This document shows positions 1 through 64,000 of a stretch of DNA of 64,000 nt, one piece after another. The position numbers and the translations under genes are program-made. Source of the DNA: Spirochaetota bacterium (GTDB taxonomy: Bacteria > Spirochaetota > UBA12135 > COTS27 > JAFLEE01); assembly GCA_017302015.1 (NCBI GenBank), contig JAFLEE010000004.1, positions 62,001-126,000 of the forward strand, read 5' to 3'. A model generated the notes under the pieces. It ran no database searches and was not told where the DNA came from. It saw only the letters and a program-made list of their open reading frames with translations. Each line of letters starts with the position of its first letter. Within the stretch, counting starts at the first letter, position 1.

Positions 1-583
1 CATAGGGCCCCACGCGGACCATGTAGAGGGTCTTGCTGCCCACCTCGTTCTTCTGGCGCCAGTAGGATTTGAAGTTCTTCTGGTTCAGGGAAACCACCAT
101 CTTCTCGGCTTTCGCCTTATCGGAGGTGGAGATGAGTTGGAGGTAGAAATGGTCGCCCGGGGAGGTTTTGGAAACGGTCGAGGCCGGATCCGCGGCCCGC
201 GGCAATTGGGGTTTTCTCGCCGCGGGTTCCGGATTATCGAGGGCGAGCAAGACCCGGGAGGAGGTGCTATCGGCGCCTTTGGCTGCGGGAGTCTTGGTCG
301 CGCTCTGGCTTCGCGTAAAGGGAAGCGGCCGCTCGGGAGCGCCGTCTTTCCGCCCCTGGAGTTCGGGCTCGCTGGCCTCCGCCAGGCTCATTTCGGCGGC
401 GCCATCCGGGAGGGCATTGCTGGCGGCCGCGGCGAAGCCCGGCTTGGCGCCATCCCCCGATTTGATCCCCACGGCTAGGCCGAGGAAGAAAAAGAGGGCG
501 AAAAGGCAGAAAACCGAGACACCGACGGCGACCAGGCGCCCCCGGGTGAGGGAGAGGAGGTAAAGGGAGGGATTTTCTTCCAT
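1..583 (-). CDS. SPOR-domain membrane protein (C-terminus cut by window edge)
   Basis: The leftward frame opens with ATG at 583 and is still open at base 1, giving 194 visible residues. After a short cytoplasmic stretch there is one membrane span (about residues 17-39, with FCLFALFFFLGLAV), then a roughly 100-residue Pro/Ala/Ser-rich linker. From about residue 145 comes a SPOR-type domain (FYLQLISTSDKAKAEKMV, then a tyrosine/glycine strand ending LYMVRVGPY). This single span, periplasmic linker and SPOR order is that of FtsN/DedD-like proteins, which bind denuded septal peptidoglycan. It diverges from the CheX gene. The exact division role is inferred, and the missing end should complete the SPOR fold. 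Confidence 0.8.
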   Translation of the reverse strand, partial: MEENPSLYLLSLTRGRLVAVGVSVFCLFALFFFLGLAVGIKSGDGAKPGFAAAASNALPDGAAEMSLAEASEPELQGRKDGAPERPLPFTRSQSATKTPAAKGADSTSSRVLLALDNPEPAARKPQLPRAADPASTVSKTSPGDHFYLQLISTSDKAKAEKMVVSLNQKNFKSYWRQKNEVGSKTLYMVRVGPY

Positions 584-733
584 GAGGGATGCTCCAGACG
601 GGGGGGGGAAGGATTTTCCCCGCTATAGAGAGTTTCGGAAGAATTCCAAGGGCCTTGAGGACCGAATCCCCGGCGTGAATTTTCCGGGGCCCGGGAGCTT
701 TGAAAAAAGCGCCGGTCCATAATCCAATTCGCC

Positions 734-1207
734 ATGAACCTGGAATACATCAACGCCTTCACCATGTCGATGTGGGATATCCTCAAGAATTACCTCAATA
801 TCGACAGCCGCAAGGGCGCGGTGGAGGTGAAGGCCAATACGGCCCCGTTCAAGGGCGTGGCCGTGCTGGTGGGCATCACCGGCACCACCACCGGGAAGGT
901 CATCTTCGACATGGACCGCGACACCGGGTTCCGCCTGACGACGAAGTTCAACGACGAGTTCCACAGCGAGGTGAACGATATCTTCATCGCCACGCTCAAG
1001 GAGTTCGGCAACGTCGTCTGCGGCAAGGCCATCACGAACATGGGCAAGGCGGGCGACGGCCTCGACCTCACCACGCCCACCCTCATCCTGGGGGAGCACA
1101 TGGTGCTCGCTGAGGAGCGGGGCACCGAGATCATCATGGTCTCCTTCCATACCGACATCGGCCAGATCGACATCAACGTCATCATCAATTCGGTCACGCG
1201 CAATTAG
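734..1207 (+). CDS. CheX-like chemotaxis phosphatase family protein
   Basis: A 157-residue soluble protein of the CheC/CheX/FliY-type fold. CheX dephosphorylates the response regulator CheY-P. The central helix carries the ExxN signature (KEFGNVVCG, about residues 93-101), followed by the typical Gly-rich turn and a C-terminal strand set (TDIGQIDINVIIN). Length matches stand-alone CheX. No cheY or cheA is in view, but a CheW lies at 49.7 kb. The start codon is preceded by CATAAT at 718-723 and no Shine-Dalgarno is visible. The stop codon lies 1 nt before aroB, so the two are probably co-transcribed. The family call is good; target specificity is not shown. Confidence 0.8.
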   Translation: MNLEYINAFTMSMWDILKNYLNIDSRKGAVEVKANTAPFKGVAVLVGITGTTTGKVIFDMDRDTGFRLTTKFNDEFHSEVNDIFIATLKEFGNVVCGKAITNMGKAGDGLDLTTPTLILGEHMVLAEERGTEIIMVSFHTDIGQIDINVIINSVTRN

Positions 1208-1208
1208 C

Positions 1209-2330
1209 ATGGGGCCCTTCCGACGCGGCGCGCTCCAGGTGCGCACGGCCTCCAAGGCCTACCCCATCCACCTCGGCGAAGAGCCCGCGGCCGACGTTTT
1301 CCGCGGCATCCTCGAGCGGTTCGCCAACCGCAAGATCGCCGTCATCACCGACAGCCACCTCGCCGGCGCCTACCAGGACGCCCTCCACGGGGCCTTCGCG
1401 GACGCGGGCCGCGAGATGGACCTCCTCATCCTCCCCGCCGGGGAGCGGTCCAAGACGCGGGGCGTGAAGGAGAAGATCGAAGACGCCCTCCTCGAGCGCA
1501 AGTACGACCGCGGCTGCCTGCTCATCGCCCTGGGCGGCGGGGTGGTCGGTGACCTCGTGGGCTTCACCGCGGCGACCTACCTGCGCGGCGTCTCTTTTGT
1601 GCAGGTCCCCACCTCGCTGCTCGCCATGGTCGATTCCAGCGTGGGCGGGAAGACCGGCGTCGACACCCCGTTCGGCAAGAATCTCGTGGGGGCCTTCTGG
1701 CAGCCAGAGGCCGTCTACCTCTCCATCGATTTCCTAAAGACCCTCCCGCCCGCCGAATTCCTCCAGGGGTTCGGCGAGATCCTCAAGTACGGGTTCATCA
1801 TGAGCCCGTCCCTCGACCGGCGCCTGGCGAAGGACCGCGAAGCGATCCTGGGGGGGGATCCCGCCGCGCTCCTTCCCGTCATCCGGGAGTCCCTCGCCAT
1901 CAAGCGAGACGTCGTCGGGAAGGACGAGCGCGAAACGGGCGGCCTGCGGCGCACCCTCAATTTCGGCCATACCGCGGGCCACGCCATCGAGCTCCTCTCC
2001 CGCTACCGGCTTTCCCACGGCCTGTGCGTCTCCATCGGCATGGCCATCGAGGCCGACGTCTCGGTGCGCATGGGCCTGCTCGCCCCCGCCGCGCGGGATA
2101 CGATCAAGGAACGCCTGCGCTCCTACGGCCTCCCGGTCTCGGTGCCGAGGGCCATGGGTTTCCCGGCGCTCTACTCGGCCATGCTCTCCGACAAGAAAAG
2201 CGGCGCCGACGGGGTGAAACTCACCCTCCTCGATCGCCTGGGCCACTGCGCCAAGGGCCCGGCGAAAGACTACGCCATCCCCGTCCCCCAGAAAATCCTC
2301 GCCGAGGCCTTCGCGGGGGCCCGGAAATAG
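1209..2330 (+). CDS. aroB: 3-dehydroquinate synthase
   Basis: Cytoplasmic NAD-dependent enzyme turning DAHP into 3-dehydroquinate, the second step of the shikimate pathway. The 373 residues fit the family. Clear motifs are GGGVVGDLVGFTAATYLRG (about residues 107-125), the VDSSVGGKTGVD stretch, KNLVGAFWQP, GFGEILKYG and the metal-ligand NFGHTAGHAIE segment. The start ATG lies 1 nt after the CheX stop, suggesting translational coupling. No other aro genes are nearby. Confidence 0.97.
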   Translation: MGPFRRGALQVRTASKAYPIHLGEEPAADVFRGILERFANRKIAVITDSHLAGAYQDALHGAFADAGREMDLLILPAGERSKTRGVKEKIEDALLERKYDRGCLLIALGGGVVGDLVGFTAATYLRGVSFVQVPTSLLAMVDSSVGGKTGVDTPFGKNLVGAFWQPEAVYLSIDFLKTLPPAEFLQGFGEILKYGFIMSPSLDRRLAKDREAILGGDPAALLPVIRESLAIKRDVVGKDERETGGLRRTLNFGHTAGHAIELLSRYRLSHGLCVSIGMAIEADVSVRMGLLAPAARDTIKERLRSYGLPVSVPRAMGFPALYSAMLSDKKSGADGVKLTLLDRLGHCAKGPAKDYAIPVPQKILAEAFAGARK

Positions 2331-2358
2331 GCGGGGGCCTCGCAAGGGAGTTCGCGAG

Positions 2359-3192
2359 ATGTGTGGACGATACTCCCGGACCCGAAACAAACAGGAGATC
2401 ACCGAGTTCTTCTATGTCGAAGAGTTCGCCAGCGAGCCGATCCCGCGCTGGAATATCGGGCCCATGCAGAGCGCCGGGGTCGTGCTTTCCCGCGGGGGAA
2501 AGCGCGTCTACCAAGACCTCCAATGGGGGTTCAAACCTCCCTGGGGCAAAACAACCCTCATCAATTCCCGGGCCGACCACCTGCTTGAAAGCCGCTTCTT
2601 CTCGCCGCTTTTGCGCGCCGGCAAGCGCTGCCTCTTCGTGGCCGACGGGTATTACGAGTTCGTGGAGAAGGACGGCCTCAGCCTACCGTTCTATACGACG
2701 CTTCGGGACCGCGGCTTCATGGCCTTCGCCGGCTTATGGGACGATGTGAAGCCTTCCCCGGCGGCGCCGAAAGTCCGCAAGGCCAAGCCGGAATCGAGCC
2801 AACTCACCTTTTCCTTCGAGGCCCCCCCGCAGGAAGGGGACGCCGCCCCCGCCATGGGCCGCGGCGAAGACCGCCCCACCGACGCCTCCGCGAAGGGCGG
2901 CGGCCCCGGGGAACTCCCCGATGGGGCGCCCCGGCCGACGGCCTTCATCATCACCACCGAGCCCAATGCCCTCATGCTCCAGGTGGGCCATGACCGCATG
3001 CCGGTGATCCTGGATCCCCCATCCTGGGAAGCCTGGCTCGATGCGCGGACGCCGGTGGCCGAAGTCTTTCCCCTCCTCAAGATGCTCGACCCGGCTCGCA
3101 TGCAGTCTTGGTTCGTGCGCCCCCTGGTCAACCGCCTCGCCCACGACGCCCCGGATTGCATCGAGGCGGTGGGCGGCGTTCTGACGGCCTGA
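2359..3192 (+). CDS. yedK: SRAP-domain protein (YedK/HMCES family)
   Basis: SOS-response-associated peptidase family, whose characterised members crosslink through Cys2 to abasic sites in single-stranded DNA. The protein begins MCGRYSRT, so the N-terminal Met is followed directly by the catalytic Cys. Further family motifs are NSRADHLLE, the active-site glutamate in GYYEFVEKDG, and the C-terminal TTEPNALMLQVGHDRMPV with the conserved His. At 277 residues it is longer than E. coli YedK. The extra length is a low-complexity insert of about 60 residues (about 130-190) between the Glu and His motifs. It sits upstream of lexA-imuB-dnaE2, which supports a DNA-damage role. The ATG at 2359 is fixed by the need for Cys at position 2. 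Confidence 0.93.
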   Translation: MCGRYSRTRNKQEITEFFYVEEFASEPIPRWNIGPMQSAGVVLSRGGKRVYQDLQWGFKPPWGKTTLINSRADHLLESRFFSPLLRAGKRCLFVADGYYEFVEKDGLSLPFYTTLRDRGFMAFAGLWDDVKPSPAAPKVRKAKPESSQLTFSFEAPPQEGDAAPAMGRGEDRPTDASAKGGGPGELPDGAPRPTAFIITTEPNALMLQVGHDRMPVILDPPSWEAWLDARTPVAEVFPLLKMLDPARMQSWFVRPLVNRLAHDAPDCIEAVGGVLTA

Positions 3193-3255
3193 GAGCTCCC
3201 GGGCCTCCCGCGGCGACGGCCCCCGAATCAGGCCGCTTGGCGGACAATATTTGAC

Positions 3256-3303
3256 TTGACAGTTCCCGAGGTCCGGTCGAAAATATACACCTAAATATAC
3301 ACC
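3256..3303 (+). promoter_or_regulatory. lexA promoter region with tandem 11-bp repeat (candidate SOS operator)
   Basis: Upstream of lexA there is a TTGACA at 3256-3261, overlapped by another TTGAC at 3251, then an AT-rich stretch. Two identical 11-bp copies of AAATATACACC lie at 3281-3291 and 3293-3303, separated by one T. They stand out against the GC-rich background and occupy the likely -10/+1 zone. LexA repressors usually autoregulate, so this is the best operator candidate; no known LexA box was recognised. The -10 hexamer itself is not clear. Confidence 0.5.
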
Positions 3304-3350
3304 CACGCATGGGCCCGCTCGAATTCGCCGGGGCCCCGCGGCGCGAAAGC

Positions 3351-3965
3351 ATGCCCAAACTCACCCCCGTCGAAAAACGCTTCCTCGATCTCATCCGCCG
3401 CGCACTCAAGGGAGAGGGCGAATCGCCGACCTTCGACGAACTACGGCGGGCCATGGGGTGGGGCGCGGTGAACATGGTCACCAAGTACGTGGAGCGCCTG
3501 CGCAAGAAGGGGCTCATCCTCACGGGCCCGTCGGGGTCCAAGCGGTCCATCCGCCTCGTCGAGGAGCATCGCCGCGGGGCCGTCAGCCTGCCGCTCTGGG
3601 GCGTGGTGCACGCCGGGCCGCTGACCGAGGGGCACGAGGCGATGGGAGAACTCATCGACGCCCCCGAGTGGATGGTCCCGCCCCACGCCGATTGCGGGTT
3701 CCTCCAGGTGCGGGGCGATTCCATGAAAGACAAGGGCATCTTCGACGGCGACTACGTGCTCCTGCGCCGCCAGGCCACGGCCGAGAACCGCCAGACGGTG
3801 GTGGCGGGGGTCGGGGGGGCCATGACGCTCAAGCAGATCTTCTTCCATCCCGACTGCGTCGAACTCATCCCCTTCAACCCCGACCTCAAGCCCATCCGCG
3901 TCGCCGCCATCGAAGATCTGCGCATCGTGGGGGTCTGCCTGGGGCTCATCCGCCGGCGCATCTGA
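3351..3965 (+). CDS. lexA: LexA-type autocleaving SOS repressor
   Basis: A 204-residue repressor: N-terminal winged helix-turn-helix (about 1-70, SPTFDELRRAMGW) and C-terminal S24 peptidase fold. The self-cleavage Ala88-Gly89 (VVHAGPL), catalytic Ser124 (GDSMKDKGIFDGDYV) and Lys161 (AMTLKQ) are all present. The Ser-Lys distance of 37 residues equals that of E. coli LexA. RecA-stimulated cleavage is expected. The ATG at 3351 (MPKLTPVEKRF) fits the family N-terminus; an in-frame ATG at 3309 would add 14 residues and touch the upstream repeat. The stop codon is 1 nt from imuB, so it should be co-expressed with the polymerases it would repress. Confidence 0.9.
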   Translation: MPKLTPVEKRFLDLIRRALKGEGESPTFDELRRAMGWGAVNMVTKYVERLRKKGLILTGPSGSKRSIRLVEEHRRGAVSLPLWGVVHAGPLTEGHEAMGELIDAPEWMVPPHADCGFLQVRGDSMKDKGIFDGDYVLLRRQATAENRQTVVAGVGGAMTLKQIFFHPDCVELIPFNPDLKPIRVAAIEDLRIVGVCLGLIRRRI

Positions 3966-3966
3966 G

Positions 3967-5115
3967 ATGGGCGCCCCCCTCGTCTTCTTCCTGAGCCTGC
4001 CCCATTTCCCCAGCGAGGCGGCCTTGCGGGCCCGGCCCGACCTCAAGGGTCGGCCCTTCGTGGTGGCCACGGGCGACGGGGGGCGGCGGCGGGTGCTCGA
4101 CGTCTCCCCCGAACTCCGGGGCCGCGGCGTCTGGAAGAACATGCTCCTCGACCGCCTGCCCCCGGGTTTGCGCCCCGAGATCGTGCCGGTCGACGCCCAC
4201 GCCCTGCGCCGCGCCTCCGAAGAACTCATCGTCCACCTCGACCGCTACTCCCCCGTGGTGGCGAGCCCCCGGGCGGGGGAGTACTACCTCGACATGAAGG
4301 GCACGCAGAGCCTCATGGGCCGCCCCCTGTCGTCGGCCGGGGCGATCCTCTCCGAAGTCCGTAGAGTCTTCGACTCTACGGGCCGCGTGGGCATCGCCGA
4401 GACCAAACTCCTCGCCTTCCTGGCCGCCCGGGCGGCGCCCCTCCAGGGGGCGTTCGAGGTGTGGGGGGGATGCGGCCTCGCTTTCCTCCACGCCATGCCC
4501 ATCCCGTGGCTGCCGGGCCTGGGGGCGGCCACCCGCCTCTCCATGCGGGGCGAGTACGGCCACCAGACCCTGGGCGAATTGGCGGCCTACGGCGAAGGCG
4601 ATCTGCGCCTGCTTTGGGGCGAAGAGGGGGCCCTGGCCCACCGGGCGGTCACCGGGCGCCTCATCGAAGACCTCGTGCCCTACCGCTTCGAGCGGTCGGT
4701 GGAGGTCGAGATCCCCCTGGGCGTCCACGACCGGGAGGCCTCGCGCCTCGCCCTCGATCTCGCCCTGGTCGAGGCGGCCCGCAAATTGCGCCTCGAGGGC
4801 GCCTTCGCCCACCGCTTCGACCTCGAGGTGGCCTACGGCGACGGGCGCTCGGCCCGCTTCGAGAAGCGGCTTAAGGTCCCCGGGTTCCACGAGCGGGGGC
4901 TTCGACTCGAGGTGCGGCCCGTCCTCGACGAGGCCCTCACGCGGCGCATCTACGCGGTGAAGGCGGTGCTGGTCTTGCGCGATCTGCGCCCCCCGGCGCG
5001 CCAACTCTCGCTCATGGCCGACGACGGGCGGGAAGACCGCATCGTGCGGGCCTTCGACCAGGTGCGCGCGCGCTGGGGCCGAAGCGTGCTCCGCCTGGGC
5101 TTCGAACCCGGGTGA
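3967..5115 (+). CDS. imuB: ImuB-like Y-family DNA polymerase homologue, probably non-catalytic
   Basis: A 382-residue Y-family (DinB/UmuC-like) protein. The palm aspartates of active family members are missing: the N-terminal strand reads FFLSLPHF with no Asp, and the usual SxDE motif is replaced by RAGEYYLDMKG (about 102-112). This loss is typical of ImuB, which acts as a hub for DnaE2 rather than a polymerase. A clamp-binding motif QLSLM (about 346-350) is followed by the standard C-terminal helix. It sits between lexA (1 nt) and dnaE2 (12 nt), with no imuA. It is shorter than proteobacterial ImuB, lacking the long C-terminal extension. Confidence 0.85.
   Translation: MGAPLVFFLSLPHFPSEAALRARPDLKGRPFVVATGDGGRRRVLDVSPELRGRGVWKNMLLDRLPPGLRPEIVPVDAHALRRASEELIVHLDRYSPVVASPRAGEYYLDMKGTQSLMGRPLSSAGAILSEVRRVFDSTGRVGIAETKLLAFLAARAAPLQGAFEVWGGCGLAFLHAMPIPWLPGLGAATRLSMRGEYGHQTLGELAAYGEGDLRLLWGEEGALAHRAVTGRLIEDLVPYRFERSVEVEIPLGVHDREASRLALDLALVEAARKLRLEGAFAHRFDLEVAYGDGRSARFEKRLKVPGFHERGLRLEVRPVLDEALTRRIYAVKAVLVLRDLRPPARQLSLMADDGREDRIVRAFDQVRARWGRSVLRLGFEPG
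4359..4381 (+). repeat. Perfect intragenic inverted repeat
   Basis: Inside imuB, arms CCGTAGAGTC (4359-4368) and GACTCTACGG (4372-4381) flank a TTC triloop. The 10-bp perfect stem encodes ordinary residues (RRVFDSTG), so its perfection is not forced by the protein. Confidence 0.75.
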
Positions 5116-5127
5116 GATCCCGCGCCC

Positions 5128-8100
5128 ATGCAGTCCTTCGTCCCCCTCGAAACCCACTCCATGTACTCCCTGGGCGAGGGAACGCTGCGGCCCTCCGAAC
5201 TGGCCGCCCTGGCCAAGGCCGCCGGCCAGGCCTACCTGTCGGTGGCCGATACCAATAGTTTCGCGGGCCTCGTCAATGTCCTCCAGGCCTGCCAGGCGGC
5301 GGGGCTCAAGCCCCTGGTCGCCGCCCGGCTCAAGCAGGGGGGGGTCGAGGCCCTCCTCATCGCCCGGTCGATGCGGGGCTACGCCCGCATCTCCCACCTC
5401 ATCTCGCGCATCCACCTCGAGGCGGGCTTCCAATTGGGGGCGGAACTCGCCCACCATCCCCCCGAGGCCTGCTACGTCATCACCGCCGAGCGCGCCCTCC
5501 TCGCGCCCCGCCACCCGGGCTATTTCGCGGAGATCCACGCCCAGAAGCCGGGCTACGGCGATGCCTACCGTTTCGCCAAGGCCAACGCCATCCCCCCGGT
5601 GCTCCTTTCCCCCTCCTATTTCCGGGACCGGGCCGATTTCGAGACCCATCGCACCCTCTGCGCCATCCACCGGGCCAAGAACGTCTGGGATCTTTCCCCG
5701 GGCGAACTCCAGTCGCCCGACGCCTTCTTCCCCGACCGCGCCGTCGTGGCGGGCCTCGCCGAGCGCTTCGCCCCCATGCCCGACGCGCTCTCCAACGCGG
5801 GGCGCATCGCCGAGGCCGCCCAGTTCCCGTTCCCCCTGGGCCAACTCTATTTCCCGAAACTCGACGGCGACAGCTACGACCGCCTGCGCGCCAAGTGCCT
5901 GGAGAACGCGCCGAGGCGCTACGGCGCCCTCACCCCCGCCGTGCGGGAGCGCCTGGCCCACGAACTCGAGATCATCCGCAAGAAGGGCTTCTGCGATTAT
6001 TTCCTGGTGGTGGAGGATATCGTGCGCCACGGGGGGATGTACACCTGCGGGCGCGGGAGCGCGGCGGCCTCCATCGTCTCCTACCTCCTCTTCATCACCC
6101 ACGTCGACCCCCTCGCCCACCGCCTCTACTTCGAGCGCTTCCTCAACGAGGCCCGCCCCGACCCCCCCGACATCGACATCGACTTCGCCTGGGACGAGAA
6201 GGACAAGGTCACCCAGTACGTCTTCGACGCCCACGGGGCCAAGTGCGCCCGGGTGAGCAACCATATCCGCTACTCGGTCAAGAGCGCGCTCCACGAGGTG
6301 GCCAAGATCCACGGCGTGCCCGAGAGCGAGATCATGGCCCTCACCCGGCACATCTCGACCTATTACGACAAGGCCAAGGACGAGTTCATCGACGTGAGCG
6401 AGAACAAATTGGGGGCCGACGCCAGCGAGACCTGGAAGAAGGTGGTGCGCCTGGCGGTGCGCTTAAGCGGCCTGCCGCGCTTCCTCGGGCTGCATTGCGG
6501 GGGGACGATCGTGGTGCCCAAGGCGGTCTCCTACTACGCCCCCGTCTACCGCTCGGCCAAGGGCTTCCCCGCCATCCAGTGGGAGAAGGACCAGACGGAG
6601 GATTTCGGCCTGGTGAAGATCGATCTCTTGGGCAACCGCTCCCTCGCCGTGGTGCGCGACGCCCTGCGCGATTTGGAGGAGAACGAGGGGCTCAAGATCC
6701 CCTACGAGCACCTCGACCCGCTCCAAGACGGGGCGACCCAACGCGCCCTGGCCCTGGGCGAGACCATCGGCGTGTTCTACGTCGAGTCGCCGGCCATGCG
6801 CCAGCTCCAGAAGAAGACGGGGGTGGGCGACTACGAGCACCTCGTCATCCACTCCTCGATCATCCGCCCCGCCGCCAACGACTTCATCAACGACTACATC
6901 CGCCGCCTCAAGGGCGAGCCCTGGACGCCGCTGCTCCCCGAGATGGGCGAGATCCTCCAGGAGACCTACGGCATCATGGTCTACCAGGAGGACATCTCGA
7001 AGGTCGCCGTGCGGGTGGCCGATTTCACCGTGGGCGAGGGGGAGGAACTCCGCAAGGTCATCGGCAACCCGCGCAAGGAGAAGCGCAAGGCCGAACTCCA
7101 GGCGAAACTGCGGGGGAACATGGCGAATCGGGGCATCCCGCAGGAGACCATCGCGAAGATCTGGGACATGATCGAGTCCTTCAGCGGCTACTCGTTCTGC
7201 AAGCCCCATAGCGCCAGCTACGCCCAGCTCAGCTTCAAGGCCTGCTGGCTGAAGGTGCACCACCCGGCCGAGTTCATGGCCGGGGTGCTCACCAACCAGG
7301 GCGGCTTCTACGGCCCCAGCGCCTACCTCGCCGAGGCGCGGCGCATGGGGCTCGCGGTGCACGCCCCCGACGTGAACCTCTCGCGCCGCGGGTATTTCGG
7401 GCGCCGCCGCGACCTGTACGCCGGCTTCATGGCGATCAAGGACCTCCCGGGGGCCGCCATCGACCGCCTGCTGGAGGCCCGGCGCAAAGACGGGGCGTTC
7501 ACGGGCCTCGCCGAATTCATGGCGCGCACCGGGATCTCCCTCGCCGACACGCGCACCCTCATCCGCGCCGGCTGCTTCGAGCGGTTGGAGGGGCCCCACG
7601 TGCCCCGCCTCCTCTACGCGGCGGCGCGCCTCGACGCGATGCGCGGGCTCGGGGGCCAACTCGCGGCGGAAAGCGCCTCCTTGGAATCGCTCACCCGCGG
7701 CCCGGCCTTCCAGGAGCCGACCCCCGCCGATCGGATCCTCGCCGAACTCTCGGCCTTCGGGTTCATCCTTTCCGTGCACCCCATGGCTTTCTGGGGGAAA
7801 TTCTTCGACCTACCCGGCCGCGTGCTGGCTCGCGAGGTCGCCCGCCACGCCGGGCGCACGATCACCGTCGCCGGGGTCCTCATCACCACCAAGACCGTGC
7901 AGACCAAGCACGACGACCTCATGAAGTTCGTCACCTGGGAGGACGAGACGGGCGTGCTCGAGTGCGTGCTCTTCCCCGCGGTCTACGAGAAGTACGGCAA
8001 GCGCCTCGAGACCCTGGCCCCCTACCGCATGCGCGCCCGGGTGGACGTCGAGTTCGGCACGTGGATCCTCAACGTCAGCGAAGTGGAGCGCCTCGACCCG

Positions 8101-8340
8101 CAAGCGGCCCGACGGCGGGATTCGGGGGCGGGCAGGCCATTCGGCGGCACGTCTGCGGGGGGAAGCGGGATGGCCCGCCCCCTGCCCCCATCGCGTCCGC
8201 AGGAACGACCGAGCCGCAAGAACCCACGCCTCCCCGCATCCTCCACCGGGCAAACGCCCCCTGATCCCCGGGCTTCCAAGGCTTCCCCGCCCGACACGCG
8301 CGCGGATTTGCCTTCATCGACCATCGGGATTAGCCTATAG
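5128..8340 (+). CDS. dnaE2: DnaE2 (ImuC) error-prone DNA polymerase III alpha subunit
   Basis: A 1070-residue C-family polymerase. The order is a PHP domain (about 1-270), palm with the catalytic PDIDIDF Asp triad (about 347-353), fingers (GEGEELRKVIGNPRKEKR), the FSGYSFCKPHSASYA block, a helix-hairpin-helix region and an OB-fold (about 905-990). The PHP metal site is degraded: the usual HxH start reads LETHSMYS. That argues against proofreading and fits DnaE2. The last 70 or so residues are a Pro/Arg/Ser-rich tail of unknown role. It should act with the upstream ImuB and the beta clamp in translesion synthesis under LexA control. Housekeeping DnaE is less likely given length and neighbours. 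Confidence 0.92.
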   Translation: MQSFVPLETHSMYSLGEGTLRPSELAALAKAAGQAYLSVADTNSFAGLVNVLQACQAAGLKPLVAARLKQGGVEALLIARSMRGYARISHLISRIHLEAGFQLGAELAHHPPEACYVITAERALLAPRHPGYFAEIHAQKPGYGDAYRFAKANAIPPVLLSPSYFRDRADFETHRTLCAIHRAKNVWDLSPGELQSPDAFFPDRAVVAGLAERFAPMPDALSNAGRIAEAAQFPFPLGQLYFPKLDGDSYDRLRAKCLENAPRRYGALTPAVRERLAHELEIIRKKGFCDYFLVVEDIVRHGGMYTCGRGSAAASIVSYLLFITHVDPLAHRLYFERFLNEARPDPPDIDIDFAWDEKDKVTQYVFDAHGAKCARVSNHIRYSVKSALHEVAKIHGVPESEIMALTRHISTYYDKAKDEFIDVSENKLGADASETWKKVVRLAVRLSGLPRFLGLHCGGTIVVPKAVSYYAPVYRSAKGFPAIQWEKDQTEDFGLVKIDLLGNRSLAVVRDALRDLEENEGLKIPYEHLDPLQDGATQRALALGETIGVFYVESPAMRQLQKKTGVGDYEHLVIHSSIIRPAANDFINDYIRRLKGEPWTPLLPEMGEILQETYGIMVYQEDISKVAVRVADFTVGEGEELRKVIGNPRKEKRKAELQAKLRGNMANRGIPQETIAKIWDMIESFSGYSFCKPHSASYAQLSFKACWLKVHHPAEFMAGVLTNQGGFYGPSAYLAEARRMGLAVHAPDVNLSRRGYFGRRRDLYAGFMAIKDLPGAAIDRLLEARRKDGAFTGLAEFMARTGISLADTRTLIRAGCFERLEGPHVPRLLYAAARLDAMRGLGGQLAAESASLESLTRGPAFQEPTPADRILAELSAFGFILSVHPMAFWGKFFDLPGRVLAREVARHAGRTITVAGVLITTKTVQTKHDDLMKFVTWEDETGVLECVLFPAVYEKYGKRLETLAPYRMRARVDVEFGTWILNVSEVERLDPQAARRRDSGAGRPFGGTSAGGSGMARPLPPSRPQERPSRKNPRLPASSTGQTPPDPRASKASPPDTRADLPSSTIGISL

Positions 8341-8418
8341 GCGTAGTGGAGCCCGGAAGGCTCCCATGCGGGCGTGGCAGAAGGATGCCGAACAGAACGC
8401 CACGCGAGAGGAACATCC

Positions 8419-8844
8419 ATGCTCGATTTCAGCGTCTCCGTCCTCCCCCTGTTGACCGTGGCGGTCGTCAATTTTTTCCTCAGTTGGATCTACTATTCCC
8501 CCGCGGTGCCCTGGTTCAAGGTGTGGCAGAAGGCGGTGGGGATGGATCCTTCCAAGACGACGATGTCGGAAGAGGATAAAAAGCAGCTGCCCCGCCTCAT
8601 GGGGGGGGCCGTTCTCGCCACATTCCTCCTCTCCTACGGTTTACAAGTCATCGTCCACAGCGTGAAGGCGACGGACTTCGCTTCCGGCGCCCTCGTGGGC
8701 GTGGTGCTTTGCCTCGCCTTCGCCGTGACCCAGGGGTTCAATTCCCAATTCGAGGGGCGCAAACCGGTGCTCCTCGTGCTCAATAACGTGCTCTACCTCG
8801 TGACCTACGCCGGATTCGGGGGCCTCGTCGCGGTCTGGAGATAG
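8419..8844 (+). CDS. DUF1761-type small membrane protein
   Basis: A 141-residue integral membrane protein with four predicted spans (roughly 5-22, 58-78, 86-104, 118-138). The early FFLSWIYYSPAVPWFKVW segment resembles the DUF1761 family, whose function is unknown. The start ATG at 8419 has a good GAGAGGAAC ribosome-binding site. It lies 78 nt after dnaE2 in the same direction, but nothing ties it to DNA repair. Confidence 0.75.
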   Translation: MLDFSVSVLPLLTVAVVNFFLSWIYYSPAVPWFKVWQKAVGMDPSKTTMSEEDKKQLPRLMGGAVLATFLLSYGLQVIVHSVKATDFASGALVGVVLCLAFAVTQGFNSQFEGRKPVLLVLNNVLYLVTYAGFGGLVAVWR

Positions 8845-8879
8845 CGGTTTCGGATTCGCCTGCGCCGTCGCGCGGAGGC

Positions 8880-8902
8880 ATGAAGCATCCTGGATGCTTC
8901 AT
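8880..8902 (+). repeat. Perfect 23-bp palindrome between the DUF1761 and LacI genes
   Basis: Arms ATGAAGCATCC (8880-8890) and GGATGCTTCAT (8892-8902) around a single T. It lies 36 nt after the DUF1761 stop and about 70 nt before the LacI promoter. There is no T-run after it, so a standard intrinsic terminator is unlikely. It may be a protein-binding site or an mRNA 3'-end hairpin. Confidence 0.7.
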
Positions 8903-8969
8903 GGTGCCCCGTTTGAAATGCGGCCGATCATCCGAACACCGCGCGGGTCGTTCGGCGCGCCGGGCCGCC

Positions 8970-9015
8970 TTGACACACCCCCGGCTACAATTCCATAATA
9001 GTCCCATATGGGACT
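8970..9015 (+). promoter_or_regulatory. Promoter of the LacI gene with a perfect 16-bp palindrome over the start codon
   Basis: TTGACA (8970-8975), an 18-nt spacer and CATAAT (8994-8999) form a strong sigma70-type promoter. The palindrome AGTCCCATATGGGACT (9000-9015) follows directly and contains the ATG (9008-9010). Transcription should start near 9006-9008, so the mRNA looks leaderless and the palindrome is placed to act as an autoregulatory operator. There is no Shine-Dalgarno sequence. Confidence 0.7.
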
Positions 9016-10039
9016 CAAAAAGCCCTCCCGCCCGGGCGGAGCGGCCCTCACCCAAGTTCAGATCGCCCGACTCGCGAAGGTTTCCCGGCGTTCGGTCTAT
9101 AATTTTCTCCAGGGGCGCCATGAGCGCCTGAGCGCCGGGGTGCGGGAGCGCATCGAGGGGATCGTCAAGACCCACCATTACGCCACGCCCTTCTTCATCG
9201 ATCTGCTGCGCAAGAAGAAAAACCCCTACGTCGCGGTGGCCATCGGGCGCATCAGCAACGAGTTCTACACCCAATTCCTCACGGGCCTCCTCACCGGCCT
9301 GCAGGAGCGGGGGCTCCACGGGGTGCTGGTGACGGGGCAATCGGGCGCCGACATCGTGGGCATGGCCGCCCAGCAGCGCTTCGGCGCCTTCTTCAGCACG
9401 GGCGAGGGCATCTCCCTGGAGCAGGCGGATTTCCTCGCCGAACGGAAATTGCCCCTGGTGGCCTTCGAGGGCCATCGCCTCGCGGCCCACGGGGCCTCGG
9501 TGGTGGGGCTCGACCACCCGGCCAACATGAAGACGCTCGTGGATTTCCTCGCGGCGCGGAAGTACCGAAGCCTCGGGATGATCGGCCGTCGTGACGCGAA
9601 GGAAGCGGGCAGCCGGGAAGTTTGCCTGGAACGTTTTTCGGCCGCCGCGGGGCTGGCGTTCCGCCGGGAATGGATCATCCCCGGGAACGACCAGCAGGCC
9701 TTGGCCTACGACGAAGTCCGGAAATTGGTGCGGGAGAAGAACCGGCCCGAAGCGATCTTCACCCATAACGATTTCACCGCGGCGGCCGTGCTCGCGGCGC
9801 TCCACGATAGCAAGGTGGCGGTGCCCGGGGAGATGGGCGTCATCGGGCAGGATGGGGTGGCCTCCGCGGCCTTCCTGTGGCCCGCCCTCACCACCCTCGA
9901 CCTCGATTTCCCGGCGATCATCGGCGCCTGCGTCGAGCGGATCGCCGCGCGCCACGGGGGGCAGGCGGTGACCCCGAATACCATCGCCCTCGCCGGGAAG
10001 ATGGTCGAACGCGGGAGTACCCGCAGGATGGAGGGCTGA
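9008..10039 (+). CDS. LacI-family transcriptional regulator
   Basis: A 343-residue repressor. The N-terminal helix-turn-helix and hinge (QIARLAKVSRRSVYNFLQG, about residues 18-36) are of LacI type, although somewhat degenerate. A periplasmic-binding-protein-like sugar-sensing domain follows (about 70-335), with the family features FTHNDFTAAAVLAAL and MGVIGQDG. The gene is 1 nt upstream of the GH53 galactanase and surely co-transcribed with it, so its ligand is probably a galactan-derived sugar (inference). The ATG at 9008 lies inside a perfect palindrome. Confidence 0.92.
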   Translation: MGLKKPSRPGGAALTQVQIARLAKVSRRSVYNFLQGRHERLSAGVRERIEGIVKTHHYATPFFIDLLRKKKNPYVAVAIGRISNEFYTQFLTGLLTGLQERGLHGVLVTGQSGADIVGMAAQQRFGAFFSTGEGISLEQADFLAERKLPLVAFEGHRLAAHGASVVGLDHPANMKTLVDFLAARKYRSLGMIGRRDAKEAGSREVCLERFSAAAGLAFRREWIIPGNDQQALAYDEVRKLVREKNRPEAIFTHNDFTAAAVLAALHDSKVAVPGEMGVIGQDGVASAAFLWPALTTLDLDFPAIIGACVERIAARHGGQAVTPNTIALAGKMVERGSTRRMEG

Positions 10040-10040
10040 G

Positions 10041-11144
10041 ATGCCGGCGATCTCGTCCGTATTTCGTGCGGGAATCGCGGGGGCATTGGGGGCTTCCATG
10101 GCGCTTTCCCTCGGGGCGTTCGGCGAGGCGCCGCCTTCCTTCGCCTTGGGAGCCGACCTATCCATGCTCGAGCCCATGGAAAAGCAGGGGGTCGTCTTCA
10201 AGGAGGCCTCGGGGAAACCCCGCGATGCCATGGCCTTGTTCGTGGAGCACGGGTGGACATGGTTCCGCATCCGACTGTTCGTGAAGCCAGCCTCCGAAGG
10301 CGGGGCCATCCAGGATCTTCCCTTCGCGCTTCGCTACGGGCGCCGGGTGAAGAACGCCGGCGGGAAATTGCTCCTGGACCTGCACTACTCGGATACGTGG
10401 GCCGACCCCGGCCGTCAGGAGACCCCCGCCGCCTGGCGAACCCTCCCCGAAGCGGAAATGGAGAAGACGGTGGAGGCATACACCCGCGGGGTGCTACGGG
10501 CCTTCGCCTCCAACGATTCGGTACCGGACATGGTGCAGGTGGGGAATGAAATCACGCCCGGGATGCTTTGGCCAACGGGAAGGAACGATAGCCGAGAAGG
10601 CTGGGAGCGTTTCTGCCGCTACCTCAAGGCCGCGATCCGCGGGGTCGACCCGGGCCCCAACTTCGCCAAGCCGGCCATCATGATCCATATCGACAAGGGA
10701 GGGAAGGCGGAAACCGTGGGTTGGTTCTACGACGAACTCGAGGCCGCGAAGGTATCCTGGGACGTGATGGGCCTCAGTTTTTACCCCTGGTGGCACGGCA
10801 CGCTGTCCGCCCTGGAAAAGACCCTCGCATTGGCCGCGACCCGTTACCGCAAACCCATCGTGGTGGTGGAGACCGCATACCCATGGAGTGAGCCGGAGCG
10901 ATTTTCGAAGGAGAACGAAAAACGGAACCTCGAATTCCCCATCACGCCCGAGGGCCAAGCGGCGTATTGGAAGGCGGTGGTGGCCTTGGTGCGGCAAGCA
11001 CCGCATGGCCTCGGACGGGGCGTATTCGCCTGGGAACCCGCGTGGATCCGAACGAAATGGTATGGCGGCGCCAACGCCTTTTTCGACCGGGAGGGCAAAG
11101 CGTTGCCCATCCTCAGCGGGACGCCGGGGATCATGGACCGTTAG
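10041..11144 (+). CDS. GH53 endo-beta-1,4-galactanase, exported
   Basis: A 367-residue arabinogalactan endo-1,4-beta-galactosidase. A Sec-type signal peptide covers about the first 30 residues. The catalytic barrel has GADLSMLE, TWFRIRLFV and LLLDLHYSDTWADP, with acid/base Glu170 in VGNEITPGMLWP and nucleophile Glu277 in VVVETAYPW. Both catalytic glutamates are intact. It would cut beta-1,4-galactan side chains of pectin outside the cytoplasm. It is co-transcribed with the LacI regulator. No dedicated transporter is adjacent. Confidence 0.93.
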   Translation: MPAISSVFRAGIAGALGASMALSLGAFGEAPPSFALGADLSMLEPMEKQGVVFKEASGKPRDAMALFVEHGWTWFRIRLFVKPASEGGAIQDLPFALRYGRRVKNAGGKLLLDLHYSDTWADPGRQETPAAWRTLPEAEMEKTVEAYTRGVLRAFASNDSVPDMVQVGNEITPGMLWPTGRNDSREGWERFCRYLKAAIRGVDPGPNFAKPAIMIHIDKGGKAETVGWFYDELEAAKVSWDVMGLSFYPWWHGTLSALEKTLALAATRYRKPIVVVETAYPWSEPERFSKENEKRNLEFPITPEGQAAYWKAVVALVRQAPHGLGRGVFAWEPAWIRTKWYGGANAFFDREGKALPILSGTPGIMDR

Positions 11145-11513
11145 GAGACCGGCCCTGGCCGGAACCCGGGGAGCGGCGCGGGCCCGAAGGGGTCGTCCCC
11201 TATTCTCGACGACCCTCGCTCGGCGGAACGTCGACAAACCCGTAAACTCGAGGTGTTTTCGGGCCGCGTGACCGATCCACGCGCTGCCCACCGGGGCGCC
11301 GCCTCCCCACCTGATCCGGAATCGGGAGGGAGGTAACCGCGCTTCTCACCTTCTCGCGTCGAATGTCCCATGGGCGCATCGAGTTTTGGCCCGTTTAGAA
11401 CGGAACCATAGCGGGACGAACCCGTGAAACGACCGGTGTTCCTTTCGCCACGATCGCAGGCGCCCTTTTCGGCCCATCGGATCCAACCTGAACGGAGCCG
11501 GGAAGCGTTCGCG
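11145..11513. other. Convergent intergenic region without a recognised gene
   Basis: This 369-nt gap separates the 3' ends of the GH53 gene and the leftward kinase gene. No coding signal, T-run terminator or RNA gene is seen. The only structure noted is a weak inverted repeat (GGTCGT at 11191-11196, ACGACC at 11209-11214). Confidence 0.5.
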
Positions 11514-13727
11514 CTAGAGCGTGAAGGTGAGCTCGCAGCGGGTACCCGCGCCGCTGTGGATCTCGAAGGTCCCCCCGATCTGCTTGACCAGCATGTCCAC
11601 CAGGCGGTGCCCGAAGCCCTTGCGGCGCTCTCCGCCGTCGTCCGCCGGGAGCCCGACCCCGTCATCCTCCACCCGCAGGTGGACGCGCTCGCCGTCGAGG
11701 GAGACCGCCAGGCGCAAACTCCCCGAATCCCGCCCGATGAAGGCGTACTTCATGGCGTTGGTGATGAGTTCGTTGACGATGATCCCGGCGGGCACCAGGT
11801 TCTTCGATTGGATCGTGAAATCGGCGATCTCCCCCGTGACCGCCACGCGGTCGCGGTTGGGGAAAAGGGAGGTGACCGTTTCGAGGAGGCCGGAGAAATA
11901 CGCCCGGCTCGAGACCGAGGAATGGCCCTCCGAGAGAAGCAAGCTCTCGTAGAGCACCCGCATGCTGCGCACCCGGGCGATGGCGTCCTGGAGGGAGGAG
12001 AGGGCTTCGGGGTTGCGGCTGGTGCGCGCCTGGAGCACGAGGAAGCTTTCGATGGAGGCGATATTGTTCTTGATCCGATGGTGGACCTCCTGGAGGAGCA
12101 GGGTCTTCTCGCGCACCGCCGCCTCGAGGGCTTCCTCGGCGCGCCGGCTGCGGGTGACGTCCATGGTGAAGCCCGCCAGGAACCGCGGTTTCCCCGGCAG
12201 GTCGATGGGGAATTTGAGGGTGGTGTAGGAGCGGTCGGCGAAGGCCTCGTCCACCGAGATCAGGTTCCCTTCGCGGATCACCCGCAGGTCGTCGGCCACC
12301 ATCGATTTGGAGAGTTCCCCGGGGAAGAGTTCCTCCATGGATTTCCCGAGGATCTCGGCGAGGGGCCGGCCCAGGAGGCCCTCGTAATTCCGGCTCAGGC
12401 GGATCGGCCGGGCGTTCTCGTCCTTGAAGAAGACGTAGATGGGGCTATGCTCGAGGAATTGGGAAAAGATGGCTTCCGTCTCGCGCAGGGCGTCGCTGGT
12501 GCGCAATCGCAGGAGCGCCCCGCCGACCTGGAAGGAGATCGTCTCGACGGCGTGGCGGATGCCGGGGGGGAAGGCGTCGAAGCGGCGCGAGGCGAGGTAG
12601 AGGGCCGCGATGAGTTTGCCCTGGCTCATGACCGGGATGACGGCGAGGGCCCGCAGGCCTTCGCGCGCGCGCACCTCGTCGTCCTCCGTCAGGAGGTTCC
12701 CGTAATTGCCGTACCAGGGCCGCCCGGAAAGCACGAGGCGCGCCGTGGGGGCGTGGGCGTCGAAATGGGAGACCCGCGCGGCGAACGCCGGGGAGAGGCC
12801 CCGGTGCACGGCCATCGAGATCGATTTCGATTCGGCGTCGGCGAGGTAGATCCCGCAGGCGTCCACGGCCTCCAGTTGGACCACCGCGCGCAGGACGGCC
12901 TCGAGGCCGAGCTTCAAGTCGGCGCAGGAGTTGAGTTCTACGGCGAGGTCGTGGCTGACCTGTAGGAGGTGCTCGATCTGGCGGCTGGCGGTGATGTCCG
13001 ACATCACGCCACGGAAGCCCGAAAGAGAGCGGCCCTCTTCCACCCTCTGGAGGGCGATACGCAGCCATTTGACCGTACCGTCGGCGGCGGTGAGGAAGAA
13101 CTCCCCCGCGCTCTCCCCCGCTTCGAGAGCCCGCGCCCATTGGGAGGCCCATGCCGCGGCGCACCCGGGATCGAGGAGCTCCGCGAGATCATGGCCGAGA
13201 TGGTCTTCGGGCCGCAGCCCCGCGATGCGCGAGAGGGCGGGGGAGAGGTAGGTGAGTTTCCCCGCGGGGTCGAGGGAGAAGACGACATCGTGGAGCGTCT
13301 CGACGAGGGCGCGGTAGCGGGCGCTGCTCTCGGACTCCTTCCGCCGCGACTCGTGGAGGCGGAAGGCCATCTTGATCGATGCGATGAACACGGTCTCGCC
13401 CGAGTTCTTCACGATGTAGCCGTAGGAGGTGATGCCCTCGGTCTTGGCCACGATCTCGCGGGCGGTATGGGAGGAGACGAAGATGAGGGGAAGCTCCCGC
13501 TCGGCGAGGATGCGTTCGGCGGCGCGGGTACCGTCCATGCCCGGCCCCAGGTTGATGTCCATGAGCACGAGGTCGATCTCGGCGCGGCGGCGGACGGTTT
13601 CGAGGGCCTCTTCGCCGGAGGTGGAGGCGAGCACGGCGAAGCCGTAGGCCTCGAGGGTGAGGGCCTGCGTCTGGGCGAGGGCCGGTTCGTCCTCCACCAG
13701 GAGGATCAGTTTTTTTCCGTCGACCAT
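11514..13727 (-). CDS. Receiver-PAS-GAF-PAS sensor histidine kinase (HisKA_2/HWE type)
   Basis: A 737-residue soluble signalling protein. The receiver comes first (1-120), with phospho-acceptor Asp57 in VLMDINLG and a switch Ser in FVSSHT. Next are a PAS domain (about 130-245), a GAF domain (about 265-410) and a second PAS (about 420-535). The transmitter follows, with His near 548 in EVHHRIKNN (HisKA_2), then an ATPase domain with the N-box ELITNAMKYAF and DDGVGLP. No membrane span is seen, so the input is cytoplasmic or comes by phosphotransfer to the receiver. It lies 16 nt downstream of the heparinase-like lyase on the same strand. An output regulator is not visible. Confidence 0.9.
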   Translation of the reverse strand: MVDGKKLILLVEDEPALAQTQALTLEAYGFAVLASTSGEEALETVRRRAEIDLVLMDINLGPGMDGTRAAERILAERELPLIFVSSHTAREIVAKTEGITSYGYIVKNSGETVFIASIKMAFRLHESRRKESESSARYRALVETLHDVVFSLDPAGKLTYLSPALSRIAGLRPEDHLGHDLAELLDPGCAAAWASQWARALEAGESAGEFFLTAADGTVKWLRIALQRVEEGRSLSGFRGVMSDITASRQIEHLLQVSHDLAVELNSCADLKLGLEAVLRAVVQLEAVDACGIYLADAESKSISMAVHRGLSPAFAARVSHFDAHAPTARLVLSGRPWYGNYGNLLTEDDEVRAREGLRALAVIPVMSQGKLIAALYLASRRFDAFPPGIRHAVETISFQVGGALLRLRTSDALRETEAIFSQFLEHSPIYVFFKDENARPIRLSRNYEGLLGRPLAEILGKSMEELFPGELSKSMVADDLRVIREGNLISVDEAFADRSYTTLKFPIDLPGKPRFLAGFTMDVTRSRRAEEALEAAVREKTLLLQEVHHRIKNNIASIESFLVLQARTSRNPEALSSLQDAIARVRSMRVLYESLLLSEGHSSVSSRAYFSGLLETVTSLFPNRDRVAVTGEIADFTIQSKNLVPAGIIVNELITNAMKYAFIGRDSGSLRLAVSLDGERVHLRVEDDGVGLPADDGGERRKGFGHRLVDMLVKQIGGTFEIHSGAGTRCELTFTL

Positions 13728-13743
13728 GGCGTGCCCCCGTTCC

Positions 13744-16700
13744 CTACGGCCGCAGAAAGGCCAATTCCACCACGCTATTCCAAGCGTTCACGCTATTGCC
13801 GAGGCCGGTGAAGCGGACGAAGCGGGCGGCGGCGGGCTTCCCCAAGGGAAAGATCTCGGCGCCCTGGGCCGCGCCCCGGCTTCGGGCGGCGAGGACCTTC
13901 TCCCAGGCCTTGCCGTCCAGGGAGACCGCGATCTCGAAAGAGGTGCTGCGTTCGCCGCCCTTGAAGAAGATGGCCACGACGCGGTCGAGCCGTTCCATCG
14001 CGGCGAACTCGCAGGTCAGGGTTTGGCCCGCGCCTTCGGCGGACCAGCGGGTGTTCAGATCACCGTCTACCGCCCCGGAGGCGAGGTTCTCGTCGCTGGA
14101 ACTCGCGACGGCCCTGACGACGGGGATGCGGCCCTCCTTCGGGAACTCCATGGGGTCGACGGGCTTGCCGGCGAACCGCACCAGGGTTTCCAGGAGGCGC
14201 GCGCCGTTTCTCGCGGTGATGCGCGCGGTGCCCGGGACCGCGGTCGCTTGGGCCAGCGAGATCGCGGTGGCGGGATGCTTCGCCCGCGCCGTCACCACGG
14301 GGGGGATGCCCCCTTCCCATTGGACCCGATATTCGAACTTGAGCGGCGAAAACCCGGGGAGTTCCTTGCCATCCACTTGGAGTCCGGCCAAATCGAGGTC
14401 TCGCCGGTCCACCAGGGCCCAGGCATCGATATTTTGATCCAGGCCGGGGGGGAGGGGACCGGGGGTTTCGCCCTCGGCGAGCGGGGTGCAGAGCACGGTG
14501 AGGGTGATCCGCCGAGACGGGGCCGGGTTGAGCGCCAATTTCCGCACGCCGGAGTTCTGGCTTTGCTTCAGCTGCGGCGACTCGGGGAAGGGCCGCGCGT
14601 CGCGGACGGAAAAGACGGCGTCTTTCTCGAGCGCTTGGAGGTGGAAACGCCGGCCCGCGGAAGAGAGCGTCGCCTCGCGGCCGTCCGCGGAGAGCGCGAT
14701 CGCCGCGCGGGTGTGGAGGAACCACCACACGGGAACGGGCTCGGACAATTCGACCTCATCCCTCAGGAGGATGCGCTTGCGCCCATCGATGAGCCGCGCC
14801 CCCCGCTTCGCCCTGTCGACGGCGGGCCAGACGCGGGAGAGGTCGGCGACCACGAAGGCCTCATCGGGGGAGGTTTCGAGGCGGGTGATGGAGGCTTTGG
14901 CCCCGGGATCCTGGTTTCCGCCGTCGTGGCGGGCGGGGTCGATCGAGAGGGTATTGTGGCCCTCGGTCTTGAGCCGGTAGTATTTCCATCGGTCGGCGCC
15001 GAAGACGCCGGGGGCGTTGTAATTCTCCCCCTCGATGTCGATGGCCCATCGCTCGCCGAGGGCCTCGAGGATCACGCTGCCCAGGTCGAGGTGGCCATGG
15101 GGGGCCCGATTATCCCCGGCCTTGAGGCCGACGAAGGCGGCGAGGGGGTCGGCCCAGGATCCCCGCAGCGTCGCGACCTCGACGCCGCGGAAATGGCGGT
15201 CGAGGGGGAGCGGGCGGCCATCGGCCTTCATCGGCTCGTAGAAAAGAAGCTCGTCCGCGGTGGCGGATGCGTACGTGAGGGCGTAATCCTGGTAGAGCGC
15301 TTGCCCCGTCTTGGCGGCGAGCCAGAAGAGTTCGGGGAGGGAGGGGGGCTTTTCCCCGCTGTCCGAATAGTTGAAACTGCGGCGTGACGGGGAGACGAGG
15401 AAGGTCGGGAAGGCCCCCGTCTTCCAGAAGCCGGGAAAGGCGCCGCCCGAGAGCAGGCCGAAATCGCTCCCGCAGGCGGATTCCAAGGATGCGGCATAAT
15501 CGATGGTGTACTTCACCGTGCCCCACCAATAGCCCGTGCCCTCGAACCAGGCCCCGTCGGGCTCGAACTGGGGGAGCATCCACTGCACATTCGAGAAGGC
15601 GGCGGGGAGGATGCGGGCGGCGGCCGCGGGATGGCTCGGGGCCACGGCGAGGGCGGCCACGGAGAGGCCCCCGTTGCAGATGACGTTCCAATTATTGTTC
15701 GCCCGGGCCCAAAAGGCCTTCCCCTCCTCGAGGGCCTTGATCCCCGGGTCGAGGCCCAAGCGGACGATCGATTCGGCGGCGAGCGTTCGGTCGGCTGCGG
15801 AGAGGCCATCGTAGCACCAGTCATAGCCGATGGCCACCGCCAGCGCCATCTCCGCGGTATCGAGGAAATGCCGCGGGTTCCAATCGGGGAAGGCGCAGAC
15901 GGCCCGAAGTTCCGCGGCCGCGCGGTCGACGTAGCGCGCCTCCCCGGTGATTCGCCAGGCGAGGCCCAGGGCGATCATCCGCCGCTCGACCTTCTTGCTG
16001 GTCTCCAGAAGACGGAGTCCATCGGGGATCTCGTAACGGGCCGCCGGTTCGGCGAGGAGGCGATCGGCCCCCTGGCGGGTTTTATCCCACCAACCCGCCG
16101 CGACCCGGTCGGTCTTCAGCAGCTCGCGGATTCGCGCGAGCCGGGACGGGGTGAGCATGAGGCGGGGGTGGACATCCTTCACGGAAGCGAGGAATTGCCG
16201 GGCCGTGGGCGCGGGGACCGGCGGAAGGAAGGCCGCGGGGCCCGCGGTTTTCGCCGGTTCGGGGGGGAGCCCCAGGTCATCCATTTGCCAACCACCGATC
16301 CAAGCTTCCCCCCTATTCCCCGTGGAGGAATAGAGCCACGCGAGGCACCAAGCGGCGTTGCTGGGGGCCAATTCCTCGAAGGCTTGGGTCCGGAATCCAT
16401 CGGGGTTGCCGGAAAGCCCCTTCACGCGCTCCGGGGCCAGGAAGCCCCGTTTCGCATCGTACCAATTGAAGAAAAGGGCGAGACCGCCGCCCTTGACCGA
16501 GACGGATTGGCGGTAGCGGTGCCCCGGGAGGACGGCGACCCAGCGCCCCATCCCCACGCCCTCCTTGGGGTCCTCATCTTTTAGGTGGACGACGGGGCGG
16601 CCGTCCAAGATGCCCAGGGTGAGAGCCGTGGTGCGGCCGTTCGGGGCGGGCCGAGCTTCCCAGCCCGAGGGGATCGGGCCGCGCTCCGCCGGGATAAAGG

Positions 16701-16773
16701 CCGAAGGACCTAGCGCTTGGGCCGAGATCGCGGCGACGAACAGGAAGGGAAAAGCGACGACTTTCAGGCCCAT
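13744..16773 (-). CDS. Exported heparinase II/III-like polysaccharide lyase with C-terminal F5/8-type domain
   Basis: A 1009-residue protein with a signal peptide (about 1-20). It has an N-terminal beta-sandwich (about 25-155), an (alpha/alpha) toroid (about 180-480; RLMLTPSRLARI), and a beta-sheet lyase domain with HGHLDLGS (about 555-562) and EGHNTLSID. A discoidin (F5/8 C)-like domain forms the C-terminus (about 870-1009; LNTRWSAEGAGQTL, ending NSVNAWNSVVELAFL). The fold suggests beta-elimination of uronic-acid polysaccharides in the periplasm or outside. The substrate is not known; alginate, heparinoids or pectin-like chains are options. The final domain closely resembles that of the 30.5 kb lyase. 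Confidence 0.87.
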   Translation of the reverse strand: MGLKVVAFPFLFVAAISAQALGPSAFIPAERGPIPSGWEARPAPNGRTTALTLGILDGRPVVHLKDEDPKEGVGMGRWVAVLPGHRYRQSVSVKGGGLALFFNWYDAKRGFLAPERVKGLSGNPDGFRTQAFEELAPSNAAWCLAWLYSSTGNRGEAWIGGWQMDDLGLPPEPAKTAGPAAFLPPVPAPTARQFLASVKDVHPRLMLTPSRLARIRELLKTDRVAAGWWDKTRQGADRLLAEPAARYEIPDGLRLLETSKKVERRMIALGLAWRITGEARYVDRAAAELRAVCAFPDWNPRHFLDTAEMALAVAIGYDWCYDGLSAADRTLAAESIVRLGLDPGIKALEEGKAFWARANNNWNVICNGGLSVAALAVAPSHPAAAARILPAAFSNVQWMLPQFEPDGAWFEGTGYWWGTVKYTIDYAASLESACGSDFGLLSGGAFPGFWKTGAFPTFLVSPSRRSFNYSDSGEKPPSLPELFWLAAKTGQALYQDYALTYASATADELLFYEPMKADGRPLPLDRHFRGVEVATLRGSWADPLAAFVGLKAGDNRAPHGHLDLGSVILEALGERWAIDIEGENYNAPGVFGADRWKYYRLKTEGHNTLSIDPARHDGGNQDPGAKASITRLETSPDEAFVVADLSRVWPAVDRAKRGARLIDGRKRILLRDEVELSEPVPVWWFLHTRAAIALSADGREATLSSAGRRFHLQALEKDAVFSVRDARPFPESPQLKQSQNSGVRKLALNPAPSRRITLTVLCTPLAEGETPGPLPPGLDQNIDAWALVDRRDLDLAGLQVDGKELPGFSPLKFEYRVQWEGGIPPVVTARAKHPATAISLAQATAVPGTARITARNGARLLETLVRFAGKPVDPMEFPKEGRIPVVRAVASSSDENLASGAVDGDLNTRWSAEGAGQTLTCEFAAMERLDRVVAIFFKGGERSTSFEIAVSLDGKAWEKVLAARSRGAAQGAEIFPLGKPAAARFVRFTGLGNSVNAWNSVVELAFLRP

Positions 16774-16878
16774 GGCGCCCCCCGGGGCGATTGTCGCATC
16801 CCTGCGGGGCGGTCAGAGGGCTTGCTTTCCGGCTTGGAGGTGCAAAATAAACGGCGGGGGGGATCCTAAATTTTTTTC

Positions 16879-16907
16879 TTGACGAACGCGTCCTGGAAAT
16901 GCATTAT
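16879..16907 (+). promoter_or_regulatory. Promoter of the orphan structured RNA
   Basis: TTGACG (16879-16884), a 17-nt spacer and CATTAT (16902-16907), in an AT-rich patch behind a seven-T run. It points rightward, away from the heparinase-like gene, and would start transcription near 16914. Confidence 0.6.
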
Positions 16908-16937
16908 TAGGTTACACAAAAAGGAGGTGATCAACAT

Positions 16938-16982
16938 ATGAACCAACGCTTATGGATGACCGGTGAGGTGGCTGAGCGATAA
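16938..16982 (+). CDS. 14-residue mini-ORF in the structured RNA
   Basis: ATG at 16938, 5 nt after the perfect Shine-Dalgarno block AAGGAGGTGATC, encodes MNQRLWMTGEVAER and ends in TAA. The spacing from GGAGG to ATG is about 10 nt. The last codons lie in the left arm of the downstream hairpin. TGEVAER resembles the start of an excisionase/MerR-type helix, but the frame stops at once, so this may be a leader peptide or a relic of such a gene. Confidence 0.45.
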   Translation: MNQRLWMTGEVAER

Positions 16983-17056
16983 GCCAGACCCTCGTTGCCA
17001 GAAGGCCCTCCCTCGAGAACGACGGGAAGCTTATGGCAGTCCCATCAGACCACCGC

Positions 17057-17123
17057 CTCCAACGGCGCGCGGGGATGGTCTCCCGCCCGGCGCGAAAGCG
17101 CTGACGCCGTTGGAGTTTTTTTT
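17057..17123 (+). terminator. Branched intrinsic terminator
   Basis: The 11-bp perfect outer stem CTCCAACGGCG (17057-17067) with CGCCGTTGGAG (17105-17115) is followed by eight T (17116-17123). The 37-nt loop can itself fold, including GCGC-GAAA-GCGC (17090-17101), a GNRA-capped hairpin. It is oriented for rightward transcription and stops 7 nt before the 3' end of the convergent GH71/99-like gene. Confidence 0.8.
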
Positions 17124-17130
17124 GTACTCC

Positions 17131-19533
17131 CTAGTCGAGCCTTTTTAGGCGGATCGCCCCGATCACCACATCCGCCCCCGGATCCACTTCGACCCGGAGA
17201 TCGTTTCCGTTGCAGCGTCCGATGAAGAGGCCATCGCGTATCTCGAAGCGGTGGGTCGTCCAGGCGCCGCTCCCTTCGAGGCGGAAGGTTTCGGCCACTT
17301 TCCAGGCTCCCGGGGACGTTCCATGGGCGTCGATCGAGAAGTCCCGGGAATCGTAGACCACTTTGATCCCGGCGGGCGTGGGGGAATAGAGGTCGAGCTC
17401 CAATGACACCGGCGGCGCCTCCTTCCCGCAAAAGGCTTCGTGCTCCAGTTTGAGGTAGAATTTCCGCATTTTTTCCGGGGCCTCCACCGGCTTCAGGAGC
17501 CATCCCGGGCGTCCCGCGCGCACGCATGGCTCGTTGGCGATTTCCGAACCCTTGGCTTGGGCGACCAGACCCCGGAACGCCGGGGGGTCCGAAAAGACGG
17601 CGGACAGTTCCCTCAAGTTCGAGGGGAGTTGGTTCGAATAGAGCGGTCGGTAGGCGACGGGAAAGCCCGGGCGCGCCGGGGGAAGGGGCTGTGGCGCGAG
17701 GCTTCCATCCAATAATTTCTTCGCCTGGCCGGCGAGCCAGAGATAATGGTCGTTGGGAAGCCCCTGGTAGGTGAGGAACCGGGTGGTCTCGTCGGGGCAA
17801 ACCGGCGGATCGTTGTCGACCTTATAGATGGCCGTGCCTTCGTCGATCTCGTCGAACATGGCCACGTAGAGCATGCTCGCCCCGCACTCGCGGGCCACCG
17901 CGGCCTGGCGCCAGAAGAATCGGCCCTGCAGGCGGGGAATCTGGTCGAGGGGGCGCGTTCCATCGTTCATATTCGCCCAGCTGAACCCCGGGAAGATGAC
18001 GGGCATATAATCCTTCTTCCTTTCCGCGCACCACGCCAGGTCGGGGATCTGCACGTGGCGGATGAAGAGTTCCGCCTGCTCGAGGCCGCCATAGCGGCCC
18101 ACGGTCCAGGGCGAGATGATGTCCGCCCGCGCGCAGAGCGCCCGCACGCGGTCGTGGTTGGGCTTCGTGCCCGAGCGCCACCCGTTCTCGGTGCCGAGTT
18201 TGATGGCGAACCCGCCGTAGACGGGATCGCGTTGGGCGAGATCCATCATTTTTTCGAAGGCATCAAGGCAGTATTCGCGGTCGGCGAAGAGGCCCCAGAG
18301 GGCGAGGACGGGCTTGCCCTTGTGGCGCTGGTAGGCCTTGTCCCTCGGGTCTTTTCCAAGCCCCTCCCGGTCGACGAGGCGCTTGAAATCGTCCAAGAGG
18401 GCCTGGGTATCCCGGGCCCCGGAGAGGTCGTACATCAGGGCCCAGGTGCGGCCATGGGCGTTGGCCCCCGAGCGCACGTGCTCGAGCACCGTATTGTTCT
18501 TGAAGGTCCGCCCCGGGTTCTTGATGCCCGTGGCGAAGCGCTGGAGGAAGACCCCGTCGATGCCGTGGGTCTCCATCCACCGGAAATGCCGGTCGACGGT
18601 CTTGGGGTTCATGGCGGTGAACACGTGGGCGACGCTGCCGTCGGCGCGGCGGAAGGGCGTGGGGATTTTTTCGTCGGCGTCGGCCTCCGAGAGGTCGGGC
18701 CAATAGTCGACGTGGCAATCCCCCGGTTCGAAGGTCCCGCGCTCCGCCCAATGCACCCAACCGAGGCCGCTGCCATCCCCCGGGACGCCCTGCCAGCCCT
18801 GGTAGCCGCACATCACCTTGCCCGTCAGGGTGGAAGGATCGGAGCCGGTGGCGACGGGGCCGTCGAAGCGTTTCGCCTTCGCCCAGACCTCGTCGAGGGA
18901 GAGGGTAAAGGCTTCGGTCTTGGGGGCCGGGGGGGCGTTCGAAAGCGCTACTTGGTTCGCCGCCTGGGAGGCCGCATCCGCGGCGGTGAGGCGGAGCTTC
19001 GCGAGGGTCAGCCCCGCCTTGCTCTCGAAGCGAAAATCGCCGCCATTGCAGCGGCCGGCGAAATAGGCGTCGGGGATCTTGAAGCGGGCGGTCTTCCAGG
19101 CGCCGCTCCCGGTGAGGGTGAAGGCGCGCTTGGTTTTCCAAACCCCCAGGCGATCGCCGCTCCCCACATTCCGGTCGCTGGAATCGTACTTGAGGGCGAC
19201 GACGCCTTGGCCCTCGTCGAAATAGTCCACTTCGAAACGGACCAGGGGAGCCTTGCCCGCCTTCAGGGCGCCCTCTTTGACGAGGAAATACATCATCTTC
19301 ATCTCGCGCCAAGCCTTGCGCCCGGCGCGCTCGACAAAGGCGTTCTGGGATTCGCCGTTCTTCGCCTGGTGCTCCACTCCTTGGGGGAGGGCGGGGTCGC
19401 GGTCGAGGAGGCAGGAGGCCTGGGCTCCGGTGAACGCGTCAGCTTCCTTGGACGGGAGGTCCGCTCCCTGGAGGAATGCTGCGAGCAGGGCCAGGATTGG
19501 GAGGCCGACGCGCGCGAGGCGATTTCGTTCCAC
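17131..19533 (-). CDS. Exported GH71/GH99-like glycoside hydrolase with duplicated flanking domain
   Basis: An 800-residue protein with a signal peptide (about 1-23). The central domain (about 235-630) reads VMCGYQGWQGVPGDGSGLGW, then THGIDGVFLQRF, and later FPGFSWANMNDG and YVAMFDEIDEGTAIYK. These resemble GH71/GH99-like proteins, often annotated as xylosidase/arabinosidase or endo-mannanase. Similar beta domains flank it: an N-terminal one (about 60-185, WKTARFKIPDAYFAGRCNGGD) and a C-terminal one (about 670-800, WTTHRFEIRDGLFIGRCNGND), probably carbohydrate-binding. It lies 31 nt downstream of the GntR-type regulator on the same strand. Substrate unknown. Confidence 0.78.
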   Translation of the reverse strand: MERNRLARVGLPILALLAAFLQGADLPSKEADAFTGAQASCLLDRDPALPQGVEHQAKNGESQNAFVERAGRKAWREMKMMYFLVKEGALKAGKAPLVRFEVDYFDEGQGVVALKYDSSDRNVGSGDRLGVWKTKRAFTLTGSGAWKTARFKIPDAYFAGRCNGGDFRFESKAGLTLAKLRLTAADAASQAANQVALSNAPPAPKTEAFTLSLDEVWAKAKRFDGPVATGSDPSTLTGKVMCGYQGWQGVPGDGSGLGWVHWAERGTFEPGDCHVDYWPDLSEADADEKIPTPFRRADGSVAHVFTAMNPKTVDRHFRWMETHGIDGVFLQRFATGIKNPGRTFKNNTVLEHVRSGANAHGRTWALMYDLSGARDTQALLDDFKRLVDREGLGKDPRDKAYQRHKGKPVLALWGLFADREYCLDAFEKMMDLAQRDPVYGGFAIKLGTENGWRSGTKPNHDRVRALCARADIISPWTVGRYGGLEQAELFIRHVQIPDLAWCAERKKDYMPVIFPGFSWANMNDGTRPLDQIPRLQGRFFWRQAAVARECGASMLYVAMFDEIDEGTAIYKVDNDPPVCPDETTRFLTYQGLPNDHYLWLAGQAKKLLDGSLAPQPLPPARPGFPVAYRPLYSNQLPSNLRELSAVFSDPPAFRGLVAQAKGSEIANEPCVRAGRPGWLLKPVEAPEKMRKFYLKLEHEAFCGKEAPPVSLELDLYSPTPAGIKVVYDSRDFSIDAHGTSPGAWKVAETFRLEGSGAWTTHRFEIRDGLFIGRCNGNDLRVEVDPGADVVIGAIRLKRLD

Positions 19534-19563
19534 GGGAGCACTCCTGATCTTGGTCGGGGGGAT

Positions 19564-20631
19564 TTAATAACTCGGGCGTTCCACGAGGGTGGGGGGAAGG
19601 AGGATCTCCTCGTCGGGGGCGGCGGGATTCCTCAAGAATCCTGCGGCGAGGCGTACGGCGCGGGACCCGATCTCGGCCAAGGGTTGATCGAGGGCGGCCA
19701 GACCGAAGGCGCGGGAAACCTCCAGGTCGTCGAAGGTGATGAGCCCCAGTCGGGCGGCCGGGAGGCTGCCCATGCCGTACGCCCTCAGGAACGCCATGAA
19801 ATGGAGGGCGACGAAATCGGCCAGGATGAAGAGGCCTTGGGGTTCGTTGGATTGGAGGGCCTTCAGGAACGCTTTGGCGTTCATCCGGGGACCGAGCACC
19901 AGCCCCCGGGGAGCGGGGCGTCCGGCGGCTTTGAGACCCGCCCGGAATCCCTCGACGCGGGCGTCGCTGGCGGAGGTCTCCCGTCCGCCGACCATCGCCC
20001 ACCAGTAGCGCCGGCCATCGGCCCGGGCGAGTTCGGCGGCGGCCCGCCTTCCGCCAGCCAGGTTATCGCAAGCGACATGGCTGGCGGGGACCCCGGGCAC
20101 GCCATGGAGGCGCCGGTCGACGGTGATGAGGCGGACCTTCGCCCGCCGCGTGCGCTCGAAGAGCCAGGCATCGACCGCGCGCGAGGCGGGGCCGTGATCG
20201 CCCATGGGGGCATAGAGGAAGGTGCGGGCACCGCTTTGGATGAGTTCATCGACATCGGCGCGGATTCGTTCGGGGTTCTCGTCGTTCTCGCGGAGCACCA
20301 ATTCGAGGCCCTCGGCGCTCGCCGCTTCCCGCATGCCGGCGACGATGCGGCCGAAGATGCCCCCCACCGCGGCGGAGGCCCCGGCGACGAGGAATGGGAG
20401 GCGGCGGTCCCACCCCGCCTCGCGCTTGAGCACGCTGCGGCGGCCCCGGGCGTGGGAGAGGAGGCCTTCGGCGGCGAGTTCCCGAAGCGCGCGGCGCACC
20501 GTCTTGGCCGTGGTCTTGAAGGCCCCCGCGTAATGGGCTTCGGTGGGCATCGTCTGGTCGGCGCCCAGCCCGCGACGGGCGAGATCGGCGAGGATTTTTT
20601 GCTTGAGGAGGGGGAACTTGGCGTGGGACAT
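19564..20631 (-). CDS. GntR-type DNA-binding domain fused to LacI-type sensor (AraR-like regulator)
   Basis: A 355-residue regulator. It has a GntR winged helix-turn-helix (about 1-68; MPTEAHYAGAFKTTAKTVRRAL) and a LacI/periplasmic-binding-like ligand domain (about 78-355; LIQSGARTFLYAPMG, ARLGLITFDDLEVSRAFG). This chimeric order is that of AraR-like sugar repressors. It is transcribed divergently from the solute-binding protein gene and precedes the GH71/99-like gene, so it probably controls both (inference). The ligand is unknown. It has no coupling to the pathway genes further away. Confidence 0.9.
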   Translation of the reverse strand: MSHAKFPLLKQKILADLARRGLGADQTMPTEAHYAGAFKTTAKTVRRALRELAAEGLLSHARGRRSVLKREAGWDRRLPFLVAGASAAVGGIFGRIVAGMREAASAEGLELVLRENDENPERIRADVDELIQSGARTFLYAPMGDHGPASRAVDAWLFERTRRAKVRLITVDRRLHGVPGVPASHVACDNLAGGRRAAAELARADGRRYWWAMVGGRETSASDARVEGFRAGLKAAGRPAPRGLVLGPRMNAKAFLKALQSNEPQGLFILADFVALHFMAFLRAYGMGSLPAARLGLITFDDLEVSRAFGLAALDQPLAEIGSRAVRLAAGFLRNPAAPDEEILLPPTLVERPSY

Positions 20632-20655
20632 GCGGGATCGACGCGTGATCGGGAA

Positions 20656-20677
20656 ATACCTTAGCTACGGTAAGTAT
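20656..20677. promoter_or_regulatory. Imperfect palindrome upstream of the GntR/LacI-type gene (candidate operator)
   Basis: ATACCTTA (20656-20663) and TAAGTAT (20671-20677) flank GCTACGG. The pairing has one missing base. It lies 25 nt upstream of the regulator start in the divergent region, a usual place for an AraR-like operator. No second clear copy was found. Confidence 0.35.
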
Positions 20678-20733
20678 GGCGAGCTCCCCCATTTTTGTCA
20701 AGGAAGGCGGCTCCCGCCGAGGCCGCGGTTGGT

Positions 20734-20762
20734 TTGAAATTTACCGGGCCGAGTTATATAGT
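20734..20762 (+). promoter_or_regulatory. Promoter of the first solute-binding protein gene
   Basis: TTGAAA (20734-20739), a 17-nt spacer and TATAGT (20757-20762). This is a good sigma70-type match, about 70 nt upstream of the ATG. Confidence 0.65.
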
Positions 20763-20830
20763 TGCCGGCGGGTTTCCGAGAGGGCCCGAATCGCGAAGTT
20801 TCCCCCATTTTCTTCCCCAGGACGCCCGCC

Positions 20831-22294
20831 ATGAAGAATTTTTTCCTCGCCCTGCTCGCGCTGCTCATCATGTTCAGCCAGTACATCCAATACCGCGCCT
20901 CGGGCGCCATCGGGAGCCAGGGCCCCGTGGTCTATTGGGTCGCCGATGGGTCCACCTACCGCCGGGGGCAGTACCAGCGCTTCCTCGAATGGATGAAGGA
21001 AACCCATCAGCCTCCCATGGATTTCCGCATCGATCCGGCCAATAATAGCCTCCAGAAAGTCATCCTCCAGGGCGTGACCGGCACGGCGGGCGACATCATC
21101 CAGTGCTTCGCGACCCAGATCCGCTACCTCGATGAGATCGGCATCCTGGAAGACCTCACCCCGTGGATCAAGGATCTGGGCGTCTCCACCAACGACCTTT
21201 TCGCAGGATACCAGTGGATGATCAACGAGGGCCGGGTCGTCGCCCTCCCCGCCAATTCGGGCACTTCGGGCCCCTATTGCGTCAACGCCAACGCCTTCAC
21301 CAAACTCGGCCTTCCCTTCCCCCCCGACCGGTGGAGTTTCGAGGAGTTCGAGCGCTTGGGCAAGCAGTACGTCGAGAAGGCCAACGCCGACAAGCCGCGC
21401 CTGCGGCGATTTTTCGCCATGGCGGTGAACACCACGGTCATGCGCAACTCGGTCGGCGTGCCCATGTTCAACGAGACCATGACGGCCCCCGCCTTCAACG
21501 ATCCCCGCTACGCCGCGATCCTGAAGCTCCAGCGAAAATGGATCTACGAAGACCGCATCCTCCCCTCCCAGGCCGACATGGATAGTTTCACGCAGGAGGG
21601 CGACAATTACGGCGGCACGAGCGCGCTCCTCCACCGCGGCTTCTTCGCCATGATGAACATCGGCCGGTGGCATTTCTGCACCACCCGCTTCATGTCGACC
21701 GATGTGAACTACCGCTGCGTGGCCCATCCCGACGGCGGGTTCCTCAACAGCGTCGCCGGGGGGAAGTTCAACGCCGTCTATAAGGGAAGCAAACGCAAGG
21801 CCCAGGCAAAGATCTTCATGAAATGGTTGGCCAGCGACGATTACAACCTGAAGATCATCGCCGACGCCGACGGCGAGCCGCCGAATATGGCCTTCCTCAA
21901 GACCGAAGCCTACCTCAAGCCCGCCAAGTACCCCAATGAGTGGGATTTCAACCGCGACCTCTCCCGCCTCATCCTCACCACCGCCGTGCCCGAGGAAACG
22001 ACCCCCTACGCCATCCCCGGCATCTACGGCCCGCGCGTGGGCAAGGTCAGCCAGGGCTTCATGAGCGGCCTCATCACCGCCGAAGAGATGCTCCTCCAGC
22101 AGGAGACGATCATCCGCGACGCCATCAACGAGCACCTGGGACGCCGGCCCGAAGTGAAGGTCCGCTACCTCGAGGCCGTCAAGCGCCAGCAAGAGATCGA
22201 TGCGATGAAGGCTTCGGGGAAGTCGCTGCCCCTGGCCCTCGTCGACAATCCCTTCCTGCGGGTGTATTACCAGAAGACCGGCAAGGCGAAGTAG
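20831..22294 (+). CDS. Family-1 extracellular sugar-binding protein, orphan paralogue 1
   Basis: A 487-residue ABC-type solute-binding protein. The N-terminus MKNFFLALLALLIMFSQYIQ looks like an uncleaved or weakly cleaved signal anchor with no lipobox Cys. The body has family-1 (maltose-type) features: VVYWVADGS, the repeated gate segments GDIIQCFATQ and FEEFERLGKQY, and a late basic C-terminal tail. The tail (IDAMKASGKSLPLALVDNPF) is nearly identical to that of the paralogue at 29.0 kb, so it is a subfamily hallmark. No permease or ATPase gene is adjacent. An in-frame ATG further upstream (20762) lies at the promoter -10, so 20831 is chosen. Confidence 0.85.
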   Translation: MKNFFLALLALLIMFSQYIQYRASGAIGSQGPVVYWVADGSTYRRGQYQRFLEWMKETHQPPMDFRIDPANNSLQKVILQGVTGTAGDIIQCFATQIRYLDEIGILEDLTPWIKDLGVSTNDLFAGYQWMINEGRVVALPANSGTSGPYCVNANAFTKLGLPFPPDRWSFEEFERLGKQYVEKANADKPRLRRFFAMAVNTTVMRNSVGVPMFNETMTAPAFNDPRYAAILKLQRKWIYEDRILPSQADMDSFTQEGDNYGGTSALLHRGFFAMMNIGRWHFCTTRFMSTDVNYRCVAHPDGGFLNSVAGGKFNAVYKGSKRKAQAKIFMKWLASDDYNLKIIADADGEPPNMAFLKTEAYLKPAKYPNEWDFNRDLSRLILTTAVPEETTPYAIPGIYGPRVGKVSQGFMSGLITAEEMLLQQETIIRDAINEHLGRRPEVKVRYLEAVKRQQEIDAMKASGKSLPLALVDNPFLRVYYQKTGKAK

Positions 22295-22384
22295 GGGCTA
22301 CCGGGCGATCCTCCCGCACCCCTGGGCGCCGATGCGGTCGGCGGGAGTCCGGCCTGCTGCGCCGTATAAGATCCTACCAAGTCG

Positions 22385-23731
22385 ATGACCCTCTCCCTCC
22401 TTGTCACCCTCTGCCTCACCGCCGCACTCATCGGCCTGGTGGCGGCCCAGGTGATCCATCGGTTCGTTGGGGGTTTCTCGGATCGGCGGGCGGACGCCCT
22501 GGAAAACGAGGTCATCTACCGCGCTTTCTTCGAAAAAGAAAAGGATCATCCCGAAAAACTCGCTCGAATGCGCGAGGTGCTCGGCCTTTCGAGCCGGGCC
22601 GCCGAAAAAATCGTTGAACGTCCCCGCGCCATCACCGGTGAAGTCGCTCGGGATTATGCGCAAACGCGCCGGGGGCCACCCGGGCGGCTGCGGAAAGGGT
22701 TAAACATCGCCACCGGGATCGCGGGGCTGATCTGGGCGGTCCATTTCACGGTCTTCAATTACTTTCCCACCATCGTTCCGGAGGCGTTCGCCCGGGTGAT
22801 GCTGGACCTGCCGGAAGATTACGAATATGAACAGTATCTGAAGTTCCTCGGCGAGTCCTACCGGCTTGGTCCGATCAACTTCGGCGACGTGGTCGTGGAT
22901 CCCCAACCTTTACCGGCTTTCCCCCCGGTTCACGGCGCCCCCTCCGGTAAGGCGGGCATCCGGTCGATCGCCGGCTTCGACTTCTACTTCACCGCGGAGG
23001 ATGCCGATTTCGTCGATGGCCTGGACCCGCTCTTGTTGCGGTCGTTGACCGACCTCGCGGAGTCGCGCTTGTCGCAGTACCGGCAGGTACGCCCCGCCGT
23101 TTATCTGTGCCCCAACCTCGCCCAATTTCTGGGCCCCCTGGTGCGGCAACGGGGACGGCTGAATTGGATCCCGGGGGGCTACGAGGTCGACGGGAGGATC
23201 GTGCCCTGGCCGCCGAGCGTGAAGAAGTATGCCAACCCGGGAGGCGACCGCTATCAGCATGGCGTTGAATTCGCCAAGGTGCTCCTCCATGAATACGCCC
23301 ATTTCCTCCTCGAGGAGTACCGCGCGGGAGGCCGTCATTTGCCCTTATGGATGGAGGAGGGCAGCGCCGTCCATGTGGAGGTCGGCCTCGACCAAAGGAG
23401 CGCGAGGGAACAGAAGGCCTGGATGCTTTGCTTCGAAGGAGCGGTCAAACTGAAACGGCTGCTTTCTTGGGACCGGGTCGCGCGCCTTCCATCGGCGATG
23501 GTGCTGGATGGAGGAGAGGCCAGCGTGTTCTACGCCCAAAGCTACGCGATGGCCCACTTCCTCATCACGACCTATGGCATCCATTTTTGGAAGCAATTCA
23601 TGGAGGCCATGTCGTGGGAGCGGGACCACGGGAATTACGACACCGTCTTCGCCGAGATCTACGGTTTCTCCTGGCAGGAAGCCGTGGAAAGGGAAGAGGA
23701 ATATTTCGCGCGGGAGGTATTCAAGCGCTGA
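22385..23731 (+). CDS. Membrane-anchored gluzincin-type metalloprotease (peptidase MA-like)
   Basis: A 448-residue protein with two hydrophobic segments (1-22 and about 105-128), placing most of it outside or in the periplasm. The zinc motif HEYAH (302-306) is followed about 20 residues later by the third-ligand motif LWMEEGSAV (about 321-329), the pattern of peptidase MA-like proteins. SYAMAHFLITTYG is also typical. It is downstream of the solute-binding protein by 90 nt. The natural substrate is not known. Confidence 0.75.
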   Translation: MTLSLLVTLCLTAALIGLVAAQVIHRFVGGFSDRRADALENEVIYRAFFEKEKDHPEKLARMREVLGLSSRAAEKIVERPRAITGEVARDYAQTRRGPPGRLRKGLNIATGIAGLIWAVHFTVFNYFPTIVPEAFARVMLDLPEDYEYEQYLKFLGESYRLGPINFGDVVVDPQPLPAFPPVHGAPSGKAGIRSIAGFDFYFTAEDADFVDGLDPLLLRSLTDLAESRLSQYRQVRPAVYLCPNLAQFLGPLVRQRGRLNWIPGGYEVDGRIVPWPPSVKKYANPGGDRYQHGVEFAKVLLHEYAHFLLEEYRAGGRHLPLWMEEGSAVHVEVGLDQRSAREQKAWMLCFEGAVKLKRLLSWDRVARLPSAMVLDGGEASVFYAQSYAMAHFLITTYGIHFWKQFMEAMSWERDHGNYDTVFAEIYGFSWQEAVEREEEYFAREVFKR

Positions 23732-23861
23732 ACCCTGGCTCCGAATGGATCGTGGAGGGAGGCCGCAGAGTTCTTCCCCCGAGCGTCGAAGCGGTCATCT
23801 GGAACTAATTCGACTTTCCTGACGTTGGATTAGTTTCCTTTCAGCAGGGAGTTCTTTGGAA

Positions 23862-23913
23862 ACTGTATATTGCGAAAAGATGAAAAAAAAGGTAAATATA
23901 TTGGATATACAGT
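23862..23913. repeat. Inverted repeat in the AT-rich island upstream of ald
   Basis: Arms ACTGTATAT (23862-23870) and ATATACAGT (23905-23913), perfect over 9 bp and 34 nt apart, within a strongly AT-rich stretch. They may be paired regulator sites for ald. No protein is assigned. Confidence 0.5.
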
Positions 23914-23952
23914 AATAAATTGATAAATATATGAGGTTATCATAATATTTGA

Positions 23953-23981
23953 TTGATATTTTTCGTTTTTAGCATTATAAT
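23953..23981 (+). promoter_or_regulatory. Near-consensus promoter of ald
   Basis: TTGATA (23953-23958), exactly 17 nt, then TATAAT (23976-23981). This is the best sigma70-like promoter in the window. Start of transcription is expected near 23988. Confidence 0.8.
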
Positions 23982-24014
23982 GACTCCATTGCGGCTTCGC
24001 CGCGATGGAGTCAT
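23980..24014 (+). repeat. 35-bp inverted repeat covering ald -10, +1, ribosome-binding site and start
   Basis: Outer arms ATGACTCCAT (23980-23989) and ATGGAGTCAT (24005-24014), a T/G wobble, then inner arms GCGGC (23991-23995) and GCCGC (23999-24003) around TTC. The right arm holds the GGAG ribosome-binding site and the first bases of the start region. As DNA it could be an operator. In the mRNA only the inner stem is likely to be present if transcription starts near 23988. Confidence 0.75.
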
Positions 24015-24015
24015 G

Positions 24016-25119
24016 ATGAAAATCGCCGTCCTCAAAGAAATCAAAAAGGATGAATACCGTGTGGGATTGACCCCAGCCAGCGCCCGGGAATACCTGGCGG
24101 CGGGGCATACGGTATGGTTTGAACCCGATGCGGGGGAGGGGTCCGGATTCTCGGACGCCGCCTATGAGAAGGCGGGGTGCGTCCCCAAATCCCGGGCCCA
24201 GATCTTCGGCGAGGCCGACATGATCGTCAAGGTGAAGGAGCCGCTTCCGGAGGAATACGAGCTGCTTCGGGAAGGGCTCCTGCTCTACACCTACTTGCAC
24301 CTCGCCGCCAATCCCAAACTCGCCGAGGTCCTCCTGCGCAAGAAAGTGAGCGCCATCGCCTATGAAACCGTCATGGAGGCCGATCGCTCGCTGCCGCTCC
24401 TGAAGCCCATGTCGGAGATCGCCGGCCGGTTGGCGGTTCAGGAGGGGGCCAAGTACCTGGAAAAGCCCTTCGGGGGCCGGGGCATCCTCCTCGGCGGCGT
24501 GCCGGGGATCCAGCGGGGAAAGATCGCCATCCTCGGCGGCGGGGTCGTGGGCACCAACGCCTGCAAGATCGCCGTGGGGCTCGGGGCCGAGGTGACGCTC
24601 CTCGACGTCTCGGCGACGCGTTTGGCCTACCTCGACGATATCTTCGGCAGTTCGATCACCACGCTCTACTCCACCGAGGCGAACATCGAATCGGCCCTCT
24701 CCGAGGCCGACCTCGTCATCGGGTCCGTGCTCCTCCCCGGCGCGGCCGCGCCGAAGCTCATCCGAAGGGAGCACCTGGGCCTCATGAAGAAGGGGGCCGT
24801 CATCGTCGACGTGGCCGTGGACCAGGGGGGGTGCTGCGAGACCACCCGACCCACCTTCCATTCCGACCCGATCTTCCTCGTCGACGGTATCGTCCATTAT
24901 TGCGTCGCGAACATGCCCGGCGTCGTCGCCCTCAGCTCCACCCAGGCGCTCACGAGCGTCACCAACCGCTATGGCCTCCTCATCGCCAAGCACGGCCTCG
25001 AGAAGGCGGCCGAACTCTCCCCGGCGATCCGTTCGGGGGTCAATACCCACCGGGGGCGGCTCACCCACCAGGCGGTCGCCGGCGCATTGGGGATGCAGGA
25101 ACGCTTCACGGCGATGTGA
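24016..25119 (+). CDS. ald: Alanine dehydrogenase
   Basis: A 367-residue NAD-dependent L-alanine dehydrogenase (alanine + NAD + water to pyruvate + ammonia + NADH). With the start at 24016 the substrate-binding Lys74 (VKVKEP) and catalytic His95 (YTYLHLAANP) fall at their usual numbers. An ATG one codon earlier is possible. The Rossmann motif is AILGGGVVGTNACKIAVGLG, and DVAVDQGGCCETTRPT holds the catalytic Asp. VHYCVANMPGVV closes the family set. It stands alone behind a strong promoter and a large inverted repeat, so it is probably individually regulated. No Lrp/AldR gene is adjacent. Confidence 0.97.
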   Translation: MKIAVLKEIKKDEYRVGLTPASAREYLAAGHTVWFEPDAGEGSGFSDAAYEKAGCVPKSRAQIFGEADMIVKVKEPLPEEYELLREGLLLYTYLHLAANPKLAEVLLRKKVSAIAYETVMEADRSLPLLKPMSEIAGRLAVQEGAKYLEKPFGGRGILLGGVPGIQRGKIAILGGGVVGTNACKIAVGLGAEVTLLDVSATRLAYLDDIFGSSITTLYSTEANIESALSEADLVIGSVLLPGAAAPKLIRREHLGLMKKGAVIVDVAVDQGGCCETTRPTFHSDPIFLVDGIVHYCVANMPGVVALSSTQALTSVTNRYGLLIAKHGLEKAAELSPAIRSGVNTHRGRLTHQAVAGALGMQERFTAM

Positions 25120-25292
25120 GGGATTGGTCTGCATCCGCGGCTGGATGTCGGCGTTCGGGTTCCGCGACCGGAGGCAATCGACGCGCGGGCCGCCCGGAAA
25201 CCGCGCGGAATTCAGTGGGCTTGGCCGGCCGCGCCCTCGACTCCCGTCACGGGTTCCCGATTTTGGCGCGCCGGAGGATCTCGTCGCGCGTT

Positions 25293-26030
25293 TCAACGCG
25301 AGGCGAGACGGAGGGCCCGCGGGGCTTTCCCGCGCAGGCGCTTGAAGACCGCGTTGAAGTGGGTGACGTTCTCGTACCCCACCTCGAAGGCGATCCGCCG
25401 CACCGGCAGCGCGGTTTCCCTCAAAAGCCGTTCGGCCTCGAGGGTCCGAAGTTCGTTGATGAAGCGCGGTAGGGTCCGCCCCGTGAGGCGGTTGAAACGC
25501 CCCGAAAAGCGCGTCGGGGCCATGCGGTACTTGGTGGCGAGTTGCTCGAGGGTGATCTTTTCGCGGTAGCGGGCCCGCAGGAGATCCAGCACTTCCTTGA
25601 AGGGGACCGGCCCTTCTCCCGGAATCCGGCGATGGTGGGCTTCGCCCACGAGGACCCCGAGGAAGAGCCGCAAGGCATCGCCCAATGGGCCGGGCGGCGG
25701 GGCTTCTTCCCGGAAGAAGAGTTCCATGAGGTGGAACGCGAGGAAAGCGGCCTTGCGGAAGACGCGGTCGCTCGGGTGCAGGCGCAGGGGTTCGCCCCCG
25801 CCCGGGGTGAACGGGACGAGGAGCGCGTAATAGTCCATGGTCGCCCGATCGTTGAGCAGGGCGTCGCTATAGCCCAGGGCGGAGGGCAGGAAGCAGAGGG
25901 TGAGGACCTCGAAATCGCGGCTCGCCCCGCGGAAGTAGTGGGGCTCGACGTTATCGTTGAAGACGATGTCGCCGCGCACGACGGGGAGGGACCGCCCCCC
26001 GCTTTGGTGCTCCGCCTTCCCGGAAATCAC
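25293..26030 (-). CDS. AraC-family regulator, true start unclear
   Basis: From the first standard start (GTG, 26030) the gene encodes 245 residues: part of a cupin sensor domain and a C-terminal AraC double helix-turn-helix (ITLEQLATKYRMAPTRFSGRFNRL, then RRIAFEVGYENVTHFNAVFKRL). Coding sense clearly continues upstream: the preceding codons read EAPHVHDFLELFLVISG, the usual first strands of an AraC cupin. This extension runs in frame back to the ilvC stop codon (26259-26261) without an ATG, GTG or TTG. The regulator therefore uses a rare start (ATC at 26234 has GGAG 6 nt before it; CTG at 26213 is another), or ilvC is read through, or there is a sequence error. Target unknown. Confidence 0.8.
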   Translation of the reverse strand: MISGKAEHQSGGRSLPVVRGDIVFNDNVEPHYFRGASRDFEVLTLCFLPSALGYSDALLNDRATMDYYALLVPFTPGGGEPLRLHPSDRVFRKAAFLAFHLMELFFREEAPPPGPLGDALRLFLGVLVGEAHHRRIPGEGPVPFKEVLDLLRARYREKITLEQLATKYRMAPTRFSGRFNRLTGRTLPRFINELRTLEAERLLRETALPVRRIAFEVGYENVTHFNAVFKRLRGKAPRALRLASR

Positions 26031-26258
26031 CAGGAATAATTCGAGGAAATCGTGGACGTGGGGCGCTTCGCCCCCGACCTCCCGGGGCCGGTAGCAGATC
26101 GGGTAGATACCGAGGCGGCGCGTGCGTTCCCGGAACGCGATCTTCCCCGGGATCCGCTGGAAATGGTTCTGGAACAGCGCGACCGATTCGGCGCTATCGG
26201 GGATGGTGAACAGGCTGAAGAGGGGGTCTTCGATGGGCGTCTCCGGGGCCCCCCGGGC

Positions 26259-27728
26259 TCAGACGATGGCTTTCATCGCCGTCATGTAGCCCCGCAGCAC
26301 CTTGCCGATCTTCTCCACGGGGTGGTTGCGCGTGGCCTCGTTGACGCGGTTTAAGCGGGCGTTGTCGATCTTGGCGGGCGCGGCGCCCAGGCCCTTGCCG
26401 ATGACGTCGGTGTCGATCTTCTTCATGAAGGCGGCGAGCATGGGGCGCGCCGCGTTGTCGAACAGGTAGCAGCCGTACTCGGCGGTGTCGGAGATCACCT
26501 TGTTCATCTCGTAGAGCTTCTTGCGGGCGATGAGGTTGGCGATGAGCGGGGTCTCGTGCAGGCTCTCGTAATAGGCGGACTCGGGCTTCATGCCGGCGTC
26601 GGTCATGCACTCGAAGGCCAGTTCCACCCCGGCCTTCACCATGGCGGCCATGAGGATGCCGTGGTCGAAGTACTCCTGCTCGGGGATGGCGGCGGCCTGG
26701 GCGGCCGTCTGCTCGAAGGGCGTCTTGCCGGTGGCCTCGCGCCAGGCGAGCAGGTTGCGGTCGTTGTTCTTCCAGTCTTCCATCATGGTGCGGCTGAACT
26801 CGCCGGAGAGGATGTCGTCCTGGTGCTTGCGGTAGAGGGGGGCGAGGATCTCCTTCAGTTCGGCGGCGAGTTCCTCGGCGCGGAGCTTGGCGTGGTTGGG
26901 CAGGCGGTCCATCATGAGGGTGATGCCGCCGAACTTGAGGGCCTCGGTGATCGTCTCCCAGCCGTACTGGATGAAGCGGGACGCGTAGCCCTTGTCGATG
27001 CCCTTCTCGACCATCTTGTCGAAGCAGAGGAGGCTCCCGGTCTGCAGCATGCCGCAGAGGATGGTCTGCTCGCCCATGAGGTCGCTCTTCACCTCGGCGA
27101 CGAAGCTCGACCAGAGCACGCCGGCGCGGCTGCCGCCGGTGGCCACGGCCAGGGCCTTCGCCTGCGCGGCGCCCTTGCCCTCGGGATCGTTCTCGGGGTG
27201 GACGGCGATGAGGGTCGGGATGCCAAAGCCGCGCTTGTACTCCTCGCGCACCTCGGAGCCGGGGCCCTTGGGCGCCATCATGATGACGGTGAGGTCTTTG
27301 CGGATCTGCATGCCCTCTTCGACCATGTTGAAGCCGTGGGAATAGCACACCGTGGCGCCCTTCTTCATGAGGGGCATGATGGCGTTGATCACGCCCGTAT
27401 GCTGCTTGTCGGGAGTGAGGTTGCACACCACGTCGGCCCCGGGGATCATCTCTTCGTAGGTGCCGACCTTGAAGCCGTTCTCGGTGGTGTTCTTCCAGGA
27501 GGCGCGCTTTTCCGCGATGGCTTCCTTGCGCAGGGTGTAGGCCACGTCGAGGCCCGAGTCGCGCATATTGAGCCCCTGGTGGAGGCCCTGGGCGCCGGCG
27601 CCGATGATGACGATCTTCTTGCCCTTGAGCGCGTTGACGCCGTCGGAGAACTCGCTGCGATCCATGAAGCGGCAGACGCCGAGGGCTTTGAGTTGTTCGC
27701 GCAGCGGGAGGGAATTGAAGTAGTTCAT
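26259..27728 (-). CDS. ilvC: Ketol-acid reductoisomerase, class II
   Basis: A 489-residue long-form enzyme of valine/isoleucine synthesis that isomerises and reduces 2-acetolactate with NADPH and Mg2+. The nucleotide loop is [20 protein letters not shown] (about 42-61). [19 protein letters not shown] and two C-terminal knotted domains follow, which defines the class II (E. coli-like) form. The divergent neighbour is the IlvY-type regulator, as in enterobacteria. The AraC gene follows directly and in the same frame after the stop codon. Confidence 0.97.
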
Positions 27729-27767
27729 GGGGACCTCTAAGTGGACGAAGTGTACTCCCTACGGCGT

Positions 27768-27813
27768 ATTGCGTAAAGTGATTTATTTGCATTACTCTGA
27801 TGCGATAATCGCA
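27768..27813. promoter_or_regulatory. ilvC-ilvY divergent control region
   Basis: The 94-nt AT-richer gap between the two start codons holds a perfect palindrome TGCGATAATCGCA (27801-27813), and ATTGCG at 27768-27773 mirrored by CGCAAT at 27810-27815. LysR proteins such as IlvY bind interrupted palindromes here and activate ilvC with acetolactate. GATAAT in the palindrome can be the ilvY -10, which would give autorepression. Confidence 0.55.
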
Positions 27814-27822
27814 ATAGTTAAA

Positions 27823-28800
27823 ATGGATTTCGAGCAACTTAGGGCTTTTTCCACCCTCGCCCGATGCCTGCATTTCGGCCGCGCCGCCGGGATGCTCCAC
27901 CGGAGCCCCTCGGCGGTGAGCCGGATGGTGGCGGGTTTGGAGAAGGAAGCGGGGGTTCGACTCTTCGAGCGCGACACCCGGGGCGTCGCCCTCACCGAGG
28001 CCGGCCGTGAATTCCTGGCCTTCGCCGAGGAGAGCTTGGGCCGCCGGGATGCCATGGGCCTCGCCTTGGCGAGCTCTCGCGGAAGTTTCACCGGCACCCT
28101 GCGCGTGTATGCCTCGGTGACCGCCTGCTATTCCATCCTTCCGCCCTTCGCCGATGCCTTGAGGCGGGGGCATCCCGGCCTCATCCTCTCGGTGCTCACG
28201 GGCGATCCCGATGACGCCCGCTTCGCGCTGAAGGAGGGCCGGGCCGATCTGGCCCTGGGGGCCCTGCCCCGCGGGGGCTATGCGGGCACCGAGGCCTTCC
28301 TCGTGGAACGCACGCCCCTCGTCTTCGTGGCTTCCCGGGGAGGCGCCTACGGTTCGCTGGGTGGCGCCAAAACTCGGAAAGACGCCCAGGCGCCGGCCGA
28401 ACCGGAGCGGCTTCTGGCGAACCCGCTCATCCTCCCCGCCCGTGGCCTGGCGCGGGAACGATTCGACCAGTGGACCCGCCGCATCCGCCAGAAGCCGACC
28501 CTCGCCGCGGAGACTTCAGGGAACGAGGCTATCCTCGCCCTCGCCCATCTCGGACTCGGCCTGGGTCTCGTTCCCCGGCTCGTCCTGGAGAATAGCCCGT
28601 TCGCCGACGGCCTGACCACCTACGGTTCGGGAACCCGACTGGGCGATTATGAGATCGGCTTTCTCATGCTGCCCCAGCGCACCGGGGGGATGGGCCCCGC
28701 GCTCAAGGCCGCCCTCAAATCGATCCTGGAAAAGGCCTACCCGAAGGGCCGTTGGGTGGAGACCGTCCCCCGTCGGGGGATGCCCCACGAGGTGACTTGA
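27823..28800 (+). CDS. ilvY: IlvY-like LysR-family regulator
   Basis: A 325-residue LysR regulator. The N-terminal helix-turn-helix MDFEQLRAFSTLARCLHFGRAA and LHRSPSAVSRMVAGLE resembles IlvY, including the LHFGRAA step. An effector domain (about 90-300) follows. The start is ATG 27823; no Shine-Dalgarno is seen. Divergent pairing with ilvC is the strongest argument for IlvY. The last 25 residues extend beyond the usual domain. Confidence 0.88.
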   Translation: MDFEQLRAFSTLARCLHFGRAAGMLHRSPSAVSRMVAGLEKEAGVRLFERDTRGVALTEAGREFLAFAEESLGRRDAMGLALASSRGSFTGTLRVYASVTACYSILPPFADALRRGHPGLILSVLTGDPDDARFALKEGRADLALGALPRGGYAGTEAFLVERTPLVFVASRGGAYGSLGGAKTRKDAQAPAEPERLLANPLILPARGLARERFDQWTRRIRQKPTLAAETSGNEAILALAHLGLGLGLVPRLVLENSPFADGLTTYGSGTRLGDYEIGFLMLPQRTGGMGPALKAALKSILEKAYPKGRWVETVPRRGMPHEVT

Positions 28801-28948
28801 TCGCACTCGAGTCGGAAGTTTCCCGGCTCCGTATTTGTCCACCTTCCGTCCTGCCAGGATCCAAACAACGGACCAGATATACGGCGGCCGGGATGGGCCC
28901 TTCTTCTTTGGAAGGTCCTTTTCTCCACTAAAGGGGGCTTTTTTCCCC

Positions 28949-28976
28949 TTGCGTCGGCTCGGGAAAAGCATAGAAT
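28949..28976 (+). promoter_or_regulatory. Probable promoter of the second solute-binding protein gene
   Basis: TTGCGT (28949-28954), a 16-nt spacer and TAGAAT (28971-28976). An AAGGAG ribosome-binding site lies about 8 nt before the ATG at 29004. Confidence 0.5.
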
Positions 28977-29003
28977 TCCCGAGCGGCCCAAGGAGTTTCC
29001 CCG

Positions 29004-30482
29004 ATGAAAACCCTCTTCCTCGCCATATTGGCGTGCCTCATTGTTTTTTCCCAGGCCGTCGTTCTGCGGCGCGCGCCTTCCGCGGCCGAGACGGGGGTGC
29101 CCGTCATTTACTGGAGCACCATGCTCACGCCGAGCCGGGTGCCGACCCCGGGGATGTTCCGGGCCTGGCTCAAGAGGAATGGCTATCCGGACATGGACTT
29201 GCGCATCGACACCTATAATACCTCCTCGTCGAAGGTGATCGTGCAGAGCGTCTCGGGGGTGAGCCCCGACCTCATCAGCGGGTTCTCGTGGGATTTCCAG
29301 TACTACGACAAGATCGGGATGCTGGACGACCTGGGCCCCCGCATGAGGGACCTCCCCGTTCCCGGCGTCAGCTTCGATCCCCAGGTTTCCAACGATCTCT
29401 TCCGCGATGGCAAGCGTCTTGCCTACTCGGTCAACGCGGGCACGAGCCTCTTCTTCATCAATCGCGAGGCCTTCGAGCGCCTGGGGATGAAGCCCCCCGC
29501 CTCGCGCTGGACGATCGACGAGTTCGAGGCCCTCGGGCGGGAGTGGGTCGCCAAGGCCAATCCAGGGAAGCCGAAATTGAGGAAATTCTTCGCCGAGAAC
29601 GTCGACCGGGAAACCCTGCGCCGCTCCCTGGGTCTTTCGGTGCTCAACGAGACCTGCACCGCGAGCCGCCTGGGCGATCCCCGCCATCGCGAGCTTTTGG
29701 CGCGCATCCAGCGGTGGATCCGCGAGGATCGGCTGCTTCCCAGCGCGGCGGATATGGACTCCATGGTGCAGGACGCCTCGGGCAGCGCCGGGAATTGGGG
29801 CGGGAGCACCGGGCTCTTCCACCGCGGCTATTGGGCCATGACCTTCACCGCCCGCCACGTCTATATCCGGTTGCGCGAGCTCAAGCCTCTCATGAACCTC
29901 GTCGCGGTGGAGAGCCCCCACGGCGGCTACCCCAATTGCATCACGCGTACCTACGGGGTGGCCCTCGCGGCCGGCGGCAAGCACAAGGACCTCTCCTGTT
30001 ATTTCATGCTGTTCCTCCTAAGCCCCGAGCATAACCGGTGGATGACGGAGATCGTCGACCAGATGCCCCCGCTCCCCGAGTTCCGCAAGGAGCGCGCCTA
30101 TACCCATCCCCCGGCCTGGACGAACGAGTGGGGCCCCCACGCCATGGTGGCGGATCGTTTCACCGCCATCGGCATCGGAAGCGAGTATAGTCCTTTCATC
30201 CACTACACCGCCTACCAGCAGTACGAGCGGCGCGCGTGGGATGCGCTCATGAGCGGGGTGCTCACCCCCGATCAGGCCGTCGCGGAGATGTCCGGGAAGA
30301 TCGACGAGGAGATCGGGAAGGCCGTCGCTCGGGATGCCAAACTGGACGCGCGCTACCGGGAGGCGGCCCAGCGCCAACGCCAAATCGATGCCTTGCGCGG
30401 GGCCGGGAAGAAGATCCCCCTGGCGCTGGTGGATAACGCGTTCTTGAGGCGCTATTACCAGGACACGGGCCGGGGGGAATGA
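29004..30482 (+). CDS. Family-1 extracellular sugar-binding protein, orphan paralogue 2
   Basis: A 492-residue paralogue of the protein at 20.8 kb. It shares the N-terminal anchor pattern (MKTLFLAILACLIVFSQ), the STGLFHRGYWAMTF region in place of the other copy's SALLHRGFFAMMN, and the C-terminal IDALRGAGKKIPLALVDNAF tail followed by the same tyrosine pair. It is followed 19 nt later by the giant heparinase-like lyase, so both are probably one transcript and bind or degrade related oligosaccharides. No ABC permease is next to it. No lipobox Cys is present. Confidence 0.85.
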   Translation: MKTLFLAILACLIVFSQAVVLRRAPSAAETGVPVIYWSTMLTPSRVPTPGMFRAWLKRNGYPDMDLRIDTYNTSSSKVIVQSVSGVSPDLISGFSWDFQYYDKIGMLDDLGPRMRDLPVPGVSFDPQVSNDLFRDGKRLAYSVNAGTSLFFINREAFERLGMKPPASRWTIDEFEALGREWVAKANPGKPKLRKFFAENVDRETLRRSLGLSVLNETCTASRLGDPRHRELLARIQRWIREDRLLPSAADMDSMVQDASGSAGNWGGSTGLFHRGYWAMTFTARHVYIRLRELKPLMNLVAVESPHGGYPNCITRTYGVALAAGGKHKDLSCYFMLFLLSPEHNRWMTEIVDQMPPLPEFRKERAYTHPPAWTNEWGPHAMVADRFTAIGIGSEYSPFIHYTAYQQYERRAWDALMSGVLTPDQAVAEMSGKIDEEIGKAVARDAKLDARYREAAQRQRQIDALRGAGKKIPLALVDNAFLRRYYQDTGRGE

Positions 30483-30501
30483 GGACGAAGGCGGCGGCCG
30501 C

Positions 30502-33500
30502 GTGAAAGCGTTCCTGATCCTGGTGTGCGCTTTTCTGGGCGCCTTTGCGGCCCCCTTGCCGACGGCGCCCATCGCGGCCGATCTCGCCGGAACCGAAACT
30601 GGAAACCGGAGCCTCGTGGAGGCGCCCCAGGGCAAGGCCGCGAAACTGGGAGGGCCCGCCCGGATGAAACAGGCCCCCGCGTCGGGCGACCCGTGCGAGC
30701 TCTTCTTCGATTTCGTCATCGAATCCGCCGGCGCTTGGATTCCGGTGCTCGGCGGCATGGGGCCCCATTCGGGCGCCGATTCGTTCTATTGGGCCATCGA
30801 TGACCGCGCGGTGGCCTATGGGGGCCTCACGCCGCTGGGCGCCTGGGGAGAGGTGGAACTCCCCCCCCTGGAACTCGCCGCGGGGAAGCACCGGATGCGA
30901 CTCTGGACCCGCGAGCCTGGTTTCCTCGTCTGCCGCCTCCATTTCGCCCCCGGGAAGGAGGCGCCGCTAAAGGCCATCCATTTGCGCCCGGGGGAGGGCA
31001 CGCTCCAGCCCGGGCGGGCAAGCAGGGCCGGCGCGACGGGGGTGGCCCTCGCCGAGGGACAGAAATCGGGGTTGGATTCTGCGGAAGGGCCCCCCGATCT
31101 CAGCCTGCGCTTCACGACGGCGAGGCCGGCGACCTGGGTTCTTTACGCCACCTCGGCCGCGCCGAAGGAAGCCTTCTATTACATGATGGTTTCGGTGGAT
31201 GGGGATCCCCCCCGAAAGCGCGTCGCGGTCTCGCCCTGGAAAAACCCCGCCCAATGCCGGGAAGAGATCCAAAAAATGCGCCTGGGAGCGGGGGAACACC
31301 TCCTGCGATTCTGGCTTTCGGAAGGGCAACGGCTCGACGCCGTCGAGGCGGTCCCATTCATCCCGCCGCCCATTCCTCCCGAAGTCGCCGCCTGGAAACC
31401 CGGGATCACACCCCCGACCGAGCGGCCGCGGGTGCTCTTAAGCCGCGAATCGATCCCCCTGGTGAAGGCGCGCCTCACACGCGGGCAAAACGCCCCGGTT
31501 TGGGAAAAGCTCCGGAAGGAGGCGCTCCTTCCTTTTTTGTTCGACCCAAAGCGGGCCGATCTCGTGGGCGAGAATCCGATGCTGCTCGCCGCGGTGGAAA
31601 AGAAGGCCTTCCTGTGGGTGATGGAGGGGAACGAAGCTGCGGGGCGGGAGGCGCTCGCGACGATGCGCCGCTATCTGGAGCGGGTGGAGTTCGGGAACCA
31701 ACTCGATATCTGCCGCAAGATCGGCCTCGTCATCTATACCGCTTCCCTCGTCTACGATTGGTGCCACGCCCTCGCCACGGCGGAGGATCGCGTCATATAC
31801 CACGAACATCTGCTTCGCCTCGCCCAGGAGATGGAGATCGGTTGGCCCCCCTTCAAGCAGATCGTGGTTAACGGCCATGGCGGGGAGGCCCAGGTCTCCC
31901 GCGATCTGCTCTCCATGGGCATCGCCCTCTGGGGGGAGGACGACGAACCCTACCGACTCTGCGCCTATCGCATCCTCGAAGAGATGGTCCCGATGCACGA
32001 TTGGGAATACCGCTCGGGCTGGCATAACCAGGGCTCGGCCTACGGGCAGTACCGCTTCGGTTGGAACCTGTACGCGGCCTGGCTATTCCGGCGCATGGCG
32101 GGTCGGGACATCTTTTCGAAGGACCTCGCCCAAGTACCCTATTTTTGGATCTACCTGCTGACGCCCGACGGGGATATCCTGGCCGACGGGGATAATTTCC
32201 TCGGGGGCAAATCCAAGCTCCTCGATTTCACCTTTTTCCTCGCGTATACCTGGGGAGCCGACGGGGTGCTGAAAGGGGAGTACGAGCGCGAATACCCCGC
32301 CGGGGTGGGGGCCTGGAATCCCCTGCTCTTCCTGCTCCTAAATGATCCGTCCCTGGAAGCCGCACCCTCCCTCGCGAGCCTCCCCCTGGCGCGCTCCTTC
32401 GGGCCGCCCCACGGGAACCAACTCGTCCATACCGGATGGAATCCCGGCGCTTCCTCCCCCGATGCGGTGGTGTTGATGAAGGGCGCGGGGATCCATTTCA
32501 ATAACCACCAGCACGCCGATGCGGGCAGTTTCCAGATCTATTACCGGGGCCTGCTCGCCGCCGACCTGGGCCTCTACGGCTATTACGGCACGCCCTACGA
32601 TATGAACTTCAATAAGCGGTCCGTCGCCCACAATACCCTCCTGGTGGTCGACCCGAAGGAGGATGCGGGCCCCTATAAGATCGACGGGGGCCAGCGCTTC
32701 GTGGCGGGATGCCCCCCGAACCTCCCGGCGCTGGGGAGCGGGGCCTGGTCCAATGGGGGTGTCTTGGCTTCGGGCTTCGGTCCCTCGCCGCGTCGACCCT
32801 CCTTCGCCCAACTCAAGGTCGACCTCGCGGCTTCCTACTCCAATAAGGTCTCCGCCCATACGCGGCGTTTCGTCGAACTGAACCTGGGGCTCCAGGGGCG
32901 CCCCGCCGCGCTCATCGTGCTCGACCGCGTCTCCAGCGCCGACCCTTCCTTTCGAAAGACCTGGCAACTAAACTCCTACGCCAAGCCCGAGACGGTCGAC
33001 GGACAAATCATGGTCCACGGCCAGGGGCGCGGCCTCTCGGGCCTCCTCGCCCTAAAAACCCTCCTTCCCGAAGCCGGGAACCTCGAGACCCATTTTCTCG
33101 GCGGCGATGAGGCGAATTCGGTGCTTGGGGTGAAATATCAGCCGCCCCGGCCCGGGCCCGCTTCCACGGGTTGGAGGACCCTCCTTTCGCCCAGGCGAGA
33201 AAGCCGCGAGGATGTCTTCCTGAACGTCCTCCAAGTGATGGATGACGGCCTGGCGCCGCTGCCTTTGGAGTTCCGCCGGGAGTCGCCCCTCCAATTTTTC
33301 GTCCTCGCCGACCGCATCGTGGGTCTCTCGGCGAGCGAAGGGAATGTCGAGGCCCCCATCACCGTGGCCGTGCCGGAGGGGGCTCCTTCCGCGAAGGGAA
33401 AGCAATGGCAGGTGCTTCTATGCGACCTGAAGAGCGGGCCATGGGTCGTAGCCGCGATGGGCGGGCGGCCCGCCTGGAACGCCGAAGTGCTCGCCGGGTC

Positions 33501-34365
33501 GGGGACGATCTTTTGGAAAGCCCCCCCGGGGAATTACCTCGTGAAGCCCGGTCGGAAGGAGGGCGCCCCCCCGCTGCCCTCCGAAGAGGGCCTGGAGGTC
33601 GCGCCGCTCACCAACGAGTCGGCGGGTAAGGCGATCCTCGACGGGAAGATCCTCAAGAACGTCCCCGTACGCAGGGAAGGCGTCGTCTGGAGCCTCCAAG
33701 CCGAGCCGCTCCTTCGGGAACTCGGCGCCGAGACCGAGTCGCGCGGCGGAGAACTCCGTATCAGCTACCAAGGGGAACGGATGACCTTCCGCGCCGGCTC
33801 GCGCGACATCCAAATTGAGGGGGCCGTGCTTACACTCCCGCAGGCCATCGTCGAGAAAGACGGGGCGCTCTTCGTCGCGGACCATTCCTTGGCCGCCCTC
33901 GCGGGGCGTTCCCTCGCCCGAGAGGCGGAGACGGGGAGCGTGCTCCTTACGAAGCGGGCTTGTAAGGACTCCTTCCGCGTCATCGCCATCGAGGCGAGTA
34001 CGGAAGGAGATCCGCAGGAACTCTTCGCGCTCTTGGAACGCGGGATGACGGGGCCCAAGGGGAACGCCTACTGGGCCGGGTCCGGCGACGGGGTCACCCT
34101 CACCTTCATCCTGCTGCGGCCGCGCCCCATCGCCGCCGTCGCCATCGCGTGGGCCAATGGCAACGCGCGAAAGGCCCGTTTCGAGATTCAAACTTCCCTC
34201 GATGGGACGCGCTGGGTAGACGCCTTTCGCGGCGAGAGTTCGGGGGAGACCCTGGAGCCGGAGACCTACCGTTTCGCCCCCCGGGAGGCGGGGGTTGTGC
34301 GCTTCATCGGTCACGGGAATACCGTAAACGCCTGGAACTCCCTCGTTTCATTCAAGATGGAGTAG
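30502..34365 (+). CDS. Giant exported heparinase II/III-like lyase
   Basis: A 1287-residue protein starting at GTG with a signal peptide (about 1-17). Two carbohydrate-binding-like beta domains come first (about 20-290). The (alpha/alpha) toroid lies at about 295-600 (RPRVLLSRESIPLVK) and the beta lyase domain at about 630-1010, with FNNHQHADAGSFQIYYRG and KRSVAHNTLLVVDP. A copper-amine-oxidase-N-like stalk domain (about 1035-1145, LLRELGAETESRGGELRISY) and an F5/8-type C-terminal domain (about 1155-1287, ending GHGNTVNAWNSLVSF) complete it. It should degrade uronic-acid polysaccharide outside the cytoplasm. The stop overlaps the convergent AraC gene by 14 nt. Confidence 0.87.
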   Translation: MKAFLILVCAFLGAFAAPLPTAPIAADLAGTETGNRSLVEAPQGKAAKLGGPARMKQAPASGDPCELFFDFVIESAGAWIPVLGGMGPHSGADSFYWAIDDRAVAYGGLTPLGAWGEVELPPLELAAGKHRMRLWTREPGFLVCRLHFAPGKEAPLKAIHLRPGEGTLQPGRASRAGATGVALAEGQKSGLDSAEGPPDLSLRFTTARPATWVLYATSAAPKEAFYYMMVSVDGDPPRKRVAVSPWKNPAQCREEIQKMRLGAGEHLLRFWLSEGQRLDAVEAVPFIPPPIPPEVAAWKPGITPPTERPRVLLSRESIPLVKARLTRGQNAPVWEKLRKEALLPFLFDPKRADLVGENPMLLAAVEKKAFLWVMEGNEAAGREALATMRRYLERVEFGNQLDICRKIGLVIYTASLVYDWCHALATAEDRVIYHEHLLRLAQEMEIGWPPFKQIVVNGHGGEAQVSRDLLSMGIALWGEDDEPYRLCAYRILEEMVPMHDWEYRSGWHNQGSAYGQYRFGWNLYAAWLFRRMAGRDIFSKDLAQVPYFWIYLLTPDGDILADGDNFLGGKSKLLDFTFFLAYTWGADGVLKGEYEREYPAGVGAWNPLLFLLLNDPSLEAAPSLASLPLARSFGPPHGNQLVHTGWNPGASSPDAVVLMKGAGIHFNNHQHADAGSFQIYYRGLLAADLGLYGYYGTPYDMNFNKRSVAHNTLLVVDPKEDAGPYKIDGGQRFVAGCPPNLPALGSGAWSNGGVLASGFGPSPRRPSFAQLKVDLAASYSNKVSAHTRRFVELNLGLQGRPAALIVLDRVSSADPSFRKTWQLNSYAKPETVDGQIMVHGQGRGLSGLLALKTLLPEAGNLETHFLGGDEANSVLGVKYQPPRPGPASTGWRTLLSPRRESREDVFLNVLQVMDDGLAPLPLEFRRESPLQFFVLADRIVGLSASEGNVEAPITVAVPEGAPSAKGKQWQVLLCDLKSGPWVVAAMGGRPAWNAEVLAGSGTIFWKAPPGNYLVKPGRKEGAPPLPSEEGLEVAPLTNESAGKAILDGKILKNVPVRREGVVWSLQAEPLLRELGAETESRGGELRISYQGERMTFRAGSRDIQIEGAVLTLPQAIVEKDGALFVADHSLAALAGRSLAREAETGSVLLTKRACKDSFRVIAIEASTEGDPQELFALLERGMTGPKGNAYWAGSGDGVTLTFILLRPRPIAAVAIAWANGNARKARFEIQTSLDGTRWVDAFRGESSGETLEPETYRFAPREAGVVRFIGHGNTVNAWNSLVSFKME

Positions 34366-35224
34366 GCGGTCCGCCCGTCTCGTCCGACGACGCGGGTTCC
34401 CGCTTCCGCCAGTCCCGCGGACGAACGCCGTACCAGGCCTTGAACTGGTTGGAAAAATGGAAGAGCGAGTGGAAGCCCAATTCGGAGGCGATCTCGGTAA
34501 ACGAGGCCTTCGTCCGTGAAAGAAGTTCCGCGGCCTTGCGCAGGCGCAGGCGTTGGCGGTAGCGTATCGGGGAGATCCCGGCCTTCTCCCGAAACCAATG
34601 GCTGAAACCGGAGACGGAGAGCCCCATGCCCACGGAGAGCCGGGCGAGGGATAGTTTTGCGCCCAGATCCGCCGAGAGGGCTTCAAGCACTTGATCGAAG
34701 CGGGCATCGGGCTCTCCCCGCTGCTCCCAGCCGCTTTCGCGGAGGGTGAGGAGAAGGATTTCTGCGAGGGAGGCCTGACTAAGGCCGCGCGAGACCGGCC
34801 CTTCCCGGTCCTGGTCGAGGAGCAGCCTTATGAATGCCTGTTCGAGGCGCTGGGCCACCCCGGGCGTGGAGAGGTCGATGCGGGAAAGACCGACGAGGCC
34901 CTCGGCCCATTCGCGCCACTGGGCATCGGGGAGGAAGTGGACCCAGTAGAAATCCCACGCCTCGCTTTCGCTCCGGTATTGGTGTGGGCGCCCGGGGGGA
35001 AGGATAATGATGCGATTTTTGATGGCCTGGATGGGCTTCCCGTCGACCACGAAAAGGCCTGCGCCCCGTTTGGTAAAGGCCAGGAGCCAATCCCGCGCCC
35101 CGTGGCGGCGCTGGCAGGCGTAGTCGCGATTGCGCACGAAATGCCCGGCGAGAATAGGCCCGGGAGGCGGGGATCCCGAATCTCGGGAGGGCCAAAGTGC
35201 AAGATTTTGTATATGATTCACCAA
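34352..35224 (-). CDS. AraC-family regulator
   Basis: A 290-residue AraC protein with an N-terminal arabinose-sensor cupin (IIILPPGRPHQY, EAWDFYWVHFLPD) and a C-terminal double helix-turn-helix (LSLARLSVGMGLSVSGFSHWF, then FTEIASELGFHSLFHFSNQFKAWYG with standard spacing). The first codon is TTG (35224) or GTG (35221), both close to an AGGGG; neither is certain. It is divergent from the dioxygenase gene and convergent with the lyase, and probably controls one or both. Confidence 0.88.
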   Translation of the reverse strand: MVNHIQNLALWPSRDSGSPPPGPILAGHFVRNRDYACQRRHGARDWLLAFTKRGAGLFVVDGKPIQAIKNRIIILPPGRPHQYRSESEAWDFYWVHFLPDAQWREWAEGLVGLSRIDLSTPGVAQRLEQAFIRLLLDQDREGPVSRGLSQASLAEILLLTLRESGWEQRGEPDARFDQVLEALSADLGAKLSLARLSVGMGLSVSGFSHWFREKAGISPIRYRQRLRLRKAAELLSRTKASFTEIASELGFHSLFHFSNQFKAWYGVRPRDWRKREPASSDETGGPPTPS

Positions 35225-35248
35225 CCCCTATATACCCTGAATCGGAAA

Positions 35249-35265
35249 ATTAGACACATTCTAAT
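35249..35265. promoter_or_regulatory. Palindrome between AraC and dioxygenase genes
   Basis: ATTAGA (35249-35254), CACAT, TCTAAT (35260-35265) is a perfect inverted repeat in an AT-rich patch of the 87-nt divergent region. It is a candidate regulator site. Confidence 0.4.
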
Positions 35266-35311
35266 CAGCGTTCCTTCCGGCCCGACCCGGTTGGGGAACC
35301 AGGACAACCCG

Positions 35312-36100
35312 ATGAAGCTCAGCACCCAACAGATCGAACAATTCCATCACGACGGCTACCTGGTGGTGAAGGACCTCTTGCCCCTGGACTGGGTGCGCGG
35401 GGTGAAGGAGGAATTGGCCGGCGCCCACGAGATCGCCTATGAAGCGGAGGGGCGGACGGGGAAATCGCCCTGGGGCCCCGGTACGAACTGCTCTTGGGAA
35501 CCCCATCTCGACCCCGAAGCGGCCCCCCGCATCGAACAACTCATGGGAACAGAAATCGTCTCGCCGAGCACCCGGCGCATCATCCACTCCGACCGGATCG
35601 CGGACCTGCTTCCCCAACTCATGGGGCCGGACGCCCAGATCGTCATGTTCCACTCGAAGGCCCTCATGAAGGCGCCCCGCACCAACGGGTATTTCCCCTG
35701 GCACCAGGATTTCAGTTATTGGCACCAGGTCAGCGTGGCCCCGGTGCAGGTCAATTGCGCCTTCGCGGTGGATCCCCAGACCGCCGAGAACGGGTGCCTC
35801 AAGTACGTCCCCGGGAGCCACCGGGGCGGGTTCATCCCCCACACCCATTTCACCGACGTAAAATCGTTCAGCATCGGCTTAAGCCGCGACCCGAACGCCT
35901 ACGAGGCGATCCCCGTTCCCTACGAACCCGGGGATGTGATCTTCTTCGGGGCCCTCGTCATCCACGGCAGCGAAATCAACCGCACCGGGGAGAGCGCGAC
36001 CTTCAATACTATCGCCTACGACGTGCGCGGGAACGCAACGGACCGGGAATACCCCCTCGTGGTCCCCCGAACGCGGGCGGAGGCCCCGCTCGCGCGGTGA
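35312..36100 (+). CDS. PhyH-family Fe(II)/2-oxoglutarate dioxygenase
   Basis: A 262-residue cytoplasmic oxygenase of the phytanoyl-CoA hydroxylase superfamily. The iron triad is visible: His131 and Asp133 in WHQDFSYWHQ, and His218 in LVIHGSEINRT. Family glycine-serine motif KYVPGSHRGG lies between. The start ATG at 35312 (MKLSTQQIEQFHHDGYLVV) gives the normal N-terminal strand. It overlaps the Rieske gene by four bases (GTGA). The substrate is unknown; relatives hydroxylate amino acids, osmolytes or small lipids. Confidence 0.9.
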   Translation: MKLSTQQIEQFHHDGYLVVKDLLPLDWVRGVKEELAGAHEIAYEAEGRTGKSPWGPGTNCSWEPHLDPEAAPRIEQLMGTEIVSPSTRRIIHSDRIADLLPQLMGPDAQIVMFHSKALMKAPRTNGYFPWHQDFSYWHQVSVAPVQVNCAFAVDPQTAENGCLKYVPGSHRGGFIPHTHFTDVKSFSIGLSRDPNAYEAIPVPYEPGDVIFFGALVIHGSEINRTGESATFNTIAYDVRGNATDREYPLVVPRTRAEAPLAR

Positions 36101-36435
36101 GCGGCTGGGTACCCGTCTGTCCCGCCGGTGCCTGGCGGGCCGATGAAGAGGGCGGGCGGGTCTTCCGCTTCGGACAGGCACGCGTGGCCGTCTTTCGCCA
36201 CGCTGGCTCGTGGTTCGCCATGGACGACCGCTGCCCCCACGAGCGCTTCGGCCTCTCCGGCGGCGAGCTCGTGGGCGAGGCGGTGCGCTGCCCGGGCCAC
36301 GGGTGGACCTTCGCCCTCTCCGATGGCCGCGCCGTGCGTGGCCCAGAAGGGATGCGAGTCCGGGTTTTCCCCGTACGGGAACGCGGCGGAAATCTCGAAG
36401 TGGACTTGTCGGATGCGCGGGAGGCGGACGCCTGA
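36097..36435 (+). CDS. Rieske-type [2Fe-2S] ferredoxin
   Basis: A 112-residue single-domain Rieske protein. The cluster ligands are Cys46-Pro-His48 and Cys65-Pro-Gly-His68, spaced as in soluble Rieske ferredoxins of dioxygenase and nitrite-reductase (NirD-like) systems. The GTG start overlaps the dioxygenase stop (GTGA), so translation is coupled. Electron transfer to a partner oxygenase is expected, but PhyH enzymes normally do not need one. Confidence 0.9.
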   Translation: MSGWVPVCPAGAWRADEEGGRVFRFGQARVAVFRHAGSWFAMDDRCPHERFGLSGGELVGEAVRCPGHGWTFALSDGRAVRGPEGMRVRVFPVRERGGNLEVDLSDAREADA

Positions 36436-36546
36436 GAACGCCCACACGCGGGAATCGACGGTTTTAGGGACAGCAGCCCATCGGGTTGCACGCTTTCTGC
36501 CAGAAATTCGGGAGTCCGGCTTCGCGCCCGATGGCGGAAGTCCGGT

Positions 36547-36552
36547 TATAAT
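36547..36552 (+). promoter_or_regulatory. Consensus -10 (TATAAT) next to a GTG start
   Basis: TATAAT lies 6 nt before the GTG at 36559. No good -35 and no Shine-Dalgarno are seen. If used, the transcript would be leaderless. Confidence 0.4.
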
Positions 36553-36558
36553 CCTCCC

Positions 36559-37491
36559 GTGCATCCCATCCCCCGTTTTCTCCGGGTCATTCGGACCCCT
36601 GGCGCCCGCTTCTCGCCCCGCGCGGTCAGGGCGCTCGCCCCGATGATCCTCGCCGTGGCGATGGCACCGGCCTGCGTCATCGAACGGTCGCTCCTCTACG
36701 CCAATCAATACAGCAACGGGGCCCTCTGCCAGGCGACCGTCGCCGAATCTCGGGGCCGGGTCTCCAATCTCGTCACCCAAGAGTTCACCCCGGTCGGATT
36801 CCGCTATATGCGCTCGACCCAGAGCATCGGCCCCGAGCGGCGGGTGAATGACGTCACCGCCTATTACTTAAGCGGCGGCGTGCGGGAGACGGGGCGCCTC
36901 GTTCCCCGGACCGGCGGCGCCGTGCGCGAGCTGCGGACCTACGACGAAATGGGGAACCTCGAGTTCACCGCGGTCTCCACCAACGACCGGGTAACGGTCT
37001 ATACGCCCTCCGAGAGGCTGAAAATCTGGCGCCACCCCACCGGGGTGAAGACGCTCTTTTTCAGGAACGGGAAGATCCGGGAACTCATCACGGTGGAGAA
37101 CGGCCGGGTGGAAGGCCCCTGGACGAGCTATTGGGAGAACGGCGAACTCCAATCCCACCTGGTCTTCGACGATCACCGCATCGTGGGCGAGGCGCGCTAC
37201 TACTATTTCAACGGCCTCCTTAAATCATCCCAAAACTTCGATCCCAACGGGTTCCCCCACGGCCTCGCCGAGCAGTACGACCCCTCGGGAGTTCTCAAGG
37301 AGCGGGCCTCCTATTCCAATGCCGACCTCAAATGGAAGGTGACGTTCTTCGAGGGCGACTACACGAACGCCTACCAGGAGTACGACCACGGGCGGCTCAC
37401 CGCCTGCTTCCGGTTCAAGTACCCGAACCTCCACAAGTACGTCGGCGTCTTCTCCAACGGGCGCCTGATCGGGGAAACCCTCGAGCGCTAG
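36559..37491 (+). CDS. Probable lipoprotein with MORN/YwqK-like repeats
   Basis: A 310-residue exported protein. The basic N-terminus and hydrophobic run ending MAPAC (Cys39) make a weak lipobox. The remainder consists of repeated short beta units of the type YYxxGxLxxxxxF (YYFNGLLKSSQNFDPNG, YDPSGVLKERASYSN), as in MORN-variant/YwqK-like proteins. Function unknown. The GTG start sits 6 nt after a TATAAT; an ATG at 36643 would remove the basic leader. Confidence 0.65.
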   Translation: MHPIPRFLRVIRTPGARFSPRAVRALAPMILAVAMAPACVIERSLLYANQYSNGALCQATVAESRGRVSNLVTQEFTPVGFRYMRSTQSIGPERRVNDVTAYYLSGGVRETGRLVPRTGGAVRELRTYDEMGNLEFTAVSTNDRVTVYTPSERLKIWRHPTGVKTLFFRNGKIRELITVENGRVEGPWTSYWENGELQSHLVFDDHRIVGEARYYYFNGLLKSSQNFDPNGFPHGLAEQYDPSGVLKERASYSNADLKWKVTFFEGDYTNAYQEYDHGRLTACFRFKYPNLHKYVGVFSNGRLIGETLER

Positions 37492-37511
37492 GGCGGGTGC
37501 GGCCTCCGCCG

Positions 37512-38390
37512 TTACCGTCTCCCCCAGCGCTTCGGGGAGGTCCCCGTGCTTCGGGCGAAGGTCGCGCTGAAATAATTCGGGTCCGTGAACCCGCAGGCGG
37601 CCGCCACCTGGTTCACCGGGACCTTCTGGAGGAGCAATTCTTTCGCGGCCGAAAGCCGCTGTTCGAGGAGGAGGCTGCGGAACGAGCGTTTCCGTTCCCG
37701 CTTAAGGATTTGACCGAGATGGTGCGCGTTGACCCCCAAGAGCCCCGCGACGGAAGCGAGGGATAATTCTCCGGTATAGCCGGCGCGGATGGCGTCGAGG
37801 GTGGCCGAGACGTACCAGGCGGCGGGCCGTTTTTTCCCGGGCCATTCCCCGGCTTGCCGCGCCCGAAGGAGCGCGAGCTCCAGGTAGGAGGCGAGGAAGG
37901 CGAGCCAGCGGCGCAGCGCGGCCTCCTTCTCGGGGCGGTGGGTGGGGAGCGGCTTCCCGGGGAAGCTCCGACCCCGGATGCTCGCCAAGGGGGCCTCCGC
38001 TTGCCAGGAGCCCCCGTAGAGGATGCCCGCGAGCTCTTGCCCATCGCGCACCGGCCACGCGAGATCCCATACCCCCATGGGGCAGCAGCCCCCGAAAGGT
38101 TCCACGCGGCCCCGCGCGATCTCTTTGGACCGCTCCTTGTTGCGCGAGCAGATGGCCGCGTGGCCGTGCTGCTTGGCATGGAGGCAATAGGGGCCGTGGT
38201 GGATGTACTGGTCTGGTCGCAGGCGCAGTTCCCCCAGGCGGTGGGTGATGCCCGCGACGTCTTCGAAATTGATGACGGCCCCCGTGGCGTCGGCCACCCG
38301 GTCGAGGAGCGGGGAGAAGAGGAGCGGCGGCCCCCCCGAAAGGGGCAGATCGACCGCGCCGTTTGATTCGTCCGCTTCGAGCCGGGCCAT
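37512..38390 (-). CDS. AraC-family regulator with PocR-type sensor domain
   Basis: A 292-residue protein. The N-terminal PocR-like domain (about 25-160) carries conserved cysteines (PYCLHAKQHGHAAICSRN, FGGCCPMGVWDLAWPV). This domain is thought to bind small hydrocarbon derivatives or redox cofactors. A C-terminal AraC double helix-turn-helix follows (LSLASVAGLLGVNAHHLGQIL, VNQVAAACGFTDPNYFSATFARS). The ATG at 38390 is preferred over GTG 38396 because AGGGGGT lies 6-7 nt before it. It is divergent from GH20-SGNH and probably regulates that pair. Confidence 0.88.
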   Translation of the reverse strand: MARLEADESNGAVDLPLSGGPPLLFSPLLDRVADATGAVINFEDVAGITHRLGELRLRPDQYIHHGPYCLHAKQHGHAAICSRNKERSKEIARGRVEPFGGCCPMGVWDLAWPVRDGQELAGILYGGSWQAEAPLASIRGRSFPGKPLPTHRPEKEAALRRWLAFLASYLELALLRARQAGEWPGKKRPAAWYVSATLDAIRAGYTGELSLASVAGLLGVNAHHLGQILKRERKRSFRSLLLEQRLSAAKELLLQKVPVNQVAAACGFTDPNYFSATFARSTGTSPKRWGRR

Positions 38391-38545
38391 CGTCACACCC
38401 CCTTGGCCCCTTCCTTGCGATTCGCCGGCCGACTGATTCTAAACGGTCGGTGACCATTTTGCAAAGACGCAACCGCACCCGCGACCCCCGCGAAGAACAC
38501 CAAAGCCCCGCGAAGAACGAAGAAGTCGCCCTTCCTCGCCCGGTC

Positions 38546-38551
38546 TATAAT
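38546..38551 (+). promoter_or_regulatory. -10 element of the GH20 transcript
   Basis: A perfect TATAAT 33 nt before the ATG, with a GGGAG ribosome-binding site in between. The -35 is poor, as expected for an activator-dependent promoter under an AraC protein. Confidence 0.45.
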
Positions 38552-38584
38552 AGGGATTCCCCACGCCACAACCGGGAGCCGACC

Positions 38585-41479
38585 ATGCACCATCGAACGC
38601 CCCACCCCCGTCCGAACCACCCCCTTCGTATCGCGCCCCTCCTCGCCCTGCTCTTCGTCGCCCCCGCCTTCCCGGCCTTCGTCGAAGCGGGCATGACCAC
38701 CGTCGAGGCGATGGTCGAATCGGCCGCCGTCCATATCGGCCCCGAAGTGGTGGTGGTGGCCGCCGACTTCTACACGGCGACGGCTCAATGGGCGAACCTC
38801 TTCCCGCGGAAGGGCGCCACGTCCAAGTTCGAGAAGAAGGGCCCGGTCCTCGACCTGCTCCTCAAAGACTCGCTCAGCAATGTCGCCACCCACCGCTACG
38901 TGGCCCGCAGCAACGGGGCGCGCATGGAACTCGAGGCGGTCTTCGCCCCCAGCGACGTGGCCTCCATCGCCGTGTGGGATGTGTTCCTTTCCAAGGACCT
39001 CTTCGGCCAAGCGACGGTCAAGCGCCCGGGGCAAAGCGATCTCGTGCTCGACACCAACAGGTTCGATACCCTCGAGGCGGAGGATCTCACACTGCGCACC
39101 GCGCTCGGCGATTGGCGCTTCGTCCTCACCGCCGACCACGGCGTCAAATGGAAACTGCGCTCCGTCTGCGACCGGAAATGGGGGCCGCCCCAGAAGCAGA
39201 CCTTCAGCCTCCTCTATCAAAAGGAGGGGATGCCCCCCGAGGGGATGAAACTGAAACTGGCGGTCGACATCGAGTTCACCCCGAAACCGGGGGCGATCGC
39301 CGTGCTCCAGAAACGCGGGGATAACCGCGCCGCCGATTATTTCCGCGCGCTCAATCAACGCTACGGGAGCCCCATCGCCCCAGCGAAGAATTCGGAACTG
39401 CCCGCCCTCGCCACCGCGGCGGCCAAACAAGCCGCGTTCCTCAACGAAGACCGCACCGATCCCCGCGTCCCCACCGTGATTCCACTCCCCAAAAAAATGG
39501 CCACGGGGAAGGGCGCCTTCCCGTTCCGCGCCGGGGTGCCCGTGATGGCCGCCCAGGAGGGCCCCTTCTCCCTCCTCTCCGAAGACCTGGCCGCACGGGG
39601 CGTCCACGTGGAACGCGTGGGCGCGCCCCCCGCGTCGGGGGTCCTTCTCGGGCTCGTCGGCGATGCGGCCGCCCTCGCGGCGGCTAGGGGCGCCGGGCTC
39701 GACCTCGGCGGCCTCGCCGGAAAAAAAGAATCCTACGCCCTCTCGGTGAAACCGGGCGCTATCGTGGTGGTGGGCGCCGATCTGGCCGGCCTCGTCCACG
39801 GCGTCCAATCGCTGCGCCAATTGATTCGAAACGGCGCCTCGGGCCTCGAAGCCCCCTCCGTCGAGATCCTCGATTCCCCCGACCTGGCCTTCCGCGGGTT
39901 CTATCTCGAGGGCGCGGGCTCCATCGTCGGCACGGATGATTTTCGCCGCCTTGTTCGCGACACCTATTCCCGCTTCCACGCCAACGCCGTGGTCGCCGAA
40001 ATCCGGTGGTACCACCTGCAGTGGAAGTCCCACCCCGAGATCGCCGGCCCGAAGGCCCGCCCGCTCTCCGACCTCGCGGCGGCGGCGAAGGAGGCCCGGG
40101 CGCTTGGGATCGAGTTCATCCCGGCCGTCTTCTCCTATGGCAAGGTCCAAGACCTCCTGAAAACCCATCCCGAGATCGCCGAGAACCCCGATTGGGCGAA
40201 AAAGCGCGGCGAATCCGCCTGGTGCCCCAATCGCCCCGAGACCTACGCCCTCTTCTTCGACCTGCTCCAGGAACTGGTCGCGGCCACGGGATGCACGCGC
40301 GTCCATATCGGGCATGACGAGATCTTCGACATGGCGCTCTGCCCCGCCTGTAAAGCCGTCCCCGCCCATGAACTCTTCGCCAGCGACGTCAACCGCATCG
40401 CCGACTGGCTGCGCGAGCGGAAAATCGGCACGATGATCTGGGGCGATTTCCTCCTCGAGAACAAGCGCTGGGTGCCATTGGGCGTGACCGAGGCGAATAG
40501 CGCCAACGCCCAATTCGGCGGCCACGTCGTGCACCCCGCCGTTGGGAAGATCCAGAAAGACGTCGTCATCACCGACTGGCACTATGGCGCGACCCGAGAC
40601 TATCCCTCTTTCAAGCATTTTTCGGATGCGGGCTACCCCGTCATCGGCTGCCCTTGGCACCTCGCCCTGAACAATACGGCCACCGCCCGCTCCATCGGCG
40701 CCATCCGCCAACTCGGCATCCTCACCACCGACTGGGGCTTCCTCGGCCCCCGCGCGCCCGGCGCCAATTCGGTCCTTGGCGTTACCCACGGGTGGAACCT
40801 CGCCCAGCCCGACGTCGAGGGGCTGGGCTGGGACCCCGACGCCGTGCTGGCCGCGACCCTGCTCCCCCAGAACCGGCCCTCCCGCGCGATCGGCGCGAAA
40901 CAGATCCCGGTGGATCTCGGCGCCGCCGCCCAGAAAATGCTCACGGGCGATGAGACCGCCTGGTTCGGGCAAGGGACCCGCCACGACCTGGCTTTGCTCC
41001 CCGCGGGCGAGCAGACTTTCTTCGGCTCCCGTTTCCGCATCGGGACGAAGGCCGCGGTGGTCGGGAAAGACCTCCAGCCCACCGGCCCGATCGCCCTTGG
41101 ACGCAAGGCCAAGAGCCTGGTCTTCCTTCACGCCCTAATGGTCGAGGATTTGGCCATCGGCGCCCGCCATTACGCCACCTATCGCGTCAAACGAGCCGAC
41201 GGGAGCGTCACCAACCTGATGGTCACCCACCGCAATGCCGCCCACTGGCTCTCAAAAACCCCGCGCAAGAATGCCTGGGGCACCTTCCATTACGCCCACG
41301 CGTGGGATTCGCTCCTCGCCTGGGAAGGCGCCACGCGCGAGGGCGAGCCCGTGAATCTCCAGGCCTGGGAATGGGTCAATCCCCTTCCCAATGTGGCGAT
41401 CACCTCCGTGGAACTCAAATGGGAGCCGGCGGACCCGGGAGTGAAAGTCGGTCTCATCGCGCTCACATCAGTGGAGTAG
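38585..41479 (+). CDS. GH20-like beta-N-acetylhexosaminidase, exported, with novel N-terminal domain
   Basis: A 964-residue enzyme with a signal peptide (about 1-35). Residues about 50-230 form a beta-rich domain also found in the next gene. A GH20b-like subdomain (about 295-430) precedes the catalytic barrel, with Asp578-Glu579 in HIGHDEIFDMALC, the pair that performs substrate-assisted hydrolysis of N-acetylhexosamines. Barrel strands MIWGDFLLEN and VITDWHYGA fit. The C-terminal 250 residues are an additional beta domain. It should release GlcNAc/GalNAc from glycans outside the cytoplasm. The SGNH esterase gene begins 1 nt after the stop. Confidence 0.87.
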   Translation: MHHRTPHPRPNHPLRIAPLLALLFVAPAFPAFVEAGMTTVEAMVESAAVHIGPEVVVVAADFYTATAQWANLFPRKGATSKFEKKGPVLDLLLKDSLSNVATHRYVARSNGARMELEAVFAPSDVASIAVWDVFLSKDLFGQATVKRPGQSDLVLDTNRFDTLEAEDLTLRTALGDWRFVLTADHGVKWKLRSVCDRKWGPPQKQTFSLLYQKEGMPPEGMKLKLAVDIEFTPKPGAIAVLQKRGDNRAADYFRALNQRYGSPIAPAKNSELPALATAAAKQAAFLNEDRTDPRVPTVIPLPKKMATGKGAFPFRAGVPVMAAQEGPFSLLSEDLAARGVHVERVGAPPASGVLLGLVGDAAALAAARGAGLDLGGLAGKKESYALSVKPGAIVVVGADLAGLVHGVQSLRQLIRNGASGLEAPSVEILDSPDLAFRGFYLEGAGSIVGTDDFRRLVRDTYSRFHANAVVAEIRWYHLQWKSHPEIAGPKARPLSDLAAAAKEARALGIEFIPAVFSYGKVQDLLKTHPEIAENPDWAKKRGESAWCPNRPETYALFFDLLQELVAATGCTRVHIGHDEIFDMALCPACKAVPAHELFASDVNRIADWLRERKIGTMIWGDFLLENKRWVPLGVTEANSANAQFGGHVVHPAVGKIQKDVVITDWHYGATRDYPSFKHFSDAGYPVIGCPWHLALNNTATARSIGAIRQLGILTTDWGFLGPRAPGANSVLGVTHGWNLAQPDVEGLGWDPDAVLAATLLPQNRPSRAIGAKQIPVDLGAAAQKMLTGDETAWFGQGTRHDLALLPAGEQTFFGSRFRIGTKAAVVGKDLQPTGPIALGRKAKSLVFLHALMVEDLAIGARHYATYRVKRADGSVTNLMVTHRNAAHWLSKTPRKNAWGTFHYAHAWDSLLAWEGATREGEPVNLQAWEWVNPLPNVAITSVELKWEPADPGVKVGLIALTSVE

Positions 41480-41480
41480 C

Positions 41481-43625
41481 ATGAGACGAGTCGTTCGTCC
41501 TTTGCGTCCTCTGATCCGGCGCGCAAGCGCGTTCGCTCCAAGCGCCTTCGCCGTATGCCTGTTCCTCCTCGCCCTCGCCCGGACCCTCCCCGCCGCGCTC
41601 CTCGAATACGGCCCGTGGAAGGCCAGCCTGGATGGCTGCTCCGGATGGTTGGAACGCGGGGAAGCGCGGATTTTCGAACGCGTCGACTTCTACCTCGCCG
41701 ACTCCAAGTGGAAGAATCTCTTCCCCGGCGGTGACGAAGAATGGCTTCCCGAAACCAACCGAGACCGCTTGACGCTGCGCACCGAGGGGCCCCTGGGCCG
41801 CTACGCTTTCCGCACGGGCTGGGAGCCCAACGGGTTTCGCCTGGAATGGGAATACGCGCTTCCCGCCCGCCCCGACCTCCAGAACGGCGTGATCGACCTA
41901 TTCCTCGCCAAGCCCCTTTTTATGGGGGTGGACGCGGTGCTCGATGGGAAAACCACGCTGAGGCTCGACCCTACAAATCGCATCGGGCAGGTCCCCCTCT
42001 CACAACTCGCGGTTTCCAACGCCCTGGGGCGCTGGACCTTCCGCCTCGGCTCCCGCGCGGGGGGCAAATGGTACCTGCGCTCCTCGTGCGAGGTGGCGTG
42101 GCGATCCCCTTCCCAGAAGGTGTTCGACCTGATCTACTACGCCCCCGAGGGGCTCGGGGCCAAGGCGATTTCCGATTCGGCTTCCGTGGAGGCGGTGCTC
42201 GAGCCCGCGAGCCCGACGCCCTCCGGTGCGACGCCGTCGCTTCGCGCCTCCCTACTGCCCGTCGATTGGAGCCGCCTCGTCCCGTTCGACCTTAGGTTCC
42301 TGCTCGACGCATCGGCTGCCCCCGCGCTTTTCGCCGACGGCGACGCCGTCTGCTTCATCGGCGACAGCATCACCCACCGGGGGAAATGGCACCATTACCT
42401 GGCCGACTTCTACCTCACGCGATATCCGGAGCGAACGATCCGATTTGAAAACCGCGGGATCGGGGGGGATAGCGTCCCGAACGTGCTGCGCCGGTTCTCT
42501 CGCGATATCGCCCCGGCCCATCCGACGGTCGCCGTCGTCATGCTCGGCATGAACGATAGCGAGTATGGCCCGCCCTACGCGGCCACCACGCCCCCCGAGG
42601 CCCTCGCCCGCTATCGCGAGGGCCTCGTCCTCGCCTTCCGCACGAACCTGAGCGCTCTTTGGGGCCTCATGGAGGCCGCATGGAAGGCCTCCTCCCCCGG
42701 GGGGGCGCGAGTCACCCTGGTCGGCCCGTCCCCCTACGATGAGAACCCGGCCCTGCCTTCCCGGGCCCTGGTCGGTAAAAACGGGACGCTCGAGCGCATG
42801 TCCGCCGAAGTGCGGCAATGCGCCCTGTCGAATCGGGCGAGCTTCATCGACCTGCACGCCCCCCTCCAAAGCCTGCTCCGCTTCGAACAGGACAAAACGC
42901 CGGCCTACACCCTCACCCCCGACCGAGTCCATCCCAACGACGCCGGGTCCTTGGTCCTGGCCGCGGCCTTCCTCCTCTCCCAAAAGGTCGAGGGGACGGT
43001 CTCCCTGGTCGAGATCGATGCCGCTCGGGGCCGCGTCACCCGGCTCGAGCGGTGCGAGGTCGCGGCCCTCGCCGTCGATGCGGCGGGCCTCACCTTCCGC
43101 ATGTCGGCCCGCTCCTTGCCCTTTCCCATCGAACCTTCCGCGCGCCAAGCGCTTCGCGTGCTTCCCTTCCAGGAGGCATTGGGCCGGGAGCGCCTCGCCG
43201 TGGGGGGGTTGCCGGCGGGGCGCCACCGCCTCTCCATCGATGGCCTTGGTATCGCCACGCTTACCGCCCAGGAATGGGGGGCAGGGGTCGATCTCTCCGC
43301 ACTCGACACGCCCCAGGCGCGTCAGGCGCGCGCCGCCGTCGACCTCCTCAAGCCGGCACGCGAAGCCGAAGGTAAACGACGCGACGCGATGCTCGTGGAG
43401 GGGCTCATGCTACGCGCCGGGGTCGATCCGGATGATCTCCCGGCGGCGGACAAGTATCTGGCGACCTCTGAGACACGGGCCCGTTACGCCGCCTACGTCC
43501 CCGTCTACCTCCAGCAGCGCACGAACGGCGGGGCCTGGCGCCGCGCCATTGAAACCAGTTGGGAGGCGGCGCGGGCCGCGGCGCGCCCTGTGGCGCGAAA
43601 CTACGCCCTCGTGCCCGTCCCCTGA
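41481..43625 (+). CDS. Exported SGNH/GDSL esterase with the same N-terminal domain
   Basis: A 714-residue protein with a signal peptide (about 1-37). Residues about 45-225 match the N-terminal domain of the upstream GH20 protein (FYLADSKWKNLFPGG against FYTATAQWANLFPRK, and GGKWYLRSSCEV against GVKWKLRSVCDR). The SGNH domain has all four blocks: GDSI with nucleophile Ser296, NRGIGGDS (Gly), MLGMNDSE (Asn) and Asp481/His484 in PDRVHPND. A beta domain and an alpha-helical tail complete it. A carbohydrate O-acetyl or N-glycan-side esterase acting with GH20 is inferred. Confidence 0.88.
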   Translation: MRRVVRPLRPLIRRASAFAPSAFAVCLFLLALARTLPAALLEYGPWKASLDGCSGWLERGEARIFERVDFYLADSKWKNLFPGGDEEWLPETNRDRLTLRTEGPLGRYAFRTGWEPNGFRLEWEYALPARPDLQNGVIDLFLAKPLFMGVDAVLDGKTTLRLDPTNRIGQVPLSQLAVSNALGRWTFRLGSRAGGKWYLRSSCEVAWRSPSQKVFDLIYYAPEGLGAKAISDSASVEAVLEPASPTPSGATPSLRASLLPVDWSRLVPFDLRFLLDASAAPALFADGDAVCFIGDSITHRGKWHHYLADFYLTRYPERTIRFENRGIGGDSVPNVLRRFSRDIAPAHPTVAVVMLGMNDSEYGPPYAATTPPEALARYREGLVLAFRTNLSALWGLMEAAWKASSPGGARVTLVGPSPYDENPALPSRALVGKNGTLERMSAEVRQCALSNRASFIDLHAPLQSLLRFEQDKTPAYTLTPDRVHPNDAGSLVLAAAFLLSQKVEGTVSLVEIDAARGRVTRLERCEVAALAVDAAGLTFRMSARSLPFPIEPSARQALRVLPFQEALGRERLAVGGLPAGRHRLSIDGLGIATLTAQEWGAGVDLSALDTPQARQARAAVDLLKPAREAEGKRRDAMLVEGLMLRAGVDPDDLPAADKYLATSETRARYAAYVPVYLQQRTNGGAWRRAIETSWEAARAAARPVARNYALVPVP

Positions 43626-43662
43626 ACCGAGACGGGCACGGCCGCCCGCATGCCGTCACACT

Positions 43663-43752
43663 GTCATCCCGGCTTGTCCGGGATCCTTCCTTGTCTTGAT
43701 GAGCTACCGTAAAGAGGGGTTCCGGTCTCGCAGAACTCGTCGGAATGATAAA
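43663..43752. repeat. MITE/REP-like palindromic element
   Basis: It opens with a hairpin ATCCCGG-CTTGT-CCGGGAT (43666-43684) of a type dispersed in many bacterial genomes. Its outer ends, TGTCATCCCG and the complement of CGGAATGATA, are near-inverted repeats. No ORF. The borders are estimates. Confidence 0.45.
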
Positions 43753-43775
43753 CGATGCCTCCATCGACGATAGAC

Positions 43776-44026
43776 CGACCGACAGGGTGGCAGGAGGCCA
43801 CTCATCGGTCGCCGCGCCACGAGGGCGCAATCAGGCGACCGACAGGGTGTCAGGAAGCCACTCATCGGTCGCCGCGCCACGAGGCCGCAACAGGCGACCG
43901 ACAGGGTGGCAGGAAGCCACACATTGGTCGCCGTGTCACGAGGCCGCAACAGGCGACCGACAGGGTGTCAGGAAGCCACACATCGGTCGCCGCGCCACGA
44001 GGCCGCAACAGGCGACCGACAGGGTG
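43776..44026. repeat. 59-bp palindromic tandem repeat, four full copies and a partial fifth
   Basis: Units start at 43776, 43836, 43895, 43954 and 44013 (lengths 60, 59, 59, 59; the last stops after 14 nt). Each unit holds nested inverted repeats: GCGACCGA with TCGGTCGC outside, and GTGGC (or GTGTC) with GCCAC inside. Copies differ by a few substitutions only. The array lies between two convergent genes and ends 4 nt before the 661-aa gene's stop. Confidence 0.9.
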
Positions 44027-44030
44027 CGCC

Positions 44031-46016
44031 TCACCCCTCGCCCAGAGTCGGCGCCTCGGCGCCGGCCTGGTCGGGATCTTCGAGCAGTTTGAGTTGCTCG
44101 TCGATCTCGCCCTTGTGAGCCCCGATGGCCGCCCGCGACTCGAGGCGGGTGACGAGTTGGGGATCATGGAGCTCCCAGGCGATGTAGGTGAGGAGCGCCT
44201 TCCCCAGTTTGAGGAGCGCGAAGAGCGTATCGGGTTCGTAGACCACCGGCTTCCCGAACTTGTCGTGGAATTGGAGGCTTATCGGGGAGGGCGCGCCGCC
44301 CTCGGCGGCGGGGGCGCTGCGGTCGGCGGCGAAGCAGGGCACCACGCGGCTTTTCAGGTTCTCGAGGTCGAGGTGCATGCCCAAGCGGTCGAACTCGTTG
44401 TCGCGCAGCCGGTAGATCTCCTTCTCGAAGAGGTGGGCGAAGTGCAGGGCGATGCGGCCGTTGAGCTTGCGCACGTATTCCACCGACTTCTGGTTCGCCT
44501 TCCCGGGCTCGCTCTGTTCGTCGAAGATGAGGCGGCGGAATTCGCCCGCGTCCAGGTTCTCGGGCTTCTTGAACTTGCCCAGGAGGTCCTGCTTGATGGG
44601 GAAGGCGGCGAGGCTCTTGACCGACTCGGGGGGGAGTTGGGCCAAAAGGGGCTGGCCGGCGCCGCCGCCCTCCATGAGGGTCACGCGCTGTCGCCCGGAG
44701 ATCAAGTCTTCGTAGATCACCAGGAAGAAGAGGATATGGTGGTTGAACCAGGAGAACGGGTCTTCGTCGAAGAGTTTATGGTCGCGGTTGGTGGCTTCCT
44801 GGAGCTGGTTCTGGATGAGGCGCTCGGCGAACTCCAGTTCGGCGTCGAGGGCGCCGTATTGCCGCTCCTGGTCCTCCAGGCGGCGCTGTTCGGCCTTCAG
44901 TTCGCGCCAGAGCTTGTCGTTGACGCCGCGGGCCGCGGGGGTGAGCTGCTTGTGGCGGACCGGAACCCCGTCGCCCAATTCGAGGAAGGCGCCGAGTTCC
45001 TCGGCCTCGATTTGGCGCTCGAAGAGATGGGAGTAGATGGCCAGAAGCCGGGGGAGCGTGCCGTGGGCTTGGCGGTCGCCCTCGAGGAATTGCAGGAGCG
45101 CGCGGCTGGCCTTCTCGAACTCTCCCACCGGCATCGTGAGGAGGGCCTGGCTGGAGGGATGGAGCGACGCGGGGTTCGCGACGCGGGACTGGATATCCTT
45201 GACCGTGCTCAGGATGAGGGCGGGGGCGGATTCGTCGAGGGCGATGAGCAGGTAGATGCGGGCGAAATCGTCGAGTTCGCGGATCTTCTCGTTGAGTTGG
45301 GCGCTGGAGGCGTCGACGGAGGTGACCTTGGCCATGGCGCGGCCCATCTGGTCGCGGGAGAGGAGGGTGAGGAGATTGTAGGCCTTGGCATTGGAGGAAC
45401 TGCGCGCCTCGGAGATGAAGAAGTCGCGGTTATAGAGCTGGTCGGTGACGAAGCTCACCACGGGGATGAACTCGGCCGCCCAGCCCTTCACATGGAGCGC
45501 GAAATGGTCGAAGAGCAGGCCGGAGGGGCGCCCGTTCTCGAACCAGCCCTTGTGGCGGAAGCGGTACCACCACCAGCGGAGCCGCTCCATGAGCCCCGCC
45601 TTCTCGTCGAGGGAGGGCTTGCGCGAGGCCTTCTTGCGCGCCTGGTCGATCTCGCGCCACTCGCGCTCCGCCTCGTCGAGGAGGGCGTTCTCCTTCTTGA
45701 GGATCTCCGGGACGCTCGCGGGCTCCTTGCGCCGGGCTTGGGAGAGTTGGGTCTTCAGGAATTGCTTGCGGGAGGCCCCGTAACTCACCCAGGGCTGCTC
45801 GAGGCGCGCGAGGAACGCCTCGATCTCGCGCTGGTAGGGGAGGCCCGAGCGGTCCTCCGAGGCCGTGAGGACGCCCCGACGCTTGGCCGGCGCCTCTTCC
45901 GGCAGGTCGGCGCGCATCTTCTTGACGAGGCGCTGGGTCTCGTCATCCCGCTTATTGATGTGCCGCAGATGGGAGGGGAGTTCGTCTTTAGGGTCGGCCA
46001 CGGGGTATTTTTCCAT
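44031..46016 (-). CDS. Unrecognised 661-residue cytoplasmic protein
   Basis: No family was recognised. The protein is mostly alpha-helical and charged, with coiled-coil-like stretches near 95-145 (KKENALLDEAEREWREIDQA) and about 360-410 (LKAEQRRLEDQERQYGALDA). An aromatic patch MERLRWWWYRFRHKGWFENG lies near 150. No signal peptide or membrane span is seen. The C-terminus is acidic and Ala/Pro-rich. It is transcribed alone, and its stop abuts the tandem repeat array. The divergent neighbour is a lipoprotein. Confidence 0.7.
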   Translation of the reverse strand: MEKYPVADPKDELPSHLRHINKRDDETQRLVKKMRADLPEEAPAKRRGVLTASEDRSGLPYQREIEAFLARLEQPWVSYGASRKQFLKTQLSQARRKEPASVPEILKKENALLDEAEREWREIDQARKKASRKPSLDEKAGLMERLRWWWYRFRHKGWFENGRPSGLLFDHFALHVKGWAAEFIPVVSFVTDQLYNRDFFISEARSSSNAKAYNLLTLLSRDQMGRAMAKVTSVDASSAQLNEKIRELDDFARIYLLIALDESAPALILSTVKDIQSRVANPASLHPSSQALLTMPVGEFEKASRALLQFLEGDRQAHGTLPRLLAIYSHLFERQIEAEELGAFLELGDGVPVRHKQLTPAARGVNDKLWRELKAEQRRLEDQERQYGALDAELEFAERLIQNQLQEATNRDHKLFDEDPFSWFNHHILFFLVIYEDLISGRQRVTLMEGGGAGQPLLAQLPPESVKSLAAFPIKQDLLGKFKKPENLDAGEFRRLIFDEQSEPGKANQKSVEYVRKLNGRIALHFAHLFEKEIYRLRDNEFDRLGMHLDLENLKSRVVPCFAADRSAPAAEGGAPSPISLQFHDKFGKPVVYEPDTLFALLKLGKALLTYIAWELHDPQLVTRLESRAAIGAHKGEIDEQLKLLEDPDQAGAEAPTLGEG

Positions 46017-46143
46017 AGAAGAAGATAAGAAAAAAGCGCGGGAAAGGGAACCCCTCCGGCCCCATGCGCTCCCGATTTTTTGGGCGTTTGGGCGGGAGGG
46101 CCCGATTTTGTGGCTTGACAGGTTTCACGCTAGAGTTCGACCT

Positions 46144-47100
46144 ATGAATACGCTCGCTTGGGCTGCGCCCCCGATGTTGTTGTTTCTCCTCACCGCTTGC
46201 CAGCCAAGCGCGACGATCCCCACTTGGGCCCAGGGGTACCCCCCGAACGATTTCGCGCGCTTGAAGGAAGTGATCTCGGGCCTCCCGGGTCTCAAGGCCG
46301 ATTTCGACCTCGGCATCGCGTCGAAGGATGGCGAAAAGGTCGACTTGCGCGTGCTCACCGAAATTTGCTACTTCAATGAACCGGAGGAGTGGGGATCTTT
46401 GGCGGCCAAATGGTTGGAGGATTCTATCGCAGTCGAGGCGCTGCTCCGATCGACCCCCGTCGCCTTTTCGAAACTGGCCCCCCGGATCGTCCTGAGCTTG
46501 CAACCCGATCCCGGATCGAACCGCGGGTCGGCGTCGGCGCTTCCTACGGAAATCCCGGGCTTGCAGGCCCGTTTCGCGCTGGATTTCGGATCCTGGCTTC
46601 GCCCCCTTTCGCCCGAGGAAGTCCTGTCCCTCCGCCAATCCCGCGAAACCCTCCTCGCGCTTGCGGAGCGCCAAACCCGCGATCGCCTGCGCCAATCGAT
46701 CCAGGTTCAGTATGAAGAATTGGCGTCCACGATCAAGAATGCCGGACTCAAGCGGGTGACGGGGAAAACCCCGCTGACCCCCTCGGTCCTTCTCTTTCCA
46801 GACCTCCTTCCGGGTTACCAGCCCCAGCGCATGGCCATCTGGGGAGTCCCCAACACGCGCAGCGTCATGTTCGCGGTCATCGATGGGATCGGCGGAATTT
46901 TCGGCGCGACGGCCATCGCCGAATCCGATGCGCGGAGCCCGCGGAATACCCCGGGGGTCGTGAGGCGGGGGCTCCTCCTCTCGGTGCCCGATTCCAGGCA
47001 GGCATGGGTCGCCCTTTCCTATCGCACGAATCGGGACGGGTTTCCCGAGCTTCTCTACCCGTCTGATTTTACAAATCGCCTCAAGCCCCTCCTACGCTAA
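46144..47100 (+). CDS. Lipoprotein of unknown function
   Basis: A 318-residue protein. The signal sequence ends in a good lipobox, LLTAC (Cys19), so it should be membrane-anchored by lipid. The rest has no recognised domain; a middle segment RQSRETLLALAERQTRD looks helical. TTGACA lies at 46115-46120, only 23 nt before the ATG, with no clear -10 and no Shine-Dalgarno. A strong bidirectional terminator follows 50 nt after the stop. Confidence 0.65.
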   Translation: MNTLAWAAPPMLLFLLTACQPSATIPTWAQGYPPNDFARLKEVISGLPGLKADFDLGIASKDGEKVDLRVLTEICYFNEPEEWGSLAAKWLEDSIAVEALLRSTPVAFSKLAPRIVLSLQPDPGSNRGSASALPTEIPGLQARFALDFGSWLRPLSPEEVLSLRQSRETLLALAERQTRDRLRQSIQVQYEELASTIKNAGLKRVTGKTPLTPSVLLFPDLLPGYQPQRMAIWGVPNTRSVMFAVIDGIGGIFGATAIAESDARSPRNTPGVVRRGLLLSVPDSRQAWVALSYRTNRDGFPELLYPSDFTNRLKPLLR

Positions 47101-47148
47101 AGGGGGGATCCGGGCCCCGCCCATTGGCTCTTTCGTCGGGAATACGGC

Positions 47149-47179
47149 AAAAAAAAAGGGGAGCCGAAGCTCCCCTTTT
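47149..47179. terminator. Bidirectional intrinsic terminator
   Basis: Nine A (47149-47157), GGGGAGC (47158-47164), CGAA loop, GCTCCCC (47169-47175), TTTT. It serves the rightward lipoprotein gene, and on the other strand (nine T) the small leftward lipoprotein gene. Confidence 0.88.
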
Positions 47180-47180
47180 C

Positions 47181-47215
47181 TATTTGAAGCCTCGGGAGTC
47201 CCGAGGCTTCAAATA
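47181..47215. repeat. Perfect 16-bp-arm hairpin beside the terminator
   Basis: TATTTGAAGCCTCGGG (47181-47196), AGT, and its exact complement (47200-47215). It begins 1 nt after the small lipoprotein's stop codon on the minus strand and is followed by the terminator hairpin. It may protect the 3' end or arrest ribosomes and polymerase. Confidence 0.85.
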
Positions 47216-47216
47216 C

Positions 47217-47441
47217 TCATTTCCAAGCGATCGTGCAGGAAGCGCCGTAAAGAGTTTGGGCGACGCCCGCGAGTCCGCAGAGGTCCTTCGCAGTAAAGAG
47301 AATCGTGTCGCCCGTCTTATTGATCCCGTCCGCGACAGCCGCTCCGGCCGCGCTGCAACCAGAAGAGGCGGTGCACTTGGCACAGCTGGTGACGAGGCCG
47401 AGCAGGGCAACGCCCACGACAAGGGTGATGAGATGTTTCAT
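47217..47441 (-). CDS. Small Cys-rich lipoprotein
   Basis: A 74-residue precursor: MKHLITLVVGVALLGLVTSC, with lipobox Cys20 giving a mature protein of 55 residues. The mature part has five further Cys (CAKCTASSGCS, then KDLCGLAG and GASC). A strong Shine-Dalgarno AAGGAGG lies 11 nt before the ATG, a good promoter is present, and tandem hairpins follow, so expression is likely high. No family recognised. Disulfides or metal binding are possible. Confidence 0.8.
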   Translation of the reverse strand: MKHLITLVVGVALLGLVTSCAKCTASSGCSAAGAAVADGINKTGDTILFTAKDLCGLAGVAQTLYGASCTIAWK

Positions 47442-47752
47442 ATTTACTGAAACCTCCTTAGTAGATTGCGTGAAGTCTACCTATTCGGAGCCATCTTGTC
47501 AATCTATCTCTTCAACTTAAGGAGCATTTTTTTGCTTGCCCAGGGGACCCGAATTCAAGCGATTTCTCAGGTTTTAGAGCGTGAGGAGGGGAAAAAAGAA
47601 AGGGGAATTCTGTTAAAACAGGAGCTTGGGCAGCTTTGGACGTTTCATACCGTTTTTTCGCCCACCCCCTGAGGTGGCGTGAAAATGAGACAAAAGGCGT
47701 CGACACCTGATTTGGCTTCGGTCTCGGGCCGGTCAAATCCGGTCTTCACGGC
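47442..47752 (-). other. AT-richer intergenic region upstream of the small lipoprotein
   Basis: It holds the ribosome-binding site and promoter of the small lipoprotein gene at its left end. In the remaining 250 nt there is no coding signal, hairpin-plus-T-run or tRNA. Confidence 0.55.
47474..47502 (-). promoter_or_regulatory. Promoter of the small lipoprotein gene
   Basis: On the minus strand TTGACA (47502-47497), a 17-nt spacer and TAGACT (47479-47474). The leader is about 25 nt and contains AAGGAGG. Confidence 0.75.
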
Positions 47753-49240
47753 CTAATCCCGGAGCAATCTCACGATCTCCCAACGGTAGACCGTCTGGGG
47801 CCGGTTCAGGAGCAATAAACTGAGAACTTGTTTGCACCGGGCCCGGTCGCGCCCGTAAAGGTGGCGGCCCCAGAGGTATTGAAGGCTCTCCCGGGCGGAC
47901 GCGGAGGCCAAGAGGGGATCGCATGCGGCGGCCCACCGATCGACGGCCGCGGCGTCGTCGCGATGCATCCACATCCCCAACGTCTCAAGGATGGCGAAGT
48001 CGGAGAGGCTCGGGGCGAGGTGGGCGCGCTCCTTCAGGAAATAGGTTTCGGCGTTGGTATTCCAGGACCAGGCCAATTTCTGGAACGCGATGAAGAACGG
48101 CACGCTTCGGGCATCGGCGAGCGCCGGCTTCAGGGCGGCTCGGATGGCGAGAAGGCGTTCATCCCCGACGCCAAAATCAGGGGCGGCCAAGGCCCGGGCC
48201 ACTGCGTCGCTCTCATGGGCGAAGCAGCGAGCGGCGAACTCCCAAAAAGCGCGGTCCTCGAGGCGCGCGCTTTTTTTCCGCACCGCATCGACCTGCCCCG
48301 CGGCGAGGAGCCCCATCAGATAGAGCGGCTTCGTCGAGGCCCGGATCTCGCTGGCGATGCGCGGGAAGGCGCCCTCGAGGAAGAGGGTCTCGAGGGGTTC
48401 GCGGGGATCCGACGGCAGGGGTTCGCCCAGGCGTCGACGGGCCTTGCGGTCGAGGTCGGCCAGGTTCTCGGTGAAGCCGTACTGGCCGAAGCGGCGCACG
48501 AGGTCGCGGAAGTCGCGGTCCCGCCCCCCGCGGTAGAGGTCGGTGAGCATGAGTTCCAGGTCTCCGGCCAGGCGGAAACGCAGGGAATCGGGCGGCGCCT
48601 CGCCGACGGGGCGGAGTTCCGACAAACGCGCCGCCATCTGGCGGAGGTCTTCGGCGCTCCACGAGAGCCAGGCCCGGGCCATGGAGATGTTTTCGCAGGC
48701 CGCGAGGTTCGTGCGCGCGAGTTTCGCGCGCTCGGCCAGGAGCCCGTCGAGGCGCGCGGCTTGCTTGCGCCGTCCCACCCGTTCCAGGGCGTCGAGGGCC
48801 GCCTCGGCCGGGGCCTCCGGTCGCGAGAACTCCTCGAGCAGTTCCCGCTCAAGGGCCTCCCATTCTCCGCGGGTCGCCAGGGCGTCGAAATAGAAGGGCA
48901 GGTAGGCGCGGCGGTCGAAGGGGAGCGAGCCGTCGGCCCGCGGGGCGAACAGGGTGTCGAGGAGGATCCCCTGCTGGCCGGCCTGGGCGAGGCTGCGGGC
49001 GAGGGCGTCGACCGGGGTCGCCGCGCCGAGATTGGAGCGGACGAGGCGCACCAGATGCCGTTGGGCGGCCGCATCGCTTTCACGGGCGAGATAATCGCAG
49101 AGTTGGGCCGTGTTGGACAGGGCCGTATACCGCTGCCAAGCCGCCTCCGCGCGCGCGAGGGGCGGGGCCCCTTGGGGCCGCAGGGCGAGCGCCGAAAGAA
49201 GGATCGAGAGGGAAAAGGGCCTGAGAAACGACGCCGACAA
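47753..49240 (-). CDS. Exported helical-repeat protein of unknown function
   Basis: A 495-residue protein. The N-terminus MSASFLRPFSLSILLSALAL looks like a signal peptide. The remainder is helical and TPR-like (DALATRGEWEALERELLEEF, ALDALERVGRRKQAARLDGL), without a clear consensus. It is the last gene of a long leftward run and lies 13 nt after the bactofilin gene, so it may act at the envelope together with it (inference). Confidence 0.65.
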   Translation of the reverse strand: MSASFLRPFSLSILLSALALRPQGAPPLARAEAAWQRYTALSNTAQLCDYLARESDAAAQRHLVRLVRSNLGAATPVDALARSLAQAGQQGILLDTLFAPRADGSLPFDRRAYLPFYFDALATRGEWEALERELLEEFSRPEAPAEAALDALERVGRRKQAARLDGLLAERAKLARTNLAACENISMARAWLSWSAEDLRQMAARLSELRPVGEAPPDSLRFRLAGDLELMLTDLYRGGRDRDFRDLVRRFGQYGFTENLADLDRKARRRLGEPLPSDPREPLETLFLEGAFPRIASEIRASTKPLYLMGLLAAGQVDAVRKKSARLEDRAFWEFAARCFAHESDAVARALAAPDFGVGDERLLAIRAALKPALADARSVPFFIAFQKLAWSWNTNAETYFLKERAHLAPSLSDFAILETLGMWMHRDDAAAVDRWAAACDPLLASASARESLQYLWGRHLYGRDRARCKQVLSLLLLNRPQTVYRWEIVRLLRD

Positions 49241-49253
49241 AGCCGCGGTCGCC

Positions 49254-49652
49254 TCAGGGTTTCTTCGGCGCGCCGACGGGATGGGCCTCGGCGGCCTCGG
49301 GCATGGCGCATTGCCCGTTGAAGACGGCCCCGCTTTCGATGAGGAGGTTGGGGGTCTTGAGGTCGCCGGCGTGGGAGGAGCCCTTGCAGAGGAACACGCC
49401 CTTCGTCGCCTCGACGTTCCCTTCGACCTTCCCGTGGCTGATGAGCGTGGCGGTGCGGATATTCGCCTTGATGCGGGCGTTGGGCCCGAGGTAGAGGAGC
49501 CCCTCGCTCACCACTTCCCCCTCGAACCCGCCCTTGATCATGAGGGAGGTCTTGAATCGCAGCGTGCCCTTGAAATCGAGGTCTTCGGCGAGGACGGTGG
49601 CGATCTCCTGTTCGGTGATCGCGCGGTAATCATCGGGGGTGGGTTTGGCCAT
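49254..49652 (-). CDS. Bactofilin (polymer-forming cytoskeletal protein)
   Basis: A 132-residue bactofilin. The right-handed beta-helix core (about 25-115) has regular turns of about 17-18 residues (LDFKGTLRFKTSLMIKGG, then FEGEVVSEGLLYLGPNARI, KVEGNVEATKGVFLCKGSS). N- and C-terminal tails are short and disordered. Bactofilins polymerise without nucleotide and position cell-wall or motility proteins. The neighbours CheW and an exported protein fit an envelope or polarity role. Confidence 0.9.
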   Translation of the reverse strand: MAKPTPDDYRAITEQEIATVLAEDLDFKGTLRFKTSLMIKGGFEGEVVSEGLLYLGPNARIKANIRTATLISHGKVEGNVEATKGVFLCKGSSHAGDLKTPNLLIESGAVFNGQCAMPEAAEAHPVGAPKKP

Positions 49653-49732
49653 GGGAGTTTCCTGAAGCTGGGATTATCGGATGGAAGGGCCCGGGCGTTG
49701 GCGGTTCCCGGAGGCGGCGACGGCCGGGCGGT

Positions 49733-50302
49733 TCAGTCGCGGGTATCGCGATCGAGGCGAGAGACCTTGTCGAGGTTCAGCACCAGCAGCAGGCTCTCGC
49801 CCGTGGCGCCCGGGGCCGGTTCGCGGTGGATGAGGGCCTGCACGAACTCGTTGCCGATCGATTTGAGCAGTTCGGGCCGGCGGGAGACGTGGTCGGCGGG
49901 CACCCGCAGGGTGCCCTTGATCTCGTCGACCAGGAGGGCGAAGACCGTCTGGTCGACGCGGGAGACCACGGCGCTGCGGTCCTTGAGGCGCTGGCTGGGG
50001 GTTTTGCCGTCGGCCGCGGGGGCCGCCGGGGCGCCGGGTTGGAACCGGGCGCCGATCTCGATGATCGGGATGATCTCGCCGCGCAGGTTGGTCACCCCGC
50101 GCAGCCAATGCGGGGCGTTGGGCACGAGACTGATCTTCTGGATCTTGATTATCTCGCGCGCCTCGTCGATGTCGATGGCGTACTCCCGCGACCCGACGCG
50201 GAAGGCGACGAACGAGAGGGTCTCGACGGTGGCCTTCTCCTCCCGCGCCGCGGCGCGGGAGGCCTGGCCCTGGACGCTCGTGAGAAGCTCGCGCAGGTGC
50301 AT
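49733..50302 (-). CDS. cheW: CheW-like scaffold protein
   Basis: A 189-residue CheW domain protein with an extra N-terminal stretch of about 25 residues. The domain begins LSFVAFRVGSREYAIDI and contains IIKIQKISLVPNAPHWLRGVTNLRGEIIPII, the CheW hallmark in two parts. A roughly 20-residue Ala/Pro insert follows in the middle. It would link receptors to CheA, but neither is present here. It lies in a leftward run 14 nt after the unknown 340-residue gene. Confidence 0.88.
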   Translation of the reverse strand: MHLRELLTSVQGQASRAAAREEKATVETLSFVAFRVGSREYAIDIDEAREIIKIQKISLVPNAPHWLRGVTNLRGEIIPIIEIGARFQPGAPAAPAADGKTPSQRLKDRSAVVSRVDQTVFALLVDEIKGTLRVPADHVSRRPELLKSIGNEFVQALIHREPAPGATGESLLLVLNLDKVSRLDRDTRD

Positions 50303-50315
50303 GGGGGCTCCCCGG

Positions 50316-51338
50316 TCAGCCCGTGACCGTGATCTTGGAGAGGATGTTCTCGAGGGTGGTCACGTTGAAGCGCGTGCCGAGGCGGTAGAGGTAGAACTGC
50401 ATCTCGATGAAGTTCTTGCGGTTGAAGTTCTGCCGCAGCTGCTCGATGCGCGCGAGAATGGGCGCCTTCTGCTCGTTGTCGAGGATGGGCTTGTTGCGGG
50501 CCTTGTCCATGGTGAAGGCGTCGTACTTGGTCTGGTAGTCGTCGTTGTAGAGGCTCAGGATGCGGTTGAGCTCCTCTTCGCGCTTCCCCGAGGGCGACTC
50601 GTTGTAGACGAGGTAATGGAAGAAGGGATCGTGCTTGTAGCAGCCTAGGAAGACTTCCTTGGATTCCCACGCCTTCTCGAGTTGGGTGAGCACCACCAGG
50701 CGCGGGCGCTTGGTGAGGAAGGCGTCGATGGCCTGGGAGGAGGTCTCCTGGATGGTCACGGGGAAGTTCGACATGGAGACGAGCGCCGCGATGTCGATGC
50801 GCAGCTTCACGTTCTCCACCGGATTCGAGACGAAGACGAGGATGCCCTCCTCGTTGTAGGAGACCTGGATGCGCTCGGCGGCGTCGGGCCGGGTGGCGAT
50901 CTTCTTGAAGAACAGGTCGTTGATGGGGGTGTCGGATTTGAGGAAGACGCGCTCGCGCTCCTGGGTGTCGCGGGCGATGATCTCCTCTTTCAGCAGCAGT
51001 TCGCGCCGCTTCTTCGAGACCTTGTTCATCTTCTCGATGAGTTCGAGGCGCTTCTGGAGGTTGGGCAGGTTGTCTTCGAACTGGGGCTGGACGTACTCGG
51101 AGGGGAAGAGTTGGCGCAGGTGGGCCATGACGTCTCGGTTGGCGCAGATGCTCACCTTCTGCACGCCCTTGGCTTTCAGTTTATCGAGGTAGGCCTTGTC
51201 GAGGTGGGGCTGGAAATCGATGCCCGAGGCCTGCATCGAATAGGCGTTGGCCTGGGACAGGTCGGTGAGGTCGAAAAACACCTTCTGGATCTGGGTCTTG
51301 GCGAAGAGCCGTTCGAGGTGTCGAAGGGGGATTTCCAT
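50316..51338 (-). CDS. Unrecognised 340-residue soluble protein next to CheW
   Basis: No family recognised. Three parts can be seen: an N-terminal alpha/beta segment (about 1-75; QKVFFDLTDLSQ, GVQKVSICANRDVMAHL), a charged helical middle (about 85-130; KMNKVSKKRRELLLKEEI), and a C-terminal half. The C-terminal half begins RPRLVVLTQLEKAW, like a receiver-domain strand, but no phospho-acceptor pattern is convincing. No signal peptide or membrane span. It lies 13 nt upstream of CheW on the same strand, so a signalling role is plausible. Confidence 0.65.
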   Translation of the reverse strand: MEIPLRHLERLFAKTQIQKVFFDLTDLSQANAYSMQASGIDFQPHLDKAYLDKLKAKGVQKVSICANRDVMAHLRQLFPSEYVQPQFEDNLPNLQKRLELIEKMNKVSKKRRELLLKEEIIARDTQERERVFLKSDTPINDLFFKKIATRPDAAERIQVSYNEEGILVFVSNPVENVKLRIDIAALVSMSNFPVTIQETSSQAIDAFLTKRPRLVVLTQLEKAWESKEVFLGCYKHDPFFHYLVYNESPSGKREEELNRILSLYNDDYQTKYDAFTMDKARNKPILDNEQKAPILARIEQLRQNFNRKNFIEMQFYLYRLGTRFNVTTLENILSKITVTG

Positions 51339-51356
51339 GGTGCGTCCTTATGGTTT

Positions 51357-52220
51357 TCAGGCCCTGCGTCCGTGGAAAAATCGCCCGATCCCGCGCATGT
51401 CCTGAATTATACTATAGTGAAAATCCGACGTTTTCGGCATCAGGGCGGCGACCCGCTCCCCCTGTCGATGGCCGATTTCCAGGAAAAATTCGCCCCTTTC
51501 CGAGAGGGCCTCCGGTAGAATTTCGGAGAGTCGACGGATGAAATCAAGCCCGTCGCGCCCCGAAAAGAGGGCCATTTTCGGCTCGTAGCGCCTCACGGAA
51601 AGGTCCATCTCCCCCCGTTCCGCGAGGCCGACGTAGGGGGGGTTCGAGACGATGAGGTCGAAGGCCCCCCCGAAGCGGCGGCGACGGGCCGCGTCCTCCA
51701 GGAAGTCCATGGCGAGGAAGCGGATGGAGTGCCCCTTCCCTAGGATCCTCCGGGCGTTGGCGCGGGCGACGGTGAGCGCTCCCGGCGATTTGTCCACCGC
51801 CACGAGGCGGAGGCCGGGGCATCGGGCCGCCAGGGCCACCGCAATGCAGCCGCTGCCTGTGCCGAGGTCGAGAACCCGAAGGCCCCCCTTCCATCGGGCC
51901 TTGGCCAGGACGAGTTCGACGAGTTCTTCGGTCTCCGGGCGGGGAATGAGCACCCGCGGGTCGACGCGGAACTCCCAGTCGAGGAAGGGTTGGGAGCCGA
52001 TCAGGTAGGCGAGGGGCTCCCCTTTCCAAAGCCGTCGCAACAGGGAGCGAAGGCGCGCGAGACGAGCGGGGGAAACCCGGGGCTCTTCGAGGAGGAGGCG
52101 GGGACGAGGAATACCCAGAACACCGCTGGCGAGGTGGAAGGCATCGCCACGGGTGGCGCGGGCGCCCTTCGGGGGCAGGCAGAGGGACGCGAGCTTGGCG
52201 CCCGCGTTGGCTCGGGCCAA
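51357..52220 (-). CDS. prmC: Peptide-chain-release-factor N5-glutamine methyltransferase
   Basis: A 287-residue SAM-dependent enzyme that methylates the GGQ glutamine of RF1 and RF2. The SAM loop is VLDLGTGSGCIAVALA (about 112-127), and the catalytic NPPYVGLAERGE is intact. It lies 3 nt downstream of prfA, its substrate gene, the arrangement found in many bacteria. Confidence 0.95.
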   Translation of the reverse strand: MARANAGAKLASLCLPPKGARATRGDAFHLASGVLGIPRPRLLLEEPRVSPARLARLRSLLRRLWKGEPLAYLIGSQPFLDWEFRVDPRVLIPRPETEELVELVLAKARWKGGLRVLDLGTGSGCIAVALAARCPGLRLVAVDKSPGALTVARANARRILGKGHSIRFLAMDFLEDAARRRRFGGAFDLIVSNPPYVGLAERGEMDLSVRRYEPKMALFSGRDGLDFIRRLSEILPEALSERGEFFLEIGHRQGERVAALMPKTSDFHYSIIQDMRGIGRFFHGRRA

Positions 52221-52223
52221 GGC

Positions 52224-53300
52224 CTAGGCCGGGCCGCTGCCGAACTCGGCCATGCGTTCTTGGCGGTCCTTGAGGCGCAGCGCCTCGAGCACGTCCCCGA
52301 GGTCTCCTTCCATGATTCGATCGAGGCTATGGAGCGTGAGGTTGACCCGGTGGTCGGTGAGCCGGTTCTGGGGGAAATTATAGGTGCGCTGGCGCTCGCT
52401 GCGGTCGCCGGTGCCCACCTGCGATTTTCGGTCGGCGGCGTGGGCGTCGGCGGCGGCCTGGCGCTGGGCTTCGCCGAGGCGCGCGCGCAGGAGCTTCATG
52501 GCCTTGGCCCGGTTCTTGTGCTGGCTGCGCTCGTCTTGGCAGGTGACGACGAGGCCGGTGGGGAGGTGGGTGATGCGGATGGCCGATTCGGTCTTATTGA
52601 CGTGCTGCCCGCCGGCCCCGCCGGAACGGTAGGTGTCGATCTTGAGTTCGTCCTCCTTCACGACCACCTCGCTCTCCTCCACCTCGGGGAGCACGGCGAC
52701 GGTCACGGCGGAGGTGTGGATGCGCCCGTTGGCTTCGGTCTCGGGCACGCGCTGCACCCGGTGGGTGCCGGACTCGAATTTCAGGCACCCGTAGGCGCCC
52801 TGCCCGGCGACGAGGCAGGCGATCTCCTTGAAGCCGCCGGCGGTGCCCTCGCTCATGGACATGGGTTCCATCTTCCAGCCGCGCTGGTCGGCGAAGCGGG
52901 AGTACATGCGGAAGAGGTCGCCGACGAAGAGCGAGGCCTCGTCGCCGCCGGTCCCGGCGCGGATCTCGAGGATGACGTTCCGGTCGTCGCGGGGGTCGCG
53001 GGGGAGCATGAGGCCGCGGATCTCCTCGGTGAGCGCGGCTTCCCGGACCTTTTCCGCGGCGAGTTCCTCCTCGGCCATGGCCTTGAGATCGGGGTCGCCG
53101 GAGGCCACGAGGCCGTTGGCCTGGGCCTGGCGGTCCTGGCAGGCGCGCAGTTCCTTCCAGGCGGCGATGAGGGGCTCGAGGGCCTGCACCTCGCGCACGG
53201 TCTTCACGTACTCCTCGCGCTGGGAGGCCAGCGAGCCCTCCGCCAGCCGGGCGTTGAGGACTTCGTACTTGTGGGCGATCTTCTCGAGGGCCTCGCGCAC
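52224..53300 (-). CDS. prfA: Peptide chain release factor 1
   Basis: A 358-residue class I release factor reading UAA and UAG. The GGQ loop is [17 protein letters not shown]. The codon-recognition stretch [18 protein letters not shown] carries PET where RF1 usually has P(A/V)T, and the RF2 SPF motif is absent. The RF1 assignment is also supported by linkage to prmC. Confidence 0.95.
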
Positions 53301-53305
53301 GATCT

Positions 53306-53956
53306 CTAGCCGTGGCCCCGTTCGAGGCTCTGGCGCTTATTGGCCACGGTGCGGCTCATCTGGTAGAGGTTGGCGACCTTGATCTGCTTCCCCATGACCG
53401 TGAGGCGGCCCGCCTTCTCGAGGTTGGCCAGGCTCTTGGCGCCGTCGCTCTGGGCCAGGCCGCACCAGTTGGAGACTTCCGGCGCGTCGATGTCGAAGAC
53501 GTACTCGCGGGTGGCCTCGACGTCGAGGTTCTTCTTTTCGGCGAGCATGATGAAGACGTCCATGATGCGGGCCTCGGCGTCGGGCAGGGCGATGATCTTG
53601 ATCTTGCGCTTCTGGTCGCTGATGCGCTGGGCGAAGATGCGAAGGAGCTTCAGGGCGATGGCGGGCTGGGCGGTGACGAGCTGGTTGAAGCTGTCCTTGT
53701 CGAGCTCAAGCATGCGGGCGTCTTCTTCGATGATCGCCGTGGCCGAGCGGGGGGCCGACTCGAGGATGGACATCTCGCCGAAGATCTCGCCGGTGGGGAG
53801 CACCGCGAGGGTCTTCTCCTTGTTCGAGACGATCTTGGTGATGCGCACGCTGCCGCTCTGGATGAAGAAAAGGGTGTGGCCCGGCTCGTTCTCGCAGAAG
53901 ACGATCTGGCCGCGCTTCTTGACGACGCCGAATTTCTCGAACATGGGGTCGGCCAT
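53306..53956 (-). CDS. Crp/Fnr-like cyclic-nucleotide-domain protein with C-terminal winged helix
   Basis: A 216-residue protein. The cNMP-binding beta-roll (about 10-125) has [15 protein letters not shown] and the phosphate cassette [20 protein letters not shown], so nucleotide binding is likely. A dimer helix and a winged-helix-like end ([30 protein letters not shown]) follow. DNA binding is likely but the recognition helix is divergent. It is 4 nt downstream of the cNMP-TPR gene and 5 nt upstream of prfA. Confidence 0.85.
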
Positions 53957-53960
53957 GGTC

Positions 53961-55088
53961 TTACCCCTCCATCTCGGCCAGGCGCTCGCTGGCCTTGGCC
54001 TTGAGGTCTTCGTCGGTGGCCGACGCGGCGATCTTGCCGTAGACGGCCTTGGCGTGGTCGAGCTGGTCTTGCGCCCGGTAGCATTCGCCGATGCAGACCA
54101 TGGCGTGCCAGGTCCAGCGGGATCCCTTGTAATTCTTCACGAATTCCTTGGCCAGCGAGGTGCAGGCCTCGTAATCCTTCAGGTAGAACTTCAGCCGCGC
54201 GCGGGCGAGGAAGAGCTTCTCGAAGAGGGAGCCCGCCGGGGTCTGGCCCTTGAGGGCGTCGACGACCCGGGCGATGGCGGCGTCGGCCTTGGCCCACTCT
54301 TTCTTGGCGAAGATGAAGGCGATCTCGCCCCAGGCCTTGTGGATGGTCTGGTCGCCCTTCTCCACGTCGTAGCTTTCCTTGGTCTCGAAGAGTTGGAAGG
54401 AGGCCGGGGCGGGCTTGGAGGGCGGCGGTTCGTCCATCGGGGTCTCGCCGGAATCATCGGCGTAGGCCGGGGCGCTCTCGGTCTCGGGGGCTTCGGCCTC
54501 CGCGGCGGCCGGGGCCTCGCCGGATTCCTCTTCCCCGCGGTTCTCGAGCACCTGGCGGATGGTCTCGAGTTGGTCCTTGGCCTCGGAGACCCCGGAGGCG
54601 TCGGCGTAGTGCTCCAGGTACTTCTCGAAGGCGTAGCGGGCGGGCTTGTACTGCTTGGAATTGAAATAATAATTGCCGATCGCGAGGAGGCGCGCGGCCG
54701 GGTCGTTGGATTCGGCGTCGCCGTCGGTGTGGAGGAAACTTTCGATCGAGGTGTGGATGCGGCGGAGCTCGTTGGAGAAGGCGCGCAGCATCTTGAAGAT
54801 GATGCTCAGGTTCTTCTTGATGACGTCCTCGAACTCTTTCGGGGTGAAGATGAAGACCACGGAATCGGCGTCGACCTGGATCGTCTCGTCGCGGGGCAGC
54901 ACGCCCAAGGCGGCCTTGATGCCGAAGAACTCGCCCACCACCAGGCGGCTGCGCTCGGGCTGCACGCTCTCGGGGGAGAGCTTGATGCGCGAGCACACGC
55001 CGGACTTGAGCAGGAAGGCGAAATTATTCTTCGCTTCCCCGTCGAAGTAGATGATGGAACCCTTTTTATAGGTGCGGGCTTGGGGCAT
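53961..55088 (-). CDS. Cyclic-nucleotide-domain protein with TPR-like tail
   Basis: A 375-residue protein: a cNMP-type beta-roll (about 1-115; NFAFLLKSGVCSRIKL, VVGEFFGIKAALGVLPRDETI), helical repeats (about 130-190; YYFNSKQYKPARYAFEKYLEHY), an acidic Pro/Ala linker (about 195-240) and further TPR-like helices (about 255-375). The phosphate cassette lacks the usual Arg-Ser-Ala, so it may not bind a nucleotide. It is paired with a Crp-like protein; both may form one signalling unit. Confidence 0.82.
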   Translation of the reverse strand: MPQARTYKKGSIIYFDGEAKNNFAFLLKSGVCSRIKLSPESVQPERSRLVVGEFFGIKAALGVLPRDETIQVDADSVVFIFTPKEFEDVIKKNLSIIFKMLRAFSNELRRIHTSIESFLHTDGDAESNDPAARLLAIGNYYFNSKQYKPARYAFEKYLEHYADASGVSEAKDQLETIRQVLENRGEEESGEAPAAAEAEAPETESAPAYADDSGETPMDEPPPSKPAPASFQLFETKESYDVEKGDQTIHKAWGEIAFIFAKKEWAKADAAIARVVDALKGQTPAGSLFEKLFLARARLKFYLKDYEACTSLAKEFVKNYKGSRWTWHAMVCIGECYRAQDQLDHAKAVYGKIAASATDEDLKAKASERLAEMEG

Positions 55089-55097
55089 CGCGGTACA

Positions 55098-56318
55098 TTA
55101 TACCCCGACCGGGAAGAAACGCCATGCCGGGGGGGCGCCCAGCGCGGCTTCTACGCGTTTTTTGAGGTCGAGGGGCTTGCCGGCGAGCCAATATTTCTCG
55201 CCGTGGATCGAAACTTTCTGCCCCGGAACGCCGGAATTCTTCACCAGGGCCGAGTAGCGCTCCTTGGCCAGGAGGGGCTTCCCTTGGGCGACGACGAGGT
55301 GCAGGTCGTTGACATGGGCCTCCACGAGGGAGGTCCAGCCATCCGCGTTTTTTTTCCGGGCCACGACCGTGATGTCGGCCGGGGCGCCCTTGGCGAGCCG
55401 TCCGGCGAGCTTGGCGAGGCCGAAGGCCTTGGCCGGCGCGGTGGTGACCATGCCGACGAGTTCCCGGGCGTCGAGGCCCTTTTTCCAATCGAATCGGGCC
55501 AGATCACGGGCCGATTTCAATTCTTCGAGGAGCGCCTGGCCGCCGGCCAAGGGCGCATCGCTTCCCAGGGAGACCGAGACCCCCTTCTTGAGGAAGGCGG
55601 GAACATCGGCCGTGCGGCCGTAGAGGAATTTCTCGCTGGAGGGGCAGAAGACGAGGTGGCTCGAGCTATGGCCGCATTGCTCGATGTTCTTGGGCCCGCA
55701 ACCCACGCCGTGGAGGAGGACGGTGCGTTTTCCCAACGCCTTGCGGCGGTGGAGATAGTCCACGTCTTGGGTGACTTCCTTGGCCGTGCCCTCCTCGACG
55801 GGCACCACGAAGGGCGCTTTTTCGTCCGCGGCCTTCTTCCACAGGCGGCTGAAATCGTCGCCTTCCAGGGGCATGGCGGGGAAGAAGGCGTGGCCCCTCA
55901 CGAAATGCTCGATGATGCGGATGGGGCGCCAATCGGGGGCCAAGAGGGAGGCGACCTTCCAATCGGGGTCGAAGACCGTGGTGACCCCCGAGAGGATCTG
56001 GCGGTAGAGGCCGAGGAGAATTCGGTCTTCGGGGCTTAATTTCTGCAGTTCATCCCACGCCCGGCTCCCCTTCAGTTCTTCTTCCCAAGCTTGGCGGGAG
56101 GCGTAGGGGCCCCTCCCGAATCGGGGCAAAACGGAGCCCAGCAAGCTATCGCAGGCGTTGATCAGCCCGGGGAAGACGACCCCATCGGGGATTTCCACCT
56201 GGAGGCCCAGGGATCTGGCGGGGGCGGGGTCCATCTTCTCCCCCTGTACGGCCAGAAGGCCTTGGGCGGGAGCTTGGCTTCCGTCCATCAAGAGGGCACC
56301 GGTGAGGGTGAATGGCAT
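55098..56318 (-). CDS. Amidohydrolase-superfamily protein lacking the N-terminal HxH motif
   Basis: A 406-residue protein. The barrel is of amidohydrolase type: strand-end motif VVFPGLINACDSLLG (about 50-64), where family members read PGxxxxHxH, so both metal His are missing. Later features persist: VLLHGVGCGP, SLGSDAPLAGG and the C-terminal GAPADITVVARKKN strand. It may be a non-metal or inactive derivative. ATG 56318 (MPFTLTGALLMDG) gives the usual first beta strand; ATG 56345 would add 9 residues. Neither has a good ribosome-binding site. Confidence 0.8.
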   Translation of the reverse strand: MPFTLTGALLMDGSQAPAQGLLAVQGEKMDPAPARSLGLQVEIPDGVVFPGLINACDSLLGSVLPRFGRGPYASRQAWEEELKGSRAWDELQKLSPEDRILLGLYRQILSGVTTVFDPDWKVASLLAPDWRPIRIIEHFVRGHAFFPAMPLEGDDFSRLWKKAADEKAPFVVPVEEGTAKEVTQDVDYLHRRKALGKRTVLLHGVGCGPKNIEQCGHSSSHLVFCPSSEKFLYGRTADVPAFLKKGVSVSLGSDAPLAGGQALLEELKSARDLARFDWKKGLDARELVGMVTTAPAKAFGLAKLAGRLAKGAPADITVVARKKNADGWTSLVEAHVNDLHLVVAQGKPLLAKERYSALVKNSGVPGQKVSIHGEKYWLAGKPLDLKKRVEAALGAPPAWRFFPVGV

Positions 56319-56406
56319 GGGGGGGCGGTGTACCTTACTTATCATTATCGTGCGTTTAGGGGGGAAGGTTTAGGCCCGATTTTGGCCGGGAGGGAATCCA
56401 GACTCC

Positions 56407-56431
56407 CCGCCTCGCGCGGTCCCCGAGGCGG
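56407..56431 (-). terminator. Hairpin just after the comEC stop
   Basis: CCGCCTCG (56407-56414) and CGAGGCGG (56424-56431), loop 9 nt, starting 3 nt after the comEC stop. There is no T-run, so it is a weak terminator or an mRNA-stabilising stem. Confidence 0.35.
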
Positions 56432-56434
56432 AAA

Positions 56435-57985
56435 TCAGTCGAATTCGCCTGGTTTCGCCACCGGGGGCAGGCGCCGCAGCCAGACCGTGAGCGCGACGAT
56501 CCCGGTGAAGAGCAGCAGCGCCGGCAGCAACCGGCCCTGGAGCGAGGTGGAGAAGAAGGAGAAATCCCTGCGCGTGAGGTGGATGGCCTGGTAGGTCGCA
56601 TGGTTGACCAGTTGGAGGGTGCTTCCGAGGGGGACGGAAAGCCAGGCCACCGGGCTCATCCACAGGAGGATCGAGTAGACGAGCGAGAGGGGCACCAGGA
56701 AGATGATGAGCGTGTTGTAGAACAGGGAGAAATAATTGACGTAGCCGAAATGGAAGGCCAGGAATGGCAGGGTGAAGAGTTGGGCCCCGGTGGAGACCGC
56801 TAGATAGACGGAGATGGGGTGCGTCCACCCCCGGATCTTCGCCACATCGAGGGCGAGGCCCATGCCGAGGACGGCGGCGAAGCTGAGTTGGAAGGAGACG
56901 GCGAGGAGTTGGTTGGGGTCGATCCAGGCGATGGCGAGGAACGAAAAGGCGAGGACGGTCGCGCCCTCCACCGCGCGGCCGGCCCGCGCGAGCGCCCAGA
57001 GGGCGGCGGCCATGAGCCAGGTGCGCACGATGGAGACCTGGAACATGGTGAGGAAGAGGTAGGGCGGGAACACGCCGAAGAGCAGCAGCCCCATCGACCA
57101 GGCCCGGGAGAGGCCGAAAAAACGGAACAGGGCGTAGAACATGGCGGCGAGGATCACCGCGTGGCTGCCCGAGACGGCCAGCACGTGGAGCGTGCCCGTT
57201 CGGCGGAAATCGTCGACGATCTCTTCGGGGAGTTCGCTCTTGATGCCGGTGACGAGGCCGAAGGAGAGCGCGGAGGCCGGGGAACCGATGTAGCGGTCGA
57301 ACTTTTCCTTCATGCCCGTGGTGATGCGCTCATGGAGCGCCCGGGAAAAAACGGGGGAAGCCCAGGCGGGCAGGGCGCCACCCTGGCGCTCCACGAACGC
57401 GAGGGCATTCGTGGCTCGCAGCGATACCCGGAACGCGACGTCGTTCTCCACGAGCCAGGAGCGGTAGCCGCCCTGGGGCAGATCGAGGACCGAAGCGATA
57501 TTCCCGGTCAGTCGCACCCGGTCGCCGATGCGGAGGCCTTCGGGCTTCTGGTCGATCTCCACCTGGGCCTGCCAGGGCTCGGCCCGCCAAGCGCCGCCCG
57601 TCTCATCGGCGAGGCGCAGGCGGAAACGGAAATGCCCCCGGCGGGGCGGTTCCACCTGCTGGACCCACCCGCAAACCTGGTTCGTTCCGGCGGGCCAGCG
57701 GGATTTCAGGATGGCTTCCCGGTCGACGGCCCGCCCCGGGACGAAGGCGAGGCCGATGGCGAAGACGAGGGCGCCGCCGAGGAGGCGCCACTTCCACGTC
57801 CGTTTCTTCCATAGGAGAAGCGCGGGGAGGACCAGCAGGATGGGGAAGAGGGCCATCGGGAACGGGACCGGCAGCCGGAACCCGCGGCTGAAGGCGAAGG
57901 CGCCCGCGGCGAGCCCGAGGGCGGCGGGGAGATAGAACGAAAGGAGGGAATGGAGCCGCCGCGGCCCCGGCGCGTTTAGGGCCAC
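56435..57985 (-). CDS. comEC: ComEC/Rec2-type DNA uptake channel, short form
   Basis: A 516-residue polytopic membrane protein. The N-terminus has two or three spans and a DUF4131-like beta domain (about 60-200; IGDRVRLTGNIASVLDLPQGG). The competence core follows (about 215-480; GSHAVILAAMFYALFRFFGLS, QLLAVSFQLSFAAVLGMGLA). The C-terminal metallo-beta-lactamase domain of full-length ComEC is missing, as in many bacteria. It would carry single-stranded DNA across the inner membrane during natural transformation. No other com genes are nearby. Confidence 0.92.
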   Translation of the reverse strand: MALNAPGPRRLHSLLSFYLPAALGLAAGAFAFSRGFRLPVPFPMALFPILLVLPALLLWKKRTWKWRLLGGALVFAIGLAFVPGRAVDREAILKSRWPAGTNQVCGWVQQVEPPRRGHFRFRLRLADETGGAWRAEPWQAQVEIDQKPEGLRIGDRVRLTGNIASVLDLPQGGYRSWLVENDVAFRVSLRATNALAFVERQGGALPAWASPVFSRALHERITTGMKEKFDRYIGSPASALSFGLVTGIKSELPEEIVDDFRRTGTLHVLAVSGSHAVILAAMFYALFRFFGLSRAWSMGLLLFGVFPPYLFLTMFQVSIVRTWLMAAALWALARAGRAVEGATVLAFSFLAIAWIDPNQLLAVSFQLSFAAVLGMGLALDVAKIRGWTHPISVYLAVSTGAQLFTLPFLAFHFGYVNYFSLFYNTLIIFLVPLSLVYSILLWMSPVAWLSVPLGSTLQLVNHATYQAIHLTRRDFSFFSTSLQGRLLPALLLFTGIVALTVWLRRLPPVAKPGEFD

Positions 57986-58007
57986 CGCGCCGCCGATCGG
58001 CGGGAAC

Positions 58008-58772
58008 TCATGAACGCCCCAATTCTCGGCCCCAACGCCGCAAGGTGGCGAAGAAGAACCAGGCGCCGAGCAACAGCACGGGCACCGCGATGAGGAGCTT
58101 GAGGCGCAGGAGGATATAGAAGGCGAACGCCGCCGCGGCGAGGGTCACGAGGTTCATGAGGCGCACCAGGCCAGGCGCCCACCCGGGATTGAGGCGGCCG
58201 ATGACGAAGCCGAGGAGGAACGCGGGCACCACCCCCGCGAAGGACCAGGAGGCGAAGAGCCCCCCGAGGATGGCGGCGAGGACGGCGGTGAGCCGGCTGG
58301 AGATCTGGCTCATGCGGTGGATGCGGTGGAACTCGCGGTACATCCGCTCCGTCTCTTCTTGGCTGGGGGTGCGCCAGCTCCAGGTGAAGCCGAAATCGTC
58401 GGCCTGGGTTCCCCAGGCGCCTTGGGCGGCGGGGGATTCCCCGGCGAAGCGCCCCGCCCGGGCGGCGGCCAATCGCTCGGCGTAGGGCCGGCTCTTGGAA
58501 GGGTCCTTTAGCGCCTGGAACGCTTCGCTGACCAGCAGGAACATGTCTTTCCCCTGGGGATTCACGTCGGGGTGGTACTTGAGGGACAATTTCTTGTAGG
58601 CCGATTTCAGCGCGCCCTCGTCGGCCCCGGGGGCGACGCCGAGGATCATGTAGTAGTCGTAGAAGGGGCGGATATCGGCGGCGCCGCAACGGCTGCAGGC
58701 GGCCACGGGAGTTTGGAAGAGGGTGCCGCAACGGCCGCAAATATGGCCGACGCGGAACTCGGGGGGGATCAT
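58008..58772 (-). CDS. Zinc-ribbon/J-domain membrane protein
   Basis: A 254-residue protein. An N-terminal zinc ribbon (CGRCGTLF and CSRCGAAD, about residues 12-35) precedes a J domain (about 39-100) with the HPD tripeptide in LSLKYHPDVNPQG, needed to stimulate DnaK. A Gly/Ala linker and three hydrophobic segments (about 160-190, 200-215, 222-242) follow. It may recruit Hsp70 to the inner membrane. It is the first gene of the leftward run and diverges from the 58.9 kb gene. Confidence 0.87.
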   Translation of the reverse strand: MIPPEFRVGHICGRCGTLFQTPVAACSRCGAADIRPFYDYYMILGVAPGADEGALKSAYKKLSLKYHPDVNPQGKDMFLLVSEAFQALKDPSKSRPYAERLAAARAGRFAGESPAAQGAWGTQADDFGFTWSWRTPSQEETERMYREFHRIHRMSQISSRLTAVLAAILGGLFASWSFAGVVPAFLLGFVIGRLNPGWAPGLVRLMNLVTLAAAAFAFYILLRLKLLIAVPVLLLGAWFFFATLRRWGRELGRS

Positions 58773-58920
58773 CCCCGGATTGTACTACGAGGCGGACTTG
58801 GGGGAGGGCTTTCCCCCGGCGGGCGTCCCGTTTGATTTGCGCGCTCCGCCCCTTCCGGGAAGGGCGCTTCCCAAAAGCCCTCATCCCGGGGGCGCGGCAT
58901 TATATGATTTGGCTCCCGAC

Positions 58921-60369
58921 ATGTCCCCCCGTTCCTCCTTCCTCACCTGCCTCGTTTGGGGAAGCCTGCTGGCCCCGCGCTTCCTGGCGGCCCAGGAAAT
59001 CTACGTGCCGCCCTTCGACGGCGAAGCGAAAGACGGGAAGGCGAACACCGAACTCTCCCTGGCCCTCGGCCAATTCACCGCCGAGGGGCTCGCCGCCGCG
59101 GGCTACGAGACCCACGGGGCCGAGGGGCTGAAGTTCACCCTGCAATCCCTCGGCTGCGATTTCACCACGGGCTACCGCAAGAAGAGCTGGGCGGCCGAAC
59201 TCCTTCCCGCCCTGCGCAGCTTCGCCCCGGGCGCATGGCTGCTGACGGGGTCTTTCCGCCTCGAAGGCGACCGGCTCATCGTCGTGAGCGAATTGCGCGA
59301 CGCGGCCGAGGGAGGCCGCCGCGCGGTCTTCACCAATACCGCCGAGTATCCCGGGGAACTCCTCGATCTGGTGGGGGATCTCAGCCAAGCCGTCGGCGTA
59401 GCGCTGCACCCCGGGCGTCCGGGCCCGAAGGAAGTCTGCCCCGCCGCGTTCCGTCAACCCGACCGGTACGCGGCGGTCCTCAAGACCGTGGAAGCCACCC
59501 GGGATCGGCTCGCCGACCGGCTCGAGGGCAGCAACGGGGCCTTGGCCGACGCGGGCAAAGCCCTTTCCAGCGATGGGCTCTTCCTCCCGGCCATCCGTCT
59601 CGAGCTCGACCTCGTGGCCGAGCGCAGCCGGCTGCGCGAGCGAGATGGTTTTGAGGATCCGGTATCGAACCTCGAGGGGATCTTCGCCCGGGGGCTCGAG
59701 GCCCTCAAGGCCGCCCCCGGCCACCCCGGCCTAAACCGCGGCATGGCCTCCATCGCCATGGGCCTCGACCTCCCCGATGTGGCGTGGAATTTCCTCTCCG
59801 CGGCCGAGCGCCGGGAGCGCGACGCGGGCTACGAGCGCCTCTTCATCCGCTTCGCGCGCCTCTACCCCCAGCGCTTCGGCGGCGCCGAGGCCCTCTGGAG
59901 ACTCGAGAGCGATTCCCAGAAGCGCATCGCGAAATCCGGCGAGAAGGACCTGTGGTATTGGCTCGACCAGGCGCGCCTGCACCGCCTCGAGGGCTCGCGA
60001 AACGCCAAGGCGGGCCTGGGCAAATCGGCCAAGCGCTCCTACGTGAACGCCTACACGGCCCTCAAGGCCGCCCTCGGCCTCGCCAGCGAGAATCCCTGGG
60101 TGTTCATGGGCCTCACCGAGTACTACCTCGACCCCGACAATAATAATAGCGGCGTCTCCAAGCTCAAGGCCCTCGACGTCATCCAGAACGCCATCCGCTT
60201 CTCCTACGAGCGCATCCCCGCCGTGCTCTACCTCGCCGCCAAGGCCTACTTGGCCAACGGGGAGCGCAGCCGCGCCTTCTGGGCCCTCGACAAGGCCCTC
60301 GCCCTCTCGAAGCGCGCCGATTACCAGGCGGCCCTGGAGCAATTCAAGAAAACAGGAACCCTGCCATGA
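58921..60369 (+). CDS. Exported protein with helical repeats
   Basis: A 482-residue protein with a signal peptide (about 1-24, cleaved near LAAQEIYV). The first 140 residues resemble periplasmic FlgO/CsgG-type alpha/beta domains (EIYVPPFDGEAKDG, GAWLLTGSFRLEGDRLIVVS), which is tentative. The rest is TPR-like. ATG 58921 lies 12 nt after TATGAT (58903-58908), without a Shine-Dalgarno. The stop overlaps the ppnN start (ATGA). Confidence 0.7.
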   Translation: MSPRSSFLTCLVWGSLLAPRFLAAQEIYVPPFDGEAKDGKANTELSLALGQFTAEGLAAAGYETHGAEGLKFTLQSLGCDFTTGYRKKSWAAELLPALRSFAPGAWLLTGSFRLEGDRLIVVSELRDAAEGGRRAVFTNTAEYPGELLDLVGDLSQAVGVALHPGRPGPKEVCPAAFRQPDRYAAVLKTVEATRDRLADRLEGSNGALADAGKALSSDGLFLPAIRLELDLVAERSRLRERDGFEDPVSNLEGIFARGLEALKAAPGHPGLNRGMASIAMGLDLPDVAWNFLSAAERRERDAGYERLFIRFARLYPQRFGGAEALWRLESDSQKRIAKSGEKDLWYWLDQARLHRLEGSRNAKAGLGKSAKRSYVNAYTALKAALGLASENPWVFMGLTEYYLDPDNNNSGVSKLKALDVIQNAIRFSYERIPAVLYLAAKAYLANGERSRAFWALDKALALSKRADYQAALEQFKKTGTLP

Positions 60370-61745
60370 GCTTCAGCAACGTCGAGTTCGACCTGGACGA
60401 CCATTTCCCGCCCCACCTCATCGCCGAGGCCGAGAAGGCGTTCCGCACCGAATACCGCGCCAAGCTGGTCCGCATCGTGGAGGGCATCCTCCTGGCGCGC
60501 CGCGGCGGCTACCTCGAGACCCACGACCCCAATTTCGACCTCGAACTCCGGGGCCGCCGTTCGACCCTGCGCGTGGTGATCAAGGGCGTCCCCGAGACCA
60601 AGCTCGTCAACGGGCGCCTCATCCGCCAGAAGGAACTCCAGATCATGGCGGGCATCCGCGACCTCCTCTTCTCGCGCCTGGTGCCGATGGAGGGGGCCTC
60701 GAGCGAGGCCATCACCGAGCACGTCTTCAATTTCGTGCGCAACGCCGGCCTCCTCACCCCGCTCGACTACGCGAACAACCCCTACGGACGCGTGATGATC
60801 CAGGGCGGCCACCACATCCCCCACGAAGAGTCGGTGCACCACAAGCGCCTGGGCTTCGGCATGGGGCTCCTCGGCCTCGAGGGGGTCACCGGGAGCGGCC
60901 CCGGCTCGATGGAAGACCCCTTCAAGGGCGCGCTGCGCGGCTCGACCATGATGCACCTGCCGCGCAAGTTCATCGGCATCACCGAAGACGGCATCATCTC
61001 GGGCGAGCCCTGCAACGATTATATCGACCACCTCATCGTCTTCCCCGACATCGAGAAGCGCCTCGAGGCCTTCGTGCGCATGAGCCGCGCCGGCCTCATG
61101 GTCCCCGGCGGCGTGGGCACCCTCGAGGAGATCCTCACCATCCTGTGGATCAAGACGCACCCGCGCAACCAGGGCCTGCATTTCCCGCTCTATTTCTGCC
61201 AGCCGGTGCAGAGCGGGGCCTATTTCAAGAGCATCCTCGAGTTCCTGGAGCTCTGCTTCGGGGTCGACTTCATCGAGGCGGGGCACCTGCGGTATTTCGT
61301 CAGCGACGGCCTGGCGAAGGACAAGACCGAACTCGACCCGCGCCGCGTGGCCTTCGAATTGTGGAACGAGATGGAGGAGAACGCCGAGCGCTCCAAGCGC
61401 GAAAGCGGCGGCGGCCCCGAGACCTGGGGCGCCCTGTGGAACTGGGACCTCTACTTCCCCGAAAGCCTCCAGAAGCCCCTGGCGATCACCCACCCGTTCG
61501 TCGAGTCGCTGCGCTTCGAGCGCGGCATGCCCATGGAGGACCTCTTCTTCTCGCTCCGCAGCCTCTGCTCCGCCCTCGTCGAGACCAACGTGCGCGACCG
61601 CACGCTCCTGGACCGCAAGGGCCCCTTCCGGGTGAAGGGCGATCCGACCATCCTCCAGGCGGTGGATGTGCTCTTCCAGGGCTTCGCCCGGGACAAGCGC
61701 ATGGGCTCGCGGGAATACCGCTGCCCGTACGTGATCGTGAAATAG
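60366..61745 (+). CDS. ppnN: LOG-family nucleotide 5'-monophosphate nucleosidase (PpnN/YgdH-like)
   Basis: A 459-residue cytoplasmic enzyme that cleaves purine and pyrimidine nucleoside monophosphates to base and ribose-5-phosphate; in E. coli PpnN it is controlled by (p)ppGpp. The signature PGGVGTLEEILTILW (about 245-259) is perfect. GSGPGSMEDPFKGA lies in the middle, and N- and C-terminal flanking domains match the PpnN length. Coupled to the upstream gene by a 4-nt overlap. Confidence 0.93.
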   Translation: MSFSNVEFDLDDHFPPHLIAEAEKAFRTEYRAKLVRIVEGILLARRGGYLETHDPNFDLELRGRRSTLRVVIKGVPETKLVNGRLIRQKELQIMAGIRDLLFSRLVPMEGASSEAITEHVFNFVRNAGLLTPLDYANNPYGRVMIQGGHHIPHEESVHHKRLGFGMGLLGLEGVTGSGPGSMEDPFKGALRGSTMMHLPRKFIGITEDGIISGEPCNDYIDHLIVFPDIEKRLEAFVRMSRAGLMVPGGVGTLEEILTILWIKTHPRNQGLHFPLYFCQPVQSGAYFKSILEFLELCFGVDFIEAGHLRYFVSDGLAKDKTELDPRRVAFELWNEMEENAERSKRESGGGPETWGALWNWDLYFPESLQKPLAITHPFVESLRFERGMPMEDLFFSLRSLCSALVETNVRDRTLLDRKGPFRVKGDPTILQAVDVLFQGFARDKRMGSREYRCPYVIVK

Positions 61746-61753
61746 CGCCGCCT

Positions 61754-62548
61754 TCAGCCGCGTTCCGCCCCGGCCCGCGCCTCCCGCGGCCGGTCGAGTT
61801 CCCCCTGGACCTGGAGCGCGCATTCGTGGAGCATCCGGAAGAGGCCCATGGCCCGCGCCTTGTCGGTGCGGGCGACGGGCGCGTAGCAACCCAGGGAGCC
61901 GATGATCTGGACGCCGCCGCTTAGGATCGGGACGGCGATGGCCATGAAGCCCCCCTGGCGGTCGACGCAGCCGCCTTCCCGGCGGATCTTGCGCAATTGG
62001 CGGCGAAGTTCCTCGGGGGACCCCTCGCACTCCGGCCAATGGGCCGCGGGGGGATAGCCGTTTAGGCCCAGGAACTCGCCCAATTGCTCCTCGGTGGACC
62101 AGGCCAGGAGCACCCGCGTGGTGCGCATCGGCCAGGGGTGGGCGTTGGCCGCCCAGTGGGGGTCGACGAGCCGGTCGTCCTTGGCCTGGCAGCGCAGGAG
62201 TTCAACCCGCCGGCCCCGCATGAGCGTCGCCAAGAGGAGGCTTTCGCCGAGTTCCTCCACGGCCTTACCGAGGATCGGGGAGGCGAGCTCCGCCAGGCGT
62301 TTCATGACCCCCTCGACGCGGAAGAGTCGGTTGCAGCGCTCGCCCTCTTCGTAACGCCCGTGTCCGACGCGGCGCGCATAGCCGCATTCTTCGAGGGTGC
62401 GCAGGAGGTTCCTCGCGGTCGCCGGGAGCAGGCGGGTCGCCCGGGCGATTTCGGAAAGGGTAAGGACGCCGTTTTCCGCCGTCTGCTCCATGAGGAGTTC
62501 GAGAATTCCCATGGCTTTTTTCACCGATTTCACGGTTTGATAGGCCAA
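61754..62548 (-). CDS. IclR-family regulator
   Basis: A 264-residue regulator: N-terminal winged helix-turn-helix (about 5-65; LTLSEIARATRLLPATARNLLRTL) and C-terminal IclR effector domain (about 80-250; VDRQGGFMAIAVPILSGG). The start is TTG (62548), supported by AAGGAG 6 nt before it. It is divergent from the GH10 gene, and shared palindromic sites lie between them, so it probably controls GH10. Confidence 0.92.
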   Translation of the reverse strand: MAYQTVKSVKKAMGILELLMEQTAENGVLTLSEIARATRLLPATARNLLRTLEECGYARRVGHGRYEEGERCNRLFRVEGVMKRLAELASPILGKAVEELGESLLLATLMRGRRVELLRCQAKDDRLVDPHWAANAHPWPMRTTRVLLAWSTEEQLGEFLGLNGYPPAAHWPECEGSPEELRRQLRKIRREGGCVDRQGGFMAIAVPILSGGVQIIGSLGCYAPVARTDKARAMGLFRMLHECALQVQGELDRPREARAGAERG

Positions 62549-62561
62549 GCTGTTCTCCTTA

Positions 62562-62580
62562 AATTCAGCAATACTGAATT
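62562..62580. promoter_or_regulatory. Candidate IclR operator 1
   Basis: AATTCAG (62562-62568), CAATA, CTGAATT (62574-62580): a perfect inverted repeat just upstream of the iclR-type start. Confidence 0.6.
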
Positions 62581-62658
62581 ATCAACGCATTTTCGTGGAA
62601 AGAACTAAGAATTTATCCTGAATTATTAGGAAATCATAGAAAAGAGCGGATCCATATC

Positions 62659-62674
62659 TATACTATTGCTGAAT
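62659..62674. promoter_or_regulatory. GH10 promoter -10 with candidate IclR operator 2
   Basis: TATACT (62659-62664) is a plausible -10 for GH10. TATTGCTGAAT (62664-62674) repeats 11 bases of operator 1 in reverse complement and overlaps the likely start of transcription. Confidence 0.5.
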
Positions 62675-62694
62675 CAAAAAGGAGCGTGGCGATC

Positions 62695-64000
62695 ATGGGT
62701 TCCATCCAATGGCAGAAATTGAATCGGGAAATGAGCGAGGGGTATTGGAAGCGCTGGAATCCCGAGGTTCAGGCGCGCATCGACCGCGACATCGAGGAGA
62801 ACCGCAAAGCGGACGGCCGCTTCAAGCCGGAAAAGCTCGCCCCGGGGAGCGAGGTGCGCATCGAGCAGCTTTCCCACGGCTTCTTCTTCGGCTCCCATAT
62901 TTTCAATTTCGACCAATTGGGGAGCCCGGAGCGCAACCGCAAATATAAGGAACTTTTCGGCACGATCTTCAATTCGGCCACCATCGCCTTCTATTGGAAG
63001 CAATTCGAATTGGAGGAGGGCAAGCCGCGGTTCGCGGGGGAAGCGCGGGACCGCGCCGAGTACTGGGACCGGGCCCCGGACCCCAAGAACGAGCCCCATT
63101 GGCGCCGCCCCGCCACCGATCCCGTGGTCGCCTTCTGCGAGGCGAAGGGCATCCGGCTCCACGGGCATACCCTCACCTGGGGCAATCGCAAATGGCAGGT
63201 GCCGGATTGGCTCGTGGCCAAGCTGCCGTCGCCCTACCGGGAGGAATGCCTCAAGGATTCCGGCAATCATTCCCAGTTCACGGACGCCTTCGCCGGCCTC
63301 ACGCCGGCCCAGATCGAGGACCTGGTCCCCGGGTACATCCGGGAACTAAACGACCGGATGGCCCGGCGCATCGAGGAGATCGCGAACCATTACGGGGGCC
63401 GCCTCCAGAGTTGGGATATCGCCAACGAGAGCGCCACCGACTTCGAGCGGGGGAACATGATCCCGGGGGACAAGGTCTGCAAGAGCCATTACGGCCTCAT
63501 GCCCGGGGATTACACCCACGCGTCGTTCAAGGTCGCCGAGCGGGCTTTCCCGGCGGGGGTCCTCCTCAATATCAACGATTACAACCTGGGCGCGTGCTAT
63601 CCCCGGCAGGTCGAGGATCTGGTCGCCCGGGGATGCAAGGTGGATGTGATGGGGGCGCAGATGCACCTCTTCGACCCGAAGACCTGCGTGGAGATCGCGG
63701 AAGGCCGCAGCGAGGCCCAATCCCCCGAGTCGGTGCGGGAAACCATGGAGCGCCTCGCCACCGCGGGGAAGCCGCTGCACTTGAGCGAGATCACGATCCC
63801 CGCGCCGGGGAACGACGCCCGGGGCCAGGCCATCCAAGCGGTCATCGCCCGCAATCTCTACCGGCTTTGGTTCAGCGTGAAGCCGATGATGGGGATCACC
63901 TGGTGGAACCTCGTGGATGATTGCGGCGCCCCGGGGGAGCCCTCCGTCTCCGGCCTCTTCTCCCGGGACATGGAGCCCAAGCCGGCCTTCCACGCCCTGC
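62695..64000 (+). CDS. GH10 endo-xylanase (3' end beyond window)
   Basis: The frame opens with ATG at 62695, supported by AAAGGAG about 10 nt before it, and is still open at 64000, giving 435 residues. The barrel is GH10: GHTLTWGNRKWQVPDWL (WxN loop), acid/base Glu245 in WDIANESATD, nucleophile Glu365 in LHLSEIT and GITWWNLVDD near the end. There is no signal peptide, so it may act on imported xylo-oligosaccharides in the cytoplasm. An IclR regulator is divergent. The missing end cannot be judged. Confidence 0.9.
   Translation, partial: MGSIQWQKLNREMSEGYWKRWNPEVQARIDRDIEENRKADGRFKPEKLAPGSEVRIEQLSHGFFFGSHIFNFDQLGSPERNRKYKELFGTIFNSATIAFYWKQFELEEGKPRFAGEARDRAEYWDRAPDPKNEPHWRRPATDPVVAFCEAKGIRLHGHTLTWGNRKWQVPDWLVAKLPSPYREECLKDSGNHSQFTDAFAGLTPAQIEDLVPGYIRELNDRMARRIEEIANHYGGRLQSWDIANESATDFERGNMIPGDKVCKSHYGLMPGDYTHASFKVAERAFPAGVLLNINDYNLGACYPRQVEDLVARGCKVDVMGAQMHLFDPKTCVEIAEGRSEAQSPESVRETMERLATAGKPLHLSEITIPAPGNDARGQAIQAVIARNLYRLWFSVKPMMGITWWNLVDDCGAPGEPSVSGLFSRDMEPKPAFHAL

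Follow-up and report, generated by a model that had tools for sequence, protein, structure and literature searches.

A predicted transcription unit between two minus-strand genes

The window, the whole 64,000-nucleotide stretch of Spirochaetota DNA that was analysed, contained a gap between two minus-strand genes (13744-16773 and 17131-19533), whose products are a heparinase II/III-like protein and a GH99-like protein. The following features were located in it.

16879-16907, plus strand: sigma-70-type promoter TTGACG-17-CATTAT, by consensus scan (9/12), -35 box 41 nt 5' of the Shine-Dalgarno (SD) sequence
16920-16932, plus strand: extended SD sequence AAAGGAGGTGATC, complementary to the 16S 3' end and kept in all aligned members
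16926-16961, plus strand: predicted hairpin P0, in which the ORF pairs with the start region and the 3' half of the SD (GGT/ACC, ATC/GAT, CATA/TATG)
16938-16979, with TAA at 16980-16982, plus strand: 14-codon mini-ORF encoding MNQRLWMTGEVAER, frame and stop kept in homologues
16965-16970, plus strand: GAGGTG, a second SD-like element, 9 nt 5' of the stop codon
16967-17054, plus strand: helix P1, GGTGGCTGA (16967-16975) with TCAGACCACC (17045-17054)
16976-17037, plus strand: helix P2, an inverted repeat, GCGATAAGC (16976-16984, holding the stop) with GCTTATGGC (17029-17037)
17037-17044, plus strand: CAGTCCCA, by alignment the conserved unpaired CAATCC segment of the family
17057-17123, plus strand: 3' domain, an 11-bp terminator stem (inverted repeat, 17057-17067/17105-17115), two arms and then T8
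17077-17080, plus strand: GGTC in the loop of the first 3' arm, suggestive as a candidate pseudoknot partner of GACC in the ORF (16958-16961)

The original prediction had described here a promoter-like element, a 14-codon ORF, a long hairpin whose outer stem overlaps the ORF stop, and an 11-bp terminator stem with eight T, in an RNA that precedes no gene, both flanking genes being on the opposite strand. All of these were found, with the stop lying in P2 of the P1/P2 hairpin and the T run at 17116-17123. The inner GCGAAAGC hairpin, predicted as GNRA-capped, was also real in the window but differed in homologues. One promoter with a 9/12 consensus was found against 0.2 expected in shuffles. The whole window RNA was predicted to fold at -84.8 kcal/mol (z -3.7), with z-scores of -3.4 for the P1/P2 hairpin (16967-17054) and -5.2 for the terminator domain; P0 was predicted at -7.8 kcal/mol (z -1.5). 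The reading of the window RNA as a standalone transcription unit with predicted promoter and terminator was supported.

The surrounding region (11514-22294) formed a polysaccharide-use neighbourhood with heparinase-like and GH99-like genes, a GntR/LacI-type regulator, an extracellular solute-binding protein and a receiver-PAS-GAF histidine kinase. The motif GCTTATGG occurred twice in the window RNA, at ~16947-16956 in the ORF and at 17029-17036 in the 3' strand of P2, and GATAAGC could pair with either copy. GGTGAGGTGGCTGAGC was considered as the mark of a tRNA-like part and rejected, since neither ARAGORN nor Rfam detected a tRNA, a tmRNA or a tRNA-like part in the window.

Homologues in several phyla and relation to Ms_IGR-5

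At the gathering threshold of Rfam 15 the locus matched no family, and a lax threshold gave chance matches only. A DNA search of the 40 closest genomes found nothing similar to the window RNA, and one of 393 Spirochaetota genomes detected five homologues, each as two collinear pieces; weaker DNA matches (L013-L017, L024 and L028) were left out as members. A covariance model, R1, was built from six sequences and recognised 11 members in the 393 genomes, five of them new and including a divergent Leptospirales branch; building such a model had been proposed as a check with the original prediction, and it did yield further members. A pattern (SD, gap, GYGAGGTGRCTSNG) matched at least 119 stretches in genomes of named species and none in IMG/VR. 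The matches listed included Streptomyces, Mycobacterium, Nocardioides, Acidobacteria, Deltaproteobacteria, Binatia, Sumerlaeota and Leptospirales, and nearly all stretches tested were recognised by R1. An Akkermansiaceae match (L112) was rejected because it had no ORF and scored 12.6 bits.

In larger scans, whose counts, like that for Spirochaetota, are rough lower bounds as fast filters were used, matches were obtained in 38 of 247 genomes of Acidobacteriota (at least one, L200, false), 5 of 247 of the phylum of a Deltaproteobacterium (G394; one of them, L213, false), 16 of 40 of the phylum common to two Sumerlaeota (G396 and G397) and, with the Rfam RF02471 model, 48 of 247 of Actinomycetota (23 above the cut-off). 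None of 14 control genomes gave a match above the cut-off, and there was one copy per genome throughout. By these searches the family was found in at least five phyla: Spirochaetota, Acidobacteriota, Sumerlaeota, 'Deltaproteobacteria'/Binatia and Actinomycetota.

The actinobacterial copies matched Rfam RF02471 (Ms_IGR-5) at 59-179 bits. The window copy lay below the 45-bit gathering threshold of that family, with no match over the locus up to E 10, and a search of the organism's own genome with RF02471 gave only weak places elsewhere. The two were joined by a second covariance model, R2, whose 12 sequences came exclusively from Acidobacteria, Deltaproteobacteria, Binatia and Sumerlaeota, with no spirochaete or actinobacterium among them. 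R2 matched 16920-17054 of the window (52 bits, E 5.9e-12) as well as the copies of Streptomyces and Mycobacterium (including M. gordonae and M. colombiense; E 4e-7 to 2e-9), and its best match apart from true members in 141 kb was the 16S tail (E 0.014). Ms_IGR-5 and the window RNA have the same order of parts, namely the SD, a mini-ORF with the ending EV[AT]xx, a P1 that is closed by CAGnCACC, a P2 that covers the stop and a terminator domain, whereas the window RNA differs in its 3' domain, in a bulge in P1 and in its genomic place. Judged by these matches, the window RNA is a distant branch of a family known to Rfam from actinobacteria only.

Ms_IGR-5 is listed in Rfam with function unknown, and our search of the literature on it found no function; a search for names of the RNA in M. 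tuberculosis and S. coelicolor gave nothing firm. Its transcript was detected in M. smegmatis (PMC10454040), S. lividans (PMC8079986) and S. avermitilis (PMC8780764). Significant ribosome footprints were reported by Ribo-seq for the MS_IGR-5 homologues of M. abscessus and M. smegmatis, with the authors' caution that structured RNAs may be protected without translation (PMC4974804).

An extended SD sequence and a mini-ORF with a fixed stop

At 16920-16932, a run of 13 nt was exactly complementary to the 16S rRNA 3' end of the same genome (GATCACCTCCTTT), one base more than the 12 of the original prediction. Exact matches to this SD sequence occurred only twice in the 5.4-Mb genome, in the 16S gene and at the window site. 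Across the family (motif AAAGGAGG(A)TGRTCC) the complementarity extended over 13-14 nt and was among the best-conserved parts. Of 142 distinct members, 139 had a -35 box (TTG[ACT]) at 34-56 nt 5' of the SD, mostly at a distance of 42-44 nt; control windows gave 16.2. Given this fixed distance, the RNA should start a few bases 5' of the SD in every phylum.

The search pattern imposed no frame, start or stop, and yet 129 of the 130 pattern matches listed had a same-frame ORF that began immediately 3' of the SD and ended exactly 17 nt after GYGAGG; for the same matches, the other two frames gave ORFs in 10 of 260 tests. The members recovered with the covariance models followed the same rule. The mini-ORFs of the 152 distinct members had 11-21 codons, started with ATG (99), TTG (28) or GTG (25), and stopped with TAG in 110. 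TAG mostly followed a codon with C or T in last position, and its preference may reflect P2 pairing or dependence on release factor 1. GAGGTG lay exactly 9 nt before the stop in 159 of 159 members collected. P1 pairing may account for part of this invariance, as may the weight given to GAGGTG by the search models. In an Acidobacteriota member (L208) the mini-ORF carried two tandem GAGGTG modules (MSYHSSSEVSYRTREVAAT), as though by a duplication of the ORF end.

The encoded peptide was variable except for an invariant Glu-Val. Its N-terminal part differed in length and sequence, the residue after Glu-Val was Ala, Thr, Pro, Ser or Val, changing with the P1 base partner, and the last three residues (AET, TAG, TEA, TLL, PVT, VTS) varied with the base pairing. 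Since the codon after GAG GTG follows its partner in P1, the constraint appears to act on the RNA and not on the peptide. From this pattern of change, with a variable peptide but a fixed frame and stop, reaching the fixed stop by translation seems more important than the peptide made. As the family RNA always has its SD and mini-ORF but stands before no fixed gene, translation is probably part of how it works.

Covariation in P1 and P2

A 47-member alignment from five groups was used, which was fitted to the R2 structure so that its counts lean towards that structure. In it, 92.4% of P1/P2 cells were paired (82.1% in shuffles), 49 cells were changed on both sides (14.8 in shuffles), and the covariation was 0.259 (0.087 in shuffles), a value reached in 0 of 500 shuffles. 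Sliding the partner by one column destroyed this covariation, and a structure-free alignment of fewer sequences (A6) gave the same picture. In P1, 96.5% of cells were paired and two pairs were changed on both sides. In P2, which covers the codon before the stop, all four scored pairs were changed on both sides across phyla, the sequence changing freely with the pairing kept. The absence of compensatory changes had been named as what would refute the original prediction; the outcome favours the structure. In two deltaproteobacterial sequences (L211 and L212) the inner P1 was wholly changed (GGTGGTGTC/GACACCACC and GGTGGTGAC/GTCACCACC), and GAGGTG, the frame and the stop position were kept.

The other pairings were less uniform. 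Compensatory variants of P0 were present in Actinomycetota and were weak and non-significant outside Actinomycetota. The pseudoknot of GACC in the ORF with GGTC in the 3' loop is suggestive: Leptospirales members carry GACT/AGTC instead, and the shuffle test for GACC/GGTC was not significant. A simple terminator scan of homologues (a 7-bp perfect arm followed by TTTT) was passed by only 25 of 135, so it supports a U-run terminator for some of the members.

Genomic neighbours

Next to the RNA, mycobacteria carry a gene for a class IV aminotransferase and Streptomyces one for PNPOx; Acidobacteria group 1 has a flavoprotein gene there, relatives of Pyrinomonadaceae one for an amidohydrolase, Deltaproteobacteria one for Cu-oxidase_4, and Leptospirales one for either a glutamine amidotransferase or an amino acid kinase. 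Orientations, which are approximate because the ORF finder is crude in GC-rich genomes, were mixed, and a few members had a same-strand gene downstream. Because the neighbours differ by lineage, this arrangement argues against a cis-acting leader of one gene, and a search for the target by synteny was given up for the same reason.

In mycobacteria (L103) the RNA lay 58 nt after the class IV aminotransferase gene, pabC-like by our reading, and in a Leptospirales group (L048) 37-38 nt after the glutamine amidotransferase gene, pabA/trpG-like. Both upstream genes may thus be p-aminobenzoate genes, perhaps by coincidence.

Proposed mode of action and alternatives

It is well supported that the locus encodes a structured small RNA, presumably transcribed as a unit of its own, which is a homologue of Ms_IGR-5 and belongs to a family with an ORF of 11-21 codons selected for translation. 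In the interpretation originally offered, a standalone structured RNA with no fixed target gene and a mini-ORF stop in the first stem has held, and each of the roles suggested with it (trans-acting, dual-function or 30S-binding) is compatible with these results. The terms "orphan" and resembling no RNA class have not, as homologues exist in several phyla and their actinobacterial branch is a named Rfam family. What is new is a standalone structured RNA whose probably translated ORF is kept from phylum to phylum; previously, the actinobacterial branch only was known.

The best explanation, to which we give an even chance, is that this Ms_IGR-5-homologous RNA acts as a translation-gated RNA, by a mechanism that we infer as follows. 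The free AAAGGAGG end would serve as a toehold catching the 16S 3' tail, and the pairing would extend into GGTGATC and open the P0 hairpin. The ribosome would then read the mini-ORF to the stop codon buried in P2. At termination GAGGTG would be six nt 5' of the P-site codon, a spacing typical of an SD, and it is therefore proposed that the terminating ribosome is held there, keeping P1 and P2 open. This would free the conserved C-rich strand CAATCC...CAGnCACC, which might pair with G-rich (SD-like) targets or alter the stability of the RNA, and the output would report 30S supply or termination and recycling. A broader version is offered tentatively: a multi-phylum class of trans-acting regulatory RNAs, switched by a terminating ribosome at an internal SD-like element and reporting ribosome supply or recycling, of which Ms_IGR-5 would be the sole known branch.

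It is also conceivable, although we consider it unlikely, that an abundant, stable RNA simply ties up 30S subunits or ribosomes by its near-perfect SD and short ORF, tuning the free supply. Only the SD toehold with P0 opening and the holding at GAGGTG would be needed. The strong conservation of the long SD, the second anti-SD-complementary element at SD spacing before the stop, and the failure of neighbour comparison to find a target gene all fit such a role. It would, however, have no need of a covarying P1/P2 or of a stop fixed inside a helix, and with one copy per genome it would require a putative ribosome-like abundance. The P1/P2 covariation around the fixed stop thus favours gating over the mere tying up of ribosomes.

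Should the product instead be the peptide, a Ser/Thr-rich microprotein of 11-21 residues ending E-V-x-x-x, the structure would only regulate its translation, and the holding at GAGGTG, the opening of P1/P2 and the release of the strand would all be dispensable. The almost always kept frame and the invariant Glu-Val agree with this; the variable N-terminal part and the three last residues that follow base pairing do not, and GAGGTG as RNA accounts equally well for Glu-Val, which makes a functional peptide improbable. Still harder to sustain, and very improbable in our judgement, is a leader peptide attenuator with terminator readthrough into a downstream gene, which would share the order of ORF, stem and terminator and could apply to the few members with a same-strand gene downstream. 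In the window and in many homologues the downstream gene is in the opposite orientation (here 17131-19533, minus strand), and the neighbours differ in each lineage. That promoter, SD and hairpins came together between the genes by chance has a negligible probability: the empty search of the closest 40 genomes might have spoken for it, but multi-phylum homologues with covariation and a conserved frame refute it.

Comparison with known systems

A small RNA of unknown function, recorded as actinobacterial, is thus present in distant phyla, and it always comes with a nearly perfect ribosome binding site and with a mini-ORF whose stop position is fixed. This opens its function to direct tests in M. 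smegmatis or Streptomyces, and the question is raised whether a common bacterial RNA senses translation itself.

tmRNA (SsrA) is also a structured RNA with a short translated ORF, but the window RNA differs in starting translation from an SD. In trp/his-type leader peptides a short ORF has its stop region overlapping a stem, with a terminator behind; the window RNA has in common with them this overlap and the terminator, but neither a run of a single amino acid nor a fixed downstream gene. SgrS and RNAIII are dual-function small RNAs, in which one transcript is both a structured RNA and a short mRNA. Rfam gave no sequence relation between them and the window RNA, and unlike in SgrS and RNAIII, the peptide of this family varies while the frame and the position of the stop are kept.
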